Source: Anaerosoma tenue
GTDB taxonomy: Bacteria > Actinomycetota > Coriobacteriia > Anaerosomatales > Anaerosomataceae
Reading direction: 5' to 3'
NCBI RefSeq assembly: GCF_023161965.1
Contig: NZ_JALNTY010000003.1
Span: forward strand, 167,271-231,270
DNA length: 64,000 nt
Numbering within the stretch: position 1 is the stretch's first letter; each line of letters opens with the position of its first letter. A program made the position numbers and the translations under genes. Positions 1-64,000 of this stretch are shown piece after piece. The notes under the pieces were generated by a model. It made no database searches, was not told the DNA's origin, and worked only from the letters and a program-made list of their open reading frames with translations.

Positions 1-589
1 CGGCGGCCGTGGCCACCGCGTCCGCCAGCGCGCCGTCATCGGCAAGCACCGTCACCGCGTGCGCAGTGCCGAGGCTCACACTATGCCCTACTTTCCCCGA
101 TGATGTGCATACGGCCACCGGGAGGTCGGCGGCATCGAGATGGACGGCGACCCTGCCCGAGAGCGGGGAGCCGCCCGCCACCACGAGGACACGCCTCGGC
201 ATCTCCCCGCAGAGGTACAGATCGCCACCGTTCTCCACGATCACCTCACGCGAACGCGTCTGCAGACCCCGGGCGACCCGCTCAGCGATCGCGCCCGCGA
301 CCGCTGCCATCGGACCGGTCCCGGCTTCCCGCGCGGCGGCTGACATCGCTCGGACTATCTCAGGCGCCCCCTCCCCGGCGTCGACCGGCACGTAACTCTC
401 GGCCCAACGGGGGTGAGCCGAGATATGGCCCTCGAGGTCGGCCCGGAGCCCCGCTACGAGCGTCTCCGTCTCACCGCGCAGGTCGGTGCGGGCGCTCACA
501 TGAAGGTCCGTCTCGCCCTGCGCGCAGGTGAACGAGACGAGGCCGGCGGCGTCCATGTCCAGGCGGTATGTCCTTGGCTCCCATCGCAT
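1..589 (-). CDS. UPF0280/COG2122 family protein (ApbE superfamily), C-terminus cut by window edge
   Basis: The 196 visible residues start at an ATG (589-587) and run off the left edge without a stop. Family hallmarks are GPMAAVAGAIAE (about residues 92-103), VENGGDLYL (118-126), SPLSGRVAV (141-149) and CTSSGKVGHS (161-170), in the expected order and spacing of UPF0280 proteins, which are about 240 residues long, so roughly 40-50 residues are missing. The biochemical role is unsettled. Genetic work in Methanosarcina linked a COG2122 protein to sulfide assimilation together with DUF39 and NIL-ferredoxin proteins, both of which are encoded further along this window. It is divergent from the diguanylate cyclase, with only 66 bases between the two starts, so promoters for both must lie there. 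Confidence 0.85.
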   Translation of the reverse strand, partial: MRWEPRTYRLDMDAAGLVSFTCAQGETDLHVSARTDLRGETETLVAGLRADLEGHISAHPRWAESYVPVDAGEGAPEIVRAMSAAAREAGTGPMAAVAGAIAERVARGLQTRSREVIVENGGDLYLCGEMPRRVLVVAGGSPLSGRVAVHLDAADLPVAVCTSSGKVGHSVSLGTAHAVTVLADDGALADAVATAA

Positions 590-655
590 GGGTTCATGGT
601 ATCAGTCCTGCGGGGATACACTGGACAGAAGAGGTGTCGACGAAGGGCTCCTGAC

Positions 656-1699
656 ATGCGAGAGATCCTGGACGTGTGCGTGAAGATGGACCGGTTCGCC
701 GAGCGGCTCTACGCGGCACTTGCCGAGCAGTGCCCGGAGCCCGGGCTCGCCACTACCTTCTCACGCCTTGCCGCGGACGAAGCCCAGCACACCGGATGGT
801 GGGAAGGGCTGCTCGAGGCATGGGAGCACGGGCTCCTCCCCGACCTCGTGAACGACACCACCGGACTCGCGGAGCGCCTGACCGACGTGCACGACGAACT
901 CTCACGTATCGACCTCGGCTCGATCGGCGAGCTCGACGTGGAGAGGATGCTCGCACTCGCCGCGCGTGTGGAGTTCTTCATGATCGACCCGGTCTTCAGC
1001 GAACTCATCGAGTTGACCGAACCCGCACAGTCGGAGCATCGCCACGCGGCCTACCAGGCGCACATCCAGCGGCTCGTGAACGAGATCGCCGCGCGCTACC
1101 CCGACGACTCCCTTGCCGCGCTCCTGGCATCCTCGTTGTCGCGCTCCTGGAGGGACAACCGGCGGCTGTCCGTCTACGCCACCCACGACGCGCTGACGGG
1201 ACTCTACAACCGCAGAGCGCTCTACACGCACCTGCCACAGTGGACCGCATGGTCGGCCCGGTACGGGCACCCTCTCGCGGTGCTCCTCATCGACATCGAC
1301 CGCTTCAAGGACATCAACGACACGCACGGCCACGCCGTCGGCGACCGCGCGCTCGCGTCGATCGCCCAGGCCATGCGCCATGTCACACGGGCGTCCGACC
1401 TCGTCGTCCGATACGGCGGCGACGAGTTCGCCGTGATCGCCCCGGAGACCGGCGTCAGCGAATGCGTGGATCTTGCGAACCGTATCGTCGAGGCGATCCG
1501 GCAGGTGAGCGTCAGCGCCGATGATGGCTCTGCCATCCCGCTCACGGTGAGCATCGGCAGCGCGGTGGCGCACGACGTCGCCGGCAGCCCGCCGTACCGT
1601 GTAGAGAGCCTGCTCGCGGCGGCCGACCAGGCACTCTACAGCGCCAAGAGCGCCGGCCGCGACCGGGCGGCCGATCCGCTCACCGTCGAACGGGTCTGA
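656..1699 (+). CDS. Diguanylate cyclase with N-terminal ferritin-like domain
   Basis: 347 residues. The C-terminal half (about 172-340) is a GGDEF domain: it opens with the linker ATHDALTGLYNRR, has the metal/substrate segment DIDRFKDIND and the intact active-site motif GGDEF (254-258). An RASD sequence five residues upstream (245-248) is a proper inhibitory I-site, so active c-di-GMP synthesis with product inhibition is expected. The N-terminal part (1-160) is helical and looks ferritin/rubrerythrin-like, with candidate metal ligands E16, E42/H45, E106 and E127/H130; this assignment is weaker. No membrane segment or signal peptide is seen, so it should be cytoplasmic. The start at 656 was chosen over longer versions because the upstream extension reads through the divergent promoter region and is not family-like. 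A di-iron or oxygen-sensing input domain is an inference. Confidence 0.85.
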   Translation: MREILDVCVKMDRFAERLYAALAEQCPEPGLATTFSRLAADEAQHTGWWEGLLEAWEHGLLPDLVNDTTGLAERLTDVHDELSRIDLGSIGELDVERMLALAARVEFFMIDPVFSELIELTEPAQSEHRHAAYQAHIQRLVNEIAARYPDDSLAALLASSLSRSWRDNRRLSVYATHDALTGLYNRRALYTHLPQWTAWSARYGHPLAVLLIDIDRFKDINDTHGHAVGDRALASIAQAMRHVTRASDLVVRYGGDEFAVIAPETGVSECVDLANRIVEAIRQVSVSADDGSAIPLTVSIGSAVAHDVAGSPPYRVESLLAAADQALYSAKSAGRDRAADPLTVERV

Positions 1700-1709
1700 A
1701 CGACAGCCG

Positions 1710-2582
1710 TCACATCTCCGCGAGCTCGGCCGCGTGATAACTCGAGCGCACGAACGGCGCGCTCGCCACACCCGCGAATCCCAGGCGGCGGGCCTCACGC
1801 GCCAGGGCGGTGAATTCGTCAGGCTCCACGAACGCGGCCACTGGCAGGTGCCGGGCGCTCGGACGCAGATACTGGCCGAGCGTCAGGAGATCGCATCCGG
1901 CCTCCCGCAGGTCGCGCATCACGTCCACGACCTCGTCGTGGGTCTCCCCGAGGCCGAGCATCATCCCCGATTTGACCGGCATGTCCGAGGCGCGCGAATG
2001 CGCCCGGGCCAGAACGCCCAGGCTCCTCCCGTAGTCCGCGCCAGGACGCACCGACGGGTACAGCCGCGGCACGGTCTCCACGTTGTGGTTGAAGACGTCG
2101 GGACGCGCATCGACGACGGCGTCAATCGCACGCTCCTCACCCGCGAAGTCGCTCACGAGCACCTCGACCGCCGTCGCGGGAGATGCCGCGCGTACCGCCT
2201 CGATCGTGGCCACCACATGGGCAGCCGCCCCATCGTCCAGATCGTCCCTGGTGACCATGGTGATCACCGCGTGACGCAGGCCCATGCGCGCCACGGCCTC
2301 GGCAACGCGGGCGGGCTCGCCCTTATCAAGGGGCAGCGGGGAACGCGACTCCACCGCGCAGAACGTGCAGCCGCGCGTGCACACGTCACCGGCGATCAGG
2401 AAGGTGGCGGTGCCGCTCGCGTAGCACTCCCCGCGGTTGGGGCACTTCGCCTCGCGGCATACCGTTGAGAGATGCAGCTCCTCGAGCAGGCCCTCCACGG
2501 CGACGTATTCGCCACCGTGCGCGATGGGACGGCGGAGCCATGCCGGCAGACGCCGGGCCGAAGAGCCGTGCTCGTAGGCCAC
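1710..2582 (-). CDS. lipA: Lipoyl synthase (radical SAM)
   Basis: 290 residues. It inserts two sulfurs into octanoyl groups on lipoyl-carrier proteins. The auxiliary cluster motif CX4CX5C (CREAKCPNRGEC) and the radical-SAM motif CX3CX2C (CTRGCTFC) are both present near the N-terminus, and the C-terminal RSSYHA provides the conserved serine ligand. The GTG start at 2582 overlaps the TAG of the upstream dihydrolipoyl dehydrogenase gene (TAGTG), a typical coupled start; a GTG four codons earlier is the alternative. It is the last gene of the long leftward operon. No octanoyltransferase (LipB/LipM) gene is seen beside it. Confidence 0.96.
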   Translation of the reverse strand: MAYEHGSSARRLPAWLRRPIAHGGEYVAVEGLLEELHLSTVCREAKCPNRGECYASGTATFLIAGDVCTRGCTFCAVESRSPLPLDKGEPARVAEAVARMGLRHAVITMVTRDDLDDGAAAHVVATIEAVRAASPATAVEVLVSDFAGEERAIDAVVDARPDVFNHNVETVPRLYPSVRPGADYGRSLGVLARAHSRASDMPVKSGMMLGLGETHDEVVDVMRDLREAGCDLLTLGQYLRPSARHLPVAAFVEPDEFTALAREARRLGFAGVASAPFVRSSYHAAELAEM

Positions 2583-3973
2583 TAGCAGCCGCACTTCCCG
2601 GCGGCGTCAGCGCACGCCATACGGATGACCTCGGAGACGGTGGGGTGAGCGTGAACCGTCTCGGCGAGTTGGCGGACGGTGAGGTCATGGCGCATCGCCA
2701 CGGCGACCTCATGGATCGTCTCGACCGCGTGGGGACCCACGATCTGGCAGCCCGCTATGCGGCCGCTGCCCTTCTCCGCGACCAGTTGCACGAACCCGTC
2801 GCTCTCCCCTTCGCCGAGCGCCTTTCCGTTCGCCGCGAACTTGGCGATGGCCTGGACCGCGTCGATGCCGCGCTCCTTCGCCGAGTCACGTGACGATCCC
2901 ACGGTGGCGACCTCGGGGAACGTGTACACGCATGCCGGTATGCAGTCGTAACGGACGCTCTCAAGCCCGGCTCCGGCTCCGTGCTCGGACTCGGCCACGG
3001 CGTTCCGCGCCGCGATGACGCCCTCCTCCTCGGCCACGTGCGCGAGCATCATGCCGCCGATGACGTCGCCGACGGCGTACACGCCGGGGATGTTCGTGCG
3101 GAGATGCTCGTCCACGGCCACAGCGCGGCGGTCGAACTCGATGCCCGCCTCTTCGTAACCGAATCCGGCGGCGTTGGGCATGCGGCCCACCGCGCTCATC
3201 ACCACGTCGCTCTCGATCGCCGCCCCGCTGCGCAGCGTGCTCCGCATCCGGCCGTCGTGCCGCTCCACCAAGGAGACGGCATCTCCAAGATGGAACTCCA
3301 CCCCCAGCGCCTCGAGCGCGGCCTGGGTCTGGCGCACCACGCGCTTGTCGTTACCCGGCAGGACCTGCTCCATCAACTCGACCACCGTGACCACGCTGCC
3401 GAACGCCGCGTACGCGCACGCGAACTCGAGTCCGATGACGCCGCCACCGATGATGACGATGTCCTTGGGTATCTCCGAGAGCGAGACCGCGTCGTCGCTG
3501 GTCCACACGCCCTCGAGGTCGTGATCGATGTCGGGAAGCCTGAAGACGGTCGAGCCGGTGGCGAGGATCAGCGCGTCGCCGGCGATCGTCTCGGTCGCCC
3601 CGTCAGGGGCGGTCACCTCCACCGCCTTGGGGCCGGCAAGCCGGCCCTCACCGGTGACGACCTTGACCTTCAGCCGCTTCGCGCTCGATTCGACCTGTCC
3701 CACCAGCTCGTCGACCACGCGCTCCTTACGCGAGCGCAGCGCAGGGACATCGACGCTGGCTACCGCGGAATCAAGGCCGAACTCGGCGGCATCGCGCGTG
3801 TCCGCGACGATATGGGCCGAGCGCAGGATCGTCTTGGTGGGGATACAGCCCCAGTTGAGACAGGTGCCGCCGAGACGCTCGCGTTCGATCAGCGTGACAT
3901 CGGCCCCCAGCCGTGCCGCCTCGAACGCCGCCCCATAGCCCCCGGGACCTCCACCGAGCACGACGATATGCAT
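2582..3973 (-). CDS. lpdA: Dihydrolipoyl dehydrogenase
   Basis: 463 residues, the usual length for the E3 flavoprotein that reoxidises dihydrolipoamide with NAD+. An N-terminal FAD Rossmann motif (GGGPGGYGAA) is followed by the redox disulfide in GGTCLNWGCIPTK, a second NAD-binding GGGVIGLEFA, and the C-terminal interface motif HAHPTVSE carrying the catalytic His and Glu. It ends in an unusual Cys pair (KCGC). It lies 36 bases after the MoaE-like gene and is translationally coupled to lipA. The dihydrolipoamide partner (glycine cleavage or a 2-oxoacid dehydrogenase) is not in this window. Placement downstream of methylene-THF and methionine genes fits a glycine-cleavage link to one-carbon metabolism, which is inference. 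Confidence 0.95.
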   Translation of the reverse strand: MHIVVLGGGPGGYGAAFEAARLGADVTLIERERLGGTCLNWGCIPTKTILRSAHIVADTRDAAEFGLDSAVASVDVPALRSRKERVVDELVGQVESSAKRLKVKVVTGEGRLAGPKAVEVTAPDGATETIAGDALILATGSTVFRLPDIDHDLEGVWTSDDAVSLSEIPKDIVIIGGGVIGLEFACAYAAFGSVVTVVELMEQVLPGNDKRVVRQTQAALEALGVEFHLGDAVSLVERHDGRMRSTLRSGAAIESDVVMSAVGRMPNAAGFGYEEAGIEFDRRAVAVDEHLRTNIPGVYAVGDVIGGMMLAHVAEEEGVIAARNAVAESEHGAGAGLESVRYDCIPACVYTFPEVATVGSSRDSAKERGIDAVQAIAKFAANGKALGEGESDGFVQLVAEKGSGRIAGCQIVGPHAVETIHEVAVAMRHDLTVRQLAETVHAHPTVSEVIRMACADAAGKCGC

Positions 3974-4009
3974 GACGCCTCCCGTGTCTGGAACTGCGGT
4001 CGCTGGAGA

Positions 4010-4390
4010 CTACGCCTCCGGCCGCTGCTCCTTCTCCGTGACCACCTCGGACTTGATCATCCCTACCAGCGCGGTGAGCGCCTCGATGACGTTGGGCCGG
4101 ATGTCACCGCCCACCATCACGTACATGATGTCGTCACCTACCTCGAGATGGCCCTCGTTGATCCAGACGCGCACGATCGACACGCCTTCCATCATCCGGG
4201 CTGTCGACACGAGCTCCTCGAGCCGCTCGCGATCGACCGAGAGGTCCATGGAGATCACCGGCCGACCGTCGCGCGAGTAGGAGCGGACGACGCCGTTGTG
4301 ACACAGATACATCCCCACGTCGGCCGCGCTGGCCTCGCGCTTGGCCTCGGCCAGCCAGACATCAAGGCTCGGACCTGCAGATCCGTTCAT
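4010..4390 (-). CDS. MoaE-like molybdopterin synthase large subunit homologue
   Basis: 126 residues. The pattern MYLCHNGVVR, the acidic strand region, EGHLEVGDDIMYVMVGG and the helix ending MIKSEVVTEKE follow the MoaE fold in order (compare the VTFTGKVR, GELWPGDEI and YLK-WKRE blocks of classical MoaE). It is shorter and divergent: the usual HR motif after the GDEI block reads DIRP here, so full catalytic activity is uncertain. The start at 4390 is preceded by AGAGAGG at good spacing; a longer ATG start at 4429 lacks one. No moaD is adjacent. It may serve molybdenum/tungsten cofactor synthesis, in line with the transporter genes at 29,823. Confidence 0.7.
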   Translation of the reverse strand: MNGSAGPSLDVWLAEAKREASAADVGMYLCHNGVVRSYSRDGRPVISMDLSVDRERLEELVSTARMMEGVSIVRVWINEGHLEVGDDIMYVMVGGDIRPNVIEALTALVGMIKSEVVTEKEQRPEA

Positions 4391-4443
4391 CGTGGGTCGC
4401 CTCTCTCGTCGCGGGAACGTATCCGGCATGATAGCACGCAGCG

Positions 4444-6030
4444 TCAGTCCCGAAGGCCGCGTGACCTCGCGCCACAGTGGCTCGGGATCGAGTGGCGGAA
4501 AGTCGCCGCCTCACACGTGAGGAACTTGTCCAGCGCCAGCCCCGCGTACCTCATGACCGGCTCGCGCGCCTCTCTCCCTACGACCACGGCGAACAGGACC
4601 GCCCAGGTGGACAGGTGCTCGATGAAGAACCGGCGCGCTCTGACCGCCGCGGCCGGATCGCCGGCTGCGGCCATGCGAAGGCAGTGCCCCATGTACGAGA
4701 GCTCCGTTGCGATATCACCCAGGCCGCGCTCTATACCGCCGATCGCCGGGGACGTGAACCTGCCCTCGCGATAGGTGAGTCCGAGCACGACCAGGCACGT
4801 GTCCGGATCGGCGCTGACGTAGGTCGACTCATCCGGGGATAGGACGTTCGAGAAGGGATCGAAGCGGGACTCACCCCCGAACAGGCGCCGTCGCTCCTCG
4901 AGGAACGCCCGGCGCCCTTCCCCGGTCCTGACGGCGCGATCGGCATCGCCGAACGCCTCACGTATCGCCTGCTCGTCCACGTTGCGGCTCACCCGGCAGG
5001 ATCTCATGGCGGTCCTGAGGTGACGGATCGCGACCACCACTCCCGACACATCATCACGGAACAGCCGCGCCAGTGACTCGTACGACGCGGTGCGGTCGTC
5101 GATCGCGCAGGTGCACGATCCCCCGTCATGACCGCACGTCTGCAGAAGATACTCGGCCCGGACCGGATCCTGCGAAGCCGTCTCCTCGGCGTCGTGCGCG
5201 GCGCGCTCAACCATGAGCGCTTCCCACGCATGCTCTTCGAGGCCGCTACGCAGACCGGCAGCGAGTGTGGGTGGAAGGCCGGCGGCGATCATGTCGTGGA
5301 TCACCGGCTCAACGTCGTACGCCACACGATGGGTGATGGTGCTTATCCAGACGTCGGTGCACCCGGCACGACGGCACGCGATATCCATCGGCGCCGCGGC
5401 AAGGACCTCCTCATGCGTGCCAAGGACCAGCTCCACCCACGCCGCGCGAGGATCGCCGTCGCGCGGACGGCCCACCGAACCCGCGTTCACCCAGTGCAGC
5501 ACACTGCTCTCGGTGGGCATGGAACGATGGAACGGGACGTGGACGTGGCCGCAGCACACGACGTCAACTCCGGCTTCCTGGATGTGAGCGGCCAGTGAGG
5601 CCGGCGGAGTGTCGGCATCGACGACCTCGACCATCCGGCGGGGGGACCCGTGACACAACAGGATACCCACGCCATCGACGTCCAGTACGACCTCCGCAGC
5701 GAGCCGCCCCAGAAAGTCGACATGTTCGGAAGACAGGGAAGACACCGTGTACGCGTACGACTCGGCACCGTCGAGGGTCTCCCGGGCGCTCTCGTAACGG
5801 CTTCCGGGACTCGCGTCGTGCTCGCTGATCGCCCTGTCGTAGTTCCCCTGCGCGACCGGGTCGCCGAGATCCCGGATCCGCTCCACCACCTCCACGGGGT
5901 GCGGGCCATAGCCGACGAGATCCCCGAGGCAGTAGCGCTCCGAGACCCCTCGCCCCTCGATGTCCTCGAGCACAGACTCGAGCGCGGCGAGGTTGCCGTG
6001 GACATCGCTATACAGGGCGATCCGCCGCAC
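4444..6030 (-). CDS. Metallophosphoesterase fused to a TorD/DmsD-like chaperone domain
   Basis: 528 residues in one uninterrupted frame. Residues 1-262 are a calcineurin-type phosphoesterase of the YfcE/diadenosine-polyphosphatase-like group: SDVHGN (9-13), GDLVGYGP (36-43), GNYD (62-65), LLCHGSP (124-130) and CGHVHVPF (160-167) supply the metal ligands. Residues about 315-510 resemble TorD-family Tat chaperones: a helical region with ERGLGDIATELSYMGHC (434-450) and FFIEHLSTWAVLF (468-480), ending in a conserved-looking helix. A Cys-rich linker (CGHDGGSCTC, 299-308) joins them. The GTG start at 6030 has GGGAG upstream and gives the canonical RRIALYSDVHGN start. TorD proteins escort molybdo-enzymes; such an enzyme is not encoded here. 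The fusion is unusual, and the joint function is unknown. Confidence 0.75.
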   Translation of the reverse strand: MRRIALYSDVHGNLAALESVLEDIEGRGVSERYCLGDLVGYGPHPVEVVERIRDLGDPVAQGNYDRAISEHDASPGSRYESARETLDGAESYAYTVSSLSSEHVDFLGRLAAEVVLDVDGVGILLCHGSPRRMVEVVDADTPPASLAAHIQEAGVDVVCCGHVHVPFHRSMPTESSVLHWVNAGSVGRPRDGDPRAAWVELVLGTHEEVLAAAPMDIACRRAGCTDVWISTITHRVAYDVEPVIHDMIAAGLPPTLAAGLRSGLEEHAWEALMVERAAHDAEETASQDPVRAEYLLQTCGHDGGSCTCAIDDRTASYESLARLFRDDVSGVVVAIRHLRTAMRSCRVSRNVDEQAIREAFGDADRAVRTGEGRRAFLEERRRLFGGESRFDPFSNVLSPDESTYVSADPDTCLVVLGLTYREGRFTSPAIGGIERGLGDIATELSYMGHCLRMAAAGDPAAAVRARRFFIEHLSTWAVLFAVVVGREAREPVMRYAGLALDKFLTCEAATFRHSIPSHCGARSRGLRD

Positions 6031-6037
6031 GCTCCCG

Positions 6038-6904
6038 CTACCCCGATCCGTCAAGGATGCGACCGACCTCCGTGTCCAGGCCGAGCGGCATGACATGTAC
6101 GCCGTCGGCTATCTCACGGATGTCACGCACCTGCTCGGCCGCCAGACGGACGGCCTCTTCCGCCGGATCCGGCGCCGAGCGGATCCGGTCCGCCACGTGG
6201 TCGGGCACCATGAGGCCCGCGAGGTTCCGGTTCACGAAATCCACGACGCGTGGGCTTCGGATGACGAGCACCCCCGCGATGACCTTCACTCCCAACGGAC
6301 GCACAGCGTCCACGGCCCGCTGCAGCTTGTCCATATCGAAGATCGCCTGGGTCTGGAAGAAGCGCACCCCGGCCGCGACCTTCTGCTCGATCCGCGCGAG
6401 CTGGACGTCCCAGGGCTCGGCCTCGGGGAACATCGCGGCTCCGATATAGAAGTCCGTGCCGCCCTTGAGGTCGCGACCCATCATGTCGCGGCCTTCGTTC
6501 ATGCCCAGGGCTATCGAGGCCAACTGCGTCGAGTCGAGGTCGAACACACCCTTCGCGTGCGGATGGTCGCCGGCGCGCGGGTCGTCGCCGGTCACCACGA
6601 GCACGTTCTCCAGGCCGAGCGACCACGCGGCGAGCAGATCCGACTGCAGCGCGAGGCGGTTCCGGTCACGGCATGTCTGCTGGAAGATCGGCTCGATGCC
6701 GCGCTCCAGGATCGCCCTGGACGCTGCGAGGCTCGACAAGTGGAGGCTGGCGCCCTGGTTGTCGGTGACGTTGAGCGCGTGGCAGTGCGGCGCCAGGAGG
6801 TCCACCGACGCATGCATGTCGGCCAGGTCCGTACCGCGCGGCGGTGCGACCTCCCCGGTCACGACGAACTCGCCCGACTCCAGCAGCTCTCGCAGGCGGC
6901 TCAT
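6038..6904 (-). CDS. metF: Methylenetetrahydrofolate reductase
   Basis: 288 residues, a single-domain MetF TIM barrel that reduces 5,10-methylene-THF to 5-methyl-THF. Recognisable blocks are FVVTGEVAPPRGTD (flavin/folate barrel start), LNVTDNQGAS, the GDDPRAGDHPHAKGVFDLDS segment and the RFFQTQAIFD strand with its downstream loop. The start ATG overlaps the stop of metV (ATGA, 6901-6904), so the two are co-translated, as in acetogens where MetV and MetF form one enzyme. The product methyl-THF feeds the methionine synthase encoded just upstream (7560-9968). Confidence 0.94.
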   Translation of the reverse strand: MSRLRELLESGEFVVTGEVAPPRGTDLADMHASVDLLAPHCHALNVTDNQGASLHLSSLAASRAILERGIEPIFQQTCRDRNRLALQSDLLAAWSLGLENVLVVTGDDPRAGDHPHAKGVFDLDSTQLASIALGMNEGRDMMGRDLKGGTDFYIGAAMFPEAEPWDVQLARIEQKVAAGVRFFQTQAIFDMDKLQRAVDAVRPLGVKVIAGVLVIRSPRVVDFVNRNLAGLMVPDHVADRIRSAPDPAEEAVRLAAEQVRDIREIADGVHVMPLGLDTEVGRILDGSG

Positions 6905-7563
6905 CGTCCACCTCCCTGCTGCCGGATGTTCACGCCACCAGGCTTGAGCGCGGTGCTGAAGTCCTTCGGCTCGAGTGTGGAGTTGCGCGTCCGTCCCTGC
7001 TCGGCAAGACGGCGCTGTATCCGCACGTGAGTGCACTCCCGGTCGGTCAGCACCTCGCACATGCCGTTCCACATACCGCCGCACGGGCCGTTCAGCAGCC
7101 CCTTGGGGCACGTCGTCACCGGACATATCCCCGCGGTCTTGTCCAAGACGCAATCGCCGCACGTCTGACAGCGCTCCTCGAAGATGCCGTTGCGTATCAC
7201 CGTGCCGAGGAACAGCGACTCGAGCCCCGGGAACACGGGTTTGGCGATCGCGTCGGCGGTCGTCTGCACGCCCGCACCGCATGCCAGCACGAGCACCGCA
7301 TCAGCGTCGTCGATCTCTGAGCGGTGCTTCCGGCTCTCAAGCTTGGTGCCGTTCAGGTGGCACGTGACCTCGCCCACAGCCCAACCGGTCACCTCATAGC
7401 CCTCGGCACGGAGCCTCTCCGCCGTCTCCAGGACCTCCTTCTCGCCACCCGTGTGGGCGACCGTGGCGCACTGGCCACAGCCCATCACGAACACCCGTTT
7501 TGCGGCGATGTCCGAAAGGTTGGCCTTGATCCGGTCCCAATCGCGTGGTCGTGTGATTATCAT
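6901..7563 (-). CDS. metV: MetV, zinc/iron-sulfur partner of methylene-THF reductase
   Basis: 220 residues. The N-terminal part carries GCGQCATVAHTGGEKEV and a segment ACGAGVQTTAD. The C-terminal part is Cys-rich: CQTCGDC, then GICPVTTCPKGLLNGPCGG, then MCEV and RECT, the signature of the MTHFR C-terminal Zn-binding domain. MetV proteins pair with MetF in Moorella-type acetogens and related anaerobes and probably shuttle electrons to the flavin. The gene overlaps both neighbours by ATGA junctions (7560-7563 and 6901-6904), which supports a fixed stoichiometry with MetF. Confidence 0.92.
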   Translation of the reverse strand: MIITRPRDWDRIKANLSDIAAKRVFVMGCGQCATVAHTGGEKEVLETAERLRAEGYEVTGWAVGEVTCHLNGTKLESRKHRSEIDDADAVLVLACGAGVQTTADAIAKPVFPGLESLFLGTVIRNGIFEERCQTCGDCVLDKTAGICPVTTCPKGLLNGPCGGMWNGMCEVLTDRECTHVRIQRRLAEQGRTRNSTLEPKDFSTALKPGGVNIRQQGGGR

Positions 7564-9968
7564 CCGTTCCCCTTGCGCGCAGCCACGGCATCCCGGACCG
7601 CGCGTACGCAGCCCGGCGCATCCTCAGAATACCCCGCCCCGAGACGGTCCGCGAAATCGCGGGTCACCACGGCGCCGCCCACGAAGACGGGTACTTCCGC
7701 CTGCTCCCGGATGGCCGCCACGGTACGCTCCATCGTGCGGAGCGTGGTGGTCATGAGTGCGGACAGGCACACGGCGTCAGCGGCCTCAGCCGCATCCACG
7801 AACCGCTCGGTCGAGACATCGACGCCCAGGTCGTCCACAAGGAACCCCTGGCTCTCCAGCATGCTGACGCAGATGTCCTTGCCGATGGAGTGGATGTCGC
7901 CCTTCACCGTGCCGAACACCACACGACCCTCATGTGTGGCCGACCCTTCAGGAAGGTACGCCTTTGCACGAACGACAGCCGCCTTCATGGCCTCGGCCGC
8001 CGCTATCAGCTGCGGCAGGAACACGTCACCGCGACCGTACGCGTCGCCGAGCCTCTGGATCGCCGGTGTGAGCACCCCGGCGATGACCGCCTGCGGCTCC
8101 ATGCCGTCACCGACGAGCGTGTCCACCAGACCGGGCGCCGAGTCGGCATCGCCGCGTTCGATGACCATGCCGAGACGTGTCGCCGGATCTCCGGGCGTCT
8201 CCACCACACCCTGGTCCGACTCGGCGCTCCGCGAGGCGACGAGCGCTATCCAGCGCTCGGCCCTGGCGTCGCGCCCGTATAGCACGTCATCGGCAGCATC
8301 CGAAAGGGCCGCGTCCATCGAGACCGACTCCGAGGGGTTGACTATGGCGGCGTCAAGGCCCACCACGGCTGCAAGCTCCAGGAAGCGCGCGTTCAGCATC
8401 GCGCGGCCAGGAAGACCGTGGCTGACGTTGCTCACTCCCGCGATTGTGGCCAGGCCGAGCTCGTCCGACACCGTCGCGATCGCCTCGAGCGTCGCACCGG
8501 CGCCGTCGGCCTGCGTCGCGGCGGCGAGGACCAGCGTGTCAGCCACGAGGTCATGATCGGTGAGCCCGCTGTTCCGTGCCGCGTCGCGGACCTTCCGTAC
8601 CACGTCGGCTCGCGCGCTTGCGGTCGCGGGGATGCCGTCGTCGTCGAGCGCAAGCACGACCACCGCTGCGCCGTACCGCCGCGCCAGCGGGAGCACGGAT
8701 CCCATCGAGGCCGCCTCGCCGCTCACGCTGTTGATGAGCGCGCGGCCCGGGTAGACGCGCAACGCCGCCTCCAGCGCCTCCGGGTCGGTCGTGTCGAGGA
8801 CGAGCGGCTGGTCCACCAGCCCGCTCAGCGCCAACACCGCGGCCGGGAGCACAGTGGCCTGTTCCACGCCCGCCGCGCCCACGTTCACATCCAGCAGGTC
8901 AGCGCCCGCGTCGGCCTGCTCGATCGCGTACTCGCGCACCACATCCAGTCGCCCCGCGCGAAGACTCTCGGCAAGCCGCTTCTTGCCCGTCGGGTTGATC
9001 CGCTCCCCCACACGCACGAGCGGCGCGCCGCTGCTTATCCGCACGACATCGCGCGGACCCGCCAGCACGACGCCCGGTTCGGGCTCCGGCCGGTCAGCAA
9101 GGTCGCGCCTCTTGGCGAAGTCCACGATCGCGCCGGTGAACGATGGCGTCGAACCACAGCACGACCCAACGAGGGAGGCCCCCGCGTCCACGAAACGCGC
9201 GGCGTAGGAGCCCATCTCGTCCGCCGTGCCGGGGAACACGGTCACCCCATCCTCGAGCCGGGGCATGCCAGCGTTGGGCTGCACGATGATCGGCAACGAT
9301 GTGGCTTCTGCCATCCGCTCGACGAGCGGCAGCATCTGCTCCGGGCCGAGCCCGCAGTTCATCCCCACCGCTGTCGCCCCGGCCGCCTCGAGTATCACCG
9401 CAGCCGCCTCGGGGCTGGTGCCCGACAGGTCCATGCGCCCGCTCAGCCCGAACGTCACGGTCACGAACACGGGAAGATCGGTGACCGATCGCGCCGCGAG
9501 AACGGCGCATCGCGCCTCGGCGATGTCGGTCATCGTCTCGATGAACAGCGCATCGGGATGCTCGGCCGCGAGCGCCGACGCCTGCTCCGCGAACTGCTCG
9601 AAGACCTCGTCGAACGTCGCACTGCCGAGCGGCTCCATCACCAACCCGGTGGGACCCATGTCGGCCAGGATGTGCGGCGCCCCGCCCGAGCGCGCGAGAC
9701 GCACCGCCGCCCGGTTGAGGTCTGTCACTTGATCGCCAAGGCCATAAGCTTCAAGCTTGTGCCGAGACCCCCCGAACGAGTTCGTGGTCGCGCAATCCGC
9801 TCCCGCGAGCGCGTACAGGCGGTGCACCTCCTCCACCAACTCGGGCGCGGTGACGTTCAGCTGCATCAGCGACTGGCCCGAGGGGATGTCGTGTCGTTGG
9901 AGCATGGTGCCCATCGCCCCGTCGATGACAAGAACCTCGCGGCCAAGCCGGAGTCCGATATCAGGCAT
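7560..9968 (-). CDS. metH: Short cobalamin-dependent methionine synthase (no reactivation domain)
   Basis: 802 residues, against about 1,200 for full MetH. Domain order: homocysteine-binding barrel (1-290) starting VIDGAMGTMLQ, with Zn ligands in MNCGLGP and GSCCGSTP; pterin/methyl-THF barrel (about 310-580) starting RVGERINPTG; helical cap (about 590-680); B12-binding Rossmann domain (about 685-795) with base-off histidine motif DIHSIG. The SAM-binding reactivation domain is absent, so another protein must rescue oxidised cob(II)alamin. It sits between a small membrane protein and metV, overlapping both. The start ATG has GGGAGG upstream. Confidence 0.94.
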   Translation of the reverse strand: MPDIGLRLGREVLVIDGAMGTMLQRHDIPSGQSLMQLNVTAPELVEEVHRLYALAGADCATTNSFGGSRHKLEAYGLGDQVTDLNRAAVRLARSGGAPHILADMGPTGLVMEPLGSATFDEVFEQFAEQASALAAEHPDALFIETMTDIAEARCAVLAARSVTDLPVFVTVTFGLSGRMDLSGTSPEAAAVILEAAGATAVGMNCGLGPEQMLPLVERMAEATSLPIIVQPNAGMPRLEDGVTVFPGTADEMGSYAARFVDAGASLVGSCCGSTPSFTGAIVDFAKRRDLADRPEPEPGVVLAGPRDVVRISSGAPLVRVGERINPTGKKRLAESLRAGRLDVVREYAIEQADAGADLLDVNVGAAGVEQATVLPAAVLALSGLVDQPLVLDTTDPEALEAALRVYPGRALINSVSGEAASMGSVLPLARRYGAAVVVLALDDDGIPATASARADVVRKVRDAARNSGLTDHDLVADTLVLAAATQADGAGATLEAIATVSDELGLATIAGVSNVSHGLPGRAMLNARFLELAAVVGLDAAIVNPSESVSMDAALSDAADDVLYGRDARAERWIALVASRSAESDQGVVETPGDPATRLGMVIERGDADSAPGLVDTLVGDGMEPQAVIAGVLTPAIQRLGDAYGRGDVFLPQLIAAAEAMKAAVVRAKAYLPEGSATHEGRVVFGTVKGDIHSIGKDICVSMLESQGFLVDDLGVDVSTERFVDAAEAADAVCLSALMTTTLRTMERTVAAIREQAEVPVFVGGAVVTRDFADRLGAGYSEDAPGCVRAVRDAVAARKGNG

Positions 9969-10329
9969 CCGCGCCTCCCGTGGTCTTCGCGTCCCCGGCA
10001 GGACTCCCGGGCCGATCCGCCCGAAGCTTGTCCGTCAGGTACGCCGCAACGAAACGGTATCCCGTGATGTAGACGATCCCGAAGAACGCGCCCATCTGCA
10101 GCCAGTCATCGAAACCCATCCGGGCGTTGAAGACGGCGAGGTCACCGGTGAGGGCCCCCCAGCCGATGCACCCGATGAAGGTCACGGCGACGCCGGCCAG
10201 GCTGAAGCGCAGCACCCTCAGGCCGGCGCGTGCTCCCAGCCAGGCCCCCGTGGGCATGGCAAGCACCACCAGCGCGATCGCCGTCAGACCGGCGACCGCC
10301 ATCGTCTGGACGAACGGCAACTGAGGCAT
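9961..10329 (-). CDS. Small membrane protein of the methionine operon, function unknown
   Basis: 122 residues. Three hydrophobic stretches are visible: about 8-30 (AVAGLTAIALVVLAMPTGAWL), 40-60 (FSLAGVAVTFIGCIGWGAL) and 78-100 (MGAFFGIVYITGYRFVAAYL). The tail is short, polar and probably cytoplasmic. It is not recognised as a named family. It lies 19 bases after the NIL-ferredoxin gene and overlaps the metH start by 8 bases, so it is clearly part of the T-box operon. A role in sulfide or methionine handling is possible only by context. Confidence 0.65.
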   Translation of the reverse strand: MPQLPFVQTMAVAGLTAIALVVLAMPTGAWLGARAGLRVLRFSLAGVAVTFIGCIGWGALTGDLAVFNARMGFDDWLQMGAFFGIVYITGYRFVAAYLTDKLRADRPGSPAGDAKTTGGADA

Positions 10330-10348
10330 GTGTCCTCCTTCCCGCCGG

Positions 10349-10756
10349 TCAGAAACGCAACGTGATCGCCCTGCGCGGACAGGCGATCACGCATGCCTCG
10401 CAGTACACGCACTTGTCCTTGTCGAACCGCAGCGTCTGGGTCACGGGATCGAGGGTCAATGCGCCAGGCTTGCAGACCGCGCTGCACAGGCCGCAGTCCA
10501 CGCACTGCGCGTCGTCCAGGACGATATCGCTCGCCGCCTCGTTCACCGTGAGGCCTTGCTCCTCGAGGAACGCGACCCCCGCAGCGTAGTCTTCCTTCGT
10601 GCCGGTCACTTCGAGCACCATCCGGCCCTCCTGGGCGGGATGGATCTGCGCGCGCAGGATGTTCGGCACCAGATCGTAGTCCTTCACGAGGTGGTAGATG
10701 ATCGGCTTGAGGGACTGCCGGGGCGGGAAGGTAAGGTCGAGCCGTTTGCGTGCCAT
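10349..10756 (-). CDS. NIL-domain ferredoxin (homocysteine synthesis partner)
   Basis: 135 residues. An N-terminal NIL domain (about 5-75, the ligand-binding fold of methionine ABC transporters) is joined to a two-cluster ferredoxin: CVDCGLCSAVCKP (about 86-98) and CVYCEACVIACP (about 117-128), both CX2CX2CX3C[KP]. In methanogens an orthologous NIL-ferredoxin acts with the DUF39 protein in making homocysteine from aspartate semialdehyde and sulfide. Here the genes are adjacent, two bases apart, which supports the same role. The start ATG at 10756 follows an AGGGGAGG site; a longer frame overlapping DUF39 is unlikely. Confidence 0.9.
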   Translation of the reverse strand: MARKRLDLTFPPRQSLKPIIYHLVKDYDLVPNILRAQIHPAQEGRMVLEVTGTKEDYAAGVAFLEEQGLTVNEAASDIVLDDAQCVDCGLCSAVCKPGALTLDPVTQTLRFDKDKCVYCEACVIACPRRAITLRF

Positions 10757-10758
10757 CG

Positions 10759-11931
10759 TCAGATCGCCTCCCCTGTTCTGATCTCGAGCGGTCTCGTGCC
10801 CGGCGCACCTACCTGCGGGAGCAACTGCACGGGCGCTGCGAGTGTGAAACGCTCGTCGGTTATCCACCGCTTCAGCTCGGTGGCTATGGCACGCGCCTTG
10901 GGCAGCGACGAGATCGGTCCCGTGGGGACCTTCTTGCCGTCGATCTCGATCGTCCCGCTGCGGAGATCCGCATACGAGACCGTGCTCAGCGACGGCCGCG
11001 AACGCCGCTGGACGCTGTAGTCGTACACCGTCGCCGTGATATCGGCGTCCGTGAGCGCCAGTGTGGCCGCGATATCCTCGTCGAGCACAGGAACGGGCAC
11101 GCCGATGCCCACGAAACTCGAGACACCGTAACCCGTGAACGTCGCCGCCGAGAAGTACTCGGGACTCGCCTGCTTCAGATCCGCGATCACCGCCAGGGTG
11201 CCGGCGGGCCTCACCGGTACGCCGTGCGCATCACGGTCGGCATGCGGATTGTGCTGCGTGCCTTCCCAGGCCACATACCCCGGGGCGCCAGCAACGAAGA
11301 TGCGCGAACCCACGCCTATCGTGCGATACGTGGGGTCGTTGAGCAGCGGCGAAAGCGCGCCTGCCGAGCAGTACGTGGCGTTCCCCAGGCGCGGCAAGAG
11401 CGTCCCCAGATACGTGTGGAGCACGCGATCGCTCGTGTTCACGGCCACCGCGTAGTTCTGATATGCGTTCCGGGGGTTGAAGAAGTACGCCTGGTTGAGC
11501 TCCTCCAGCGTGACCCATGTGTCGATCTCGGTACGCGGGTAGCAGTCGGTCCCCGGACTCGCCGCTCTCAGCCGCACCGCCCGGCCTCTCAGAAGGTCTT
11601 CGATCACGTGGGCGCCACCATACTCGATACCCCGCACACGGCTCGTCTCCGTGACGCCCAGGTAGGTGTCCACAGCGGCAAGCCCGCCGTAGGCCGGAAC
11701 GTCGTTCAGCGTCAGCTCGGTCATCCGGATCGGTGGATCCGAGTGTCCGAAGTTGAGCACCACGCCGGACGAGCACATCGGACCGAACGTACCTGTCGTC
11801 ACCACGTCGACCTTCTTCGCCGCGGCGCTCACGCCTTCCTCAGCTGCAAGCACGGCGAACTCCTCGGCCGTGAAGACGACCGCCGCCCCGCTGGCTATGC
11901 GTTCGTTGATCTCTTCCCAGGTCTTGGCCAT
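10759..11931 (-). CDS. DUF39/HcyBio homocysteine biosynthesis protein
   Basis: 390 residues. Family-typical segments are the N-terminal MAKTWEEINERIASG, VVTTGTFGPMCSSG with the conserved Cys, GGAHVIEDLLRG, and NYAVAVNTS. Known role, from archaeal genetics: conversion of aspartate semialdehyde to homocysteine with sulfide, bypassing acylated homoserine. It is the first gene of the leftward operon, preceded by GGAGG eight bases before ATG and by a Met T-box leader, so starvation for methionyl-tRNA should switch it on. The regulator and the enzymology point to methionine supply as the operon's purpose. Confidence 0.92.
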   Translation of the reverse strand: MAKTWEEINERIASGAAVVFTAEEFAVLAAEEGVSAAAKKVDVVTTGTFGPMCSSGVVLNFGHSDPPIRMTELTLNDVPAYGGLAAVDTYLGVTETSRVRGIEYGGAHVIEDLLRGRAVRLRAASPGTDCYPRTEIDTWVTLEELNQAYFFNPRNAYQNYAVAVNTSDRVLHTYLGTLLPRLGNATYCSAGALSPLLNDPTYRTIGVGSRIFVAGAPGYVAWEGTQHNPHADRDAHGVPVRPAGTLAVIADLKQASPEYFSAATFTGYGVSSFVGIGVPVPVLDEDIAATLALTDADITATVYDYSVQRRSRPSLSTVSYADLRSGTIEIDGKKVPTGPISSLPKARAIATELKRWITDERFTLAAPVQLLPQVGAPGTRPLEIRTGEAI

Positions 11932-11951
11932 ACCGTCTACCTCCGAACACG

Positions 11952-11995
11952 AAAAAACACCTCCCGCCCGGACTGTTCGTCAGGGCGAAAGGCGC
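11952..11995 (-). terminator. T-box attenuator terminator
   Basis: Read leftward, arm GCGCCTTTCGCCC pairs over 13 positions (with G-U pairs) with GGGCGGGAGGTGT, followed by TTTTTT. It stands just before the GGAGG of the DUF39 gene, as expected for a transcription-attenuating T-box whose antiterminator competes with this hairpin. Confidence 0.85.
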
Positions 11996-12298
11996 TTCAT
12001 GCGTCCTCCGCGGTACCACCCGACTTCGCCACGTTCGTGGCCTCGTCTCGAGCACGGGACGGTGGTGGTGTCCGGCGGGCGGGACTACGCCGGGTGTCCG
12101 ATGCTCTCGAGCCCTTGGTAACGGGGGCCTCCGTCCGGTATTACTCGGCGCATCGACGTACTCGCGCGTTTCCTCCGGATGCCTCCGGGGCCATGTTCCG
12201 CGTTCTTTCGGGCGCCGGTTCGCAGCTACCCCGGCTCTCTGCCGCCCTACTCGGGACCGCGTACTCATCCCCATCACTGGCGTGAATCTGTTCGATTG
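11952..12298 (-). promoter_or_regulatory. T-box riboswitch, specifier AUG (methionine)
   Basis: The leader contains the T-box sequence GGGTGGTACCGCG (complement of 12009-12021), 13 of 14 positions of the family consensus; its variable base is U, which matches A73 of tRNA-Met. Stem I can be traced: GGGG-ATGAGTA-CGCG on the 5' side (12258-12272) pairs with CGCG-GAAC-ATG-GCCCC on the 3' side, placing AUG (12194-12192) in the specifier loop followed by a purine, opposite an AGTA loop-E-like motif. AGAGAG appears in the apical part. A terminator lies downstream. Uncharged tRNA-Met should stabilise the antiterminator and switch on the homocysteine/methionine operon. Confidence 0.9.
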
Positions 12299-12763
12299 TC
12301 AGGTAAGGGTACGGTCGCTCCCCCGGGGTGTCAACTCACCGGCGGCCGCAAGCGCGTCGCGTACGATCGCGTCGTGGTCGAAAGCGAGGCCGGGCATATC
12401 CGTTGCAGGCATCCACGCCGCCTCGGCGGCGTCATCACCGCCGAGCACGACCGCAGGCTCGTCGAGCACCACCAGATACGCGGCCGATACCGTCCATCCA
12501 CGCGGATCGCGGCCGGGCTCCCCGTAGACGCCCACGAGCGACAGGGACGGCCCTACCCGCAGCCCGGTCTCCTCCTCGAGCTCGCGCCGGGCCGCAGCCT
12601 CAGGGACCTCGCCCTCGTCCACGAAACCGCCGGGCAACGCCCAGCGGCCTTCGAACGGCTCATGAGCCCGCCGGACCAGCAGCACCACGAGACCCGCGGG
12701 TCCGTGAGCGAGCGCCACGACATCGGCGGTGAGCGCAGGGCGTGGATGTTCGTACGTCGGCAT
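12299..12763 (-). CDS. NUDIX hydrolase
   Basis: 154 residues. The complete Nudix box GX5EX7REUXEEXGU is present, from GGFVDEGE to RELEEETGL (about residues 45-67), so a Mg-dependent hydrolase of a nucleoside-diphosphate-linked compound is expected. The N-terminal strand pattern ALTADVVAL...VVLLVRRAHEPFEGRWALPGG is typical of the ADP-ribose pyrophosphatase/MutT-like group, but the substrate cannot be read from sequence. It ends exactly where the T-box leader begins and contains the operon promoter in its last codons. Confidence 0.9.
   Translation of the reverse strand: MPTYEHPRPALTADVVALAHGPAGLVVLLVRRAHEPFEGRWALPGGFVDEGEVPEAAARRELEEETGLRVGPSLSLVGVYGEPGRDPRGWTVSAAYLVVLDEPAVVLGGDDAAEAAWMPATDMPGLAFDHDAIVRDALAAAGELTPRGSDRTLT
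12306..12334 (-). promoter_or_regulatory. Sigma-70-type promoter of the T-box operon
   Basis: A perfect TTGACA (12334-12329), a 17-base spacer and a weak TACCCT (12311-12306) would start transcription near 12,299. It lies inside the 3' end of the NUDIX gene, right at the 5' end of the T-box leader. Confidence 0.65.
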
Positions 12764-12920
12764 GTGTTCCAGTGTAGCCCACCCTGTGACATACGGACCG
12801 CGTCACTGCTCCACGACATCTCCACGACCGGCGCACGGCGTCCGCACACCGGCGATGGATACTGGTGTCGTACCCGGATGTGCTCCGGATACAAGCGTGA
12901 ACCTCCCTCCCCTCGCACGC

Positions 12921-12950
12921 GGGGCGGGGCCGATGATGCGGCCCCGCCCC
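12921..12950. terminator. GC-rich hairpin between NUDIX and phosphoglycerate mutase genes
   Basis: GGGGCGGGGC and GCCCCGCCCC form a perfect stem, extended by inner CG pairs, around a short loop. No T-run follows on either strand. It fits termination of the leftward mutase gene, or the 3' end of a small transcript. The rest of 12,764-12,976 has no convincing ORF; a C-rich element at 12,902-12,924 is discussed in the findings. Confidence 0.5.
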
Positions 12951-12976
12951 GTACGCATGTCGGAGGGATGCCCGGC

Positions 12977-14158
12977 CTACGCAAGCAGCAGATCGACGAC
13001 ACCGCGGCCGGGATCGATCACCCGGCGGGTCGCTGCGGCTTCGGCCTCCGTGAACGCCGTCGCCTGGTCGGCCATGATCCCGGGGCCCGCCAGCAGGAAC
13101 GGCACCGGCTCCCCCACGTGTGTCTTCAGCTCGATGGGCGTGGGGTGATCGGGCATCGCAAGCACCCGCACCTCCCCGACCCGCTCGCGTAACACGCTCG
13201 CGATCTCGCGGTCGATGGCCTCGATCGCGGCGATCTTGCCCTGCACGTCACCCGCATGGCCCTCCTCGTCGGGAGCCTCCACGTGCACCACCACGAGATC
13301 GTGGTCGTCCAAGACGGCAAGCGCGCCCTCTATCTGCGCCCGGTAGTCGTTATCGGAGCCATCGGTGACGCCGGCGATGCTCAGGCGATCGATGCCAAAG
13401 AGCACCGCGAGGCCGTTCAGCAGGTCCACGCCCGAGGTGAGCGCCGCGGTCACGCCCCTGACCTCCCCGAACGGACGCAGCCCACGGGGCGCCGCTCCCG
13501 GCCAGAAGGGCCAGATCTCGTTGGCCGGGAGGTCTCCTCGCGCAACGCGCGCGGCGTTCACAGCCGAGGCGTCCAGCACCGGCCGCGCCCGCTCCATCAA
13601 GTCGAGCAGCAACTCCGCACCCTCCCCTGAGGGAAGGCTGCCCTCCACCGGCCTGTCACTGATGTCGTGGGGCGGGGTGTACGCCAGGTCAAGCACCTCG
13701 GGATGCCCCTTCACCACCAGGATGTGCCGGTAGGCCAGTCCGGGGTGGAACGTGAAGGCATCGTCGCCGAGCGCCTCGGCCAGTTCGCTGACGATCCGCC
13801 GCGACTCAGCCGTGCTGATATGGCCCGCGGCGTACGACGCCATGACCCCGTCGGCAACGCTCACCAGGTTCATGCGCATCGCCACTTCGTCATCGGCCAG
13901 TTCTATGCCGAGGCTGGCGGCCTCGATAGCGCCGCGGCCTACGTAGTCGGCGACCGGGTCGTATCCCAGGATCGACGTGCACGCGGCCGAGGACGAAGGC
14001 TCCACCCCCGGAGGCACCGTCTGCGCAAGCCCAACGATGCCCATCGCCGCCAACGCGTCGAGGTTCGGTGTGTGTGCGTAGCCAAGCGTCGTCTTGGAGC
14101 CCAGCTCGGGCAACGGCCACCCGGCCGCACCGTCGAGGATGAGGATCACGTGCTTCAC
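12977..14158 (-). CDS. apgM: 2,3-bisphosphoglycerate-independent phosphoglycerate mutase, archaeal type
   Basis: 393 residues, the usual length of the ApgM branch of the alkaline-phosphatase superfamily, which interconverts 3- and 2-phosphoglycerate. Evidence: N-terminal HVILILDGAAGWP with the metal Asp; EPSSSAACTSILGYDP, with the catalytic Ser in the PSSS segment; GRGAIEAASLGI; GVTDGSDNDYRAQIEGAL; VHVEAPDEEGHAGDVQGKIAAIE; and the His of the MPDHPTP metal site. It is separated from neighbours by a hairpin and stands alone on its strand. Confidence 0.93.
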   Translation of the reverse strand: MKHVILILDGAAGWPLPELGSKTTLGYAHTPNLDALAAMGIVGLAQTVPPGVEPSSSAACTSILGYDPVADYVGRGAIEAASLGIELADDEVAMRMNLVSVADGVMASYAAGHISTAESRRIVSELAEALGDDAFTFHPGLAYRHILVVKGHPEVLDLAYTPPHDISDRPVEGSLPSGEGAELLLDLMERARPVLDASAVNAARVARGDLPANEIWPFWPGAAPRGLRPFGEVRGVTAALTSGVDLLNGLAVLFGIDRLSIAGVTDGSDNDYRAQIEGALAVLDDHDLVVVHVEAPDEEGHAGDVQGKIAAIEAIDREIASVLRERVGEVRVLAMPDHPTPIELKTHVGEPVPFLLAGPGIMADQATAFTEAEAAATRRVIDPGRGVVDLLLA

Positions 14159-14239
14159 GGGCGCTCCCTCCGCAGGCTGTCAGCGGGTAGAATCGTACCT
14201 GTCCGCCCTGGCCGCACACAAACGAAGAGGTCGCACCTG

Positions 14240-14770
14240 ATGCATCCCGGCCACTCGCTGCCCATACTCGAAGGTAAGGGCTTCACGCTGCGACCGCTCC
14301 AGCGATCCGATGCAGATGCGGTCCTGGACCTGCTGCGGCAACCGGGCGTGGCGCGGTGGTGGGGCTCCTATGATACCGAGAAGCTCGAGCATGATTTCTT
14401 CAGCGCCAGCGCCGGGATGACCCATCTCGTGATGGTCGGCGGCGAGATCGCGGGCGTCGTCCAGTTCCATGAGGAGAACGATCCGGGATACCGCCACGCA
14501 GGCGTGGACATCACCCTCGGCGATCCGTTCCAGGACCGCGGCCTGGGAACCGCGGTGCTCCGGCGCCTGATCCGTTACCTCATCGAGGAGCGTGGCCACC
14601 ACCGGATCACCATCGACCCCTCCGTCCACAACGACCGGGCGATCCATGTGTACCGGAAAGTGGGCTTCAAGCCGGTGGGCGTCATGCGCAAGTACGAACG
14701 CGACCCGAGCGGCCAGTGGAGCGACGGGCTGCTCATGGATCTGCTCGCCGAGGAGTTCGTCGAGTCATGA
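14240..14770 (+). CDS. GNAT acetyltransferase, AAC(6')/RimJ-like
   Basis: 176 residues. The fold order is visible: FTLRPLQRSDADAVLDLL, a short WWG segment, the acetyl-CoA binding block FQDRGLGTAVLRRLIRYL (about 98-115) and the final HNDRAIHVYRKVGFKPVGVMRKYE typical of AAC(6')- and RimJ-type enzymes. The substrate is not predictable: it may be a protein N-terminus, an amine or an aminoglycoside. The start at 14240 has GAAGAGG about ten bases upstream. It is divergent from apgM by 81 bases. Confidence 0.88.
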   Translation: MHPGHSLPILEGKGFTLRPLQRSDADAVLDLLRQPGVARWWGSYDTEKLEHDFFSASAGMTHLVMVGGEIAGVVQFHEENDPGYRHAGVDITLGDPFQDRGLGTAVLRRLIRYLIEERGHHRITIDPSVHNDRAIHVYRKVGFKPVGVMRKYERDPSGQWSDGLLMDLLAEEFVES

Positions 14771-14774
14771 CGTC

Positions 14775-15035
14775 ATGCGCACCGGTGAACGGATAGCGAT
14801 GGAAGAGGACCGCGAGCAGATACAGCGCTGGCTCGACGCGCTCTACCGCACAGAGACCACCGCGACGCAGCTGGACGCCGTGATCATGGCGCAGACCTTC
14901 GACCTGCCTTCGGACGCGATGGACGTGGTCAACGGGCTGCCCCCGGGCCGATACACACGCCAGGCTCTGTGCGACCAGCTGAACAGCGCGATCGTGGGAC
15001 GCGGGCTCTCCAGACAGCTCGGGACGCACGACTAG
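14775..15035 (+). CDS. Small hypothetical protein
   Basis: 86 residues (78 if it starts at the ATG at 14799, which many readers may prefer since the protein then begins MEEDREQIQ). It is predicted soluble and largely helical, with no recognised domain. It follows the acetyltransferase gene by 4 bases, so the two are probably one transcript. Codon use is like that of its neighbours. Function unknown. Confidence 0.6.
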   Translation: MRTGERIAMEEDREQIQRWLDALYRTETTATQLDAVIMAQTFDLPSDAMDVVNGLPPGRYTRQALCDQLNSAIVGRGLSRQLGTHD

Positions 15036-15091
15036 GCTGCCGAACGGGTACGAATTCCTATCGGCTCACGTGCACCCGGGGGGTGGTCCGC

Positions 15092-17050
15092 ATGAAGCGT
15101 CGGCATCGTATCCTGTTCGCTTCGATCGGGCTGGCGGTGACGGTCGCGCTCACTGTGCCCTCCACCGCTTCGGGCGCTCTCGTGTTCAGCGGCAGCGTGG
15201 TGTTGGACACACCGGGTTACTGGTACGGCCAACCGCACATCGGTGGCCGCTACATCGCGACATACCGCGCACGCAACGACGGCACCGACCGGGACGTGGT
15301 CGTGTACGATCGCCAGTCACCCTCGACCCCACTCGTGCACGGTGCCGGTGATGGGATCGACCAACACTACACCGACGTTTCGGGAAGCCGCGTGGTGTGG
15401 ATCAGCAACGCCGAGGCCGATGGCGAGGTCTGGTACGACGACCTCTCGAACGCCACTCCCCCCGCCCGCATCACCACCGACACGCGAGACGATGCGGGAT
15501 CGGTGATCGATGGGAACACGATCGCGTGGGTCGACGGCCTCGGCAGTGGGCGCAAGATCCGCTTCTACGACCTCGAGCGTCACGCCGCAGGGGTAGTTGA
15601 CGCATGCAACCTGCCCAACGGACTCTGCGTCGATTCCGGCCGACTGGCATGGATGGACGACGAGAAGGTGGCCGGGAAGCAGGGAGTGTACGTCTACGAC
15701 ACGGAGACCACCGCCGAGATCACCGTGCGAGAGGTGGACTCAAGCGTACGAAGGATCGTCGCGGACTCGGTGGACATCCACGGCGACGCCGTGACCTGGA
15801 GCGAGTATCTTGTCAGCACCGACGACAAGAACATATGGGTAGCCAACGTGCGCACGGGCGTTGTGGCCCAGGTGACGAACAACGTCGCCACGCAGACCTC
15901 ACCGGCGATCTCGGGCGACCTGCTGCCATGGCAGGATGACCGTACTGGCGACAACGACATCCTTGCGTGGTGGGGTCCCGAGACGCCCGGTTACCAGGAT
16001 GTCGCCACGACGGCAGCCAACGAAGCAGCGCCGGACGTCTACGGACACGCGGTCGCGTATATCGTCGACCCGGGTTCCGACTCCGATATCGCGCTGGCGA
16101 CAGCGGCACTCGAACCACAGCGCATCTCCGGCGCCAACCGCTACGAGACCTCGGCCAAGATCTCAGCGAACAGGTTCATCAAGTCGGGCACCGCGGTCCT
16201 CGCCACCGGCGTCGGGTTCGCCGACGCCCTCGCCGCAAGCGGCCTGGCGGGAGCACTCGAGAGTCCCCTGCTCCTGTCGGCACAGAACGACCTGCCCGCT
16301 CCGATCTCAGCGGAACTCGAACGACTGGACACGACCTTCGTCTTCGTGATCGGCGGAGAAGCGGCGATCGGTACCGCCGTCACCGACGAGCTCGATGACA
16401 TGGGCATCTCCTGGCAGCGCATCGCCGGATCGGACCGATACGAGACCGCCGCCAGGATCGTCCCATACCTCGTCGACATCATGGGTAACGAGAACCGCTG
16501 GTGGAGACGAGACGCCTTCTTCGTGCGCGGTGACGATTTCGCCGATGCGCTGGCGATAGCGCCCCACGCGTACGCCATCGGCGTGCCCGTGCTGCTGGTC
16601 CGCAAGGACTCGGTACCGGCCGTGACGGCGCAGACGGTGGCGAACTTCAACATCAACGACGGTTACGTCATCGGCGGGACAGCAGCCATCTCGACGCCCA
16701 CGGCCGAGGACATCGGCGACCTGCTTGGTGACGCAGCGGTACGGTGGTGGGGCGCCAACCGCTACGCCACGGCCATCGAGTGCGCCAGACAGGGCGTGTC
16801 CCGCGGATGGCTCGACTACGACCGTGTAGGCGTAGCAACCGGTATGGACTTCCCCGACGCGCTCAGCGGTGGCGCCGCCTGCGGCTACTTCGGCAGCCCG
16901 CTCCTGCTCACGCCCCCGTCATCGATACCGGAAGACCTTGACGACTTCCTTGGCACGACGAGGTACGAGCTCGGCGGCATGGAGGTCTACGGCGGGGAGG
17001 CAGTGGTGAGCCCTTACGTGTTCGGGCGTCTGGACGACTACCTCTACTGA
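15092..17050 (+). CDS. Secreted beta-propeller protein with three CWB2 cell-wall-binding repeats
   Basis: 652 residues. It begins with a signal peptide (MKRRHRILFASIGLAVTVAL..TASGA, about 1-29). Residues 30-335 hold TolB/WD-like blades with repeating patterns such as SRVVWISN, NTIAWVDG, RLAWMDD, DAVTWSE and GDLLPWQDD. Three CWB2 repeats follow from about 343, opening with RISGANRYETS, RIAGSDRYETA and RWWGANRYATA, the usual triplet that anchors proteins to secondary wall polymers in Gram-positives. The ATG at 15092 is preceded by GGGGGGTGG. Ligand unknown. It is a likely paralogue of the 17,842 gene. Confidence 0.92.
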   Translation: MKRRHRILFASIGLAVTVALTVPSTASGALVFSGSVVLDTPGYWYGQPHIGGRYIATYRARNDGTDRDVVVYDRQSPSTPLVHGAGDGIDQHYTDVSGSRVVWISNAEADGEVWYDDLSNATPPARITTDTRDDAGSVIDGNTIAWVDGLGSGRKIRFYDLERHAAGVVDACNLPNGLCVDSGRLAWMDDEKVAGKQGVYVYDTETTAEITVREVDSSVRRIVADSVDIHGDAVTWSEYLVSTDDKNIWVANVRTGVVAQVTNNVATQTSPAISGDLLPWQDDRTGDNDILAWWGPETPGYQDVATTAANEAAPDVYGHAVAYIVDPGSDSDIALATAALEPQRISGANRYETSAKISANRFIKSGTAVLATGVGFADALAASGLAGALESPLLLSAQNDLPAPISAELERLDTTFVFVIGGEAAIGTAVTDELDDMGISWQRIAGSDRYETAARIVPYLVDIMGNENRWWRRDAFFVRGDDFADALAIAPHAYAIGVPVLLVRKDSVPAVTAQTVANFNINDGYVIGGTAAISTPTAEDIGDLLGDAAVRWWGANRYATAIECARQGVSRGWLDYDRVGVATGMDFPDALSGGAACGYFGSPLLLTPPSSIPEDLDDFLGTTRYELGGMEVYGGEAVVSPYVFGRLDDYLY

Positions 17051-17056
17051 TACACA

Positions 17057-17089
17057 CGGCCGGCCGGAGAACCGTCCTCCGGCCGGCCG
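17057..17089. terminator. Bidirectional hairpin terminator
   Basis: A perfect 13-base stem, CGGCCGGCCGGAG with CTCCGGCCGGCCG, and a 7-base loop lie between two convergent genes. No T-run is present. Confidence 0.75.
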
Positions 17090-17092
17090 GGC

Positions 17093-17680
17093 TCACTCTC
17101 CGGAGCGGCGGGCGGTGGCCATGGTGTGCCACGGCAGCGCCGAATCGTCCACCATCACGTCGACGAACCCAGCGCCCTTGAGGCATTCAGCCAGTCCGGA
17201 CGGCGTGGCGCGCACGGCCTGCGGTGGCCCCTTCGGGGTCTCCCGTGCAGCCCAGTCGACCACGAGCAGGCGACCACCGGGCTTCAGCAATCGAAGCGCT
17301 TCCCGATACGAAGCCGCCGTGTCCACGAACTCGTGGTGGATGTTGATCATGAAGAGCGCGTCGGCGATGGCGTCATCCAGCGGGACATGCGTCTCCCCGG
17401 CCAGGACGGGCACGATCCGACCCTCGGCCACGCCAGCACGATGCTCCCGCATCCACTCGATCGCCTCCTCGGCGATGTCCGCCACGTAGACCGTGGCTTC
17501 AGGAGCCCGCTTCGCGATGGCCTCGGCGAAGAGTCCGGTCCCCGCGCCGATCTCCACGATCACCGATGCGCCGTCCGGCACGTCGAGAGCGGCGAAGAAC
17601 AGATCGGGCGGAAGGCTTTCGAACCGTGCGGGATCGTTCAGCTTCTCGAGCTTGGCGATGTCGAACTTGTAGTGTGCCAT
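17093..17680 (-). CDS. SAM-dependent class I methyltransferase
   Basis: 195 residues. The SAM-binding motif I VIVEIGAGTGLFAEAIA (about 39-55), the acidic end of strand 2 (VYVADI), the strand 4 segment ALFMINIHHEF and the LKPGGRLLVVDW block define a UbiE/Arsenite-like class I methyltransferase. The starting segment HYKFDIAKLEKLNDPARFE is shared with small methyltransferases of unknown substrate found in anaerobes. The start at 17680 follows GAGGAGG. The substrate cannot be stated. Confidence 0.88.
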   Translation of the reverse strand: MAHYKFDIAKLEKLNDPARFESLPPDLFFAALDVPDGASVIVEIGAGTGLFAEAIAKRAPEATVYVADIAEEAIEWMREHRAGVAEGRIVPVLAGETHVPLDDAIADALFMINIHHEFVDTAASYREALRLLKPGGRLLVVDWAARETPKGPPQAVRATPSGLAECLKGAGFVDVMVDDSALPWHTMATARRSGE

Positions 17681-17841
17681 GCGACCTCCTCTCCCCGGAT
17701 TCTCCCACAAGGCCGGGGCCAAGCGCCTGGAGTGCTCCACCGCTGGGTATCAGTGGCATAAGGGGCTGCGCGCGTGCTGGGGGGCACGCACGGCTCACAA
17801 TGGCAGCGCCGTGCATGCGCGGCAACCAGGGGAGGCGCGAC

Positions 17842-19869
17842 ATGTCCCGGAACCGGCTCGTCGTCCCGATTGCTCTTGCTCTGATCGCTGTGCTGGCGCT
17901 CATGCCGCTCGGGCACGCGAACGCGCTCACGACAGCCGACTACCCGAAGTTCTACCTCGACCGGGGACCGCTGAAGATCGGCCTCCTGCACCAACAGAAC
18001 CCCGAGATCGAAGGCGAGTTCATCGTCTATCAGTACAGGAACTCGTTCGCGTCCGACCCCAACGAGCAGTTCTGGAACATCGCCTTCCACAACCTCCGGA
18101 CAGGAAACGGCACGAACTACCCGATCCTCGCCTCGGACCAGACGAACCCCGATGTGGCTGCGGGCAGGGTCGCCTACGAGTCACGACAATCGGGCAACGG
18201 TGACATCTACTATCTCGACTTGCGTGAAGCTTCTCCCGGCTCGGGTCGCCTGATCGGCAGCGGTATCGCCGCACAGGTTCGGCCACGCATCAGCGCGAGC
18301 CACGTCGTATGGAAGAACCTCGCGACGGATAGCCTCGAGTACTGGGACTTCGCAACGCAGACCATGTCGACAGTCCCAGAGTCCACCGGTGTGGAGCACT
18401 GGGACGTGGATGGCGACATGGTCGTCTTCTCGGTCGACGGCAATCCGCAGGACACGCTCTACAGCTGGCGGTTGGGTGAGATGGCGTATCCGGTCGAGGT
18501 CTACCCGGGGCTCAGCCCGCTAGCCGGCTTCCCCTCGATACAGCACGTTCGGTTCCATGCAAGGCGCGCGTACGTACAGCTTGCGGGACTCACCTCACGC
18601 ACCGCGCTGATCGACCTGCGCTGGCGCTCGAGAACCTACCTGCCGGATTTCTCACAGCAGATGACACGGCCGAACCTGTTCGACCGAAGTCTCGTGTGGG
18701 AGAGCTGGGAGGCTGACCCCGATGCCAACCGGGCCCTGCACTTCTTCATCGTCGGCGTGAACTCGGTCCTTGACGCGACCAACGACGACACCCAGAACTT
18801 CACGCGCCCTTCGCTCTTCGGCAACCGGCTCGTGTACCAGGCTGGCACCAACGGCGACATCTGGATGGCAGCGGACAAGCCCCGCGTCGATCGCACCTAC
18901 GGGGACAACCGGTATGCCACGGCCGTCGAGATCTCCAAGGCCTACTTCCCCGATGGACCGGCCAACGGCTGGGACGGCAACGTCACGAACAGCTACACCG
19001 TCGTGCTCGCCACCGGTGAGAACTTCCCCGACGCGCTTGCGGCCACACCGCTCGCCGCACAGATGGGCGCCCCCCTCCTGCTCACGCCAGGCGCCTCGCT
19101 CCCGCAGGTCGTGATCGATGAGCTCAAGCGGCTGAAGCCATGGCGCGTCATGATCATCGGCGGGCCGGACGTCGTGTCCAAGGGCGTCGCCGACACGATC
19201 GCGGCGATGGGCGCCAAGATCGACCGAGTGGCGGGTGACGACCGGTACGAGACCTCGGTCGAGGTCGCCCAGAAGTACGCACAGCAGCTCGAGTTCGACG
19301 GCATTATCTGGGACAAGGGCGTCTTCGTGGCCCGCGGCGACGCGTTCCCGGACGCACTCGCGGCCGGACCTGCCGCCGCCGGTATGCACCGACCGGTCCT
19401 GCTCACACCGCCCGCGGCGCTTCCCAGAAGCGTCAACGACTGGTTCGTAGACGTTGAGATCGAGGACGCGGTGATCATCGGTGGCGTCACGGCGGTCAGC
19501 GAACACGCCAAGGCACAGGTCGACGGCCACCTCGCGTGGATGAGCAGTCCGCCCTCTGAGCGCTGGTACGGCGACGACCGCTACGCCACCGCCGCGCAGA
19601 TCGCCCGCAACGCCTACTATCTCCGTGCGCTCGACTTCGACATGATCGGCATCGCCACCGGCGAGAACTTCCCGGACGCGCTCGGCGGAGGGGCTGCATG
19701 CGGCTACTACGGTAGCCCGCTCCTGCTCACGCGCAACACCGCGGTGCCACCGGGTCTCACGGACTTCCTCACGACGCACGAGTACCGCATCGGACGCGGG
19801 GACGTCTTCGGCGGCCCGGATGTGGTGAGCGAGGCCACGAGAAGCGGGGTCCGCGCCCGGCTGAAGTGA
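17842..19869 (+). CDS. Secreted propeller-like protein with three CWB2 repeats
   Basis: 675 residues. It has a signal peptide (MSRNRLVVPIALALIAVLAL..HANA, about 1-29), then a region of TolB-like blades (30-345; GEFIVYQYR, GRVAYESR, HVVWKNL, DMVVFSVDG, RLVYQAG). Three CWB2 repeats begin near residue 349 with RTYGDNRYATA, RVAGDDRYETS and RWYGDDRYATA. A clear GGGGAGG lies before ATG. Same architecture as the 15,092 gene, so the pair probably arose by duplication. Expected to be displayed on the cell wall; the ligand is unknown. Confidence 0.92.
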   Translation: MSRNRLVVPIALALIAVLALMPLGHANALTTADYPKFYLDRGPLKIGLLHQQNPEIEGEFIVYQYRNSFASDPNEQFWNIAFHNLRTGNGTNYPILASDQTNPDVAAGRVAYESRQSGNGDIYYLDLREASPGSGRLIGSGIAAQVRPRISASHVVWKNLATDSLEYWDFATQTMSTVPESTGVEHWDVDGDMVVFSVDGNPQDTLYSWRLGEMAYPVEVYPGLSPLAGFPSIQHVRFHARRAYVQLAGLTSRTALIDLRWRSRTYLPDFSQQMTRPNLFDRSLVWESWEADPDANRALHFFIVGVNSVLDATNDDTQNFTRPSLFGNRLVYQAGTNGDIWMAADKPRVDRTYGDNRYATAVEISKAYFPDGPANGWDGNVTNSYTVVLATGENFPDALAATPLAAQMGAPLLLTPGASLPQVVIDELKRLKPWRVMIIGGPDVVSKGVADTIAAMGAKIDRVAGDDRYETSVEVAQKYAQQLEFDGIIWDKGVFVARGDAFPDALAAGPAAAGMHRPVLLTPPAALPRSVNDWFVDVEIEDAVIIGGVTAVSEHAKAQVDGHLAWMSSPPSERWYGDDRYATAAQIARNAYYLRALDFDMIGIATGENFPDALGGGAACGYYGSPLLLTRNTAVPPGLTDFLTTHEYRIGRGDVFGGPDVVSEATRSGVRARLK

Positions 19870-19958
19870 CGCAACCCCGGCCGGCGCGCTGACTGCCAGC
19901 CAGATGATCGGCGGCACCGCCCGCGCACTTCGGGTACCATGCGCACATGGACGGACAC

Positions 19959-21491
19959 ATGCGGTACATGGACACGCGCGCGCTCGATGATTCACGCCCC
20001 GCCTTCAGCAGGGCCGTGGTCAAGGGCATCGCGCCCGGCGGAGGCCTCTTCGTTCCCGAGGCCATCCCGTCGTTCTCGCTCGACGAGGTGCTCGAGCTCT
20101 CGGGTATGCCGTACTGGCAGCGCGCCGCCCGGGTGTTCGAGCGCTTCGGTGTCGATGTGCCGGAGGACCGCATCGGCGAGCTGATGCGGGCTGCTTACGG
20201 CACCCAGTGGGACGACGAGCGCATCGCCCCGGTGGTGGAGGTGACAGCGGGCACCCACGTGCTCGAACTCTGGCACGGCCCCACCAGCGCCTTCAAGGAC
20301 ATGGCGCTCCAGTGCATGCCGCTCTTCTTCTCCGAGGCGGTCGATGCGATGCAGTCCTCGGGCGAGATCGCCGACGACTTCCTCATCCTCGTGGCGACCT
20401 CGGGAGATACCGGGAAAGCCGCGCTGGAAGGCTTCGCCGACCGCGCCCACACCGCGATCGTGGTGTTCTACCCCGATGGCGGCGTGAGTGACATCCAGCG
20501 CCTGCAGATGGTGACCCAGCGCGGGGAGAACGTGGGTGTGTTCGGCGTGCGCGGCAACTTCGACGACTGCCAGACCGCCGTGAAGGCCGCGTTCAACGAC
20601 GAGGCCTTCGCCGCCGAGCTCCACGAGCGCCACGGGCTGCGCCTGTCCTCCGCCAACTCCATCAACTGGGGTCGCCTGCTCCCGCAGATCGCGTACTACG
20701 TGAGCGCCTACGCGGACATGGTCGCCGCAGGCGGCGTGAAGCCGGGCTCACCCATGGACGTCTGCGTCCCAACGGGCAACTTCGGCAACATCCTCGGCGC
20801 CTACTACGCCAAGCGAGCCGGCGTGCCCATCGGGCGTCTCCTCTGCGCGAGCAACGAGAACAACGTGCTCACCGACTTCATCGCCACCGGCACCTACGAC
20901 ATCTCGGGTCGCGAGTTCGTCACCACACCGAGCCCGAGCATGGACATCCTGATATCGAGCAACCTGGAGCGCCTGCTCTATCACCTGGCAGGCCCCGAGG
21001 CTGTGCGGGGCTGGATGGCCGAGCTTGCCGCCAACCGCACATTCACGGTGGACCGCGAGACGTTCGCGGCGGTGCGCGGACTGCTCGTTGCCGACTGGGC
21101 AAGCAACGACGAGAGCCTTGCCACCATCGACCGTGTCTACCGGGAGCACGGCTACCTGATGGACCCGCACACCGCCGTGGCGTGGGAGGTCGCCGAGCGG
21201 CTCCGAGGGCTCGATCCGGTGCTCGTGGTCTCCACGGCGCATTGGGCCAAGTTCGGCGCGGATGTGCTCAAGGCACTCACCCACACCCCGTACGGCCAGC
21301 CGCTCCCGCCAGAGATGCGCGACATGAGCGGCCTGGAGATGCTCGGCCTGGTCGGAACGCTGGCCCCCGGGGCCGCGAAGGTCCCGGATCCGCTTGCGGA
21401 CCTGTCCCGGCTGAGCCCGCGCTTCGGTGGAGTGGTGGAGGCAGGCAAGCACGGCGTGGAGGATGCGGTGAGGGACTGGCTGGCAGGATAG
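19959..21491 (+). CDS. thrC: Threonine synthase
   Basis: 510 residues, matching the long ThrC class. It converts O-phosphohomoserine to threonine with PLP. The start MRYMDTRA resembles the usual MRYxSTRG N-terminus, so the ATG at 19959 was preferred over 19947. Evidence: HGPTSAFKDMALQ with the PLP lysine, VATSGDTGKAALEGF, SANSINWGRLLPQ, CVPTGNFGNILGAYYAK and SPSMDILISSNLERLL. Since homocysteine here seems to be made from aspartate semialdehyde by DUF39, homoserine would mainly serve threonine; this is an inference. Confidence 0.95.
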   Translation: MRYMDTRALDDSRPAFSRAVVKGIAPGGGLFVPEAIPSFSLDEVLELSGMPYWQRAARVFERFGVDVPEDRIGELMRAAYGTQWDDERIAPVVEVTAGTHVLELWHGPTSAFKDMALQCMPLFFSEAVDAMQSSGEIADDFLILVATSGDTGKAALEGFADRAHTAIVVFYPDGGVSDIQRLQMVTQRGENVGVFGVRGNFDDCQTAVKAAFNDEAFAAELHERHGLRLSSANSINWGRLLPQIAYYVSAYADMVAAGGVKPGSPMDVCVPTGNFGNILGAYYAKRAGVPIGRLLCASNENNVLTDFIATGTYDISGREFVTTPSPSMDILISSNLERLLYHLAGPEAVRGWMAELAANRTFTVDRETFAAVRGLLVADWASNDESLATIDRVYREHGYLMDPHTAVAWEVAERLRGLDPVLVVSTAHWAKFGADVLKALTHTPYGQPLPPEMRDMSGLEMLGLVGTLAPGAAKVPDPLADLSRLSPRFGGVVEAGKHGVEDAVRDWLAG

Positions 21492-21526
21492 GCGCTCTGC
21501 TGAACCTGCCGGAGAGGAGCACGCAG

Positions 21527-22312
21527 ATGCGCGTGTACGTCAGCTTCGATGACACGGACTGCCTGGGAGCCGACCGCGGTACCGGGAAGCTGGTGCGCTG
21601 GTTCACTGAGCGGCTCCCGGAGGGGTGTACCTCGTGGGGGGTCGTGCGGCAGCAGCTCCTCGTGCATCCCGACGTCCCGTACACATCTCACAACAGTTCC
21701 GGCTGCGCGGTCCTCGACGTGCCCGACCCCTCGTACCTCCCGCTGCTCGCGAACCTGGGAGCAGCGCACATAGCCGAGCACTTCATCGACGGCAGCGACC
21801 CCGGGCTCTGCATAGCCGATGAGAACACAGACCTCTCGGCGATCATCGCATTCGCCAGCCGTGCGGCGATCGAGGTGGTCACACAGGATGAGGCCCGGGC
21901 GATCGCGGAGGAAGCCGGCGTCCACCTGAGCGGACACGGCGGCACCGAGGACGGTGTCATCGGGGCGCTTGCGGGCGTTGGCCTCACTGCCAGCGGCTGG
22001 TCCGGCAGGCTCGTGGAGTTCCACCGACCACTCCGGGAGTTCCCGATCGTCACCACCGTCGCGGAAGTCGAGGACGCTGGCATCATGGTCGTCCCGGTGG
22101 ATCGCAACGTCCAGATGCCTAAGCCGACCGACACGCTGGATACGCAGGGGTGGCTTCGGCCACGCCTGTGGGGTGGGCGTCCGGTCGCCCCTGTGACGAG
22201 CGCGGGCCCCGACTCGTGGACCGCCATCGGCAAGCAGCGTCTTGCCGGACCAGGCGGCGCCACACCAGGAGGCGGTCATGCCGGCGTGCAGCATGGCGGT
22301 GACGACTGGTAG
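21527..22312 (+). CDS. TiaS-like (DUF1743-type) FDDTD protein, function unknown
   Basis: 261 residues. The start RVYVSFDDTDCLGADRGTGKL and the SGHGGTEDGVIGALAGVGL block (about 126-145) match the N-terminal catalytic core of archaeal tRNA-Ile agmatinylcytidine synthetase (TiaS), which carries a DDTD motif and a GTxDGxIGAL segment. The C-terminal OB fold and zinc ribbon that bind tRNA in TiaS are absent. Bacteria normally use TilS for this tRNA change, so a different, perhaps ATP-using, job is likely. A good RBS (GGAGAGGAG) precedes the ATG. It lies between thrC and the HTH/PBP regulator, which is its only hint. Confidence 0.6.
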   Translation: MRVYVSFDDTDCLGADRGTGKLVRWFTERLPEGCTSWGVVRQQLLVHPDVPYTSHNSSGCAVLDVPDPSYLPLLANLGAAHIAEHFIDGSDPGLCIADENTDLSAIIAFASRAAIEVVTQDEARAIAEEAGVHLSGHGGTEDGVIGALAGVGLTASGWSGRLVEFHRPLREFPIVTTVAEVEDAGIMVVPVDRNVQMPKPTDTLDTQGWLRPRLWGGRPVAPVTSAGPDSWTAIGKQRLAGPGGATPGGGHAGVQHGGDDW

Positions 22313-22390
22313 GGCGTCCTGGTCACCGGCTGCCCGGACGGGCGATGATGATGGTGACGCCTCTACCCGGATGCGCGTAAGGTGGAAGGC

Positions 22391-23380
22391 ATGAAGGGTC
22401 TTGGAGTCATCGACCAGCAAGTACAACTGAGCGCCATCGCCGATCCGCGCAGACTGGCGATTCTGCGCATGCTGATGGTGCGCCCGATGACCCTGAGTCA
22501 GATCGGCGAGCGTATCGGCAAACACCCCGCCTGGGTACGCCACCATGTACAGGTCCTTGTGGCCGCCCGACTCGCCGCTCTTGTCGAAGAGCGAGCCGTC
22601 AAGAACTACGTGGAGAAGTACTACGCGGCCACTGCAGGGGCGTTCGAGGCGCATATGGTCATCGCCCCCGAGTCGGACGAGCCCAGAACGCTCATCGCGC
22701 TTGGCAGCCATGACCTTGGACTGGCGCTGTTGAGCGAGGATGTCGAGAGCTCGCATGTCGGGCTGGTAAGCGTACCGGTCGGCAGCCTTGACGGTCTGAT
22801 AGCGCTTCGCCAAGGGCTGTGCGACATCGCAGGATGCCACCTGTTCGACGACGAGCGCAATGAGTACAACACCCCGTTCCTGCGCCATCTGTTCCCCGAC
22901 ATGCCCGTCCTGGCCGTGACCCTCGCATACCGCGAGCAGGGCCTTATCACGGCCCCGGGGAACCCCCTCGGTCTTCACGGAGTCGAGGACCTCTCCCGCG
23001 GCGGAGTCCGCCTGGCCAACCGCAACCCGGGTTCCGGCACCAGGGTCTGGCTTGACGCCCGGCTTCGCCACGAGTCCATCGACACCGGGAAGATCCCGGG
23101 CTACGAGGACACGCTGTCGACCCACACAGCGGTGGCGGGCGCCATAGCATCCGGCGCAGCCGATGCCGGGGTGGGGCTTCGGGCATCTGCCGAGGCGCTC
23201 GGCCTCGGATTCACGCCCCTCTTCATGGAGCGATACGACCTGGTCATGCGCAAGGACCGTCTCAGTGACGACGCCCTGATGACGCTTCTGGACAGCCTGT
23301 CCTCGCGACACCTCAAGCGCACGCTGGGCGCGATCGCCGGCTACGACACGGCACACACTGGCGAAGAAGCGGGGCTCTGA
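22391..23380 (+). CDS. ArsR-type HTH regulator with C-terminal periplasmic-binding-like domain
   Basis: 329 residues. Residues 8-75 are a winged-helix HTH (LSAIADPRRLAILRML..TLSQIGERIGKHPAWVRHHVQVLV). Residues about 95-310 are a PBP-like domain (the type that follows ModE-like HTHs), with NRNPGSGTRVWLD as the phosphate-loop-like anion site and the GAIASGAADAGVGLRASAEALGLGF block. Such one-component regulators sense oxyanions or cofactor precursors, often molybdate or tungstate. It sits upstream of the CWB2-ECF-ExbB operon, and palindromes of one type are found before that operon and before modA. The assignment of these sites to this protein is an inference. Confidence 0.8.
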   Translation: MKGLGVIDQQVQLSAIADPRRLAILRMLMVRPMTLSQIGERIGKHPAWVRHHVQVLVAARLAALVEERAVKNYVEKYYAATAGAFEAHMVIAPESDEPRTLIALGSHDLGLALLSEDVESSHVGLVSVPVGSLDGLIALRQGLCDIAGCHLFDDERNEYNTPFLRHLFPDMPVLAVTLAYREQGLITAPGNPLGLHGVEDLSRGGVRLANRNPGSGTRVWLDARLRHESIDTGKIPGYEDTLSTHTAVAGAIASGAADAGVGLRASAEALGLGFTPLFMERYDLVMRKDRLSDDALMTLLDSLSSRHLKRTLGAIAGYDTAHTGEEAGL

Positions 23381-23447
23381 CCCGAACGCACGGAGCGCAC
23401 GCGAAACCCCGAGCCATCACCCTGCCCACGCACGCTCGTGCAAGGTA

Positions 23448-23467
23448 CGCTAAACTCCATTCTAGTG
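23448..23467. promoter_or_regulatory. Imperfect palindrome resembling the mod operator
   Basis: CGCTAA, eight bases, CTAGTG. It has the same half-site spacing and 10 of 12 half-site bases of the perfect modA operator at 29,688-29,707. It lies about 150 bases before the CWB2-led operon and next to the regulator gene. Confidence 0.45.
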
Positions 23468-23470
23468 TAG

Positions 23471-23620
23471 GGTGATGACACCCTCGGAGGGTGTCGGCTC
23501 GAGACGCACATGGCCTCCCGGCCGCAGCGTGTGATCCCGGCACACCACAGACGATATGGGAGACCGGATGGAGCGACCGCACCGTGGTCGACCCATCTCA
23601 AGCGGAAGGAAGGGGTAAGC
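23471..23620 (+). promoter_or_regulatory. Structured 5' leader of the CWB2-ECF-ExbB operon
   Basis: The leader has a GACACCC-TCGGA-GGGTGTC hairpin (23,477-23,495) and an ACGCAC/GCGTGT helix enclosing GGCC-TCCC-GGCC, then an RBS GGAAGGAAGGGG. It does not match a riboswitch class I know. Confidence 0.3.
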
Positions 23621-25723
23621 ATGGTGCGAGCGAAGAGCGTGCGAAGACTGCTCGCGGTGATGGTCGCCGCGATGATGCTGCTTGGGGGTGTCATGGTGGC
23701 CCCGGCATCGGCGGCCGAGAACTACACACTCGGCAGCATCGAAGCCCCTGCATACGTCATGAACGACCACACGCCGTTCGGTGTGCGGTTCAGTGTAGAA
23801 GCGAGCAGCGGGCTAGCCCCGAACGAGACCTACTACGTGAAGCTGCGTCTCAGCCCGAACACGACGCCGTCCAGCAGCGCGAACCGTGGCTTCACCTGGA
23901 ATCCGGCCACCGGCAAGTGGATCATGGAACGGGAGTCCATCAACGGAAGCCGCTGGTTCGGCCGGCCGACCGTGACCACCGATGAGACCGGGGCCATCAA
24001 GAACACCTGGGTCTATGGCAAGTTCGGCAACGAGGGCGAGTCGGGTGACTACTACATCCTCGTCTCCCTCTCCGACACCGGCGACGAGAGCTCGTACAAC
24101 CCGGACCCGGGCGACGTGCCCATGGTGACCGTGCTCGATGCGAAGACTGAGGGTTCATGGGTGCACAACGGCCTCGCCGGTCTCGCGGCGGCGGACAAGC
24201 GCGTGGGTATCCGCTCCAGCGACTCGACCTCCGACGGCAGCCCGGCAACGCTGTACGGCCTCTGGCAGACGGAGGAAAACGGAGTCGATGACGACGGTGA
24301 CGGCATGATCGACGATGCGTCCGAGGATGTCGGTCCGGCAGGCATGACCGGTGATTACCGCGTCGCACTGCCGATCGCCACGGTGGTCGACATCTACACG
24401 AACCGCATCCTGCGTGCCGACGACTTCACCACCGGTGCCGCCGACTGTGACATGGCGGTTGGCGTGAGCGACCAGACCGCCCCGCTTGCCGCGACCGATG
24501 CCGCCGCAGAAGCAGCGGCAGGCGCAGTCGACCTGAGCTGGAACGCCGGGAGCGACAGCGGTGGCTCGGGCATCGAAGGCTATCTCGTATATCGGTGGCC
24601 GGCTGTGAACCAGTACGATCTGGCCGGTATGACCACCAATCCCCCCGTGCTCATCGGCAAAGCCGCAGGCACCGTCTTCTCCGACACCACCGCGAGGGGC
24701 GGCGTGGCGTACGAATACGCCGTGCGCACCATCGACGGCGACAGCAACATCAGCGCTCGTTCCAACATCGCCACCGCAACGGCCATCGCCGCCAACGATC
24801 TCGTCCGCGACGATGGTGCGACCCGCTACGAAACGGCGATCGAGACGTCCAAATCCACGTTCGCGGCCGGCTCTGTCGATACGGTCGTGGTGGCCACCGG
24901 CAACGCGTTCGCTGACGCCCTCGCGGGATCGAGCCTCGCTGGAGCGTACGACTCGCCGTTGCTCCTGGTAGGCAGCACTATGGGTACCTCACTCAAGAAT
25001 GAGATCGACCGCCTCGGGGCCGGCAACGTCGTCCTGTTGGGCGGGACCGCAGCCATCTCCGATGACGTCGCCCAGGAGTTCGCCAACGCCGGATACGCGG
25101 TGGACCGCATACAAGGCCAGGACCGCTACGAGACGGCCGCGAAGATCGCCCAGGAGGTCGCCGATCTCACCGGAGGCGTACACAGCGCCTACTTCGTCCG
25201 CGGCGACGATTTCGCTGACGCGATCGCCATCTCGCCATTCGCGTACGGCACAGCCACTCCCATCCTGCTCGTTCGCACCGGATCAGTGCCTGCGTACACC
25301 AGCGCCGCGATCGCCAGCCTCGGCATCACCGAAGGCGGTATCGCCGGCGGCTACGGGGCTGTCAGCAGTGACGCCGAGGACGCGCTCGAGACGCTGCTCG
25401 GCAACGCACTCGAGCGCTGGGCCGGAGCCAACCGCTACGCGACGGCAAGACTCGTCGCCGACGCGCACGTGGCGTCGGGAACCGCCAGCTACAACTACGT
25501 CGGCGTTGCCACAGGCCTCGACTTCCCCGACGCCCTTGGCGGCGGCGCGGCGGCCGGCAGCTGGAACGGCGTGCTGCTCCTGACCCGTCCGGACAGCCTG
25601 GTCCCGGAGGTGAGCAGCGCTCTCAGCGCCAACAAGAACGTGATCGATGAGGTACACGTCTTCGGAGGTACGTCCGCTGTCAGCGCTGCCGTGTACAGCC
25701 AGATAGCGCAGATCCTCCAGTAG
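23621..25723 (+). CDS. Secreted surface protein with fibronectin-like domain and three CWB2 repeats
   Basis: 700 residues. A signal peptide ends at about residue 33 (PASAAENY). Residues 35-200 form a unique beta-rich domain. An acidic EF-like loop, DDDGDGMIDDASED, lies near 222-235. A fibronectin type III-like domain covers about 285-395 (VDLSWNAGSDSGGSGIEGYLVYR .. EYAVRTIDGDSNIS). CWB2 repeats begin at about 396 (RDDGATRYETA, RIQGQDRYETA, RWAGANRYATA). It is the first gene of a tight run of six: the next starts 15 bases later. It is a candidate wall-anchored capture protein for the downstream ECF/ExbB genes. Confidence 0.9.
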   Translation: MVRAKSVRRLLAVMVAAMMLLGGVMVAPASAAENYTLGSIEAPAYVMNDHTPFGVRFSVEASSGLAPNETYYVKLRLSPNTTPSSSANRGFTWNPATGKWIMERESINGSRWFGRPTVTTDETGAIKNTWVYGKFGNEGESGDYYILVSLSDTGDESSYNPDPGDVPMVTVLDAKTEGSWVHNGLAGLAAADKRVGIRSSDSTSDGSPATLYGLWQTEENGVDDDGDGMIDDASEDVGPAGMTGDYRVALPIATVVDIYTNRILRADDFTTGAADCDMAVGVSDQTAPLAATDAAAEAAAGAVDLSWNAGSDSGGSGIEGYLVYRWPAVNQYDLAGMTTNPPVLIGKAAGTVFSDTTARGGVAYEYAVRTIDGDSNISARSNIATATAIAANDLVRDDGATRYETAIETSKSTFAAGSVDTVVVATGNAFADALAGSSLAGAYDSPLLLVGSTMGTSLKNEIDRLGAGNVVLLGGTAAISDDVAQEFANAGYAVDRIQGQDRYETAAKIAQEVADLTGGVHSAYFVRGDDFADAIAISPFAYGTATPILLVRTGSVPAYTSAAIASLGITEGGIAGGYGAVSSDAEDALETLLGNALERWAGANRYATARLVADAHVASGTASYNYVGVATGLDFPDALGGGAAAGSWNGVLLLTRPDSLVPEVSSALSANKNVIDEVHVFGGTSAVSAAVYSQIAQILQ

Positions 25724-25738
25724 AACCGTAAGAGCGAC

Positions 25739-26203
25739 ATGACAACGAGCAACCGCGAGCAGGGGCCGAGACGACGAACCGTGGCGATCATCGCCGTCGT
25801 CTCCCTGCTCGCGGTTGCCGCCGTCGCTTGGCTGGCCGAGGGCCTGCTCACCACCCCGGACGATATCCCGCCGCTTCTGGTGACCCGTGGTGGAGAGGTC
25901 CTCGCCACTTTCTCGATGGCGGAGATCCGCGATCTCCCTACCCACGAGGTCTCACAGTTCGGGAAATGGGAGGAAGGGCCCCAGCTGCTGCTCGTGCTCT
26001 CGGAAGCCGGGGTGGAGGACTTCGAGCGGGTGACGATCCTCGGCCAGGGCGTCCGCGACGACGGTGAGATCGTCCTCACTCGCGCGGAGATCGATGAAGA
26101 CGTCGTGCTCGACCTCGCCAACCGCGGCACCGTGAAGATCGCGGGCCCCGATATCGCATGGGCCGACCGCGTACGCGATCTCACCGAGATACGGGTCGAG
26201 TGA
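25739..26203 (+). CDS. Membrane-anchored protein with short oxidoreductase-molybdopterin-like domain
   Basis: 154 residues. It has one N-terminal membrane anchor (about 14-33, TVAIIAVVSLLAVAAVAWLA), then a 115-residue domain outside the membrane. The strands VTILGQGVRDDGEIVLTRAEIDED and VKIAGPDIAWADRVRDLTEIRVE resemble the end of the sulfite-oxidase-like molybdopterin domain (VxGxDGY..LT..VxxDVxL..GPxR..W.RWVxxIxxIEV), but the cofactor-binding Cys region is missing. It may therefore be a ligand-binding derivative and not an enzyme. The next gene starts 3 bases after its stop. Confidence 0.55.
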   Translation: MTTSNREQGPRRRTVAIIAVVSLLAVAAVAWLAEGLLTTPDDIPPLLVTRGGEVLATFSMAEIRDLPTHEVSQFGKWEEGPQLLLVLSEAGVEDFERVTILGQGVRDDGEIVLTRAEIDEDVVLDLANRGTVKIAGPDIAWADRVRDLTEIRVE

Positions 26204-26206
26204 CCC

Positions 26207-26788
26207 ATGGCAGCCCGTAGGAGCCCCGACGGCCGTATGTTCACCACAAGAGAGCTCGTCCTTCTCGCTCTCTTCGCGGGACTCGTCGCCCTTTCCAAGG
26301 TCGTCCTCCGCGTACCGATCCACGTGCCCGGCCACTCGGGGATGACCTGGATGGCCATCCTACTGGTGGGGAGGATCCTCGTCCGCAAACCGTGGGCGGG
26401 AACACTCATGGGGCTCGTCTCGGGGATCCTCGCGGTTGCGGTTGTGGGAGGCCGGGAGGGGCTTCTCCTGTGGATGAAGTATCTGGCGCCCGGGATGGTG
26501 ATGGACCTCGGCGCCTTCCTGAGCGGTGAGCGTCTTCACAGCCCCATAGTGGCCATCATCACCGCAGCCATCGCGAACACCGCCAAGCTCGTCACGAGCC
26601 TGATCGTCAGCCTCGCCCTCGGCATACCGATGGGCTACCTCGCCCTCGGCCTCGGTCTGGCTGCAACGACCCACATCGTGTTCGGTGGCCTCGGGGGCTG
26701 GCTTGGCGCTATCACGGTCAAGGCGTTGCGACGCGCGGGTCTCCCCCATCTTCAGGAGCTCGCCGGGGTACGCGAGGAGACCGCATGA
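26207..26788 (+). CDS. ECF transporter S-component-like membrane protein
   Basis: 193 residues with about five or six membrane helices starting at residue 14 (RELVLLALFAGLVALSKVVL). The pattern of a first helix ending before HVPGHSGMTWMAILLVGRILV, a LVSGILAVAVVGGREGLLLWM helix pair and a C-terminal GLGGWLGAITVKALRRAGL resembles ECF substrate-capture (S) subunits. The ATPase and T-subunits are not in the window, which fits a shared group II ECF module. The substrate cannot be told. The following gene overlaps by ATGA. Confidence 0.65.
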   Translation: MAARRSPDGRMFTTRELVLLALFAGLVALSKVVLRVPIHVPGHSGMTWMAILLVGRILVRKPWAGTLMGLVSGILAVAVVGGREGLLLWMKYLAPGMVMDLGAFLSGERLHSPIVAIITAAIANTAKLVTSLIVSLALGIPMGYLALGLGLAATTHIVFGGLGGWLGAITVKALRRAGLPHLQELAGVREETA

Positions 26789-28548
26789 GGAAGACCATCC
26801 TCGCCGTGCTGCTGACCTCTTCGCTGCTCCTGTGCGAGCCCGCGCATGCGGCCACATGGACAGAGCCTGATGTGACGTCGCTTCAGGGGTCTCTGGCGAA
26901 AGGAGACGGTGAGTACCTCGAGCTTCCGTGGAGCGTCATCTGGGAGCTGGGTTCGATCATCCCGGGCGCCGCACTGGACCCCCGCGCCGTAGAGCGGCTC
27001 GGCAACGGGAACACCCTCGTCACGAGCCGTGACACCCGTGGAGTGTACGAAGTGACCACCAACGGAACGGTCGCCTGGTCGTACTCAAGCGATGATGACC
27101 CGAACCTGTGGCCGTTCCACGCCACGCGTCTGGCCAACGGGAACACCCTCGTGGTCGATCGCTGGCAGGAGACGGTGCTGGAGGTCACACCCGCAGGCGA
27201 CGTGGTGTGGCGCTACGGGGTCCCCGACAACCCGATGGACCCGAGCCACCCCGACTACCACCGGAACGACGACCTCGAGCAGCCCGACCCCGGAGAGCTC
27301 ATCGACCCGTTCACCGCGTTCCGCCTGCCCAACGGCAACACGCTGATCGCCGAGAACCAGGCGTGTCGCGTGATCGAGATCCGATCGTCGGATTATGACC
27401 CCGACGCGCCCGATGACGGGTACACGGAGTCGAGCATCGTCTGGCAGTACGGGGTCACGCACGAGCTCGCAAGCGAACACGGATACGCCGATGGCTACCT
27501 CGACTGGCCGAAGTGGGCGATACGGCTCGACAACGGCAACACGCTCATCGCCGATGAGACCGGCCAGCGCGTGATCGAAGTCACCCCGGCGAAATCCGTC
27601 GTCTGGCAGTACGGACAGTCGGGAGTCCCCGGGTCTGACCCCGGACTGCTGAACGAACCGGTCGCTGCCGAACGCCTGGACGATGGATCCACACTCATCA
27701 CCGACGGCAAGAACGACAGAGTGCTCCGAGTCGACGTCGATGGGACCATCTTGTGGGAGATCGGCCAGCCGGACGAGTACGGTCTCGATGCCGACGGGCT
27801 CGCCGGGCCGAGACGTGCCACGATCACCGATGACGGCACCCTGCTGATCGCGGACTCCTCGCATCAGCGCATTCTGGAGCTCGGCTATGCGGACAGCGGA
27901 CTCGTCACGTCCGACCGGATCGACTGCGGGCTGCCCGGCGTCCGCAAGGCGTTCTCGGCGCTGACAGCGCAGGTCGACGTGCCCGAGGGCACTTCGTACG
28001 AGCTGCTGTACAGCGTGGACGGGGGCACCTGGGCAACCCTCACGGGGGCCGGTCTCCCGGACAGCACGTATGGGACGTTCCTGCAGTATCGCGTACGCCT
28101 GTCCACAGGCCGTCACGACGCCTCTCCCCGTCTCACGGCTGTGACGATCTCCTACGAACCCGCCCCCGAAGATCCGAACGACGTCGGAGACGACGACCAG
28201 GGTTCCGGCTCATCGAGCTCCGGTAGCGGGACTTCCGGCGGCGGCAGTGGCTCGATCGGCGGCGGCGCGAGCTCTGGCAGAGGTGCCGGGTCCGACACCG
28301 TCGCCATGAGCGCGGGAGAAGGCTACACCTCGGGTGAAGCGACTATCGACACGGATACGATGGGCGGAGGAGCCGCTGCCGCTCATCGCGGATGGGCGTT
28401 GACACTGGTCGGTGACACCGCCCCCGGCGCAGGTTCACCGGCAGCGCCCTCTCCGGACCCGTTCGGCATCCTGCTGCTCGGGACGGTGTACCTTGCAGGC
28501 GCTCTGTCCGTACCACTCACACTGTTCATCCCGCTGCGGCGGTCGTGA
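26785..28548 (+). CDS. Secreted NGNTLI-repeat beta-propeller with Ser/Gly linker and C-terminal membrane anchor
   Basis: 587 residues. It has a signal peptide (MRKTILAVLLTSSLLL..AHA). Repeats of R-L-x-N-G-N-T-L-I/V followed by I/V-E-V-x-V-V-W-Q/R-Y-G (for example near 72, 115, 180, 250, 295) form a propeller of the arylsulfotransferase-like/NHL kind. The arylsulfotransferase active-site His was not located. A beta-sandwich region follows (about 385-455), then a low-complexity Ser/Gly stretch (about 470-510), and a terminal hydrophobic helix (FGILLLGTVYLAGALSVPLTLFI) ended by RRS. The protein is therefore tethered outside the membrane. It overlaps the S-component gene by four bases. Confidence 0.8.
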   Translation: MRKTILAVLLTSSLLLCEPAHAATWTEPDVTSLQGSLAKGDGEYLELPWSVIWELGSIIPGAALDPRAVERLGNGNTLVTSRDTRGVYEVTTNGTVAWSYSSDDDPNLWPFHATRLANGNTLVVDRWQETVLEVTPAGDVVWRYGVPDNPMDPSHPDYHRNDDLEQPDPGELIDPFTAFRLPNGNTLIAENQACRVIEIRSSDYDPDAPDDGYTESSIVWQYGVTHELASEHGYADGYLDWPKWAIRLDNGNTLIADETGQRVIEVTPAKSVVWQYGQSGVPGSDPGLLNEPVAAERLDDGSTLITDGKNDRVLRVDVDGTILWEIGQPDEYGLDADGLAGPRRATITDDGTLLIADSSHQRILELGYADSGLVTSDRIDCGLPGVRKAFSALTAQVDVPEGTSYELLYSVDGGTWATLTGAGLPDSTYGTFLQYRVRLSTGRHDASPRLTAVTISYEPAPEDPNDVGDDDQGSGSSSSGSGTSGGGSGSIGGGASSGRGAGSDTVAMSAGEGYTSGEATIDTDTMGGGAAAAHRGWALTLVGDTAPGAGSPAAPSPDPFGILLLGTVYLAGALSVPLTLFIPLRRS

Positions 28549-28579
28549 CGGAACCGATCCGAGGAAGGGGCTCCACCGC

Positions 28580-29212
28580 ATGGATACGATCGCCTACTAC
28601 CTGACCCACCCGAGCGCACTGATCTACGTCACCGCGAATGCGCTGATGTACCCTGTGATCATCCTTGAGCTCGTGCTTCTGGTCTTCTCGGTGTTCGAGG
28701 CAGGACGCTTCACCGTCGAGATGTCCATGCGGCGTCACAGGCGCTCGCTTCCCGCGCTCAGGGATCTCACGGATGCAGCCCGGAAGGCCCTCGCCGGTGG
28801 CGACCCCGAAGGGGCGATCGCACACCTCGGCGAAGCGGTGGGCACCTCCGGCTACGGCAAGCGGTTCGCCGGGCGCCTGACTCCGGAGCACATGGGGCGC
28901 GCGCACATCGTGAAGCTCCTCGACGATACCGAAAGCGAGGTCCGTCGACGTCTCGAGAGGACACGTATGCTTGTGCGTCTGGGTCCGATCCTCGGTCTGA
29001 TGGGCACCCTGATCCCGATATCGCCAGCGCTCGTAGGGCTCGCTCAGGGTGACGTGCAGACCCTGTCCGACAATCTTGTGGTCGCGTTCTCGACCACGGT
29101 CGTCGGCCTCCTGATCGGCGCCATCGGATACGTCATCTCCACGGTGCGCGAGCGCAAGTACCTCCAGGACATCAGTGACATCGAGTATGCGCTCGAGATC
29201 ACGGAGTTGTGA
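28580..29212 (+). CDS. MotA/TolQ/ExbB-type proton channel protein
   Basis: 210 residues. One membrane helix lies near the N-terminus (residues 22-42), a long cytoplasmic helix-rich loop follows, and a C-terminal pair LVRLGPILGLMGTLIPISPALVGLAQGD (about 133-160) and LSDNLVVAFSTTVVGLLIGAIGYVIS (165-190) carries the signature GLMGTLIP of ExbB/TolQ. An RBS (GAGGAAGGGG) precedes it. Together with the next, ExbD-like gene it would form a proton-driven motor, although no TonB or outer-membrane receptor is expected in a monoderm. Confidence 0.88.
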   Translation: MDTIAYYLTHPSALIYVTANALMYPVIILELVLLVFSVFEAGRFTVEMSMRRHRRSLPALRDLTDAARKALAGGDPEGAIAHLGEAVGTSGYGKRFAGRLTPEHMGRAHIVKLLDDTESEVRRRLERTRMLVRLGPILGLMGTLIPISPALVGLAQGDVQTLSDNLVVAFSTTVVGLLIGAIGYVISTVRERKYLQDISDIEYALEITEL

Positions 29213-29213
29213 G

Positions 29214-29585
29214 ATGGGCTCTCTGCGAGAAACACGTGTCCGAGAGGGATACATACGCCGGGGCCGGCGCGGCCTTGCAGACCACAACGGCGACCCGATG
29301 GAGTCGATGGGCAACCTCTTCGACGTGGCGATCCTTCTCGCTGTCGGCTTCCTTGTGGTAGCACTGACTGGATTCGGGCTCAGTGAAGTGATCAGCGGAG
29401 AAGACGTCACCATCGTCAAGAACCCGGGCCAGAGCGATATGGAGATCATCACGAGGACCGCCGGCGAGGTCGAGCGCCTCGAGCGTACGGACGACCTCAA
29501 CGAGGGTCGCGGCTACGCCATCGGCACGGTGTACCGCCTCGAGGACGGTAGCGTCATCTGGGTCCCGCAGGAAGGCACGCCGTAG
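29214..29585 (+). CDS. DUF2149 family protein, ExbD-like
   Basis: 123 residues, starting one base after the ExbB stop. A single membrane helix (about 34-56) starts NLFDVAILLAVGFLVVAL, strongly reminiscent of the ExbD/TolR helix FIDVMLVLLIIF with its proton-relay Asp. An extracytoplasmic domain of about 65 residues follows, ending in the DUF2149-like GTVYRLEDGSVIWVP. DUF2149 proteins are known from methanogens and anaerobes beside ExbB homologues, but their role is undefined. The ExbD analogy is an inference from the helix. Confidence 0.8.
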   Translation: MGSLRETRVREGYIRRGRRGLADHNGDPMESMGNLFDVAILLAVGFLVVALTGFGLSEVISGEDVTIVKNPGQSDMEIITRTAGEVERLERTDDLNEGRGYAIGTVYRLEDGSVIWVPQEGTP

Positions 29586-29649
29586 ACTCCGTACCGGTGC
29601 GCCGATCGCAGTCGGACCCGAACGCTCAGCGCCGACCCGCACATAGACC

Positions 29650-29678
29650 TTGCGTGCTACCCCGTGCATGCCTATCCT
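29650..29678 (+). promoter_or_regulatory. Promoter of the molybdate/tungstate transporter operon
   Basis: TTGCGT (29,650-29,655), 17-base spacer, TATCCT (29,673-29,678). The predicted start falls within the palindromic operator just downstream. Confidence 0.55.
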
Positions 29679-29681
29679 GTT

Positions 29682-29713
29682 AGGACACGCTAACCATCTC
29701 CTTAGCGTGTCCT
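29682..29713. promoter_or_regulatory. Perfect 12-base inverted repeat, operator of the mod operon
   Basis: AGGACACGCTAA, 8-base spacer, TTAGCGTGTCCT. Its position at the predicted transcription start fits repression. The inner half-sites recur before the CWB2-ECF-ExbB operon (23,448). Confidence 0.75.
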
Positions 29714-29822
29714 CTCGCTAGTCACTACTTCCTACGAATCCAGAAGGGGGGGTCTTCGCGTCCGCGCGAGAGGGACAGTCAGCGGGCCGGGTGGATCGGC
29801 CCAGATACTTGGGGGGTTCCGG

Positions 29823-30653
29823 ATGCTCTCAGTAAGAACGCTTTCCTTCCGCGCGATCATCGCGCTCATGCTGGCCGTCGTCCTCACTGCGTGCGTGGGG
29901 TGCGCCGGCCAGGAAACCGCACCGGAGACGACCGGAGCGGCGGCAACACCGGCGGAGCCTGACGCGGCTGACGACCTTGCCGGACAGGAGCTCAGTCTGT
30001 TCGTGGCCGCGGGCATGAAGAAGCCGATGGATACCGTGATCACGGAGTTCCAGGAAGAGACAGGCGCTGTGGTACTGGTGAACTACGGCTCGTCGGGCGA
30101 GCTCTACGCACAGATCGACGCCGGACAGCCCGCAGACCTGTACTACTCGGCTGATTGGCTCTACATCGAGAAGTGCGCCGACATCGACAAGGTGGCCGAG
30201 GATCGCAAGTTCCTTCGCGACACCATCGTGCTCGTCGTCTCGCCCGGCGGGCAGGACAAGGTCGCGTCGGTCGAAGACCTGGCCGGAGACGACGTGAGCT
30301 TCGTCATCGGCGATCCTGCCGCACCGGCGGGCGTGTACGCCGAGCAGGGGCTGCGGAGCCTCGGCCTCTGGGAGATCGTGTCGGACAACCTCGTTGCGCG
30401 TCCGTCCACCGTCAACCAGGTGGCCATCATGGTCAAGGAAGACCAGGTGGACGCCGGCATGGTGTACTCGAGCGTCGCCAATGGGAACGAACTGCCGGTC
30501 GTGCAGACCCTCGATCCCGAAGACACGGGTGAGATCGTCTTCGGGGCCGCGGTGATCGATGGCGGGAACGAGGATCTCGCGCGGGCGTTCATGGACTTCG
30601 CTTCCGAGCGGGTTGAGGTGTTCACCGCGTACGGCTGGGAAGCGTACGAGTGA
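29823..30653 (+). CDS. modA: Molybdate/tungstate ABC transporter substrate-binding lipoprotein
   Basis: 276 residues. A lipoprotein signal ends in LTAC (Cys about 24), followed by a low-complexity Thr/Ala/Pro linker. The mature part starts LSLFVAAGMKKPMDTVITEFQEETG, the ModA-type oxyanion fold, and includes VLVNYGSSGELYAQIDAGQPADLYYSAD, the conserved Ser/Gly anion contact region and GDPAAPAGVYAEQGL. The start is set by the lipobox distance; GGGGGGTT lies before it. Whether molybdate or tungstate is bound cannot be read off. It heads a three-gene operon. Confidence 0.9.
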   Translation: MLSVRTLSFRAIIALMLAVVLTACVGCAGQETAPETTGAAATPAEPDAADDLAGQELSLFVAAGMKKPMDTVITEFQEETGAVVLVNYGSSGELYAQIDAGQPADLYYSADWLYIEKCADIDKVAEDRKFLRDTIVLVVSPGGQDKVASVEDLAGDDVSFVIGDPAAPAGVYAEQGLRSLGLWEIVSDNLVARPSTVNQVAIMVKEDQVDAGMVYSSVANGNELPVVQTLDPEDTGEIVFGAAVIDGGNEDLARAFMDFASERVEVFTAYGWEAYE

Positions 30654-31453
30654 TGGCGCCCCAGCGCATCAACAAGAGCATAGTTCCGTTCGTGTTCGTT
30701 CCGCTTTTCCTGCTGCTCGTGGTCTTCCCCCTCCTCGCTCTGGTGTTCAACCTCGATGTCGAGGGCATGACCGCCACGCTCACCGATCAGGTCTTCTGGA
30801 TCGCGGTGCGGAACACACTATGGACCGCGTTCCTCGCCTCACTGCTCGGGCTGATCGTGGCGATCGGCTTCGGGTACTACCACCTCTACAGTCAGCAGTC
30901 ACCGATCTACAAGGTGGCCAACCTCCTCAACGACCTGCCTATCGCCCTTCCCCACACGGTGGCCGGCCTCGCGCTGCTCCTGGCGTTCGGACGAAACAAC
31001 TTCGGCTTCCTGGGGAACACCGGGCTGGCGTTCACGCTCTTCGCCGTCGTCCTCGGCATGTTCTTCGTCTCATACTCACTCTGCGCCAGAACGATCGCGA
31101 GCGGCGTGGACCAGACGGAGCGTGAGGTCGTTGACGTGGCGCGGACCCTCGGCGACACACCGACCCAGGCGTACTTCAAGATCGTGCTGCCGTCGATCGG
31201 GGAGGCGGTGTTCTCCGGCTTCGTGCTTGCATTCTCAAGGTCGCTCAGCGAGTTCGCCGCAGTCATCATGTTCGGCGGGAATCTGCCGGGCCGCACCCAG
31301 GTCCTCGCCTCCTACGTCTTCACCAAGGTCGAAGAGGGTGAGCTTGAGATGGCGGTCACGGCGGCCGTGTTCTGCATCCTTCTGTCGGTCATGCTCGTGG
31401 CCGCTCTGAGCTGGGGGAGGTCTCACTATGCTCACAGTCGAGTCGTTGCGTAA
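30653..31453 (+). CDS. modB: Molybdate/tungstate ABC transporter permease
   Basis: 266 residues, six membrane helices. The EAA-type cytoplasmic loop EVVDVARTLGDTPTQAYFKIVLPSIGEAVFSGFVLAFSRSLSEFAAVIMFGGN (about 160-212) matches the CysT/ModB permease family, with the typical FGGNLPGRTQ after it. The ATG overlaps the modA stop (TGATG), and it shares 26 bases with the ATPase gene. It works as a homodimer with the modC product. Confidence 0.92.
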   Translation: MAPQRINKSIVPFVFVPLFLLLVVFPLLALVFNLDVEGMTATLTDQVFWIAVRNTLWTAFLASLLGLIVAIGFGYYHLYSQQSPIYKVANLLNDLPIALPHTVAGLALLLAFGRNNFGFLGNTGLAFTLFAVVLGMFFVSYSLCARTIASGVDQTEREVVDVARTLGDTPTQAYFKIVLPSIGEAVFSGFVLAFSRSLSEFAAVIMFGGNLPGRTQVLASYVFTKVEEGELEMAVTAAVFCILLSVMLVAALSWGRSHYAHSRVVA

Positions 31454-32147
31454 GTCATATGGCCGGAACGAGGTCCTGCGCGATACCGAGATCACGATCG
31501 ATAAGGAGATCAAGGTGCTCCTCGGCGTGAACGGGTGTGGCAAGTCCACGCTGCTGAAGATCGTTGCGGGGATCGTGCAGCCCGATTCCGGGCGCATCAC
31601 ACTCAACGGGGACGACATCACCAGCGTCCCGCCCGAGCGGCGGCGGATCGGATACGTCCCGCAGAAGGCGGCGCTCTTCCCCCATCTCACGGTCGAGCAG
31701 AACATCCTGTACGGCGTCCGTGACGAACGGGACAAGGCCGAGGATCTCGCGCGCCTGACACGGATGCTGGGTCTTGAGGACCTGCTCCACCGTCACCCGC
31801 ACGAACTCAGCGGCGGCTACAAGAGTCGCGTCTCACTGGCACGGGCCCTCGCCCCGCAACCGGCTCTCATGTTGCTCGATGAGCCGTTGAGCGACATCGA
31901 TGTGACAACCAAGGAGAACCTGCTACCGGAGTTCCGTGATGTCATCCACTTCATGGGTATCCCGGCGATGTACGTCACCCACGACCCTGTCGAGGCCGCC
32001 GAGATCGGAGACGCTTTCGCCATCATGCAGGAGGGTATCGTGTGCACCATGGATTCCGCGGAGGCAGCCTTCAGGCACGTGCGCTGCAACGACCCCTCCG
32101 GATATCGCGAGGAGCCGCTGCAGGCGGCGGCGCGCACAGCCTCCTAG
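31428..32147 (+). CDS. modC: Molybdate/tungstate ABC transporter ATP-binding protein
   Basis: 239 residues. Walker A GVNGCGKST (about 34-42), Q-loop YVPQKAALFP, signature LSGGYKSRVSLARAL with a Lys-Ser after the GGY, Walker B LMLLDEPLSDID and the switch His in MYVTHD. The C-terminal oxyanion-sensing TOBE domain seen in many ModC proteins is lacking, as in short ATPases of tungstate importers. It ends 22 bases before a strong terminator. Confidence 0.92.
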   Translation: MLTVESLRKSYGRNEVLRDTEITIDKEIKVLLGVNGCGKSTLLKIVAGIVQPDSGRITLNGDDITSVPPERRRIGYVPQKAALFPHLTVEQNILYGVRDERDKAEDLARLTRMLGLEDLLHRHPHELSGGYKSRVSLARALAPQPALMLLDEPLSDIDVTTKENLLPEFRDVIHFMGIPAMYVTHDPVEAAEIGDAFAIMQEGIVCTMDSAEAAFRHVRCNDPSGYREEPLQAAARTAS

Positions 32148-32169
32148 CGCATCTCGCATCTTCTTCAGG

Positions 32170-32199
32170 CCGAAGGGCGCCCGTGTGGGCGCCCTTCGG
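32170..32199. terminator. Bidirectional terminator hairpin
   Basis: CCGAAGGGCGCCC and GGGCGCCCTTCGG form a perfect 13-base stem with a GTGT loop, between modC and convergent glnA. Confidence 0.85.
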
Positions 32200-32227
32200 T
32201 CGTCATGTTCATGTGCCGATCGCGGCT

Positions 32228-33556
32228 CTACAGCAGCGGCAGGTATGCCTCAAGCTCGTACGGGGTCACGCGGGTGTGGTAGTCCATCCACTCAGCCTTC
32301 TTGTTGCGCAGGATGTACTCGAAGACCTGGTCGCCGAGGGCCTCGCGTACCAGATCGCTCTTCTCCATCTCCACGATCGCCTCGTCCAGATCGCCCGGGA
32401 GCATCCCGATACCGCAGGCGTCACGCTCCGCCGAGGTCATCTCGTAGACGTCATCGGTCACGTCGGCCGGCAGCTCGAGACCCTTCTCGATGCCGTCCAG
32501 GCCTGCCGCCAGCATCACCGCGAATGCGAGGTACGGGTTGCATGCGGGGTCGGGCGAGCGGAGCTCCACCCGCGTGGCGTTCTCCTTGCCCGGCTTGTAC
32601 ATCGGTACGCGAACGAGCGCCGAGCGGTTCCGGTGCGCCCAGCAGATATACACCGGAGCCTCGTATCCCGACACGAGGCGCTTGTAGCTGTTCACCCACT
32701 GGTTGGTGATCAGGCAGGTCTCGCGTGCGTGCGCGAGGATCCCGGCGATGTAGCTCTTGGCCGTGGCCGAGAGGTGGTAGGGATCGCTGCCGTCATAGAA
32801 CGCGTTCCTGCCGTCCTTGAACAGCGACTGGTGCACGTGCATGCCGCTTCCCGCCTCGCCGTAGATCGGCTTGGGCATGAACGAGGCGTAGACGCCGTTC
32901 TGCTGCGCCACTTCCTTGACGACCACGCGGTACGTCATGACGTTGTCGGCCATCACGAGCGCCTCGGCATACCGAAGGTCGATCTCGTGCTGGCTCGGGC
33001 CCACCTCGTGGTGGCTGTACTCCACCTGTATGTCGAACCGCTTCAGCATCCGCACCGTGTCCTTGCGCAGATCGACCGCAAGGTCGCGCGTGGTCTGGTC
33101 GAAGTACGTTCCCCGGTCGAGGACCTCGGTACCTTCGGCGTCCTTGAAGTAGTAGTACTCGAGCTCAGGACCAACGTAGAACGTGTAGCCCATCTTCGCC
33201 GCGCGCTCGAGTTGCCGCTTCAGCACATAGCGCGGGTCGGCCTCGTAGGGCGTGCCGTCGGGCCGCACGATGTCGCAGAACATCGTGGCCACCGCCTGAC
33301 CGCTCTGCCGCCACGGCAGGATCTTCAGCGTGGTGGGATCGGGGTACGCGATCATGTCCGACTCCTGGATGCGCGCGAAGCCCTGGATCGAGCTGCCGTC
33401 GAAGCCCATCCCCTCGCTCATCGCGTTCTCGAGCTCCTCCACGTCCATCGTGAAGCTCTTGAGGAAGCCCAGGACGTCGGTGAACCAGAGGTGGATGAAT
33501 TCGATCTTCTGGTCCTTGATCTTCTGAATGACATCGTGCCGTAGTTCCTGCGGCAT
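32228..33556 (-). CDS. glnA: Glutamine synthetase, type I
   Basis: 442 residues, the length of the GSI-alpha subtype that lacks the 25-residue insertion and adenylylation tyrosine of GSI-beta. Evidence: DGSSIQGF, VGPELEYYYF with the catalytic glutamates, HHEVGPSQHEID, GSGMHVHQSLFK, YKRLVSGYEAPVYICWAHRNRSALVRVP, and a C-terminus ending YELEAYLPLL. The start MPQELR at 33556 has AAGGAGGGG before it; the upstream extension is not conserved. It is divergent from gdhA, so both ammonium-assimilation routes start from one intergenic region. Confidence 0.96.
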   Translation of the reverse strand: MPQELRHDVIQKIKDQKIEFIHLWFTDVLGFLKSFTMDVEELENAMSEGMGFDGSSIQGFARIQESDMIAYPDPTTLKILPWRQSGQAVATMFCDIVRPDGTPYEADPRYVLKRQLERAAKMGYTFYVGPELEYYYFKDAEGTEVLDRGTYFDQTTRDLAVDLRKDTVRMLKRFDIQVEYSHHEVGPSQHEIDLRYAEALVMADNVMTYRVVVKEVAQQNGVYASFMPKPIYGEAGSGMHVHQSLFKDGRNAFYDGSDPYHLSATAKSYIAGILAHARETCLITNQWVNSYKRLVSGYEAPVYICWAHRNRSALVRVPMYKPGKENATRVELRSPDPACNPYLAFAVMLAAGLDGIEKGLELPADVTDDVYEMTSAERDACGIGMLPGDLDEAIVEMEKSDLVREALGDQVFEYILRNKKAEWMDYHTRVTPYELEAYLPLL

Positions 33557-33577
33557 GACCCCTCCTTGCCGGCGTGA

Positions 33578-35032
<1,455 letters not shown>

Positions 35033-35082
35033 CTCACCCCCCGCTTCAACGCGATCACGGCGCTCCATGCGCAAGCGAGATC

Positions 35083-35116
35083 AGGACGCCGCTTCCGGAC
35101 CCGGAGGCGGCGTCCT
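35083..35116 (+). terminator. Terminator of gdhA
   Basis: AGGACGCCGC and GCGGCGTCCT, with extra TCCGG/CCGGA pairing, form a long hairpin. A short T-containing stretch (TCGTCGT) follows, not a clean T-run. Confidence 0.75.
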
Positions 35117-35158
35117 TCGTCGTGAGCGCAGACCGTCACCGGCCACTGCGCGCCGCCC

Positions 35159-35189
35159 TTGACGTACTACTTGTAACTTCTGTTACAAT
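35159..35189 (+). promoter_or_regulatory. Promoter with overlapping palindromic operator
   Basis: TTGACG (35,159-35,164) and TACAAT (35,184-35,189) are separated by 19 bases. A perfect inverted repeat TTGTAAC-TTCT-GTTACAA (35,171-35,188) covers the spacer and -10, so a repressor or a spacer-remodelling activator may act here. The regulator is not in the window. Confidence 0.65.
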
Positions 35190-35228
35190 AGCGCCCGTCC
35201 GTTCTTCACAGGGTGAAAGGGGTCGCTA

Positions 35229-35990
35229 ATGGCTGGATTCGAAGGCAAGGTCGCGTTCATCACCGGCGCAGGTTCTGGTATCGGCCGTGAGGCCGCGCTC
35301 GGTTTCGCGCGCCAGGGCGCAAAGGTCGTCGTCTCGGACGTCGATGAGGCCGCAGGGGCCGACACCGTCTCGGCGATCGAGACGGCGGGCGGCACCGCGA
35401 TGTTCGTACGCGCCAACGTCGCCGAGGCAGCCGAGGTGGAGGCGGCGATCGCCGCAGCCGTCGAGGCGTATGGCGGACTCCATATCGTGGTCAACAACGC
35501 CGGTATCGGCGGCGAAGCCGGACCCACGGGCGAGTACTCGCTCGAGGGATGGCACAAGGTCATCGACATCAACCTGAACGGCGTCTTCTACGGCATGCGG
35601 TACGGCATCCCGGCGATCCTCGCCTCCGGTGGCGGCTCGATCGTCAACGTCTCGAGCATCCTCGGACTCGTGGGCTGGGCAACGGCTCCCGCATACGTCG
35701 CAGCCAAGCACGGCGTCTCGGGCCTCACCAAGGCGGCGGCTACCGAGTATGCGCAGCAGGGACTGCGGGTCAACTCGGTCCACCCCGGGTTCATCGAGAC
35801 GCCGCTCCTTACCAAGGCCGGGATCACCCCGGGCTCGGACGGATATGCGTTCATCGCCGGCAAGCATGCGATGAACCGGCTGGGCACCGCGGATGAGGTC
35901 GCGAACCTCATCGTCTGGCTCGCATCCGACGAAGCTTCGTTCGTCACCGGCTCCAACGTGGCCGTGGATGGAGGCTACACCTGCCAGTAG
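35229..35990 (+). CDS. Short-chain dehydrogenase/reductase (SDR)
   Basis: 253 residues, classical SDR. The cofactor motif TGAGSGIG (about 14-21), the NNAG stabilising motif, the catalytic Ser in VNVSSILG and YVAAK (Tyr-Lys) are all present, followed by VHPGFIETPLL and the C-terminal GSNVAVDGGYTCQ. An Asp after strand 2 (VVVSDVDE) suggests NAD rather than NADP. The substrate is unknown. The gene is monocistronic, between its own operator-controlled promoter and a terminator. Confidence 0.92.
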   Translation: MAGFEGKVAFITGAGSGIGREAALGFARQGAKVVVSDVDEAAGADTVSAIETAGGTAMFVRANVAEAAEVEAAIAAAVEAYGGLHIVVNNAGIGGEAGPTGEYSLEGWHKVIDINLNGVFYGMRYGIPAILASGGGSIVNVSSILGLVGWATAPAYVAAKHGVSGLTKAAATEYAQQGLRVNSVHPGFIETPLLTKAGITPGSDGYAFIAGKHAMNRLGTADEVANLIVWLASDEASFVTGSNVAVDGGYTCQ

Positions 35991-36034
35991 ACGGCATGTA
36001 GCCCGCGCGCTCCACACCGGTGTTCGCGCATACC

Positions 36035-36076
36035 AAGGCCCGCCGACGACCACTCAGGGTCCGTTCGGCGGGCCTT
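36035..36076 (+). terminator. Terminator of the SDR gene
   Basis: AAGGCCCGCCGA and TCGGCGGGCCTT form a perfect 12-base stem around an 18-base loop; TCTC follows. Confidence 0.7.
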
Positions 36077-36085
36077 CTCACGATA

Positions 36086-36102
36086 TTGGCACGCACATTG
36101 CT
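36086..36102 (+). promoter_or_regulatory. Exact sigma-54 (-24/-12) promoter consensus
   Basis: TTGGCACG-CACA-TTGCT matches the sigma-54 consensus TGGCACG-N4-TTGCW at every fixed base, with the diagnostic GG-N10-GC spacing. The expected start is near 36,113. An rpoN gene is not in this window. Confidence 0.6.
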
Positions 36103-36112
36103 TGCATACTCG

Positions 36113-36209
36113 CGAGCAGTGCGACCCGCAATCCCTCCCCCCTCGGACGCGGGGAATCGCCGCTCACATGAAACGAGGCGCGTCCCCCCACGCGCCTCGT
36201 TCCTTTTTT
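36113..36209 (+). ncRNA. Candidate small RNA, about 97 nt
   Basis: The predicted transcript starts 11 bases after a sigma-54-like promoter and ends in a strong intrinsic terminator. It contains a CCCC-TCGGACGC-GGGG hairpin (36,139-36,154) preceded by CCCTCC, a stretch complementary to Shine-Dalgarno sequences, as in many regulatory RNAs. No RBS-supported coding frame is present. Expression and function are inference. Confidence 0.5.
36172..36209 (+). terminator. Intrinsic terminator of the candidate small RNA
   Basis: AACGAGGCGCGT-CCCCCC-ACGCGCCTCGTT, a perfect 12-base stem, is followed by CC and TTTTTT. It may also stop leftward transcription from pstB. Confidence 0.9.
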
Positions 36210-36225
36210 CCCGGCGATACTCGCG

Positions 36226-37107
36226 CTACCCGAACCGCCCTGTGATGTACGACTCCGTTCGCGAGTCATCCGGATTGGTGAACATCTTCTTCGTGTCGCC
36301 CATCTCCACGAGGTGTGCGGGCTCCTCCAGACTCTCGCGCAGCATGAACGCCGTCTGGTTGGATATGCGGGCCGCCTGCTGCATGTTGTGGGTGACGATG
36401 ACGATCGTCACCGAGTCCTTCAGCTCGGCGATGGTGTCTTCGATCTGCTGCGTGGAGATAGGGTCGAGCGCGGAAGCGGGCTCGTCCATGAGGATCACCT
36501 CCGGCTTGGTCGCCAGCGCGCGTGCGATGCACAGCCGCTGCTGCTGGCCCCCCGAGAGCTCGAAGGCGTGCTTCTTGAGACTCTTCTTCACCTCGTCCCA
36601 CAGCGCAGCGCCCCTGAGCGACTCTTCCACGAGCGGATCGAGCTCGGACTTCCTGCGGATGCCCTGGGTGCGGGGACCATATGCGATGTTGTCGTAGATG
36701 CTCATCGGGAACGGGTTGGGTCTCTGGAAGACCTGGCCTACGCGCATGCGTAGCTCGACCGGGTCCATAGCCTTGCCCATGATGTCCGCGCCGTCGAGGG
36801 TGATGCGACCGTCCACGTGAACGTTGCCGATCTCGTCGTTCATGCGGTTGAGACAGCGCAGAAGCGTCGACTTGCCGCACCCCGACGGACCTATGAGCGC
36901 GGTCACCGAGCGCGCGGGGATCTCCATGCCGACCCCCTCGATGACGCGGTCACGACCGTACGCCACCGAGACGCCCGAGAGCGAGAACGTCCCACGGACG
37001 GCCGCCGACGCATCCTCGCGTGTCGCAACGTCCACCGCATCGTCCGCTACGACGGATCCGGCGGTGTACGCCAGCGTCCCGTCCCGTTCGAGCAGCAGTG
37101 CGTTCAC
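36226..37107 (-). CDS. pstB: Phosphate ABC transporter ATP-binding protein
   Basis: 293 residues. An N-terminal extension of about 40 residues precedes the usual PstB body. Walker [12 protein letters not shown]-loop [22 protein letters not shown], signature [16 protein letters not shown], Walker [14 protein letters not shown] and the switch IVTHN are intact. The C-terminal [22 protein letters not shown] is diagnostic of PstB. The GTG start overlaps the pstA stop (GTGA) with AGGAGGG eight bases upstream. Last gene of pstSCAB. No phoU is seen here. Confidence 0.94.
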
Positions 37108-37970
37108 CACTTGACCCTCCTTCTCTGAGCCGAGCGCCACAGCGCCGCGACGACGCTCACAACGCTCACGCCGGCCACCAGCACGAGCGCGGTACCCCAC
37201 ACGAGCGTGGGACTCCACCCCGGCACCGACGTGACCTGCGCATATATGTGATAGGGCAACGACATGAACTGCGATGACAGCCCATCCGGCAGCTTCCTCA
37301 TCTGGAACACCGCACCGGTGAACAGGATCGGCGCGGTCTCACCGGCCGCTCTTGCCAGGCCGAGGATGGAACCGGTGATGATACCCGGCGCCGCCGCCGG
37401 CAACACGACCTTGTAGATCGTGCGCAGCCGCGTGGCGCCGAGCGCGAGCGAGGCCTGCCGAAGGTCCTGCGGGATCTGTCTCAGCGCTTCCTCGGTCGCT
37501 GTGATCACGACCGGCAACGTCATGCACGTCAAGGTGAGCGCGGAGGCGATGACCGAACGGCCGAACCCCGCGAGAAGCACGAAGGCGGCGAGGCCGAACA
37601 GCCCGTAGACGATGGACGGGACGCCGGCCATGTTCGTGATCGCTAGACGTATCGCCCTGGTGGTGAAGTTGCGCGGCGCGTACTCGGACAGGTAGATCCC
37701 GGCGAGGATACCGATCGGGAGGGTGAGACCGGCGGTGGTCGCGACCACCCACAGGGTCCCGACGATCACCGGCAGGATCCCGCCCTCCCGGCCGCGGTCG
37801 CGCGGCACGTCGGTCAGGAACGTCCAGTCGATCGCGCCGATGCCGTGATACACGATGTATGCGAGGACGAACAGCGCGACCGCCACCACCGACACGGCGG
37901 CCAGACCCGTGACGGCCCTGGCCACCAACTCCGATCGGCGTGCCCTGCGCGTGCGAGACATGCCGCTCAT
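37104..37970 (-). CDS. pstA: Phosphate ABC transporter permease PstA
   Basis: 288 residues with six membrane helices. Typical PstA segments: [37 protein letters not shown], the EAA loop [59 protein letters not shown]. The start at 37970 overlaps the pstC stop (ATGA); the ATG three codons upstream is an alternative. It partners PstC in the membrane channel. Confidence 0.94.
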
Positions 37971-38893
37971 CGGCGCCACCGCTTCCGCTGCCGCTCGAGA
38001 ACGAGATCGGCGGCGAGGTTGATGGTGAAGGTGATCGCGAACAACACGAGTCCTACGGCGAACAACACCGAGTAGTGAAGGCCGCCCTGGACGACCTCAC
38101 CCATCTCGGCGGCGATCGTCCCGGTCATCGTACGGACCGACTCCAGCACTGTCGTCGGCATGACAGCAGCGTTACCCGTGAGCATCAGCACGGCCATCGT
38201 CTCGCCGATCGCACGACCCAGCCCGAGCATCACGGCCGCGAAGATTCCCGATCCCGCAGCCGGAACGGTCACCTTGAAGGTCGTTTGCCACCGGGTGTTG
38301 CCGAGCGCCGCCGAGCCCTGACGCAGGTCGAACGGCACCGCGTGCAACGCGTCCTCGGAGATGGAGATCACGGTCGGCAGCGACATCACGCCGAGCACGA
38401 TGCCGCCGGTGAGGGCCGTCATGCCGCTGTTGAGAGCGAAGACGTCCTTCACCAACGGTATCACCACAGCCACGCCGATAAGCCCGTAGACCACCGACGG
38501 CACGGCGGCCATGAACTCGATGATCGACTTCATGACGTCCTTCACGCCAGGGCCTGAGAACTCGGAGATGAACACTGCGGCTGCCACCCCCACAGGGACC
38601 GAGACCGCCAGCGCGACGCCCGTCACGAACAGCGATCCGAGGATCAGCGGCAGCATGCCGAACTTGCCCGGATCGGAGGTGGGATACCAGGCGGTTTCGG
38701 ACAGCATCGTCCCGAGCCCGGCCTCCCCGAACGCGCGGACCGAGTTCCACGCAAGGAAGATCGCGATCGCGGCGAGTATGACGATCGCGAGCCAGCCACA
38801 CACATGGATTATGGCGCGGGCGACAGCCTCGGCCGCACGACGCGTGGTCGTGCGGCCGAGACGCCGCGCACCGTCTGAGGGAGGGGTTCTCAT
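37967..38893 (-). CDS. pstC: Phosphate ABC transporter permease PstC
   Basis: 308 residues. Membrane helices start near residue 28. PstC features: LGSLFVTGVALAVSVPVGVAAAVFISEFS, AAVPSVVYGLIGVAVVIPLV, and the EAA loop EDALHAVPFDLRQGSAALGNTRWQTTFKVTVPAAGSGIFAAVMLGLGRAIGETMAVLMLTGN. It follows pstS by six bases. Confidence 0.94.
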   Translation of the reverse strand: MRTPPSDGARRLGRTTTRRAAEAVARAIIHVCGWLAIVILAAIAIFLAWNSVRAFGEAGLGTMLSETAWYPTSDPGKFGMLPLILGSLFVTGVALAVSVPVGVAAAVFISEFSGPGVKDVMKSIIEFMAAVPSVVYGLIGVAVVIPLVKDVFALNSGMTALTGGIVLGVMSLPTVISISEDALHAVPFDLRQGSAALGNTRWQTTFKVTVPAAGSGIFAAVMLGLGRAIGETMAVLMLTGNAAVMPTTVLESVRTMTGTIAAEMGEVVQGGLHYSVLFAVGLVLFAITFTINLAADLVLERQRKRWRR

Positions 38894-38899
38894 ACGGTC

Positions 38900-39784
38900 T
38901 TACGGAAGCGGTACGAAACCCTCGTCCTCGACCAGCTGCTGACCCTCGGCGCCGAGGATCCAGTCGAGGTAGGCGGCCATGACGCCTTGGGGCTCGCCAT
39001 CACTGTACATGTAGAGGTAACGGCTGATCGGGTAGGTGCCGTCGGCGGCCGTCTCCACCGATGCCTCAACACCGTCGACAGCGACGATCTTCACGTCGGA
39101 CGTGAGATAACCGAGACCGATGTAACCGATTCCGGCCTCGTTGGCGGTCACCTCATCGGCGATCGCCTGGTTGGAGGGCAGCAGCTTGGCGGAAGCCGCG
39201 TACTCGAAGTCCTCGCCGACGACGGCCTCCTTGAAGAACTCGTACGTGCCGGAGGAGCTGTCACGCGAGAGGAGCACGATCTCGGCGTCGATGCCGCCAA
39301 CGTCCTTCCAGTTGGTGATCTCGCCGCGGAAGATCTGGCCGAGCTCGTCCAGCGAGAGATCCGACACGCCGTTGGCGGGGTTCACCACGACCGCGATACC
39401 GTCGATCGCAACGGAATGCTCGACGATGTCCATACCCTTGCCTTCGGCCTCGGCGATCTCTTCGTCCTTGATCCCGCGCGACGCGTTGGCGAAGTCCACG
39501 GTGCCGTTGATCAGCGCCGCGATACCGGTGCCCGAGCCACCACCCTGGACCGAGATGTCCACGCCCGGGTTCTCGTCCATGAACGACTCGCTCCAGGCGG
39601 TCGCGACGTTCAGCAGGGTGTCAGAGCCCTGCACGGTGATGGAACCCTCGAGCTCCTCTGCGGCCCCTTCCGCGGTGGGCTCCGCCTCGGACGCGGGCTC
39701 CTCGGCACTGCAACCGGCCAACGCCATGGTGCCTGCAAGCAGCAACGCTGCAAGGGCGGGCGCTACGAACTTCCTGAGATCCAC
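38900..39784 (-). CDS. pstS: Phosphate-binding lipoprotein
   Basis: 294 residues. The start chosen is GTG at 39784 with AAGGAGTGG upstream, giving a normal lipoprotein signal with lipobox LAGC (Cys about 23). A linker rich in Glu/Ala/Pro precedes the PstS domain, which begins GSITVQGSDTLLNVATAWSESF and contains QGGGSGTGIAALINGTVDFANASRGI, SRDSSSGTYEFFKEAV and the final YLDWILGAEGQQLVEDEGFVPLP. It is the periplasm-side (outer leaflet-anchored) phosphate receptor, first gene of pstSCAB, with a PHO-box-like site about 95 bases upstream of its start. Confidence 0.94.
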   Translation of the reverse strand: MDLRKFVAPALAALLLAGTMALAGCSAEEPASEAEPTAEGAAEELEGSITVQGSDTLLNVATAWSESFMDENPGVDISVQGGGSGTGIAALINGTVDFANASRGIKDEEIAEAEGKGMDIVEHSVAIDGIAVVVNPANGVSDLSLDELGQIFRGEITNWKDVGGIDAEIVLLSRDSSSGTYEFFKEAVVGEDFEYAASAKLLPSNQAIADEVTANEAGIGYIGLGYLTSDVKIVAVDGVEASVETAADGTYPISRYLYMYSDGEPQGVMAAYLDWILGAEGQQLVEDEGFVPLP

Positions 39785-39880
39785 TCTCCACTCCTTCGTC
39801 TCGAACGATCGGACGCCGGCATCTCGCCGGACGACATCAAGGCTATGGGCCATGGCGTATGGCGTGGTTGCAGCGATGTA

Positions 39881-39903
39881 AAAGGTGGTGGCCGAAGGTG
39901 AAC
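39881..39903 (-). promoter_or_regulatory. PHO-box-like direct repeat before pstS
   Basis: Read leftward, GTTCACCTTCG is followed directly by GCCACCACCTT, two 11-base units similar to the actinobacterial PhoP direct repeat. It lies between pstS and the divergent regulator gene, so may serve both. Confidence 0.5.
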
Positions 39904-39980
39904 TCTTTGTTACATGGATGTTCAATGCCGTGCGCGCTCTCTACAATGGCAGCAGACGCCGACCATCAGGGAGCATGGCC

Positions 39981-40706
39981 ATGTCGCACGTACTCGTCGT
40001 AGAGGACGACCCGATCATCAGGCAGACCGTGACCTACGCGCTCAAGCGCGCGGGGTTCGACACGTCCTCGGCCGACGATGGCGTCGAGGGGCTCCGTCTC
40101 GCCCGGAGCGGCTCGCCCGACCTCATCGTGCTCGACCTCATGCTTCCCGGCATCGATGGGTTCCGGTTCGCCGAGGAGGTCCGCAAACACAACTCCGAGG
40201 TGGCGATCATCATGGTCACGGCCCTCGATGGCGAACGGAACACCATCCGCGGCCTCGATGCCGGTGCGGACGACTATCTCACCAAGCCGTTCTCGATGGA
40301 GGAACTCCTCGCCCGCGTCCGCGCGAACCTGCGTCGTGTGCGTGAGCGCAGCGTGCTCGAGGTGGAGGACGTCATCCGGGTCGGCGACCTGGTGCTGGAG
40401 CCGGCGCAACTGCGTACGACGGTGGCCGGTGAGCCGGTGAAGCTGCGCCTCAAGGAGTTCCAGCTCCTGCTCGCGCTCGCACGCAACAACGGCCAGCTCA
40501 TGTCGCGCCAACGTCTTGCGCGGGAGGTCTGGGGGTACGAATTCCTGCCTTCATCGCGGACGATCGACGTGCACATCCGCCGCCTCCGGCAGGCGCTCGA
40601 CGAGCGGTCCGCCTTCCACTACATACAAACGGTCCACGGGGTCGGTTACCGGTTCGAACCGGAGCCGGCCATGGATGGACACGCGGCAGCAGGTGGGTCG
40701 CAGTGA
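39981..40706 (+). CDS. phoB: PhoB/RegX3-type response regulator
   Basis: 241 residues. The receiver (1-120) has the acidic pair VVEDD, phosphoacceptor Asp in LIVLDLMLPG, a Thr/Ala in MVTALD and the Lys of LTKPFSMEELLARV. The C-terminal winged helix (about 135-230) is OmpR-type, with LKEFQLLLALARNNGQLMSRQRL and VDVHIRRLRQAL-like recognition helix (IDVHIRRLRQAL), ending GVGYRFE. The start at 39981 is favoured by AGGGAG spacing; ATG 39975 is also possible. It is divergent from pstSCAB and coupled with its kinase gene. Confidence 0.9.
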   Translation: MSHVLVVEDDPIIRQTVTYALKRAGFDTSSADDGVEGLRLARSGSPDLIVLDLMLPGIDGFRFAEEVRKHNSEVAIIMVTALDGERNTIRGLDAGADDYLTKPFSMEELLARVRANLRRVRERSVLEVEDVIRVGDLVLEPAQLRTTVAGEPVKLRLKEFQLLLALARNNGQLMSRQRLAREVWGYEFLPSSRTIDVHIRRLRQALDERSAFHYIQTVHGVGYRFEPEPAMDGHAAAGGSQ

Positions 40707-42460
40707 CGCCGTCACGCATCGGCGGCATGACCGCGTACCGTGTACGGCTTCTCGCCGGGATCGTCGGCGTGACCCTCCTCCTTGCCGCCGCATGGGTGTT
40801 CAGCCTGTACCAGCCGTTGTCGGACGCGGTCATAGAGCAGCAGACGGAGCACCTTGCGGATGTCGCGGCCTCGGTGGCCCTCATGCTCGAGGCCACCGAC
40901 GCTCCGCTCCAGGCGACCGTCGTCGACCTCGGCGCCGACACAGGCCTCCGTGTCACGCTCATCACCACGGACGGCACGGTGCTGGCCGACAGCGACGAGG
41001 ATCCCGCGGCCATGGCAGACCATGGGGACCGGCCCGAGGTCGTCGAAGCCCTCGCCGGGCGCCGCGGGGAGGACATCCGCCGCTCGGACACGCAGGGTCT
41101 GGAGCGTCTGTATGTGGCGGTCCCATCCGCGGACGGCGCCCTGGTCGTACGCACGTCCACGTCCCTGACGCGGATCCGAGCGCTCACGGCGGGGATTCGC
41201 GACACGGGCCTGTGGCTGCTCGCGCTCGCCCTCGTTGCGGCGGTGGCGCTCGCGTGGCGTATCTCGCGGACGACCGCAGGCCCGATCGAACGGCTCGCGG
41301 ACACCGCCCACGCGATGGCCTCCGGGGACCTCTCGACGCCGGTCCACGGCACGACCCCGGCGCTCGCCCCCCTCTCCAACGCGCTCGCGACCCTTGGCGA
41401 TCAGATGCGCGACCGGATCGGGGAGATCGAACGCGAGCGTGAATCGCTCCGGCTCGTTGTGGACGGCCTGTCAGATGCCGTGCTCCTGGTCGAGGGCGGA
41501 AGCGTGACTCTGGCGAACCGGGTAGCCGGGACCTTGCTGCGCGGCTCTCCCGTGCAGATCACGGGCAAACCGCTCGATGCGATCGGCCTTCCGGCTTCAC
41601 TCGAGAGCGCGATCGCTTCGCATATCGATGAGGCCGAGCCTGCGACGGTCGATCTCGGACCCGATCCGTACCAGCGCTACCACCGGGTGAGAACGGTGCC
41701 TCTCGGCGGGAGCTCCACCGGGCGGCGCTCGCTCGTGGTCATCACCGACACCACCGACCGGATGAGGCTCGACGCCATCCGAAGCGACTTCGTGGCCAAC
41801 GCCTCGCACGAGCTCAAGACCCCTACGGCGGGCATCCTGCTGCTGGCCGAGTCGGCGGCCTCCGCTGCCGAGGACGGGGACGTCGCCAACGCCCTCGGGT
41901 TCGTCACGGCCATACAGGGCGAGGCCGCCCGGCTGAAGAAGCTCGTGTCGGACCTCCTCGATCTCTCCCGCATGGAGAAACGGCCGGGCCCCGAGGCGGT
42001 GGCCGACGTACGGCGCTCCATCGACCTGGCGATCTCCGCCCACCACCGTTCAGCCTCCGGGCGCGGCCTTGAGTTGACGGCGGACCTGAGCACCATACGG
42101 GGCGAAGACGTGGCGGTGGCCATGGACCACACAGACCTGGCGATCGTGCTCGACAACCTGCTCTCCAACGCCATCACGTACACGGAGACAGGATCGGTGC
42201 GCGTGAGCGTGTCCACTGACGGTGCCGACGTCATCATCACCGTCAGCGACACCGGCATGGGGATCCCCGAACACGACCGCGAGAGGGTCTTCGAGCGGTT
42301 CTACCGTGTCGACCGGGCCCGATCGCGCGCCAGCGGAGGCACCGGCCTCGGCTTATCGCTCGTGAAGAACGCCGTGGAGCGCGCCGGTGGCTCGGTGTCG
42401 ATCGATTCACACATCGGCTCGGGCACGTCCGTCACGGTGCGGCTGAAGCGGGTCAGCTGA
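40703..42460 (+). CDS. phoR: PhoR-type sensor histidine kinase
   Basis: 585 residues. Two membrane helices (about 17-37 and 168-188) flank an extracytoplasmic domain of about 130 residues. HAMP (about 190-240), PAS-like domain (about 245-350) and the kinase core follow: H-box FVANASHELKTP (about 370), N-box DNLLSNAITYT, G1 DTGMGIPEHD, F-box FERFYRVD and G2 GGTGLGLSLVKN. The GTG start overlaps the stop of the regulator gene (GTGA). Pairing with pst genes suggests phosphate sensing, though the large sensor domain differs from E. coli PhoR. Confidence 0.9.
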   Translation: MTPSRIGGMTAYRVRLLAGIVGVTLLLAAAWVFSLYQPLSDAVIEQQTEHLADVAASVALMLEATDAPLQATVVDLGADTGLRVTLITTDGTVLADSDEDPAAMADHGDRPEVVEALAGRRGEDIRRSDTQGLERLYVAVPSADGALVVRTSTSLTRIRALTAGIRDTGLWLLALALVAAVALAWRISRTTAGPIERLADTAHAMASGDLSTPVHGTTPALAPLSNALATLGDQMRDRIGEIERERESLRLVVDGLSDAVLLVEGGSVTLANRVAGTLLRGSPVQITGKPLDAIGLPASLESAIASHIDEAEPATVDLGPDPYQRYHRVRTVPLGGSSTGRRSLVVITDTTDRMRLDAIRSDFVANASHELKTPTAGILLLAESAASAAEDGDVANALGFVTAIQGEAARLKKLVSDLLDLSRMEKRPGPEAVADVRRSIDLAISAHHRSASGRGLELTADLSTIRGEDVAVAMDHTDLAIVLDNLLSNAITYTETGSVRVSVSTDGADVIITVSDTGMGIPEHDRERVFERFYRVDRARSRASGGTGLGLSLVKNAVERAGGSVSIDSHIGSGTSVTVRLKRVS

Positions 42461-43139
42461 CCCGCTCCTCGCTCCCGGCGCCCCATCGCGCTGAGATCAT
42501 CACCATCAGGGCGAGCAGCCCAGCGCCGAGCAACCACGATCCGATGATGTCGCCCAAGAAGTGGACACCGAGATAGACGCGTCCCATGCCGATGGCGAAG
42601 ACCGCAAGACCGCAGAGGCCGACGCCGAGGGCCGACACCCGCAGGCTCCGGACATGAAGCACGATCAAGAAAGCTACCGAACCGAAGAACAGCAGGCTCG
42701 AGAGCGCGTGTCCCGACGGGAAGCTGTATGACTCGGGGAGGGCGATGCGGGCCACCTCCAGCGCCGGGCGAAGACGCCCGAACAGCAGCTTCAGGATGCT
42801 CCCCAACAGCGAACCCAGCGCCACGGTGAGCACCAGCGTCGCGGAGGACGTCCGTCGCCCCATCACCCATAGTGCGGCGCCTGCGCCCGCTGTCAGCGCC
42901 GCCATCGGCCAGAAGTCGCCGAGCCAGGTGGCCGCCCGCGCCACAGACTCGACCCACGGCCATGTGACCGACCTGATCGCCTCCGAGACCGCGGCGTCGA
43001 ACCGGATGAACGCCGGAGCGAACACCAGCGCCACGCCGAGCGCGACGAAGGCGAGCAGCAGGCCGCCCGCCGCGATCACCGACGCGCCAGGGCGCGGGTC
43101 GCGCTGCCACGATTCCCCCCGACTCCTCAGCACCGTCAT
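42453..43139 (-). CDS. PAP2-family membrane phosphatase
   Basis: 228 residues with about six membrane helices. The three phosphatase motifs are KLLFGRLRP (KX6RP), FPSGHALSS (PSGH) and GRVYLGVHFLGD (compare SRX5HX3D; Gly replaces the usual Ser). It may dephosphorylate undecaprenyl or other lipid diphosphates at the outer face of the membrane. The start overlaps the pyrophosphatase stop (ATGA, 43136-43139), and its end overlaps phoR by eight bases on the other strand. Confidence 0.88.
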   Translation of the reverse strand: MTVLRSRGESWQRDPRPGASVIAAGGLLLAFVALGVALVFAPAFIRFDAAVSEAIRSVTWPWVESVARAATWLGDFWPMAALTAGAGAALWVMGRRTSSATLVLTVALGSLLGSILKLLFGRLRPALEVARIALPESYSFPSGHALSSLLFFGSVAFLIVLHVRSLRVSALGVGLCGLAVFAIGMGRVYLGVHFLGDIIGSWLLGAGLLALMVMISARWGAGSEERVS

Positions 43140-44764
43140 CCCCCCAGACCCTCGAGCAACCGCGCGGCGACCTGCTTCTTGCGCGACAGCACCCCGTCCA
43201 TCCATGCGGAGCCATCCGTCAGGTCGATACCGAGAGCACGCTCGGCGATGCGCCGCTTCCCCGCGGCGAACACCTCGCTTCCCTCCTTGACCACGTCGGT
43301 CACGAGCAGCATGGCGAGGTCGAGTCCACGCCTGACCCTGAACGCCTCCAGCGCCTCTGAGAGCTCCGCCGAGCGATCCCGGTATTCTCCTGCATCCACG
43401 GTCTCCACCTGCGCCACGCTGATGGTCACCTCTCCGACACGGTACTCCTTCAGGTCCCGGCTCACCGCGTCGCCGGCCGAGAACGCCGACCTCGCGGAAC
43501 GCGCGCGGAACATCTCCAGCCCGAAATCGGTGACATCGGTGTGTATCTGCGCTGCCAGCCTCTCGGCCACCTCGCGGTCGAGCGGTGTGGTGGTGGGCGA
43601 CTTCAGCAGCACGGTATCGGTCAGGACGGCCGAGAGCAGGATCCCGGCGATGGGATCGGGCGGGCTGACGCCGAGATCACGATAGCGTTCCGCGACGATG
43701 GTGGCAGTGGAGCCCACCGGCAGGTTGAGGAAGAGGATCGGCGAGACGGTCTGGATGTCGCCCACGCGATGGTGGTCGACGATCTCCATGACCGCCGCCT
43801 CCTCGACGCCCGGTGCCGACTGGGACACCTCGTTGTGGTCGAGCAGGATGACCCGCCTACGCGAGCCACGCGCGAGGTTGCTGCGTGTCAGGATGCCGAT
43901 GAGCCGGGCGTCCTGATCCACCACCAGCGCCTCCCGGTGCGCGCTTTCGATCAGGTCCTCGGCCACCTCGGCGAGCAGTGCGTCGGGGTCGGCGAGCAGC
44001 GGGGTCGCGTCCATCACGCCACCGACCGCATGCGCCAGGTTGACGAGTCGCGCGGTGGCGTAGGTGTCGTGGGGGCTCGTCACTATCGCCGCTCCGCGCG
44101 TGCGGGCGAGATCGACCACCGTCTTCTCAGGGGCCGAGCCGCCGGTGACGATGATGCATGCGGCTCCGGCCTCGATCGCCAGCGGTTGGGTGCGTACCCT
44201 GTCGCCAACGATGAGCGTGTCGCCGACGCGGATGTACGACACCATGGTGCCCGGCTCCATCGCGCCGATGAGCACGTGTCCTTTGAGCAGCGTCCCTGAC
44301 TCGCCGCACAGGACCGTGCCGCCCAGCGCCTCGGCGAGCTCGCCCACGGTGACCGGCAGCTTCTCGAACCCGAGCATCTCGGTCTCGCCGATATAGAGCT
44401 CGGCAAGCGTGCTCTGGTTCAGCAGCCCGCGCACCACACCCTCGTCGTCCACCACGGGAAGCGCCCGCACTCCGCGTTCGCGCATCAGGGCGCCCGCCGT
44501 GCGAAGATTCTCATCCACTCCGATGGAAACCACGTCGGCGCTCATCGCGTCCCGGACGCGGGTGCGCACATGCGGGATCTCCTCGGGCAGGTCGACCCCG
44601 AAGCGTTCGAACACCCACTGGGTCTCAGGTGGCACAGGGCCGAGGCGTGCCGCCAGGTACACCTCATCAGGATCAGTCACGTTCTTGAGGTGTGCGTACG
44701 CCACCGCAGAGCAGATCGAATCGTTGTCGGGATTGCGATGCCCGAAGACGAAGACAGGTCCCAT
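43136..44764 (-). CDS. ppaC: Manganese-dependent inorganic pyrophosphatase with CBS and DRTGG domains
   Basis: 542 residues. A DHH phosphoesterase core (FGHRNPDNDSICSAVAYA at the N-terminus, VILLDHNE, MEIVDHHRVGD) and DHHA2 C-terminal domain (about 400-540) surround an inserted regulatory unit: CBS1 (about 70-125), DRTGG (about 130-240, FEKLPVTVGELAE .. GAACIIVTGG) and CBS2 (about 245-300). This layout is that of CBS-PPases, which in clostridia and Moorella are regulated by adenine nucleotides and diadenosine polyphosphates. The start at 44764 was preferred for its RBS spacing (GAGAGG). Confidence 0.93.
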   Translation of the reverse strand: MGPVFVFGHRNPDNDSICSAVAYAHLKNVTDPDEVYLAARLGPVPPETQWVFERFGVDLPEEIPHVRTRVRDAMSADVVSIGVDENLRTAGALMRERGVRALPVVDDEGVVRGLLNQSTLAELYIGETEMLGFEKLPVTVGELAEALGGTVLCGESGTLLKGHVLIGAMEPGTMVSYIRVGDTLIVGDRVRTQPLAIEAGAACIIVTGGSAPEKTVVDLARTRGAAIVTSPHDTYATARLVNLAHAVGGVMDATPLLADPDALLAEVAEDLIESAHREALVVDQDARLIGILTRSNLARGSRRRVILLDHNEVSQSAPGVEEAAVMEIVDHHRVGDIQTVSPILFLNLPVGSTATIVAERYRDLGVSPPDPIAGILLSAVLTDTVLLKSPTTTPLDREVAERLAAQIHTDVTDFGLEMFRARSARSAFSAGDAVSRDLKEYRVGEVTISVAQVETVDAGEYRDRSAELSEALEAFRVRRGLDLAMLLVTDVVKEGSEVFAAGKRRIAERALGIDLTDGSAWMDGVLSRKKQVAARLLEGLGG

Positions 44765-44790
44765 CGTCATCCTCTCGCCCGTGGTGCCGC

Positions 44791-47034
44791 TCAGCCCTCG
44801 ACCTTCCGTATCGGAGCGTACCCTAGAAGCAGGTTCTTCGTCCCGCCTTCCGGGAACGTCACACTCACCTTGTCACCCGTGACGGACTGGACCACGCCCC
44901 GGCCAAAGACCTTATGGTCCACCGTGTCACCAACAGCGAGCACCAGCTTCTCCTCCGGCTCACGGGCCGCCCGCACACCGGAACCGAACACGCGCCCCCC
45001 CGTTGGCGCCTGATCGCGACGTGAGCCGCCACCCCACCTGACGGATCCTCCGCGGTCGCCCCGGCCACGCCCGGGCGCCGAGGCCCCGAAGCCCGACGAG
45101 CCCACGCCTTCCACCGCGAGGTGCTCGTCCGGGATCTCGTCGATGAACCTGCTCGGCTGGTTGTACTGGGTCTGGCCGAACAGCATCCTCGAACCCGCGT
45201 GCAGCAGGTACAACCGCTCGCGCGCCCGGGTGATGCCCACGTAACACAGCCGGCGCTCCTCCTCCAGGCCCGTGGGCTCGAAGATCGCGCTCGCGTGCGG
45301 GAAGATCATGTCCTCCATCCCCGGGAGGAACACCACGGGGAACTCCAGACCCTTGGCGGCATGGAGCGTCATGAGCGTCACAGCACGATCGTCCTCGGCG
45401 ATCTCGTCGAGGTCGGTGCGGAGAGCCACCCACTCGAGCAGCGCCTCGAGCGTTCGCTGCTCCGGCTCCTCGTGCTGCGCGTCGTACTCATCCACCACGC
45501 CGAAGAACTCGCGGATGTTCTCGGCACGGCCCTCGGCCTCGCTGGTGCGCTCCGCGGCCAAAGCCGCGAGCAGCCCCGAAGCGGTCACGATGCGCTCCAC
45601 TCGCTCCCGCAACGTCTCGCCTTCGGCCGTTCGAGCCGCCTCCAGGTCGGCCGCCAGCCCCGCGACCTTCCGGGCCGGGGCCGTGGCGACCCAGCCGCTG
45701 TCGCCTGCGCGGGCTATGGCCTTGGCGAGAGTGATGCCCTCCTCGATCGCCTTCGCACGGAGCGCCTCGATCGTCGTCTTCCCGATGCCGGCGCGCTTCT
45801 CCATCACGCGGACCAGCGACTGCGTGTCGGCGGGGTTCACGGTGGCGCGCAGCCACGCCATGACGTCCCTGATCTCCGCGCGGTCGAAGAACCTCGTCCC
45901 GCCCACCAGGCGGTACGGGACACCCGCGCGCAGGAACATGTCCTCGATCACGCGTGACTGTGCGTTGGTGCGGTAGAAGACCGCGAAATCGGCGTACGAG
46001 CGGTGCTCCTCCCGCAGGAGCCGCTCCACCTCCTCCGTGATGAACCGGGCCTCGTCCCGCTCGTCAGTGGCCGCGTACCGGGTGATGGCCTCCCCGCCGG
46101 CGTTCGCGGTCCAGAGCGTCTTCGGCTTGCGGCCCTGGTTGTTCGCCACCACCGCGTTGGCGGCAGCGAGGATGGTGGCTGTGGAGCGGTAGTTCTGCTC
46201 GAGCCTGATCACCGTGGCGTCGGGATAGTCGCGCTCGAACTCGAGGATGTTGCGGATGTCGGCCCCGCGCCAGGAGTAGATCGACTGGTCGTCGTCACCC
46301 ACCACCATGAGGTTCCGATCGCGGGCAGCAAGCCGGTTCACGATCTCGTACTGGGCCTTGTTGGTGTCCTGGTACTCGTCCACCATGACGTAGCGGAACC
46401 TGTCCTGGTAGAACTCGAGGACGTCAGGGTGTTCTCGCAGCAGCCGCTCGGCATTCACGAGCAAGTCGTCGAAGTCCATCGCGTTCGCCTCGGCAAGGCG
46501 CCGTTGATACAGCTCGTACGCCCGAGCCGCCACCTTCTCCGGGGGCACGACCGCCCGCTCACGATACGTGGCAGGACCCACAAGCTCGTTCTTCGCGGTT
46601 GAGATGCGGCCCGCCACCGCCCGTGGCGGATGCATCTTCGTATCGACATCCAGTTCGGTGAGCACGCTCGCAAGGAGGCGTCGGCTGTCGTCATCGTCAT
46701 AGATCGTGAACGACCGCGAATAGCCGAGGCGGGCACCGTCGGCACGCAGCAGCCGCACACAGAAGGCGTGGAACGTCATCACCCACATCGGACGTGCCGA
46801 CGGCCCCACGAGGTCGATCAAACGCTCCCGCATCTCGCCGGCCGCCTTGTTGGTGAAGGTGATCGCCAGGATGGACGCCGGAGACACCCCATGGTTCTCG
46901 ATCAGATTGGCGATGCGGTAGGTGAGCACACGGGTCTTACCGCTCCCTGCTCCAGCGAGCACGAGCAGAGGCCCTTCTGTGGTGGTGACGGCGTCGCGCT
47001 GCGCCGGATTGAGGTCCGAGAGAGAAAGTGTCAT
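44791..47034 (-). CDS. pcrA: ATP-dependent DNA helicase PcrA/UvrD
   Basis: 747 residues, typical of PcrA. Motifs: Q-motif LNPAQRDAV, Walker A GAGSGKTRVL, Ia TFTNKAAGEMRER, II VDEYQDTN, III VGDDDQSIYSWRGA, IV LEQNYRS, V TLHAAKGLEFPVVFLPG and VI YVGITRARERL. The last 60 residues form the PcrA C-terminal Tudor-like RNA-polymerase-interacting domain (VGDTVDHKVFGRGVVQSV). A Gly/Arg-rich linker (about 655-690) precedes it. It functions in 3'-5' unwinding in repair and in resolving transcription conflicts. Confidence 0.95.
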   Translation of the reverse strand: MTLSLSDLNPAQRDAVTTTEGPLLVLAGAGSGKTRVLTYRIANLIENHGVSPASILAITFTNKAAGEMRERLIDLVGPSARPMWVMTFHAFCVRLLRADGARLGYSRSFTIYDDDDSRRLLASVLTELDVDTKMHPPRAVAGRISTAKNELVGPATYRERAVVPPEKVAARAYELYQRRLAEANAMDFDDLLVNAERLLREHPDVLEFYQDRFRYVMVDEYQDTNKAQYEIVNRLAARDRNLMVVGDDDQSIYSWRGADIRNILEFERDYPDATVIRLEQNYRSTATILAAANAVVANNQGRKPKTLWTANAGGEAITRYAATDERDEARFITEEVERLLREEHRSYADFAVFYRTNAQSRVIEDMFLRAGVPYRLVGGTRFFDRAEIRDVMAWLRATVNPADTQSLVRVMEKRAGIGKTTIEALRAKAIEEGITLAKAIARAGDSGWVATAPARKVAGLAADLEAARTAEGETLRERVERIVTASGLLAALAAERTSEAEGRAENIREFFGVVDEYDAQHEEPEQRTLEALLEWVALRTDLDEIAEDDRAVTLMTLHAAKGLEFPVVFLPGMEDMIFPHASAIFEPTGLEEERRLCYVGITRARERLYLLHAGSRMLFGQTQYNQPSRFIDEIPDEHLAVEGVGSSGFGASAPGRGRGDRGGSVRWGGGSRRDQAPTGGRVFGSGVRAAREPEEKLVLAVGDTVDHKVFGRGVVQSVTGDKVSVTFPEGGTKNLLLGYAPIRKVEG

Positions 47035-47083
47035 GGGGTGAACAGTGTACCCCGCGACGGCGGCCGATTGAAGCGCCGGTGCG

Positions 47084-47293
47084 CTACTGGACGAACTTGA
47101 TCATGGAGAAGGTGGACTCCCCCGCCGTCCTAAGGCACGAGTGGTGGATGACGCGGGACTTGCCCATGCTGAGCTGGGTGTCACCGCAGCGCTCGCATAC
47201 GACCTCGCCGCACTCCGTGCAGTAGCCGATGCGCGCGACACCCTCAGCCCCGCAGTGGACGCAGATCTTGCTGAACGGTGTCGACGATGCCAT
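47084..47293 (-). CDS. Small zinc-ribbon protein
   Basis: 69 residues. Cys pairs CVHCG, CTECG, CERCG and a final HHSC suggest two zinc sites. A double zinc ribbon or treble-clef fold is likely. No other domain is seen. The start at 47293 has AGGAGG eight bases upstream. A promoter TTGTTG-N17-CACAAT lies upstream. Its role is unknown; similar small proteins sit in many Gram-positive genomes as possible nucleic-acid binders. Confidence 0.7.
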   Translation of the reverse strand: MASSTPFSKICVHCGAEGVARIGYCTECGEVVCERCGDTQLSMGKSRVIHHSCLRTAGESTFSMIKFVQ

Positions 47294-47361
47294 CGTGCCG
47301 CCTCCTTGTGCCGATGCCATACGCATGCACGAGCCGGGTTCCAGGCATACAGCTAACAAAC

Positions 47362-47390
47362 ATTGTGCCAGCACCGGCGACTCACAACAA
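47362..47390 (-). promoter_or_regulatory. Probable promoter of the zinc-ribbon gene
   Basis: Leftward TTGTTG (47,390-47,385), 17-base spacer, CACAAT (47,367-47,362). Confidence 0.45.
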
Positions 47391-47457
47391 GGTTGCGCAA
47401 GGATGGCGCCTCAGATCGTGACCCGGATAACCGACTGAACGCCCCCGGCCCGTGAGC

Positions 47458-48255
47458 CTACGCCAGCGAGCGCCCGACCGCTCCGGCTATCGGACGAAGC
47501 TCGTCCATCAGTGAACGGATCCCCTCGAGATCGAGCGACTGAGGGCCGTCGCAGAGCGCCTCGCGCGGGTTCGGGTGCACCTCGATCATGATGCCGTCGG
47601 CGCCCACCGCGACCGCCGCCCGCGAGATCGCGGGCACGAGGTCGGCCCGCCCTGCCGGGTGGGACACATCCACGATGATCGGCAGCAACGACAGGCTCTT
47701 CACGACCGGCACCGCCGTGATGTCGAGCGTGAAGCGGTACGCGGTCTCAAAGGTTCGGATCCCCCGCTCGCACAGGATCACGTTCTCATTCCCGTGCAAC
47801 GTTATGTAGTTGCTCGCCTGGAGCCACTCCTCGATGGTGGCGGCCATACCCCGCTTGAACACCACGGGCTTGCGCGAGTCGGCCGTGACCTCTCCGATCT
47901 TCCTGAGCAAGCTGAAGTTCGCCATGTTCCGCGTGCCCACCTGCAGGATGTCGGCATACTCGTTCACCACTGCCGCATTGGCCGAGTCGGTGACCTCGGT
48001 CACCACCAGCAGTCCGTACTCGTCGGCCGCCTCGCGCAGAAGCTCCAGGCCCTTGAGCTCGAGCCCCTGGAACGAGAAGGGCGACGTGCGCGGTTTGAAG
48101 GCTCCTCCGCGCATCACCCGGATGCCGAGTTCCTTCAGGGCCGCGGCCACCTCGCGCATCTGTTCGCGGCTCTCCACCGAGCATGGGCCGGCGATGACGG
48201 TGACTCCACCGTCGCGCACGACAGCGTCGGTAGTCACGTTCCGTTCGCCGCTCAT
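47458..48255 (-). CDS. aroF: 3-deoxy-7-phosphoheptulonate synthase, AroF/AroG short type
   Basis: 265 residues, the short type Ibeta DAHP synthase without extra domains. Evidence: [33 protein letters not shown] with the phosphate-binding Lys-Pro-Arg, [32 protein letters not shown] and the metal His in DVSHPAGR. It joins PEP and erythrose 4-phosphate at the shikimate entry. Overlap of its start with the chorismate mutase stop (ATGA) suggests a complex in which the mutase gives feedback control. Confidence 0.94.
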
Positions 48256-48530
48256 CCGCGCATCTCCTTCATGACGTGCAGGATCGTCTCGTAGATCTCG
48301 CGCAGGTTCTCCGCGTACAGGGGTCCCTGGTTGCAGGCGGCCAGATGGGCGAAGATCTCCTCCTCACGCTTGGGATCGTACAGACCCCAGTGCACCTGCG
48401 GCTTCAGCGCCCTGATCGCAAGCGACTCCGCAGCGCGCTCGTTCAGCAACCGCACGATCTCGCAGTCGACCTCGTCGATTCGAACTCGATGCGCGGCGAT
48501 CTCTTCCTGGGCCCGGGATTCGTCGGTCAC
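48252..48530 (-). CDS. aroQ: Chorismate mutase, AroQ type
   Basis: 92 residues, all-helical AroQ fold. [29 protein letters not shown] provides the first helix with the catalytic Arg and Glu region, and [14 protein letters not shown] and [17 protein letters not shown] the rest. It makes prephenate for Phe/Tyr. Coupled to aroF. Confidence 0.9.
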
Positions 48531-48581
48531 GGTCGCTCTCCTTACCTCGACGGTCCGTGCAGTGCAACGCCCTTATGGCGC

Positions 48582-48609
48582 ACGCGGCGCCGGTCATCCG
48601 GCGCCGCGT
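48582..48609 (-). terminator. Hairpin after guaA
   Basis: ACGCGGCGCCGG and CCGGCGCCGCGT form a perfect 12-base stem with a 4-base loop. No T-run follows. Confidence 0.6.
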
Positions 48610-48625
48610 CACATGACTCTGATCC

Positions 48626-50176
48626 CTACTCCCACTCGATCGTTCCGGGAGGCTTGCTCGTGATGTCGTACGCTACCCGGTTGATACCCTCGACCTCGTT
48701 GATGATGCGGTTGCTCATCCGCGCCAGCAGGTCGTGCGGCAACCTCGCCCAGTCGGCGGTCATGGCATCAGCCGAGGCGACCGCTCGCACGATGATCGGA
48801 TGACCGTACGTCCGCTCGTCGCCCATCACGCCTACACTGCGGATGTCGGGCAGCACCGCGAAGTACTGCCACACGCTCCGATCCACATCCCACGCACCGA
48901 TCTCCTCACGCACGATGGCGTCCGCAGCACGCAGGGTGTCAAGCTTCTCGCGCGTGATCGCACCGATGATACGCACCGCGAGTCCCGGCCCCGGGAACGG
49001 CTGACGATGCACGATCTCATCCGGCAGGCCGAGTTCCGAGCCCACGGCGCGGACCTCGTCCTTGAAGAGCGCCTTCAGCGGCTCGATGAGGTCGAAGTGC
49101 ACGCCTTCCGGGAAGGGGATGAGATTGTGGTGGCTCTTGATCTTCGCAGCGGTCTTGTTGCCGCTCTCTATGACGTCGGGATAGAGCGTTCCCTGCGCAA
49201 GCCACGCGACACCCTCGAGCTTCGTGGCTTCCTCGAAGAAGACCTTCCAGAACTCCTCGCCGATGATGCGCCGCTTCTGCTCGGGATCGGTCACACCTTC
49301 AAGGAGCGACAGGTAGCGCTCTTCGGCCTCCACATGCACGAGATCGATCTGGAACTGGTCACGGAACGTGCGCACCACCTGGTCTGCCTCGTCCAGACGC
49401 AGCAAACCGTGGTCTACGAACACACAGGTGAGCTGGTCGCCGATGGCTCGATGCAGCAGGGCTGCCACCACGCTCGAGTCGACACCACCGGACAGTGCGC
49501 AGATGACGCGGCCATCCCCCACTTGCTCCCGCACACGCCCGACCGTCTCATCGATGATGTTCAGCATCGTCCATACCGGCGGTATCCCGGCGATGTCGTG
49601 CAGGAAGGTCTTGATGATCTGCTGGCCGAAGGCGGTGTGGGCGACCTCGGGATGGAACTGCGTGGCGTAGAGCTTCCTCTCGGGGTCCTCCATCGCGGCG
49701 ACGGGCGTGACCGTCGTGCGGGCCGTCACGAGGAAGCCGTCCGGCGGCGAACCGACGCTGTCGCGGTGACTCATCCAGCACTGCGAGCTCTCCGGCACGC
49801 CATCGAGCAACCGGCACTCCGGCTCCATGACGACAAGTTCCGCGAACCCGTACTCGCCGATGTCGGTATGCGGTACCTGGCCACCGAGGTCGAGCGCCAT
49901 GAGCTGCATGCCGTAGCAGAACCCGAGGATCGGTATCCCCGCCTCGTAGATGCGCGCATCCATCTTGGGCGCGTCAGGCGCATAGACGCTCGCCGGGCCA
50001 CCGGAGAGGATCAGCGCCGCCGGCTGGCGGCGCTGGATCTCCTCGAGGCTGATATCGTGCGGAACGATCTCCGAGTAGACACGCGCCTCGCGCACGCGCC
50101 GGGCGATGAGCTGCGCATACTGCGCACCGAAATCAAGAACGAGGACCGTGGGCTGCTGGTCGTGGTAGTCGGTCAC
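48626..50176 (-). CDS. guaA: GMP synthase (glutamine-hydrolysing)
   Basis: 516 residues, full length. The N-terminal glutaminase has the nucleophile in [10 protein letters not shown] and the His-Glu pair in ATQFHPEV. The PP-loop ATPase carries [16 protein letters not shown], followed by the dimerisation domain ending PPGTIEWE. It converts XMP to GMP. Start GTG at 50176, nine bases after the guaB3 stop, so the two GMP-branch genes are one transcription unit. Confidence 0.96.
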
Positions 50177-50184
50177 GCCATCAC

Positions 50185-51360
50185 CTAGCGACCCATGCCG
50201 ACGCCCTGCGACTGCTGGAGGAACTTGCCCTCCGTCTGCAGCGCCGGGGCCACCATGACCTCGGCCTTCTGGAACGCCTTGAGGTTCTCGTATCCGCAGG
50301 TCGCCATGGAGGTGCGAAGCCCGCCGCAGAGGTTGAGCGTGCCGTCGTTCTCATGCGCCGGACCGGTGAGGATCTCCTCAAGCGTACCCTTCTGGCCCGC
50401 GAAGACACGCGTGCCGCGGGGCAGGTCGGGGTGGAAGGTCGCCATGCCCCAGTGGTAGCCGCGGCCCGGCGCCTCAGCGGCGGCGGCCAGCGGCGAGCCG
50501 ATCATCACGCTGTCAGCGCCGCACGCGATGGCCTTGGCAAGGTCGCCACCCGTACGCATCCCGCCGTCAGCGATGACGTGGCAGTACACGCCGGTCTCAT
50601 CAAGATGCCGCATGCGGGCCGCCGCGGCGTCAGCGACTGCCGTGCACTGCGGCACGCCGATACCCAGCACGCGGCGGGAGGTGCACGCGTGACCCGGACC
50701 CACGCCCACCAGAACGCCTACCGCACCGGTGCGCATGAGATGCAGCGCACCCTGGTAGCTGCAGCAGCCGCCGACGATCACCGGGATGTCGAGCGACGCG
50801 ATGAAGGCGTTCAGGTCGAGCGGCTTGTCGTAGCTCGAGACATGCTCCGCCGAGACCACCGTGCCCTGGATGATGAGGATATCGAGTCCGCCTTCGAGCG
50901 CCGGACCGATGAACCTCTCCACGTTCTGCGGCGTGAGCGAAGCGGCGGCGAGCACGCCTCCCGCCTTGATCTCGGCGACACGCTGCTTCACGAGCTCGGG
51001 CTTCACGTCCTCGGCGGCATAGATCTCCTGCATCCGGCGGGTGGCTTCCTCACGCGAGAACGAGGCGATCGCGTCGAGATGGGGGGCCGGGTCGGCGTAC
51101 CGGGTCTGGATGCCCTCGAGGTTCAGCACCGCAAGACCGCCCAGCTTGCCGAGCGTGATGGCGAACGCGGGATCCACGACACCGTCCATGGCCGACGCGA
51201 GCACGGGAAGCTCGAAGGTGTAGTCGCGACCCTTGAACGTGAACTCCCAGCCGATATTCACATCCCGGGGGTCACGGGTCCGGCGGCTTGGGACGATCGC
51301 GATGTCGTCGAATCCGTACGCCTGCCGTGCCGTCTTGCCACGCCCGATCTCGATCTCCAT
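50185..51360 (-). CDS. guaB3: GuaB3-family IMP dehydrogenase-related protein
   Basis: 391 residues. It has an IMPDH-like barrel without CBS domains. Diagnostic segments: [21 protein letters not shown] at the start, [12 protein letters not shown], and [23 protein letters not shown], which keeps the catalytic-type Cys of the IMPDH GVGPGxxCTTR loop. GuaB3 is characteristic of Actinobacteria; whether it acts on IMP or GMP is not settled for this lineage. A canonical CBS-bearing guaB is not in the window. The start at 51360 has GAGAGG upstream. Confidence 0.92.
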
Positions 51361-51417
51361 GCTGTGCGCCGCCTCTCTTGTCCGGTATTCCCGGAACCGC
51401 CGTCCGTCTATGTGCAA

Positions 51418-51462
51418 AGACCAGGGTCAAGCCCCGTGTTCGAAACGGGCGACACCTGGTCT
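51418..51462. other. Hairpin element between guaB3 and the amidase gene
   Basis: AGACCAGG pairs with CCTGGTCT. An inner CCCGT/ACGGG stem holds a T-loop-like TTCGAA loop. It may be a leader structure of guaB3. It is not a tRNA (see rejected items). Confidence 0.4.
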
Positions 51463-51564
51463 GAAGGAGACTGTGATCCTATCGGTGTGTCAGATAGCTG
51501 TGATGCCGACCGCCCCGGTAGACGTATTGTAGGGGTTCGACCGATGTTGTTGAACACTCTGCGC

Positions 51565-51570
51565 TATAAT
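51565..51570 (+). promoter_or_regulatory. -10 element of the amidase gene
   Basis: A perfect TATAAT stands 67 bases before the start codon. A clear -35 is not evident at 16-18 bases. Confidence 0.5.
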
Positions 51571-51637
51571 ACCGGCAATTCGTGGTTCCGCGGCGGCATC
51601 ATCCGCCGGCATACGACCCGAAAGGCCGACCGTAGCA

Positions 51638-53290
51638 ATGTACCGTAGACACCGGCCCGTGATCGGCGCCAGCATGCTGCTGGCCATGATCGCCTTCGCC
51701 AGCACCCTCGCCCTGGCTTCCCCCGCATACGCCGCGCGTGTCTTCATCGACCCCGGTCACGGTGGCATCTACCCTGGCGCCGTCTATGCGGGCGTCGCCG
51801 AGAAGACCGTCAACCTGCAGATCGCGCTCAGGCTGCGCTCGGAGCTCGTCGCGCGCGGTCACACGGTCACGATGTCGCGTACAAGCGACGTGACCGTGGG
51901 GCCCACCGACCGGGCGATCTGGCGGTACGACTCCGAGACGGACACCTGGGACTGGTTCGCCGACGGCACCACCCGGTACAGCGATGGCGTTCCGCGCGAC
52001 GACCTGCAAGCCCGCTGCGACCGCGCGAACGCCGCCGGCGCCGACATCTTCATCTCGATACACAACAACGCGAGCATCACGAGCGCGGCGCAGGGCTACG
52101 AGACCTACTCGGCCGCTGAAGACCGGCTGGGAGCGACCCTCGCAACGTTCGTGCACCGTGAGGTCATCGACGCCATCCCGCTCAGGGACCGCGGCGCCAA
52201 GACCACCGGCTTCTACGTGATCCGGTGGTCGCACATGCCGGCGATCCTTGCCGAGTGCGGCTTCCTCTCCAACGCCTCGGACCGCGCATACATCACGTCG
52301 GCGAGTGGACAGGCGACGATCGCACGCGCCATCGCCGACGGCGTGGACGGGTACTTCGCCAGCGATCCGTACCGGTCGATCTGGCCGCGCGTCGCGGGGG
52401 ATCGGCGCTACGGCACCGCTGCGGGACTCTCGCTCGACGGCTGGCCCGACGGCGCCGGCACCGTGCTGCTTGCGACCGGTGAGAACTGGCCTGACGCGCT
52501 GGCCAGCGCCCCGCTGTCCCACGCCCTCGACGCCCCGCTCCTGCTCACCGGCCGCGATTCGCTGCCAGACGAGACAGCCGCGGAGCTTGCCCGGCTCATG
52601 CCGGAGCGTCTGATCGTGCTCGGCGGGACCGATGCGGTGTCGCAGGAGATCGCGGCGGCGGCGGCGCGAGCGGCCAGCATCGAGGAGTCGGCCACCGAGC
52701 GGATCCAGGGCGCCAACCGATACGAGACCGCCGCTCTCATCGCGGACAGGGTGGGCGTGCCTGAGAGCGGGCAGGTCTGCGTGGTCACGGGCTCGGGTCC
52801 CGCAGACGCCGTGAGCATCTCCTCGTACGCAGGCGCGAACGAGATACCCGTCCTGCTCGTACGACCCGACGACATGAGCGCCCCTACAGCGGCGTTTGCC
52901 GCCGCACACGCGGACACATGGCGGTCGACGCTGGTCATCGGCGGCACGAGCGTGATCACGCCGGCGCTGGAGAGCACGCTCCCCACCGCCACCAGGTTGG
53001 CGGGCCCGGACCGCTACGCCACCAACACCGCCATCGTGCAGACGCTCTTCACCGACCCGACCGTCCACTACGTGGCCAACGGCGAGGCATACCCGGACTG
53101 TCTGACCGCAGGGGTGCGAGGAGCGAAATCGGTCTCGCCGATACTGCTGGTCCAGCCGCGCACGCTCAGCAACCACACGCGCCTGTACATCGAGAACCAC
53201 GAGACGCGCATCAAGTCGTTCACGATGGTGGGAGGATCGACGGTGCTCCCCTACCTCCACGACTGGATGCTGGACAAAGCGCTCCGCTGA
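51638..53290 (+). CDS. N-acetylmuramoyl-L-alanine amidase with three CWB2 repeats
   Basis: 550 residues. A signal peptide ends near residue 32 (SPAYAA). The amidase_3 domain (about 33-240) has the zinc ligands in FIDPGHGG, E in the VNLQIALRL-preceding loop region (GVAEKTVNL), and the His of ISIHNNAS, plus the catalytic Glu in LAECGFLSN. Three CWB2 repeats run from about 250, opening RVAGDRRYGTA, RIQGANRYETA and RLAGPDRYATN. It cleaves peptide stems from glycan strands, held at the wall by CWB2. It is the only enzyme among the CWB2 proteins here. Confidence 0.95.
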   Translation: MYRRHRPVIGASMLLAMIAFASTLALASPAYAARVFIDPGHGGIYPGAVYAGVAEKTVNLQIALRLRSELVARGHTVTMSRTSDVTVGPTDRAIWRYDSETDTWDWFADGTTRYSDGVPRDDLQARCDRANAAGADIFISIHNNASITSAAQGYETYSAAEDRLGATLATFVHREVIDAIPLRDRGAKTTGFYVIRWSHMPAILAECGFLSNASDRAYITSASGQATIARAIADGVDGYFASDPYRSIWPRVAGDRRYGTAAGLSLDGWPDGAGTVLLATGENWPDALASAPLSHALDAPLLLTGRDSLPDETAAELARLMPERLIVLGGTDAVSQEIAAAAARAASIEESATERIQGANRYETAALIADRVGVPESGQVCVVTGSGPADAVSISSYAGANEIPVLLVRPDDMSAPTAAFAAAHADTWRSTLVIGGTSVITPALESTLPTATRLAGPDRYATNTAIVQTLFTDPTVHYVANGEAYPDCLTAGVRGAKSVSPILLVQPRTLSNHTRLYIENHETRIKSFTMVGGSTVLPYLHDWMLDKALR

Positions 53291-53299
53291 CGCCCTGTC

Positions 53300-54364
53300 T
53301 CACACGTTGAAGCGGAAGTGCACCACGTCACCGTCGGCCAGCACGTAGTCCTTGCCCTCGATCCGCAGCTTTCCGGCTGCCTTGGCAGCGGTCTCGCTTC
53401 CAAGCGCGTCGTAGTCGACGTAGGCGATGACCTCGGCCTTGATGAAACCCTTCTCGAAGTCGGTGTGTATGACTCCGGCGGCTTCCGGCGCCTTGGCGCC
53501 CACCCTCACCGTCCAGGCGCGTGCCTCCTGCTCCCCCGCGGTGAAGAACGACTGGAGGCCGAGCAGCCGGTACGCTTCACGCACGAGCGCGTTCAGCCCC
53601 GGCTCCGCCAGGCCCTCCATCTCCAGGTACTCTGCGAGCTCTTCGGGCTCAAGCTCCGCCATCTCCGACTCGATCTTCGCGCAGATCGGCACGGGCGCGA
53701 TCCCGTCGATCTCCGTGAGCGGCGCGCCGATCTCGCTCTCATCGACGTTCGCCACGTACAGCATCGGCTTCATCGTGAGCAGGTGCAGATCCCGGATGAG
53801 AGTCCGCTCTTCGTCGGACATCTCCATGGTACGGGCACGATGGCCCTGCCCCATCCACTCCTCAAGGCGTCGAGCCACGGCTAGCTTGGGGCCGAGCGCT
53901 GCATCGCGCTTCGCTTCCTTCTCGAGCCGCGGCACCGCACGCTCCATGGTGGCAAGGTCCGCGAGGATAAGCTCGGTCTTGATCGTCTCCACGTCAGATG
54001 CCGGATCGACACGGCCGTCCACGTGGATCACGCCGGGGTCGGAGAAGTAGCGCACGACCTCCGCGATGGCGTCGCACTCTCGGATGTTGGCCAGGAACTG
54101 GTTGCCAAGGCCCTCGCCTTCGCTCGCACCTTTCACGAGCCCGGCGATGTCGACGAACTCGACCGTCGCCGGCACGACCCGCTGTGGCTTTACCAGCTCG
54201 GCGAGACGGTCCAGCCGGGAATCCGGCACGGGTACCAGGCCCACGTTGGGCTCGATCGTGGCGAACGGGTAGTTGGCCGCGTCGACCTGCCGCCGCGTCA
54301 AGGCCGTGAAGAGCGTGGACTTGCCGACGTTGGGCAACCCCACTATCCCGATGGAGAGCGACAC
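53300..54364 (-). CDS. ychF: Redox-regulated ATPase/GTPase YchF
   Basis: 354 residues. The P-loop [15 protein letters not shown], the [11 protein letters not shown] switch, [20 protein letters not shown] (G3) and the TGS domain ending [18 protein letters not shown] make this unmistakable. A G4 variant, YVANVDE, replaces NKxD, which explains its ATP preference. It starts with GTG at 54364. It is associated with ribosomes and stress responses in other bacteria. Confidence 0.96.
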
Positions 54365-54488
54365 GCCTACCCCTTTCGCACCGTGCTTCCTTACGCAGCC
54401 GGACCTGCCCGGCGCTGCGCTACTATAGCATCATGGCACCCACTCCACGCATCGATGCTCCACACGCTTCCGCAGGAGCGGGATACCG

Positions 54489-55145
54489 ATGAACGCCGGG
54501 ATCGCCGACGCGTTCACGCTGGGAGGAGCCGCGTTCCTCGTGGGGCTCTCGGGCGCGATGGCGCCGGGACCGTTCCTCACGGTCACGATATCCCGCACGC
54601 TCACCCGTGGCCCCGCGTCGGCGGCCCTGATGCTCGTGGGGCACGCCCTGCTCGAGGGCGCGCTGCTCGTGGGCTTCGCCTTCGGACTCCAGCGCCTGCT
54701 CGCCGCACCCGTGGTGAACAGCGTTCTCGGCATCGTCGGAGGCGCGATCCTGCTATGGCTGGCCTTCGGGCTCGCACGTGACACGCTCTCCGGCGCCACG
54801 GTACCCGTCCCCGGCGCCGTGACCCCGGAGCCGAAGCTCGGGCCGGTCATCCAGGGCGTCACCGTGAGCCTTTCGAATCCGTACTGGACGCTTTGGTGGG
54901 CGACAGTGGGCGTGAAGCTCGCATCGGACGGTCTTGCGATCGGAGCCGTCGGCGTGGCCGCGTTCTTCATCGGCCATCAGATGGCGGACATAGCGTGGTA
55001 CGGCCTCGTGATCGCCGCTACCGCGCGTGGACGGCGCATCCTGCCCGACCATGCGTACCGGGTGTTGCTTGGCGCGTGCGCGGTGTTCCTGGTGTATCTC
55101 GGACTCCGGTTCGCGATCGCCGGGGTCTCCAGCCTCAGCGCCTAG
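54489..55145 (+). CDS. LysE/RhtB-family amino-acid exporter
   Basis: 218 residues with six hydrophobic segments. Signature blocks: GLSGAMAPGPFLTVTISRTLTRG, GHALLEGALLVGFAFGL and SNPYWTLWW. LysE-type exporters remove amino acids or analogues; the substrate is unknown. It ends overlapping the convergent Cys-rich gene by four bases. Confidence 0.9.
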   Translation: MNAGIADAFTLGGAAFLVGLSGAMAPGPFLTVTISRTLTRGPASAALMLVGHALLEGALLVGFAFGLQRLLAAPVVNSVLGIVGGAILLWLAFGLARDTLSGATVPVPGAVTPEPKLGPVIQGVTVSLSNPYWTLWWATVGVKLASDGLAIGAVGVAAFFIGHQMADIAWYGLVIAATARGRRILPDHAYRVLLGACAVFLVYLGLRFAIAGVSSLSA

Positions 55146-55498
55146 CCGAGCGACCCGTACGGATCGAGAGGATCGAACGCCTCCACGGTCCAGTCGATGC
55201 CGAACGCCTTGAGCTTCGCGTAGTACTCCTCTTCCGTGTACTCCTTGTTGAGGATGTGGAAGCGCGCGCCGTTCAGGCCCACGCAGTAGGCGCAGTCACG
55301 ACAGTCGACGCACTGCACGCACTCGATCACGCTGTCGCAATTGTGGCAGCCGATGCAGCCTCGGGCGTTGTAGATGTAGTTGCAGTTGCGGCATGCCTCC
55401 ACGTTGAAGCAGCCGTAGTTGTTCGCGCTGTCGCGGTCGTGGGTGTGCTCGTTCTTGAGGCGGTTCCACTCCGCGAGGAAGTGTACGTTCTGGGTCAT
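55142..55498 (-). CDS. Cys-rich zinc-binding-like protein of unknown function
   Basis: 118 residues. Thirteen Cys lie within residues 29-79: the pattern CFNVEACRNC, GCIGCHNC, CVQCVDCRDCAYC recurs every two to five residues, followed by VGLNGARFHILNKEYTEEEYYAKL. A C-x2-C repeat followed by a LNKxYxxEEY tail is shared by uncharacterised proteins, notably of candidate-phylum bacteria. The Cys are probably metal ligands. The start at 55498 is followed by MTQNVHFLAEWNRLKNEH. It precedes groEL on the same strand but has a terminator between. Confidence 0.7.
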   Translation of the reverse strand: MTQNVHFLAEWNRLKNEHTHDRDSANNYGCFNVEACRNCNYIYNARGCIGCHNCDSVIECVQCVDCRDCAYCVGLNGARFHILNKEYTEEEYYAKLKAFGIDWTVEAFDPLDPYGSLG

Positions 55499-55537
55499 CG
55501 CGGACTCCCTTCGTGAGCGTGCCGCCATTGTAACCGA

Positions 55538-55571
55538 GCGGGGCCCCGGACCGTATGGCCCGGGGCCCCGC
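55538..55571 (-). terminator. Terminator of groESL
   Basis: GCGGGGCCCCGG and CCGGGGCCCCGC form a 12-base stem between groEL and the Cys-rich gene. Confidence 0.7.
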
Positions 55572-55598
55572 TTCCACGCGACACGAACGGCTTACGGG

Positions 55599-57251
<1,653 letters not shown>

Positions 57252-57277
57252 TCAGGGTCGGTGGAACAGGACGGATG

Positions 57278-57571
57278 CTAGCCGTTCGCTACGGCCAGGA
57301 TGTCGTTCTGGGACATGATGAAGAACTCCTCGCCCTCGATCTTGATCGAGGTCTTGCCCCACTCCTTGTAGATGACGACGTCGCCGACCTTCACGTCCAT
57401 CGGCACACGCTTCTCACCCTCGTCGTCCCAGCGGCCGTCGCCCACCGCGACGATCTCGCCCTTCTGAGGCTTCTCTTTGGCTGAGTCCGGGATCACGAGA
57501 CCGCTCTTGGTCTGCTCCTCGGCCTTGGCCGGCTTGACGACGACGTTGTCGAACAGCGGCTTCAGGTTCAT
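57278..57571 (-). CDS. groES: Co-chaperonin GroES
   Basis: 97 residues. [42 protein letters not shown] contains the mobile loop. AGGAGGG precedes ATG. It is the first gene of groESL. Confidence 0.96.
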
Positions 57572-57658
57572 GCTCTACCCTCCTGTTTCTTCGATCGGAA
57601 CGAACACACTGGATACCGCACCACGTGCGGAGATCACCCTGCGTCCCCTTGCGGTCGT

Positions 57659-57685
57659 TTGGCACTCGCGCCCTCCGAGTGCCAA
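57659..57685 (-). promoter_or_regulatory. CIRCE operator (HrcA binding site)
   Basis: TTGGCACTC, nine bases, GAGTGCCAA: perfect 9-N9-9 inverted repeat. It has GG for the common AG at positions 3-4 and matches the rest. It lies just downstream of the -10, as expected for heat-shock repression. Confidence 0.95.
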
Positions 57686-57693
57686 GCAACGTG

Positions 57694-57723
57694 ATTCTAG
57701 GCCGAGAGGACGTGCGAATGCAA
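57694..57723 (-). promoter_or_regulatory. groESL promoter
   Basis: Leftward TTGCAT (57,723-57,718), 18 bases, TAGAAT (57,699-57,694), followed by CIRCE. Confidence 0.7.
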
Positions 57724-57775
57724 TACCCGTCACACAAAATCTGATGGTGTCGCACTCAGATTCCGGCGCACACGA

Positions 57776-57801
57776 AGAGGGCCGGTGAATCCCGGCCCTC
57801 T
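57776..57801 (-). terminator. Hairpin after the CWB2 gene at 57,833
   Basis: AGAGGGCCGG and CCGGCCCTCT form a 10-base stem around a 6-base loop. Confidence 0.65.
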
Positions 57802-57832
57802 CGGCGATGCTGTGTCTTGCTGTCGGGAAGGA

Positions 57833-59377
57833 TCAGTTCGGCACGGAAGCCCGCAAGGCGTTGAACTGGTTCAGCACGGTATCGCTCACCGCGCTCGTGC
57901 CGCCCACCACGTAGCAGAGCGAATCAGGCTGCCCGTGGTCCTCCACGAACGCCTTGACTTCCCCGGAGAGCGACGTGGGGCTCGTGAGCATGATGGGGCC
58001 ATACACACCGTTGCCCGCGCCGTACTGATACACCATGGGGGCTGCGACCAGGGCGTCCGGCCAGTTGAGGCCGCTCACCAGGATCATACGGTCGGCGTTC
58101 AGGCCGATGTCGACGCCGTGCTCCGCGACCGCCCACGCCGTCGCGTAACGTGAACCGCCCGACAGGCGGTCGACGTTCGCTGCGCCGAGCATGTCCACGA
58201 GATCATCCTCGACATCGGATGAGACCACGGCCTCCCCGCCGATGACGTAAGCCGTGGTTATGCCGAGATCATCGATCGCCTGTGCCGCCTCGGGTGACAG
58301 CGACCCCTGTGCCGTCAACAGCACCGGGGAGCCCATGTACACGGAGGGTGCGCCTACTGCCACACCATCCGCCCATGCGGTGCCCCCGACGATGTAGGCG
58401 GTGTCGGTGATCCCCGCGACGGAATCGACAGCCTCTGCGACCATGGCCGCAGTCTCGTAACGGTTGGCGCCGCTCAGCCGTACGATCTCGAGATTCTCTT
58501 CCTTCAGGCTCGCCGCCACCTCGGGGATGGCCCGGAGCTGCGTCTCCACGGCGGACGGCACCGCAACCGTGCCACCAAGGATGTAGATGGTCAGCGGGCT
58601 GTTGTCGTAGTAGACCGCGGGTCGCAGGATCCTTGAGATCTCCGCCCGCGTCTCGGCGCTCAGGCCGGTCGGACCCGAGAGCAGCAATGGTCCGTCGACC
58701 GACGACGCGAGCAAGCCGCCGGCAAGCGCATCCGCAGGACTCGAACCGCTCGTGATGACCACGCCGGACGTGTAGAACCCGTAGTCGTAGTACGTGTGAT
58801 ACATCTGGTACATCAGCTTCGAGATCTCAACACCTGTCCGGTACCTGTCCGCACCGGCGATGCGGCGCGCGAAGCCCTTGTCCCAGTGCAGCGTGTACAT
58901 CCCGGTCTCGCCGTCACCGTAGCCGGTGACTTCGAGGAAGTACGTGCCTGGCGAGGAAGCTTCCCACTGGATGAACTCCGAGTACGCCGACCAGTAGCTG
59001 TGGTCATCCGAACTCTCCACCTCGGTAAGCGAGCCATCGGCTTCGAGCTTGTAGAGGTACATGTACAGATCGAAGTAGGTATTGCCTTCGGTGATCTGTG
59101 TCTCGAACACGAACGGCGTGCCGGTGGCCGAGACGCTGAACTTCATCCAGTCGGTATCGGTCCAGGAGTCCAGCGTGTGATAGCTGGTCTTCGGCAGTGT
59201 CCGGGCTGTCGTGGATGTGTCATCCGATTCCCATGAGTCTGCCGGCACCGACACCGTGGCCTGCGTGGAGATGCCGGAATCTCCCGGCTTGGCGAACGCG
59301 ACGCTCGACACCATCATGAGCAGTGCGCACCACACTGCCAACACAGTGACACCAGTACTCCCCCGTCTCACGAGCAT
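57833..59377 (-). CDS. Secreted protein with pre-peptidase-like domain and three CWB2 repeats
   Basis: 514 residues. A signal peptide is followed by a PPC-like beta-sandwich (about 45-165): DSWESDDTSTTARTLP, WTDTDWMKFSV, GNTYFDLYMYLYK and SSPGTYFLEVTGYGDGETGMYTLHW. CWB2 repeats start near residue 172 (RIAGADRYRTG, RLSGANRYETA, RLSGGSRYATA). No protease domain is present, so PPC acts here as a binding module. The ATG at 59377 has GAGGGGG nine bases upstream; a GTG two codons earlier is possible. Confidence 0.9.
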   Translation of the reverse strand: MLVRRGSTGVTVLAVWCALLMMVSSVAFAKPGDSGISTQATVSVPADSWESDDTSTTARTLPKTSYHTLDSWTDTDWMKFSVSATGTPFVFETQITEGNTYFDLYMYLYKLEADGSLTEVESSDDHSYWSAYSEFIQWEASSPGTYFLEVTGYGDGETGMYTLHWDKGFARRIAGADRYRTGVEISKLMYQMYHTYYDYGFYTSGVVITSGSSPADALAGGLLASSVDGPLLLSGPTGLSAETRAEISRILRPAVYYDNSPLTIYILGGTVAVPSAVETQLRAIPEVAASLKEENLEIVRLSGANRYETAAMVAEAVDSVAGITDTAYIVGGTAWADGVAVGAPSVYMGSPVLLTAQGSLSPEAAQAIDDLGITTAYVIGGEAVVSSDVEDDLVDMLGAANVDRLSGGSRYATAWAVAEHGVDIGLNADRMILVSGLNWPDALVAAPMVYQYGAGNGVYGPIMLTSPTSLSGEVKAFVEDHGQPDSLCYVVGGTSAVSDTVLNQFNALRASVPN

Positions 59378-59541
59378 ACTCACGTGCCCCCTCTCGGTAC
59401 ACGCCGACGCATCCGCGCGGCGGCACCCTCAGACGATATCGGATTGATGATACCCCTTGGAGGCGGTCATCGTATGCGGCATGGATTCATAATGCGTAAG
59501 GATACGCAGCGCGGCACCGTGCCTCTGCCGGATGGTATCGG

Positions 59542-61035
59542 TCAGACGGCGTGGCCGAGGCGTAGGTTGGGCACAGCATCCGCCCCCAGACCCAGGAAGC
59601 GGCCGGCCGAGATCGCATCGTGCGCGGCTGCCGCGATCATCGCCGCATTGTCGGTGCACAGGTCCATGGGTGGCACACTCAACCTGACACCCATATCATC
59701 AAGCGCACCCCGAAGACGCTCGCGCAGGAACGGGTTTGCTGCGACACCGCCGGCGAGCACCACGGCGCGGGCCCCGTGCTCGTTCACCGCACGCACCGTC
59801 TTGGCCACCTGCACATCGGTCACCGCGGCCTGGAACGATGCGGCGATATCCGGAAGGCGCAGTGCCCTGCCTGCCGACCGCTCCCCCTCCACGTACTGGA
59901 TCACCGCGGTCTTGAGGCCCGACAACGAAACGTTGAGGTCGTCGGTCCGGAGCATCGGGCGCGGGAACGGGATCGCCTGTTGGTCACCATCAACGGCGAG
60001 ACGCGACAACACCGGTCCGCCCGGGTAGCCCAGCCCGAGCAACTTGGCGACCTTATCGAACGCCTCGCCTACGGCGTCATCCAGGGTCCTGCCGATCGTC
60101 TCGTACCTGCCCCACTCGGTGATGTGCACGAGCATGGTGTGCCCACCCGACACGAGCAGCGCCACGATAGGGGGCTCGAGGCCCGGGTCGAGCAGACGGG
60201 CCGCGTAGATGTGTCCTTCCAGATGGTTCACCCCCACCAGAGGCAGACCGGCTGTGTACGCCAGACCCTTCGCATACGCCACGCCGACGACGAGCGCCCC
60301 CACAAGGCCGGGTCCGATGGTCACCGCCATCGCGTGGCAGTCGGACAGCCTCACACCGGCCGCCTCCAGCGCCTCGTCCACGACCCCCGCTATCGCCTCC
60401 GTGTGCTTGCGAGACGCGATCTCCGGCACCACGCCACCGAACCTCGCGTGGAAATCCACCTGGCTCGCTACGACGTTGGACAGCTGCTCCGTGCCGCCTC
60501 GCATGACCGAAGCCGCCGTTTCATCGCACGAACTCTCTATGGCCAGCACGAGATCGTCACCGGCCACGGCCGCTCGCATCGCGTCCAAGTGCGGGCCCAG
60601 TGGTCGCGACCACATCAACAGAGCGTCATCGCCCGTGCGCGGGTAATACCCTCGGCGTCGCCCTCTGATGTCGAAACCGCACGACTCGTACAGGCTGACG
60701 GCAGCCGCGTTGGACGCCGCCACCTCGAGCGTCATCCGACGCGCACCCAGCGCCACCGATCCTTCCGCGAGGGCCCAGAGCAGTCGACGCCCGAGACCGG
60801 AACCGCGCACCCCCGGCTCTACGGCGAGGTCCATGAGGTGTGCGTCACCATGCGTGACCATCACACCACCGTAACCCTGGATCCGACCATCAGGTGACGT
60901 CGCCACGAGCCACGAGCGATCGGGCCGGCCCAGTTCGTCCCCGAAAAGCGCCTCGTTCCACGGGTCGTCGAAGCTGGTACGCTCGATCCCCGCGATCGCG
61001 GGGATATCGGACCCTGTCATCGGGCGTACGCTCAT
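59542..61035 (-). CDS. tsaD: RimI-TsaD fusion: acetyltransferase plus tRNA t6A37 threonylcarbamoyltransferase
   Basis: 497 residues. Residues 1-145 are a RimI-type GNAT (VRGSGLGRRLLWALAEG as acetyl-CoA loop; NAAAVSLYESCGF). Residues about 160-490 are full-length TsaD: LAIESSCDETAASV, VVPEIASRKH, IGPGLVGALVVGVAYAKGLA, the metal-binding VNHLEGHIYA, SGGHTMLV, and VLAGGVAANPFLRERL and CTDNAAMIA. TsaD transfers threonylcarbamoyl to A37 of ANN-decoding tRNAs; RimI acetylates ribosomal protein N-termini. Its start overlaps tsaB (ATGA). No stop or frameshift separates the two parts. Confidence 0.95.
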   Translation of the reverse strand: MSVRPMTGSDIPAIAGIERTSFDDPWNEALFGDELGRPDRSWLVATSPDGRIQGYGGVMVTHGDAHLMDLAVEPGVRGSGLGRRLLWALAEGSVALGARRMTLEVAASNAAAVSLYESCGFDIRGRRRGYYPRTGDDALLMWSRPLGPHLDAMRAAVAGDDLVLAIESSCDETAASVMRGGTEQLSNVVASQVDFHARFGGVVPEIASRKHTEAIAGVVDEALEAAGVRLSDCHAMAVTIGPGLVGALVVGVAYAKGLAYTAGLPLVGVNHLEGHIYAARLLDPGLEPPIVALLVSGGHTMLVHITEWGRYETIGRTLDDAVGEAFDKVAKLLGLGYPGGPVLSRLAVDGDQQAIPFPRPMLRTDDLNVSLSGLKTAVIQYVEGERSAGRALRLPDIAASFQAAVTDVQVAKTVRAVNEHGARAVVLAGGVAANPFLRERLRGALDDMGVRLSVPPMDLCTDNAAMIAAAAHDAISAGRFLGLGADAVPNLRLGHAV

Positions 61036-61853
61036 CGTGGTCCACCCTCCAGCGGACCTGCCACACCGTTCGCGGGAGTCGAGGAGCGCTCACGTCTGCG
61101 CTCCGCCTCCTCGGCATCCGACAGACGGGTGTAGATCGGCAGCAATCTCCCGGGGTGCGCCTTCTCATACGCCTCTGCGGTCGACATGCCGGCTACAGAG
61201 GAGAGCGTGCTGTCACCCGTAGCGGCCCACGCCGCGGCCACGAGGCCCGCCCCGTCAGGCGTCCACCATCGCGACTCTGCAACGACCGCACATTCGCCCA
61301 AGACCTCCTCGAACACCATACGATGCTTCGCGAGCCCGGCGCCGACCAGTACGACCTTCTCACGTAGCGATGACCACGCGGCGGCACAGGCCTGCGGAGA
61401 CGTCACCCCGTAGTCGCCGTGTCGCGTGAGCCCCTCCGGCGTCACCCGGAATAGAGCCGGGTAGACCTCGCCCCGCATGGCATCACCTATCACGCCGATG
61501 AGACCCCCGGGGTCGACCTGTCCTGCGAGCCACACCCTCCACGCGATCGCATCGAGTGTGCTGAACCCGACCAGCGGGAGCCGCCCGCCATGCGCCGCCC
61601 CTTTCGCGGTCGCGACGCCGATGCGGACACCGGTGAAGGACCCCGGGCCGCGCCCGCACGCGACCGCGGCGAGGTCCGCCGGCTCGATGCCCCTCTCGCT
61701 CAGAAGGGTATCCATAGCCGCGAGCAGTACCGTGTTCGCTGCCCGTGGTGCTGGCCGGTCCACCTCCGCAAGCAACCTGCCGGGGTCGTCAAGGTCCCCG
61801 ACGCCAAGGGCCAGGTGGTCGGTCGCCGTGTCGAACGCGATGAAGGGCCTCAT
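61032..61853 (-). CDS. tsaB: tRNA t6A synthesis dimerisation subunit TsaB
   Basis: 273 residues. FIAFDTATDHLALGV at the start and CGRGPGSFTGVRIGVATAKGAA mark TsaB. A longer C-terminal tail (about 235-273, ERRRERSS...) is polar and probably disordered. It scaffolds TsaD and TsaE. It overlaps both partners by ATGA junctions. Confidence 0.95.
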   Translation of the reverse strand: MRPFIAFDTATDHLALGVGDLDDPGRLLAEVDRPAPRAANTVLLAAMDTLLSERGIEPADLAAVACGRGPGSFTGVRIGVATAKGAAHGGRLPLVGFSTLDAIAWRVWLAGQVDPGGLIGVIGDAMRGEVYPALFRVTPEGLTRHGDYGVTSPQACAAAWSSLREKVVLVGAGLAKHRMVFEEVLGECAVVAESRWWTPDGAGLVAAAWAATGDSTLSSVAGMSTAEAYEKAHPGRLLPIYTRLSDAEEAERRRERSSTPANGVAGPLEGGPR

Positions 61854-62332
61854 GCACGCCCCCTGCTGCCCAGCACGTCAAGCCACTGGCGTGCGAGTTC
61901 ACGGCCCCTGGCCCCCGAGGACTCGATGGCCATCCTGCGCTCGTCGTCCGTACCCCGCGCTATCGATACGAGAACGTGGTCGTGCGGGAGCACTCCCGGG
62001 AACCGGTCGCCCCATTCGATGAAGGACACGCCGTCGGCCTCGATCGTCTCGAAGAACCCGATATCCTCCAGTTCACGCGCTCCCTCCAGCCGATACAGGT
62101 CGAAGTGATACAACGGCAGGGCGCCCGGATGCACGAGCAACAGGTTGAACGTGGGGCTGGTGACAGGATCGGTCACGCCAAGCCCGCGAGCGACGCCCTG
62201 CACGAGATGCGTCTTACCGGCGCCAAGATCCCCCGCGAGCGCCACCACGTCGCCCGCACGCAAGAGTGGCGCTAGCAGCGCTCCCGCTCGCTCCGTCTCC
62301 ACAACGCTATGGGTGATGAACGCCGAGATCAT
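61850..62332 (-). CDS. tsaE: tRNA t6A synthesis ATPase TsaE
   Basis: 160 residues. P-loop [24 protein letters not shown] switch and [16 protein letters not shown], with IEWGDRFPG near the end. The ATG at 62332 has AGGAAG upstream. It starts ten bases after the glycosylase stop. Confidence 0.95.
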
Positions 62333-62342
62333 ACGCGCTTCC

Positions 62343-62987
62343 TCAGAACAGCGGCGGCTGGTCCGGATGCGGCGCACCGTCGTCCGCTGCGCCACGCTCA
62401 AGAACGACCTTCAGCCGACGGAAGTCCTCGAACAAGACCTGCGCCTTCGACCTGTCGTACAACGCCGCAGCCGGATGGAAGATCGGCACGATCCCCCGCC
62501 CGTCCTTCTCGAACAGACGCCCCCTCAGTGCGCTGATGGGGCGAGCCGTGTCCAGCACGAACCTCGTGGCGTGGTTGCCGAGCGTCGCCACCACAAGGGG
62601 GTCGATCAACCTCACCTGTTCGGTGAGGAACGGCGTGCACGTGACCACCTCCTCCGGGAGGGGGTCACGGTTCCCCGGCGGACGGCACTTGAGGATGTTC
62701 GCGATATACACGTCCTGCCGCTGCAGCCCGATGCTGCCAAGCAGTTCGTCGAGCAGACGCCCCGCAGCGCCCACGAACGGCTCGCCCTTGAGGTCCTCGT
62801 TGCGCCCCGGGGCTTCTCCGATGAACATCAGCCGTGCATGCGGATCGCCCGTGCCGAAGACGAGAGTGGTGCGCGTGTCCCCCAGCGGGCACCGGTGACA
62901 ATCCCCGATCCTCGCGCGCAAAGCAACGAGGCCGGACAGGTCGGCGACATCACCCTCGTGCACATCAGGGTCGTACATCACCTGCAC
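62343..62987 (-). CDS. udg: Uracil-DNA glycosylase, type 4 (Fe-S)
   Basis: 214 residues. Motif [24 protein letters not shown] (water-activating and substrate pocket), [12 protein letters not shown] and the HPAA block are typical of family 4 UDG. Four Cys (CHRC near the N-terminus, Cys of ILKC and Cys of VTCTPF) bind a [4Fe-4S] cluster. It removes uracil from DNA. The start at 62987 was kept; ATG 62978 is also possible. Confidence 0.94.
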
Positions 62988-62991
62988 ATCC

Positions 62992-63507
62992 TCAGAGCCA
63001 GGTGGTTATCTCATCGATGGGACGCCTGGTCGGTCTCCCGCCCGATTCTGCGGGATGGCCGATCGGCAGCACGGCGATGGGGGTGACGGGCGGGACAGCA
63101 CCTATCGCTTCCGCTACCGCGCGATCGTCGAACGCGCCGATCCAGCACGACGCCAGACCCCTGTCCACGGCGGTCAACAGGATCATCTCCACCGCTGCCG
63201 CGGTGTCCTGCAGGCAATACAGATACTCCCCGCGGTCGCCGTAGCGGGCCGCGCTCGGGCGGGGGTCCACCGCCACCACGAGAACCAGCGGCGCGGCTGC
63301 CGCCCAGCGCTGGGAGAGCGCACCCGCCAGGCGCTCCCGCGCCTCCGCGGACCGCACTACGAAGAAGCGCCACGGCTGGATGTTGCCGGCAGACGGAGCG
63401 GTCACAGCAGCCTCAAGCAGGGCCGTGACGTCGGCGTCGCTCACGGCAAGCTTCGTGTTGAAGCGCCGAACGCTCCTCCTCCTGGCAACGACATCGCTGA
63501 ACTCCAT
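62992..63507 (-). CDS. Nitroreductase-family flavoprotein
   Basis: 171 residues. The FMN-binding RRSVRRF at the N-terminus, [44 protein letters not shown] and a final GHPAE block mark the nitroreductase fold (homodimer, FMN). The substrate is unknown. The ATG at 63507 has AGAAGG six bases upstream. Four bases separate it from the glycosylase gene. Confidence 0.9.
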
Positions 63508-63641
63508 GCGCTTCCTTCTCATCACGATCTGCCATCATCCGAACCCGACCATTGTATCCGAGCATGGTCATCGACGATATGCGGACTCCAGCAGGAGGAG
63601 CGACCTGTGGCGGCGAACATACCTATCAGGAGGTGGCGCCG

Positions 63642-63986
63642 ATGAACAGCAACAGACCCGATCTCACCGATGAAGACATCGGCATGAGGGCGTTCCAGCT
63701 GCGCAAGGCGAAGGCCGTCGAGCGCGCGATGGAGCGGATACGGCAGGGCCTCAAGGCCGACTGGGCCATGTTCACGCAACGTGACCTCAACGACCTCAAC
63801 TGGATCCTCGGCGAGTTGTGGGCATACGAGAAGCGGGCCGACTGGGAGGACCTGCACTTCAGCAAACTCACAGCCGAGGATGTGCAGAGCCTGATCGCCG
63901 ACGGACGCACGCTGCACAACGAGTCACACAACACCGTGGAGGCACTTGAGCGGATCGGGGAACTGGTCCGTTCACGCAGCGTCTGA
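63642..63986 (+). CDS. Hypothetical helical protein
   Basis: 114 residues. No domain is recognised. It is mostly helical, charged and soluble (ERAMERIRQGLKADWAMF; DLNDLNWILGELWAYEKRADWEDL), rich in Trp, without signal peptide. AGGAGG is well placed before ATG. It is divergent from the nitroreductase gene. Confidence 0.7.
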   Translation: MNSNRPDLTDEDIGMRAFQLRKAKAVERAMERIRQGLKADWAMFTQRDLNDLNWILGELWAYEKRADWEDLHFSKLTAEDVQSLIADGRTLHNESHNTVEALERIGELVRSRSV

Positions 63987-64000
63987 CGCGTGTCATACCC

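Follow-up and report, generated by a model that had tools for sequence, protein, structure and literature searches.

A predicted sigma-54-driven small RNA, usually present in two copies, in genomes of the actinobacterial order Anaerosomatales

The window, which is the whole 64-kb stretch of Anaerosoma tenue DNA analysed here, carries in order glnA, gdhA, a gene for an SDR-family oxidoreductase, the pstB-pstA-pstC-pstS cluster, and genes for a two-component regulator and a kinase. Between the SDR gene and the convergent pstB, a sigma-54 promoter element is followed by a predicted small RNA gene, referred to as copy A (Table 1). The first-pass annotation had placed this element in an intergenic region behind the terminator of another gene, and the terminator-like hairpin of the SDR gene does lie upstream of it. 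The SDR gene is conserved only locally (11 loci).

Table 1. Features at and around copy A of the predicted RNA gene (positions in the window)
Feature	Position	Strand	Basis or remark
SDR-family oxidoreductase gene	35229..35990	+	adh_short/adh_short_C2; outside the system
Hairpin of the upstream SDR gene	36037..36074	+	Terminator-like, weak T tail; GGCCCGCCGA/TCGGCGGGCC read from the sequence
Sigma-54 promoter (predicted)	36086..36102	+	-24 element TTGGCACG, 4-nt spacer CACA, -12 element TTGCT; exact consensus
Small RNA gene, copy A (predicted)	36113..36209	+	Homology; covariance-model match of 108.9 bits; compensatory changes in 18/23 pairs
Hairpin 1	36114..36165	+	Helices GAGC/GCUC, GCG/CGC and CCCGC/GCGGG around a C-rich loop; helices 1-3 of the covariation analysis
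Loop-1 seed CCCUCCCCCC	36133..36142	+	Perfect complement of GGGGGGAGGG, Shine-Dalgarno region of A/V-ATPase subunit I; predicted pairing
Hairpin 2 / intrinsic terminator	36172..36209	+	12-bp stem, CCCCCC loop, then CCTTTTTT
pstB	36226..37113	-	ORF with ABC_tran; convergent neighbour, syntenic with copy A

The promoter element was examined by pattern and matrix scans. It was the single exact -24/-12 match in the window, and its matrix score was 28.3, compared with 9.5 for the runner-up, the matrix having been made from homologous promoters that include the element itself. The exact sigma-54 consensus reported in the earlier annotation was therefore borne out. In the whole genome, the pattern TGGCACGN4TTGCW had two exact matches, this element and one just after the gene of an NtrC-type activator. 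Transcription is predicted to start at about 36113-36115, 12 to 14 nt past the C of the -12 element and right where the conserved structure begins. Sigma-54 patterns with one mismatch were no more frequent genome-wide than in the reversed control, so the pattern does not reveal the remaining sigma-54 regulon.

Several other sites of this kind were recorded. A third conserved -24/-12 site just past the NtrC-type activator gene (C1:44200) recurred in 18 of a further 20 rpoN loci; the gene behind it is small and in most loci encodes a protein with a membrane segment and a zinc ribbon. Ahead of the promoters of the RNA and of the zinc-ribbon gene, a simple dyad and k-mer search for an enhancer (UAS) motif or shared palindrome gave nothing convincing. 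Directly upstream of rpoN (C1:39860), in A. tenue and in several relatives, lies a weaker site, TGGTACG-N4-TTGCT (TGGTAYR type), where autoregulation is possible. Two further sites were recorded. CGGCACG-TTCG-TTGCT at C2:357444, with a matrix score of 16.3, precedes by about 50 nt a gene for a rhodanese-like secreted or membrane protein. CGGCACG-TAGT-TTGCA at C1:143932, scoring 12.2, precedes by about 75 nt the ATG of a gene whose product contains many CxxCH haem motifs.

Copy A is about 96 nt long, with a probable 3' end within the T-run. The letters had suggested a transcript-sized unit closed by a perfect hairpin and T6, and both of these closing elements were confirmed: hairpin 2 contains a perfect hairpin at 36172-36201, and TTTTTT follows at 36204-36209. 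The fold of the region 36105-36212 had a z score of -4.7, and no shuffled sequence was equally stable. DNA similar to positions 36030-36225 was found in 56 of the 61 genomes searched. A covariance model (R1), built from 22 copies, detected the RNA in 67 of 69 Anaerosomatales genomes, with two copies in 49 of them and one in 18. Outside the order, 331 genomes of Coriobacteriia yielded just three weak matches.

The structure was assessed in an alignment of 99 copies. In this alignment, 97.5% of the cells were paired and 180 cells carried double changes, values that are biased towards the structure to which the alignment was fitted, although the effect is large. Changes on both sides, and hence compensatory, occurred in 18 of 23 base pairs, including all 11 modelled pairs of helix 4 (hairpin 2). 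In the controls, none of 500 shuffles reached any of the measures, and slid alignments were 29 to 53% paired. The structure was specified by hand and through the covariance model; in the MAFFT alignment, copies of types A and B were one column out of register, and RNAalifold consequently missed the outer helices.

The association of promoter and RNA was examined in two sets of copies. Among copies found by DNA similarity, 77 of the 79 examined carried the -24/-12 element, which was itself part of that query. The copies found by the RNA model provide the fair test of the promoter, because the model, unlike the similarity query, excludes it. In all 34 such copies of the order, the best -24/-12 site lay 23 to 26 nt before the start of the model, with scores of 9.8 to 28.9; the background, taken over 15,144 positions, peaked at 5.3. 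None of the three model matches outside the order had a -24/-12 site. Judged from this arrangement and the conserved fold, copy A is very likely a real stand-alone small-RNA gene that would be transcribed by sigma-54 RNA polymerase.

In addition, the distribution of the RNA was examined beyond these genomes. A pattern scan of public contigs returned many unrelated exact matches, and the covariance model kept 9 of the 58 loci tested and rejected the others; the nine comprise those on records labelled Coriobacteriia or Actinobacteria and one each on records labelled Slackia and Aeromicrobium. The labels of named public records with the RNA include Coriobacteriia and Anaerosomatales. A plasmid collection gave no match. 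Nearly every genome of this deep-subsurface actinobacterial order carries one or, usually, two copies of an uncatalogued predicted regulatory RNA gene of about 96 nt. Two unusual loci were also seen. One genome of the set has several tandem hairpins, each with a CCCCC loop, close to its similarity match and with no recognisable -24/-12 site nearby (G040:C2:236900-239900), possibly an expanded version of the RNA. A locus in a member of the Coriobacteriia outside Anaerosomatales (G321:C17:11480-12570) has a weak model match and C-rich segments with no sigma-54 site, and may be a relative under another promoter.

The copies fall into two syntenic classes. In 31 loci, including copy A, the RNA lies next to the pst cluster, which is downstream of it; in 39 loci, it lies just upstream of tandem WYL-domain genes. 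The A. tenue genome has both classes, with copy B at C2:304124 behind the promoter TGGCATG-TCGC-TTGCT and in the same orientation as a WYL gene whose start lies a short distance past the terminator of this copy. The first-pass annotation had pointed to glnA, gdhA and pst as nutrient genes. The neighbours are as it stated, but the synteny with pst holds for one copy only. Because copy B sits by WYL regulators, a nitrogen or phosphate limitation signal cannot be deduced from the neighbours alone, and this reading was not adopted. The RNA pair is vertically inherited and typical of Anaerosomatales. Throughout the order, copy B immediately precedes two WYL-domain genes in tandem, and a link between the RNA and these proteins is conceivable. 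The WYL domain has an Sm-like fold, and RNA was discussed as its possible ligand in the PafBC paper (PMC6789036).

A search for rpoN and bEBP genes had been suggested as a check on the promoter, and both were found in A. tenue. The rpoN gene is complete, with the AID, CBD and DBD domains all above the Pfam cut-off. Behind it are encoded a membrane-bound PAS histidine kinase and an NtrC-type response regulator (REC-AAA-Fis), the kinase lying between rpoN and the regulator. The activator gene is 2.4 kb downstream of rpoN and gave the one strong bEBP match of the genome (240 bits), the other four being at or below 35 bits. Across the order, rpoN was present in 66 of 69 genomes, as against 32 of 331 other Coriobacteriia searched. 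For 63 of the 67 rpoN copies in the order, a bEBP gene lies 2.2 to 2.6 kb downstream on the same strand. All 51 high-quality genomes of the order have a bEBP; exactly one was found in 54 of the 66 bEBP-bearing genomes and a second in 12. The regulator next to rpoN is probably the activator used at the RNA promoters. Surveys describe Actinomycetota as effectively without functional RpoN (PMC12316311) and without the sigma-54 system (PMC3162934). The earlier remark that sigma-54 would be unusual here, most Actinobacteria lacking it, was upheld, but the peculiarity belongs to the whole order and not to one promoter.

Next, candidate targets of the C-rich loops were considered. The pattern GGGGGGAGGN3-12RTG had seven sites in A. 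tenue, compared with four in the reversed control, and 30 compared with 15 in seven genomes together. The matches include A/V-type ATPase subunit I, which came up in five of the seven; A. tenue has further matches at the Flp pilin and cpaB. These names were assigned from the sequences and not by family search. Upstream of the subunit I gene, a run of five or more G followed by AGG was present in 20 of 24 genomes of the same family, and G5 runs occurred in 8 of 134 and 3 of 142 control genes; the subunit I sites are orthologous and not independent, so that Fisher P values overstate the significance. The predicted duplex of loop CCCUCCCCCC with subunit I reached -27.4 kcal/mol in A. tenue, compared with -22.7 kcal/mol for the best of 134 controls. 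In the Flp pilin leader, GGGGGGAGG was present in about one-third of the loci read. The first-pass suggestion that a C-rich CCCTCC segment could target ribosome-binding sites gained a conserved candidate from these matches, by predicted pairing. Subunit I of the A/V-type ATPase appears to be the best-supported target, with the Flp pilin and cpaB as less well supported candidates. On balance, pairing with Shine-Dalgarno regions seems the favoured main mode of action of the RNA.

A different account of these sites is that the RNA is real and sigma-54 driven, while the G-runs at subunit I and flp reflect only strong ribosome binding and the true partner is something else, for example other mRNAs or a protein such as WYL. 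The G-runs at the ATPase site would pair with the ribosome as well, the position of copy B beside the WYL genes is kept across the order, and RNA is a possible ligand of the Sm-like WYL fold (PMC6789036). However, in genomes outside the family the Shine-Dalgarno sequence GGGGGGAGGG is replaced by GGGGGGUGU. In these other families of the order, the subunit I site reads GGGGG(GG)UG in 17 of 20 genomes; the canonical GGAGG is lost, and the G-run that fits the C6 loop is kept. Such G-runs are also rare in control genes. We consider this account unlikely, if worth keeping in mind, and prefer the pairing of the C-loops with Shine-Dalgarno regions.

The relation to the 6C family (RF01066) was examined with Rfam models. 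Neither the window nor six further loci contained a match to any Rfam family at its gathering threshold. The informative sub-threshold matches were ar14, with 24.3 bits against a cut-off of 58.8, and, for copy A, 6C, with 24.2 bits against 47. The RNA could nevertheless be a strongly diverged true 6C member that gained a sigma-54 promoter. It has the two-hairpin layout with about six C per loop that is a 6C trait, it occurs in the same phylum with the same order of elements, and loop 1 often contains CUCCUCCCCCC. The 6C model gives some copies of the order as much as 39 bits, and R1 in turn gives bona fide 6C loci of the phylum as much as 19.9 bits. On the other hand, not one of 61 genomes from the order and relatives reached the 47-bit cut-off, whereas the genuine 6C loci reach up to 89.5 bits with their own model. 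In hairpin 1, an additional conserved outer part (GAGC/GCUC and GCGACC) is absent from 6C, and a sigma-54 motif was seen upstream of none of the seven 6C loci checked. A common origin with 6C is therefore judged doubtful, and an independent family is preferred.

Much less probable is the reading that the copy by the WYL genes, and by extension copy A, is a leader or attenuator of the downstream gene and not a free RNA. The co-directional WYL gene starting shortly past copy B would suit a leader. In contrast, copy A and pstB converge, which leaves copy A with nothing downstream to regulate. A terminator closes both copies, and it is the loops that are conserved, not a gene-specific element. A chance promoter match combined with an ordinary bidirectional terminator would fit the interval between the SDR gene and the convergent pstB, but it is refuted, barring systematic error in the comparative data, by the joint conservation of promoter and RNA in every independently found copy of the order, by the covariation in the RNA, and by the presence of rpoN and activator throughout the order.

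The promoter, the structure, their conservation and the presence of rpoN and an activator are computational results; the firing of the promoter, the choice of activator, the signal and the targets are predictions. Altogether, it is quite probable that the 6C-like RNAs are driven by sigma-54 together with an NtrC-type regulator and act by blocking ribosome-binding sites, forming a Qrr-like circuit in Actinomycetota, as far as this can be read from genomes. In such a circuit, the PAS histidine kinase encoded behind rpoN would sense a signal and phosphorylate the NtrC-type regulator. The phosphorylated regulator would then most likely switch on both RNA copies through sigma-54 polymerase. The C-rich loops, CCCUCCCCCC in hairpin 1 and CCCCCC in the terminator loop, are predicted to pair with G-rich Shine-Dalgarno regions, and this masking would block translation; the direction of regulation and the targets are those suggested by the pairing. 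A more far-reaching and tentative possibility is that this RNA pair is largely the reason why the order has retained sigma-54, along with a dedicated kinase and NtrC-type regulator. The whole would then be an independently evolved Qrr-like circuit that tunes the A/V-type ATPase and surface pili post-transcriptionally. Cultured members of the group form pili (PMC9686372). The significance of the system lies in the retention of rpoN by one order of a phylum reported to be without it, where the most conserved visible output is the small-RNA pair. It would join sigma-54/NtrC control of small RNAs to C-loop blocking of ribosome-binding sites, neither of which is described for this lineage in the literature searched. 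It also gives a widespread subsurface group a concrete regulon that is open to testing, and the Rfam release searched has no entry for the RNA family.

Among known RNAs, 6C/B11 of Actinomycetota is alike in its length of about 100 nt and in its pair of C-loop hairpins, of which the second serves as terminator. The RNA described here differs in its score below the cut-off, its larger and differently built hairpin 1 with the conserved GCGACC, its sigma-54 promoter, its usual two copies, and its restriction to one order. Mycobacterium B11/6C represses through C-rich loops that pair with G-tracts of ribosome-binding sites (PMC10470900). By analogy, the RNA may work like 6C, and we do not file it as 6C. 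GlmY/GlmZ of Enterobacteriaceae is a sigma-54-dependent small RNA (cited in PMC3162934); this dependence is shared, whereas sequence, targets and phylum are unrelated. The alphaproteobacterial ar14 (RF02344), the best low-threshold Rfam match, resembles the RNA in its repeated C-rich loops but has three hairpins and a score far under the cut-off, and its alignment extends through the promoter. In Vibrio, the LuxO/Qrr system comprises multiple small-RNA genes, each with its own -24/-12 promoter, together with an NtrC-type response regulator. A. tenue likewise has more than one small-RNA gene, namely two copies, both with a -24/-12 site, and a regulator of this type. A sequence relation to Qrr is absent, with no Rfam match at threshold and no Qrr among the matches at E<=10, and the phylum is another one; in Anaerosomatales, the kinase-regulator pair is encoded with rpoN. 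Unlike that of Qrr, an Hfq dependence of the actinobacterial RNA is unlikely, an actinobacterial Hfq not having been identified (PMC6789036). With these differences, the Vibrio LuxO/Qrr circuit may be regarded as the nearest functional analogue of the predicted Anaerosomatales system.
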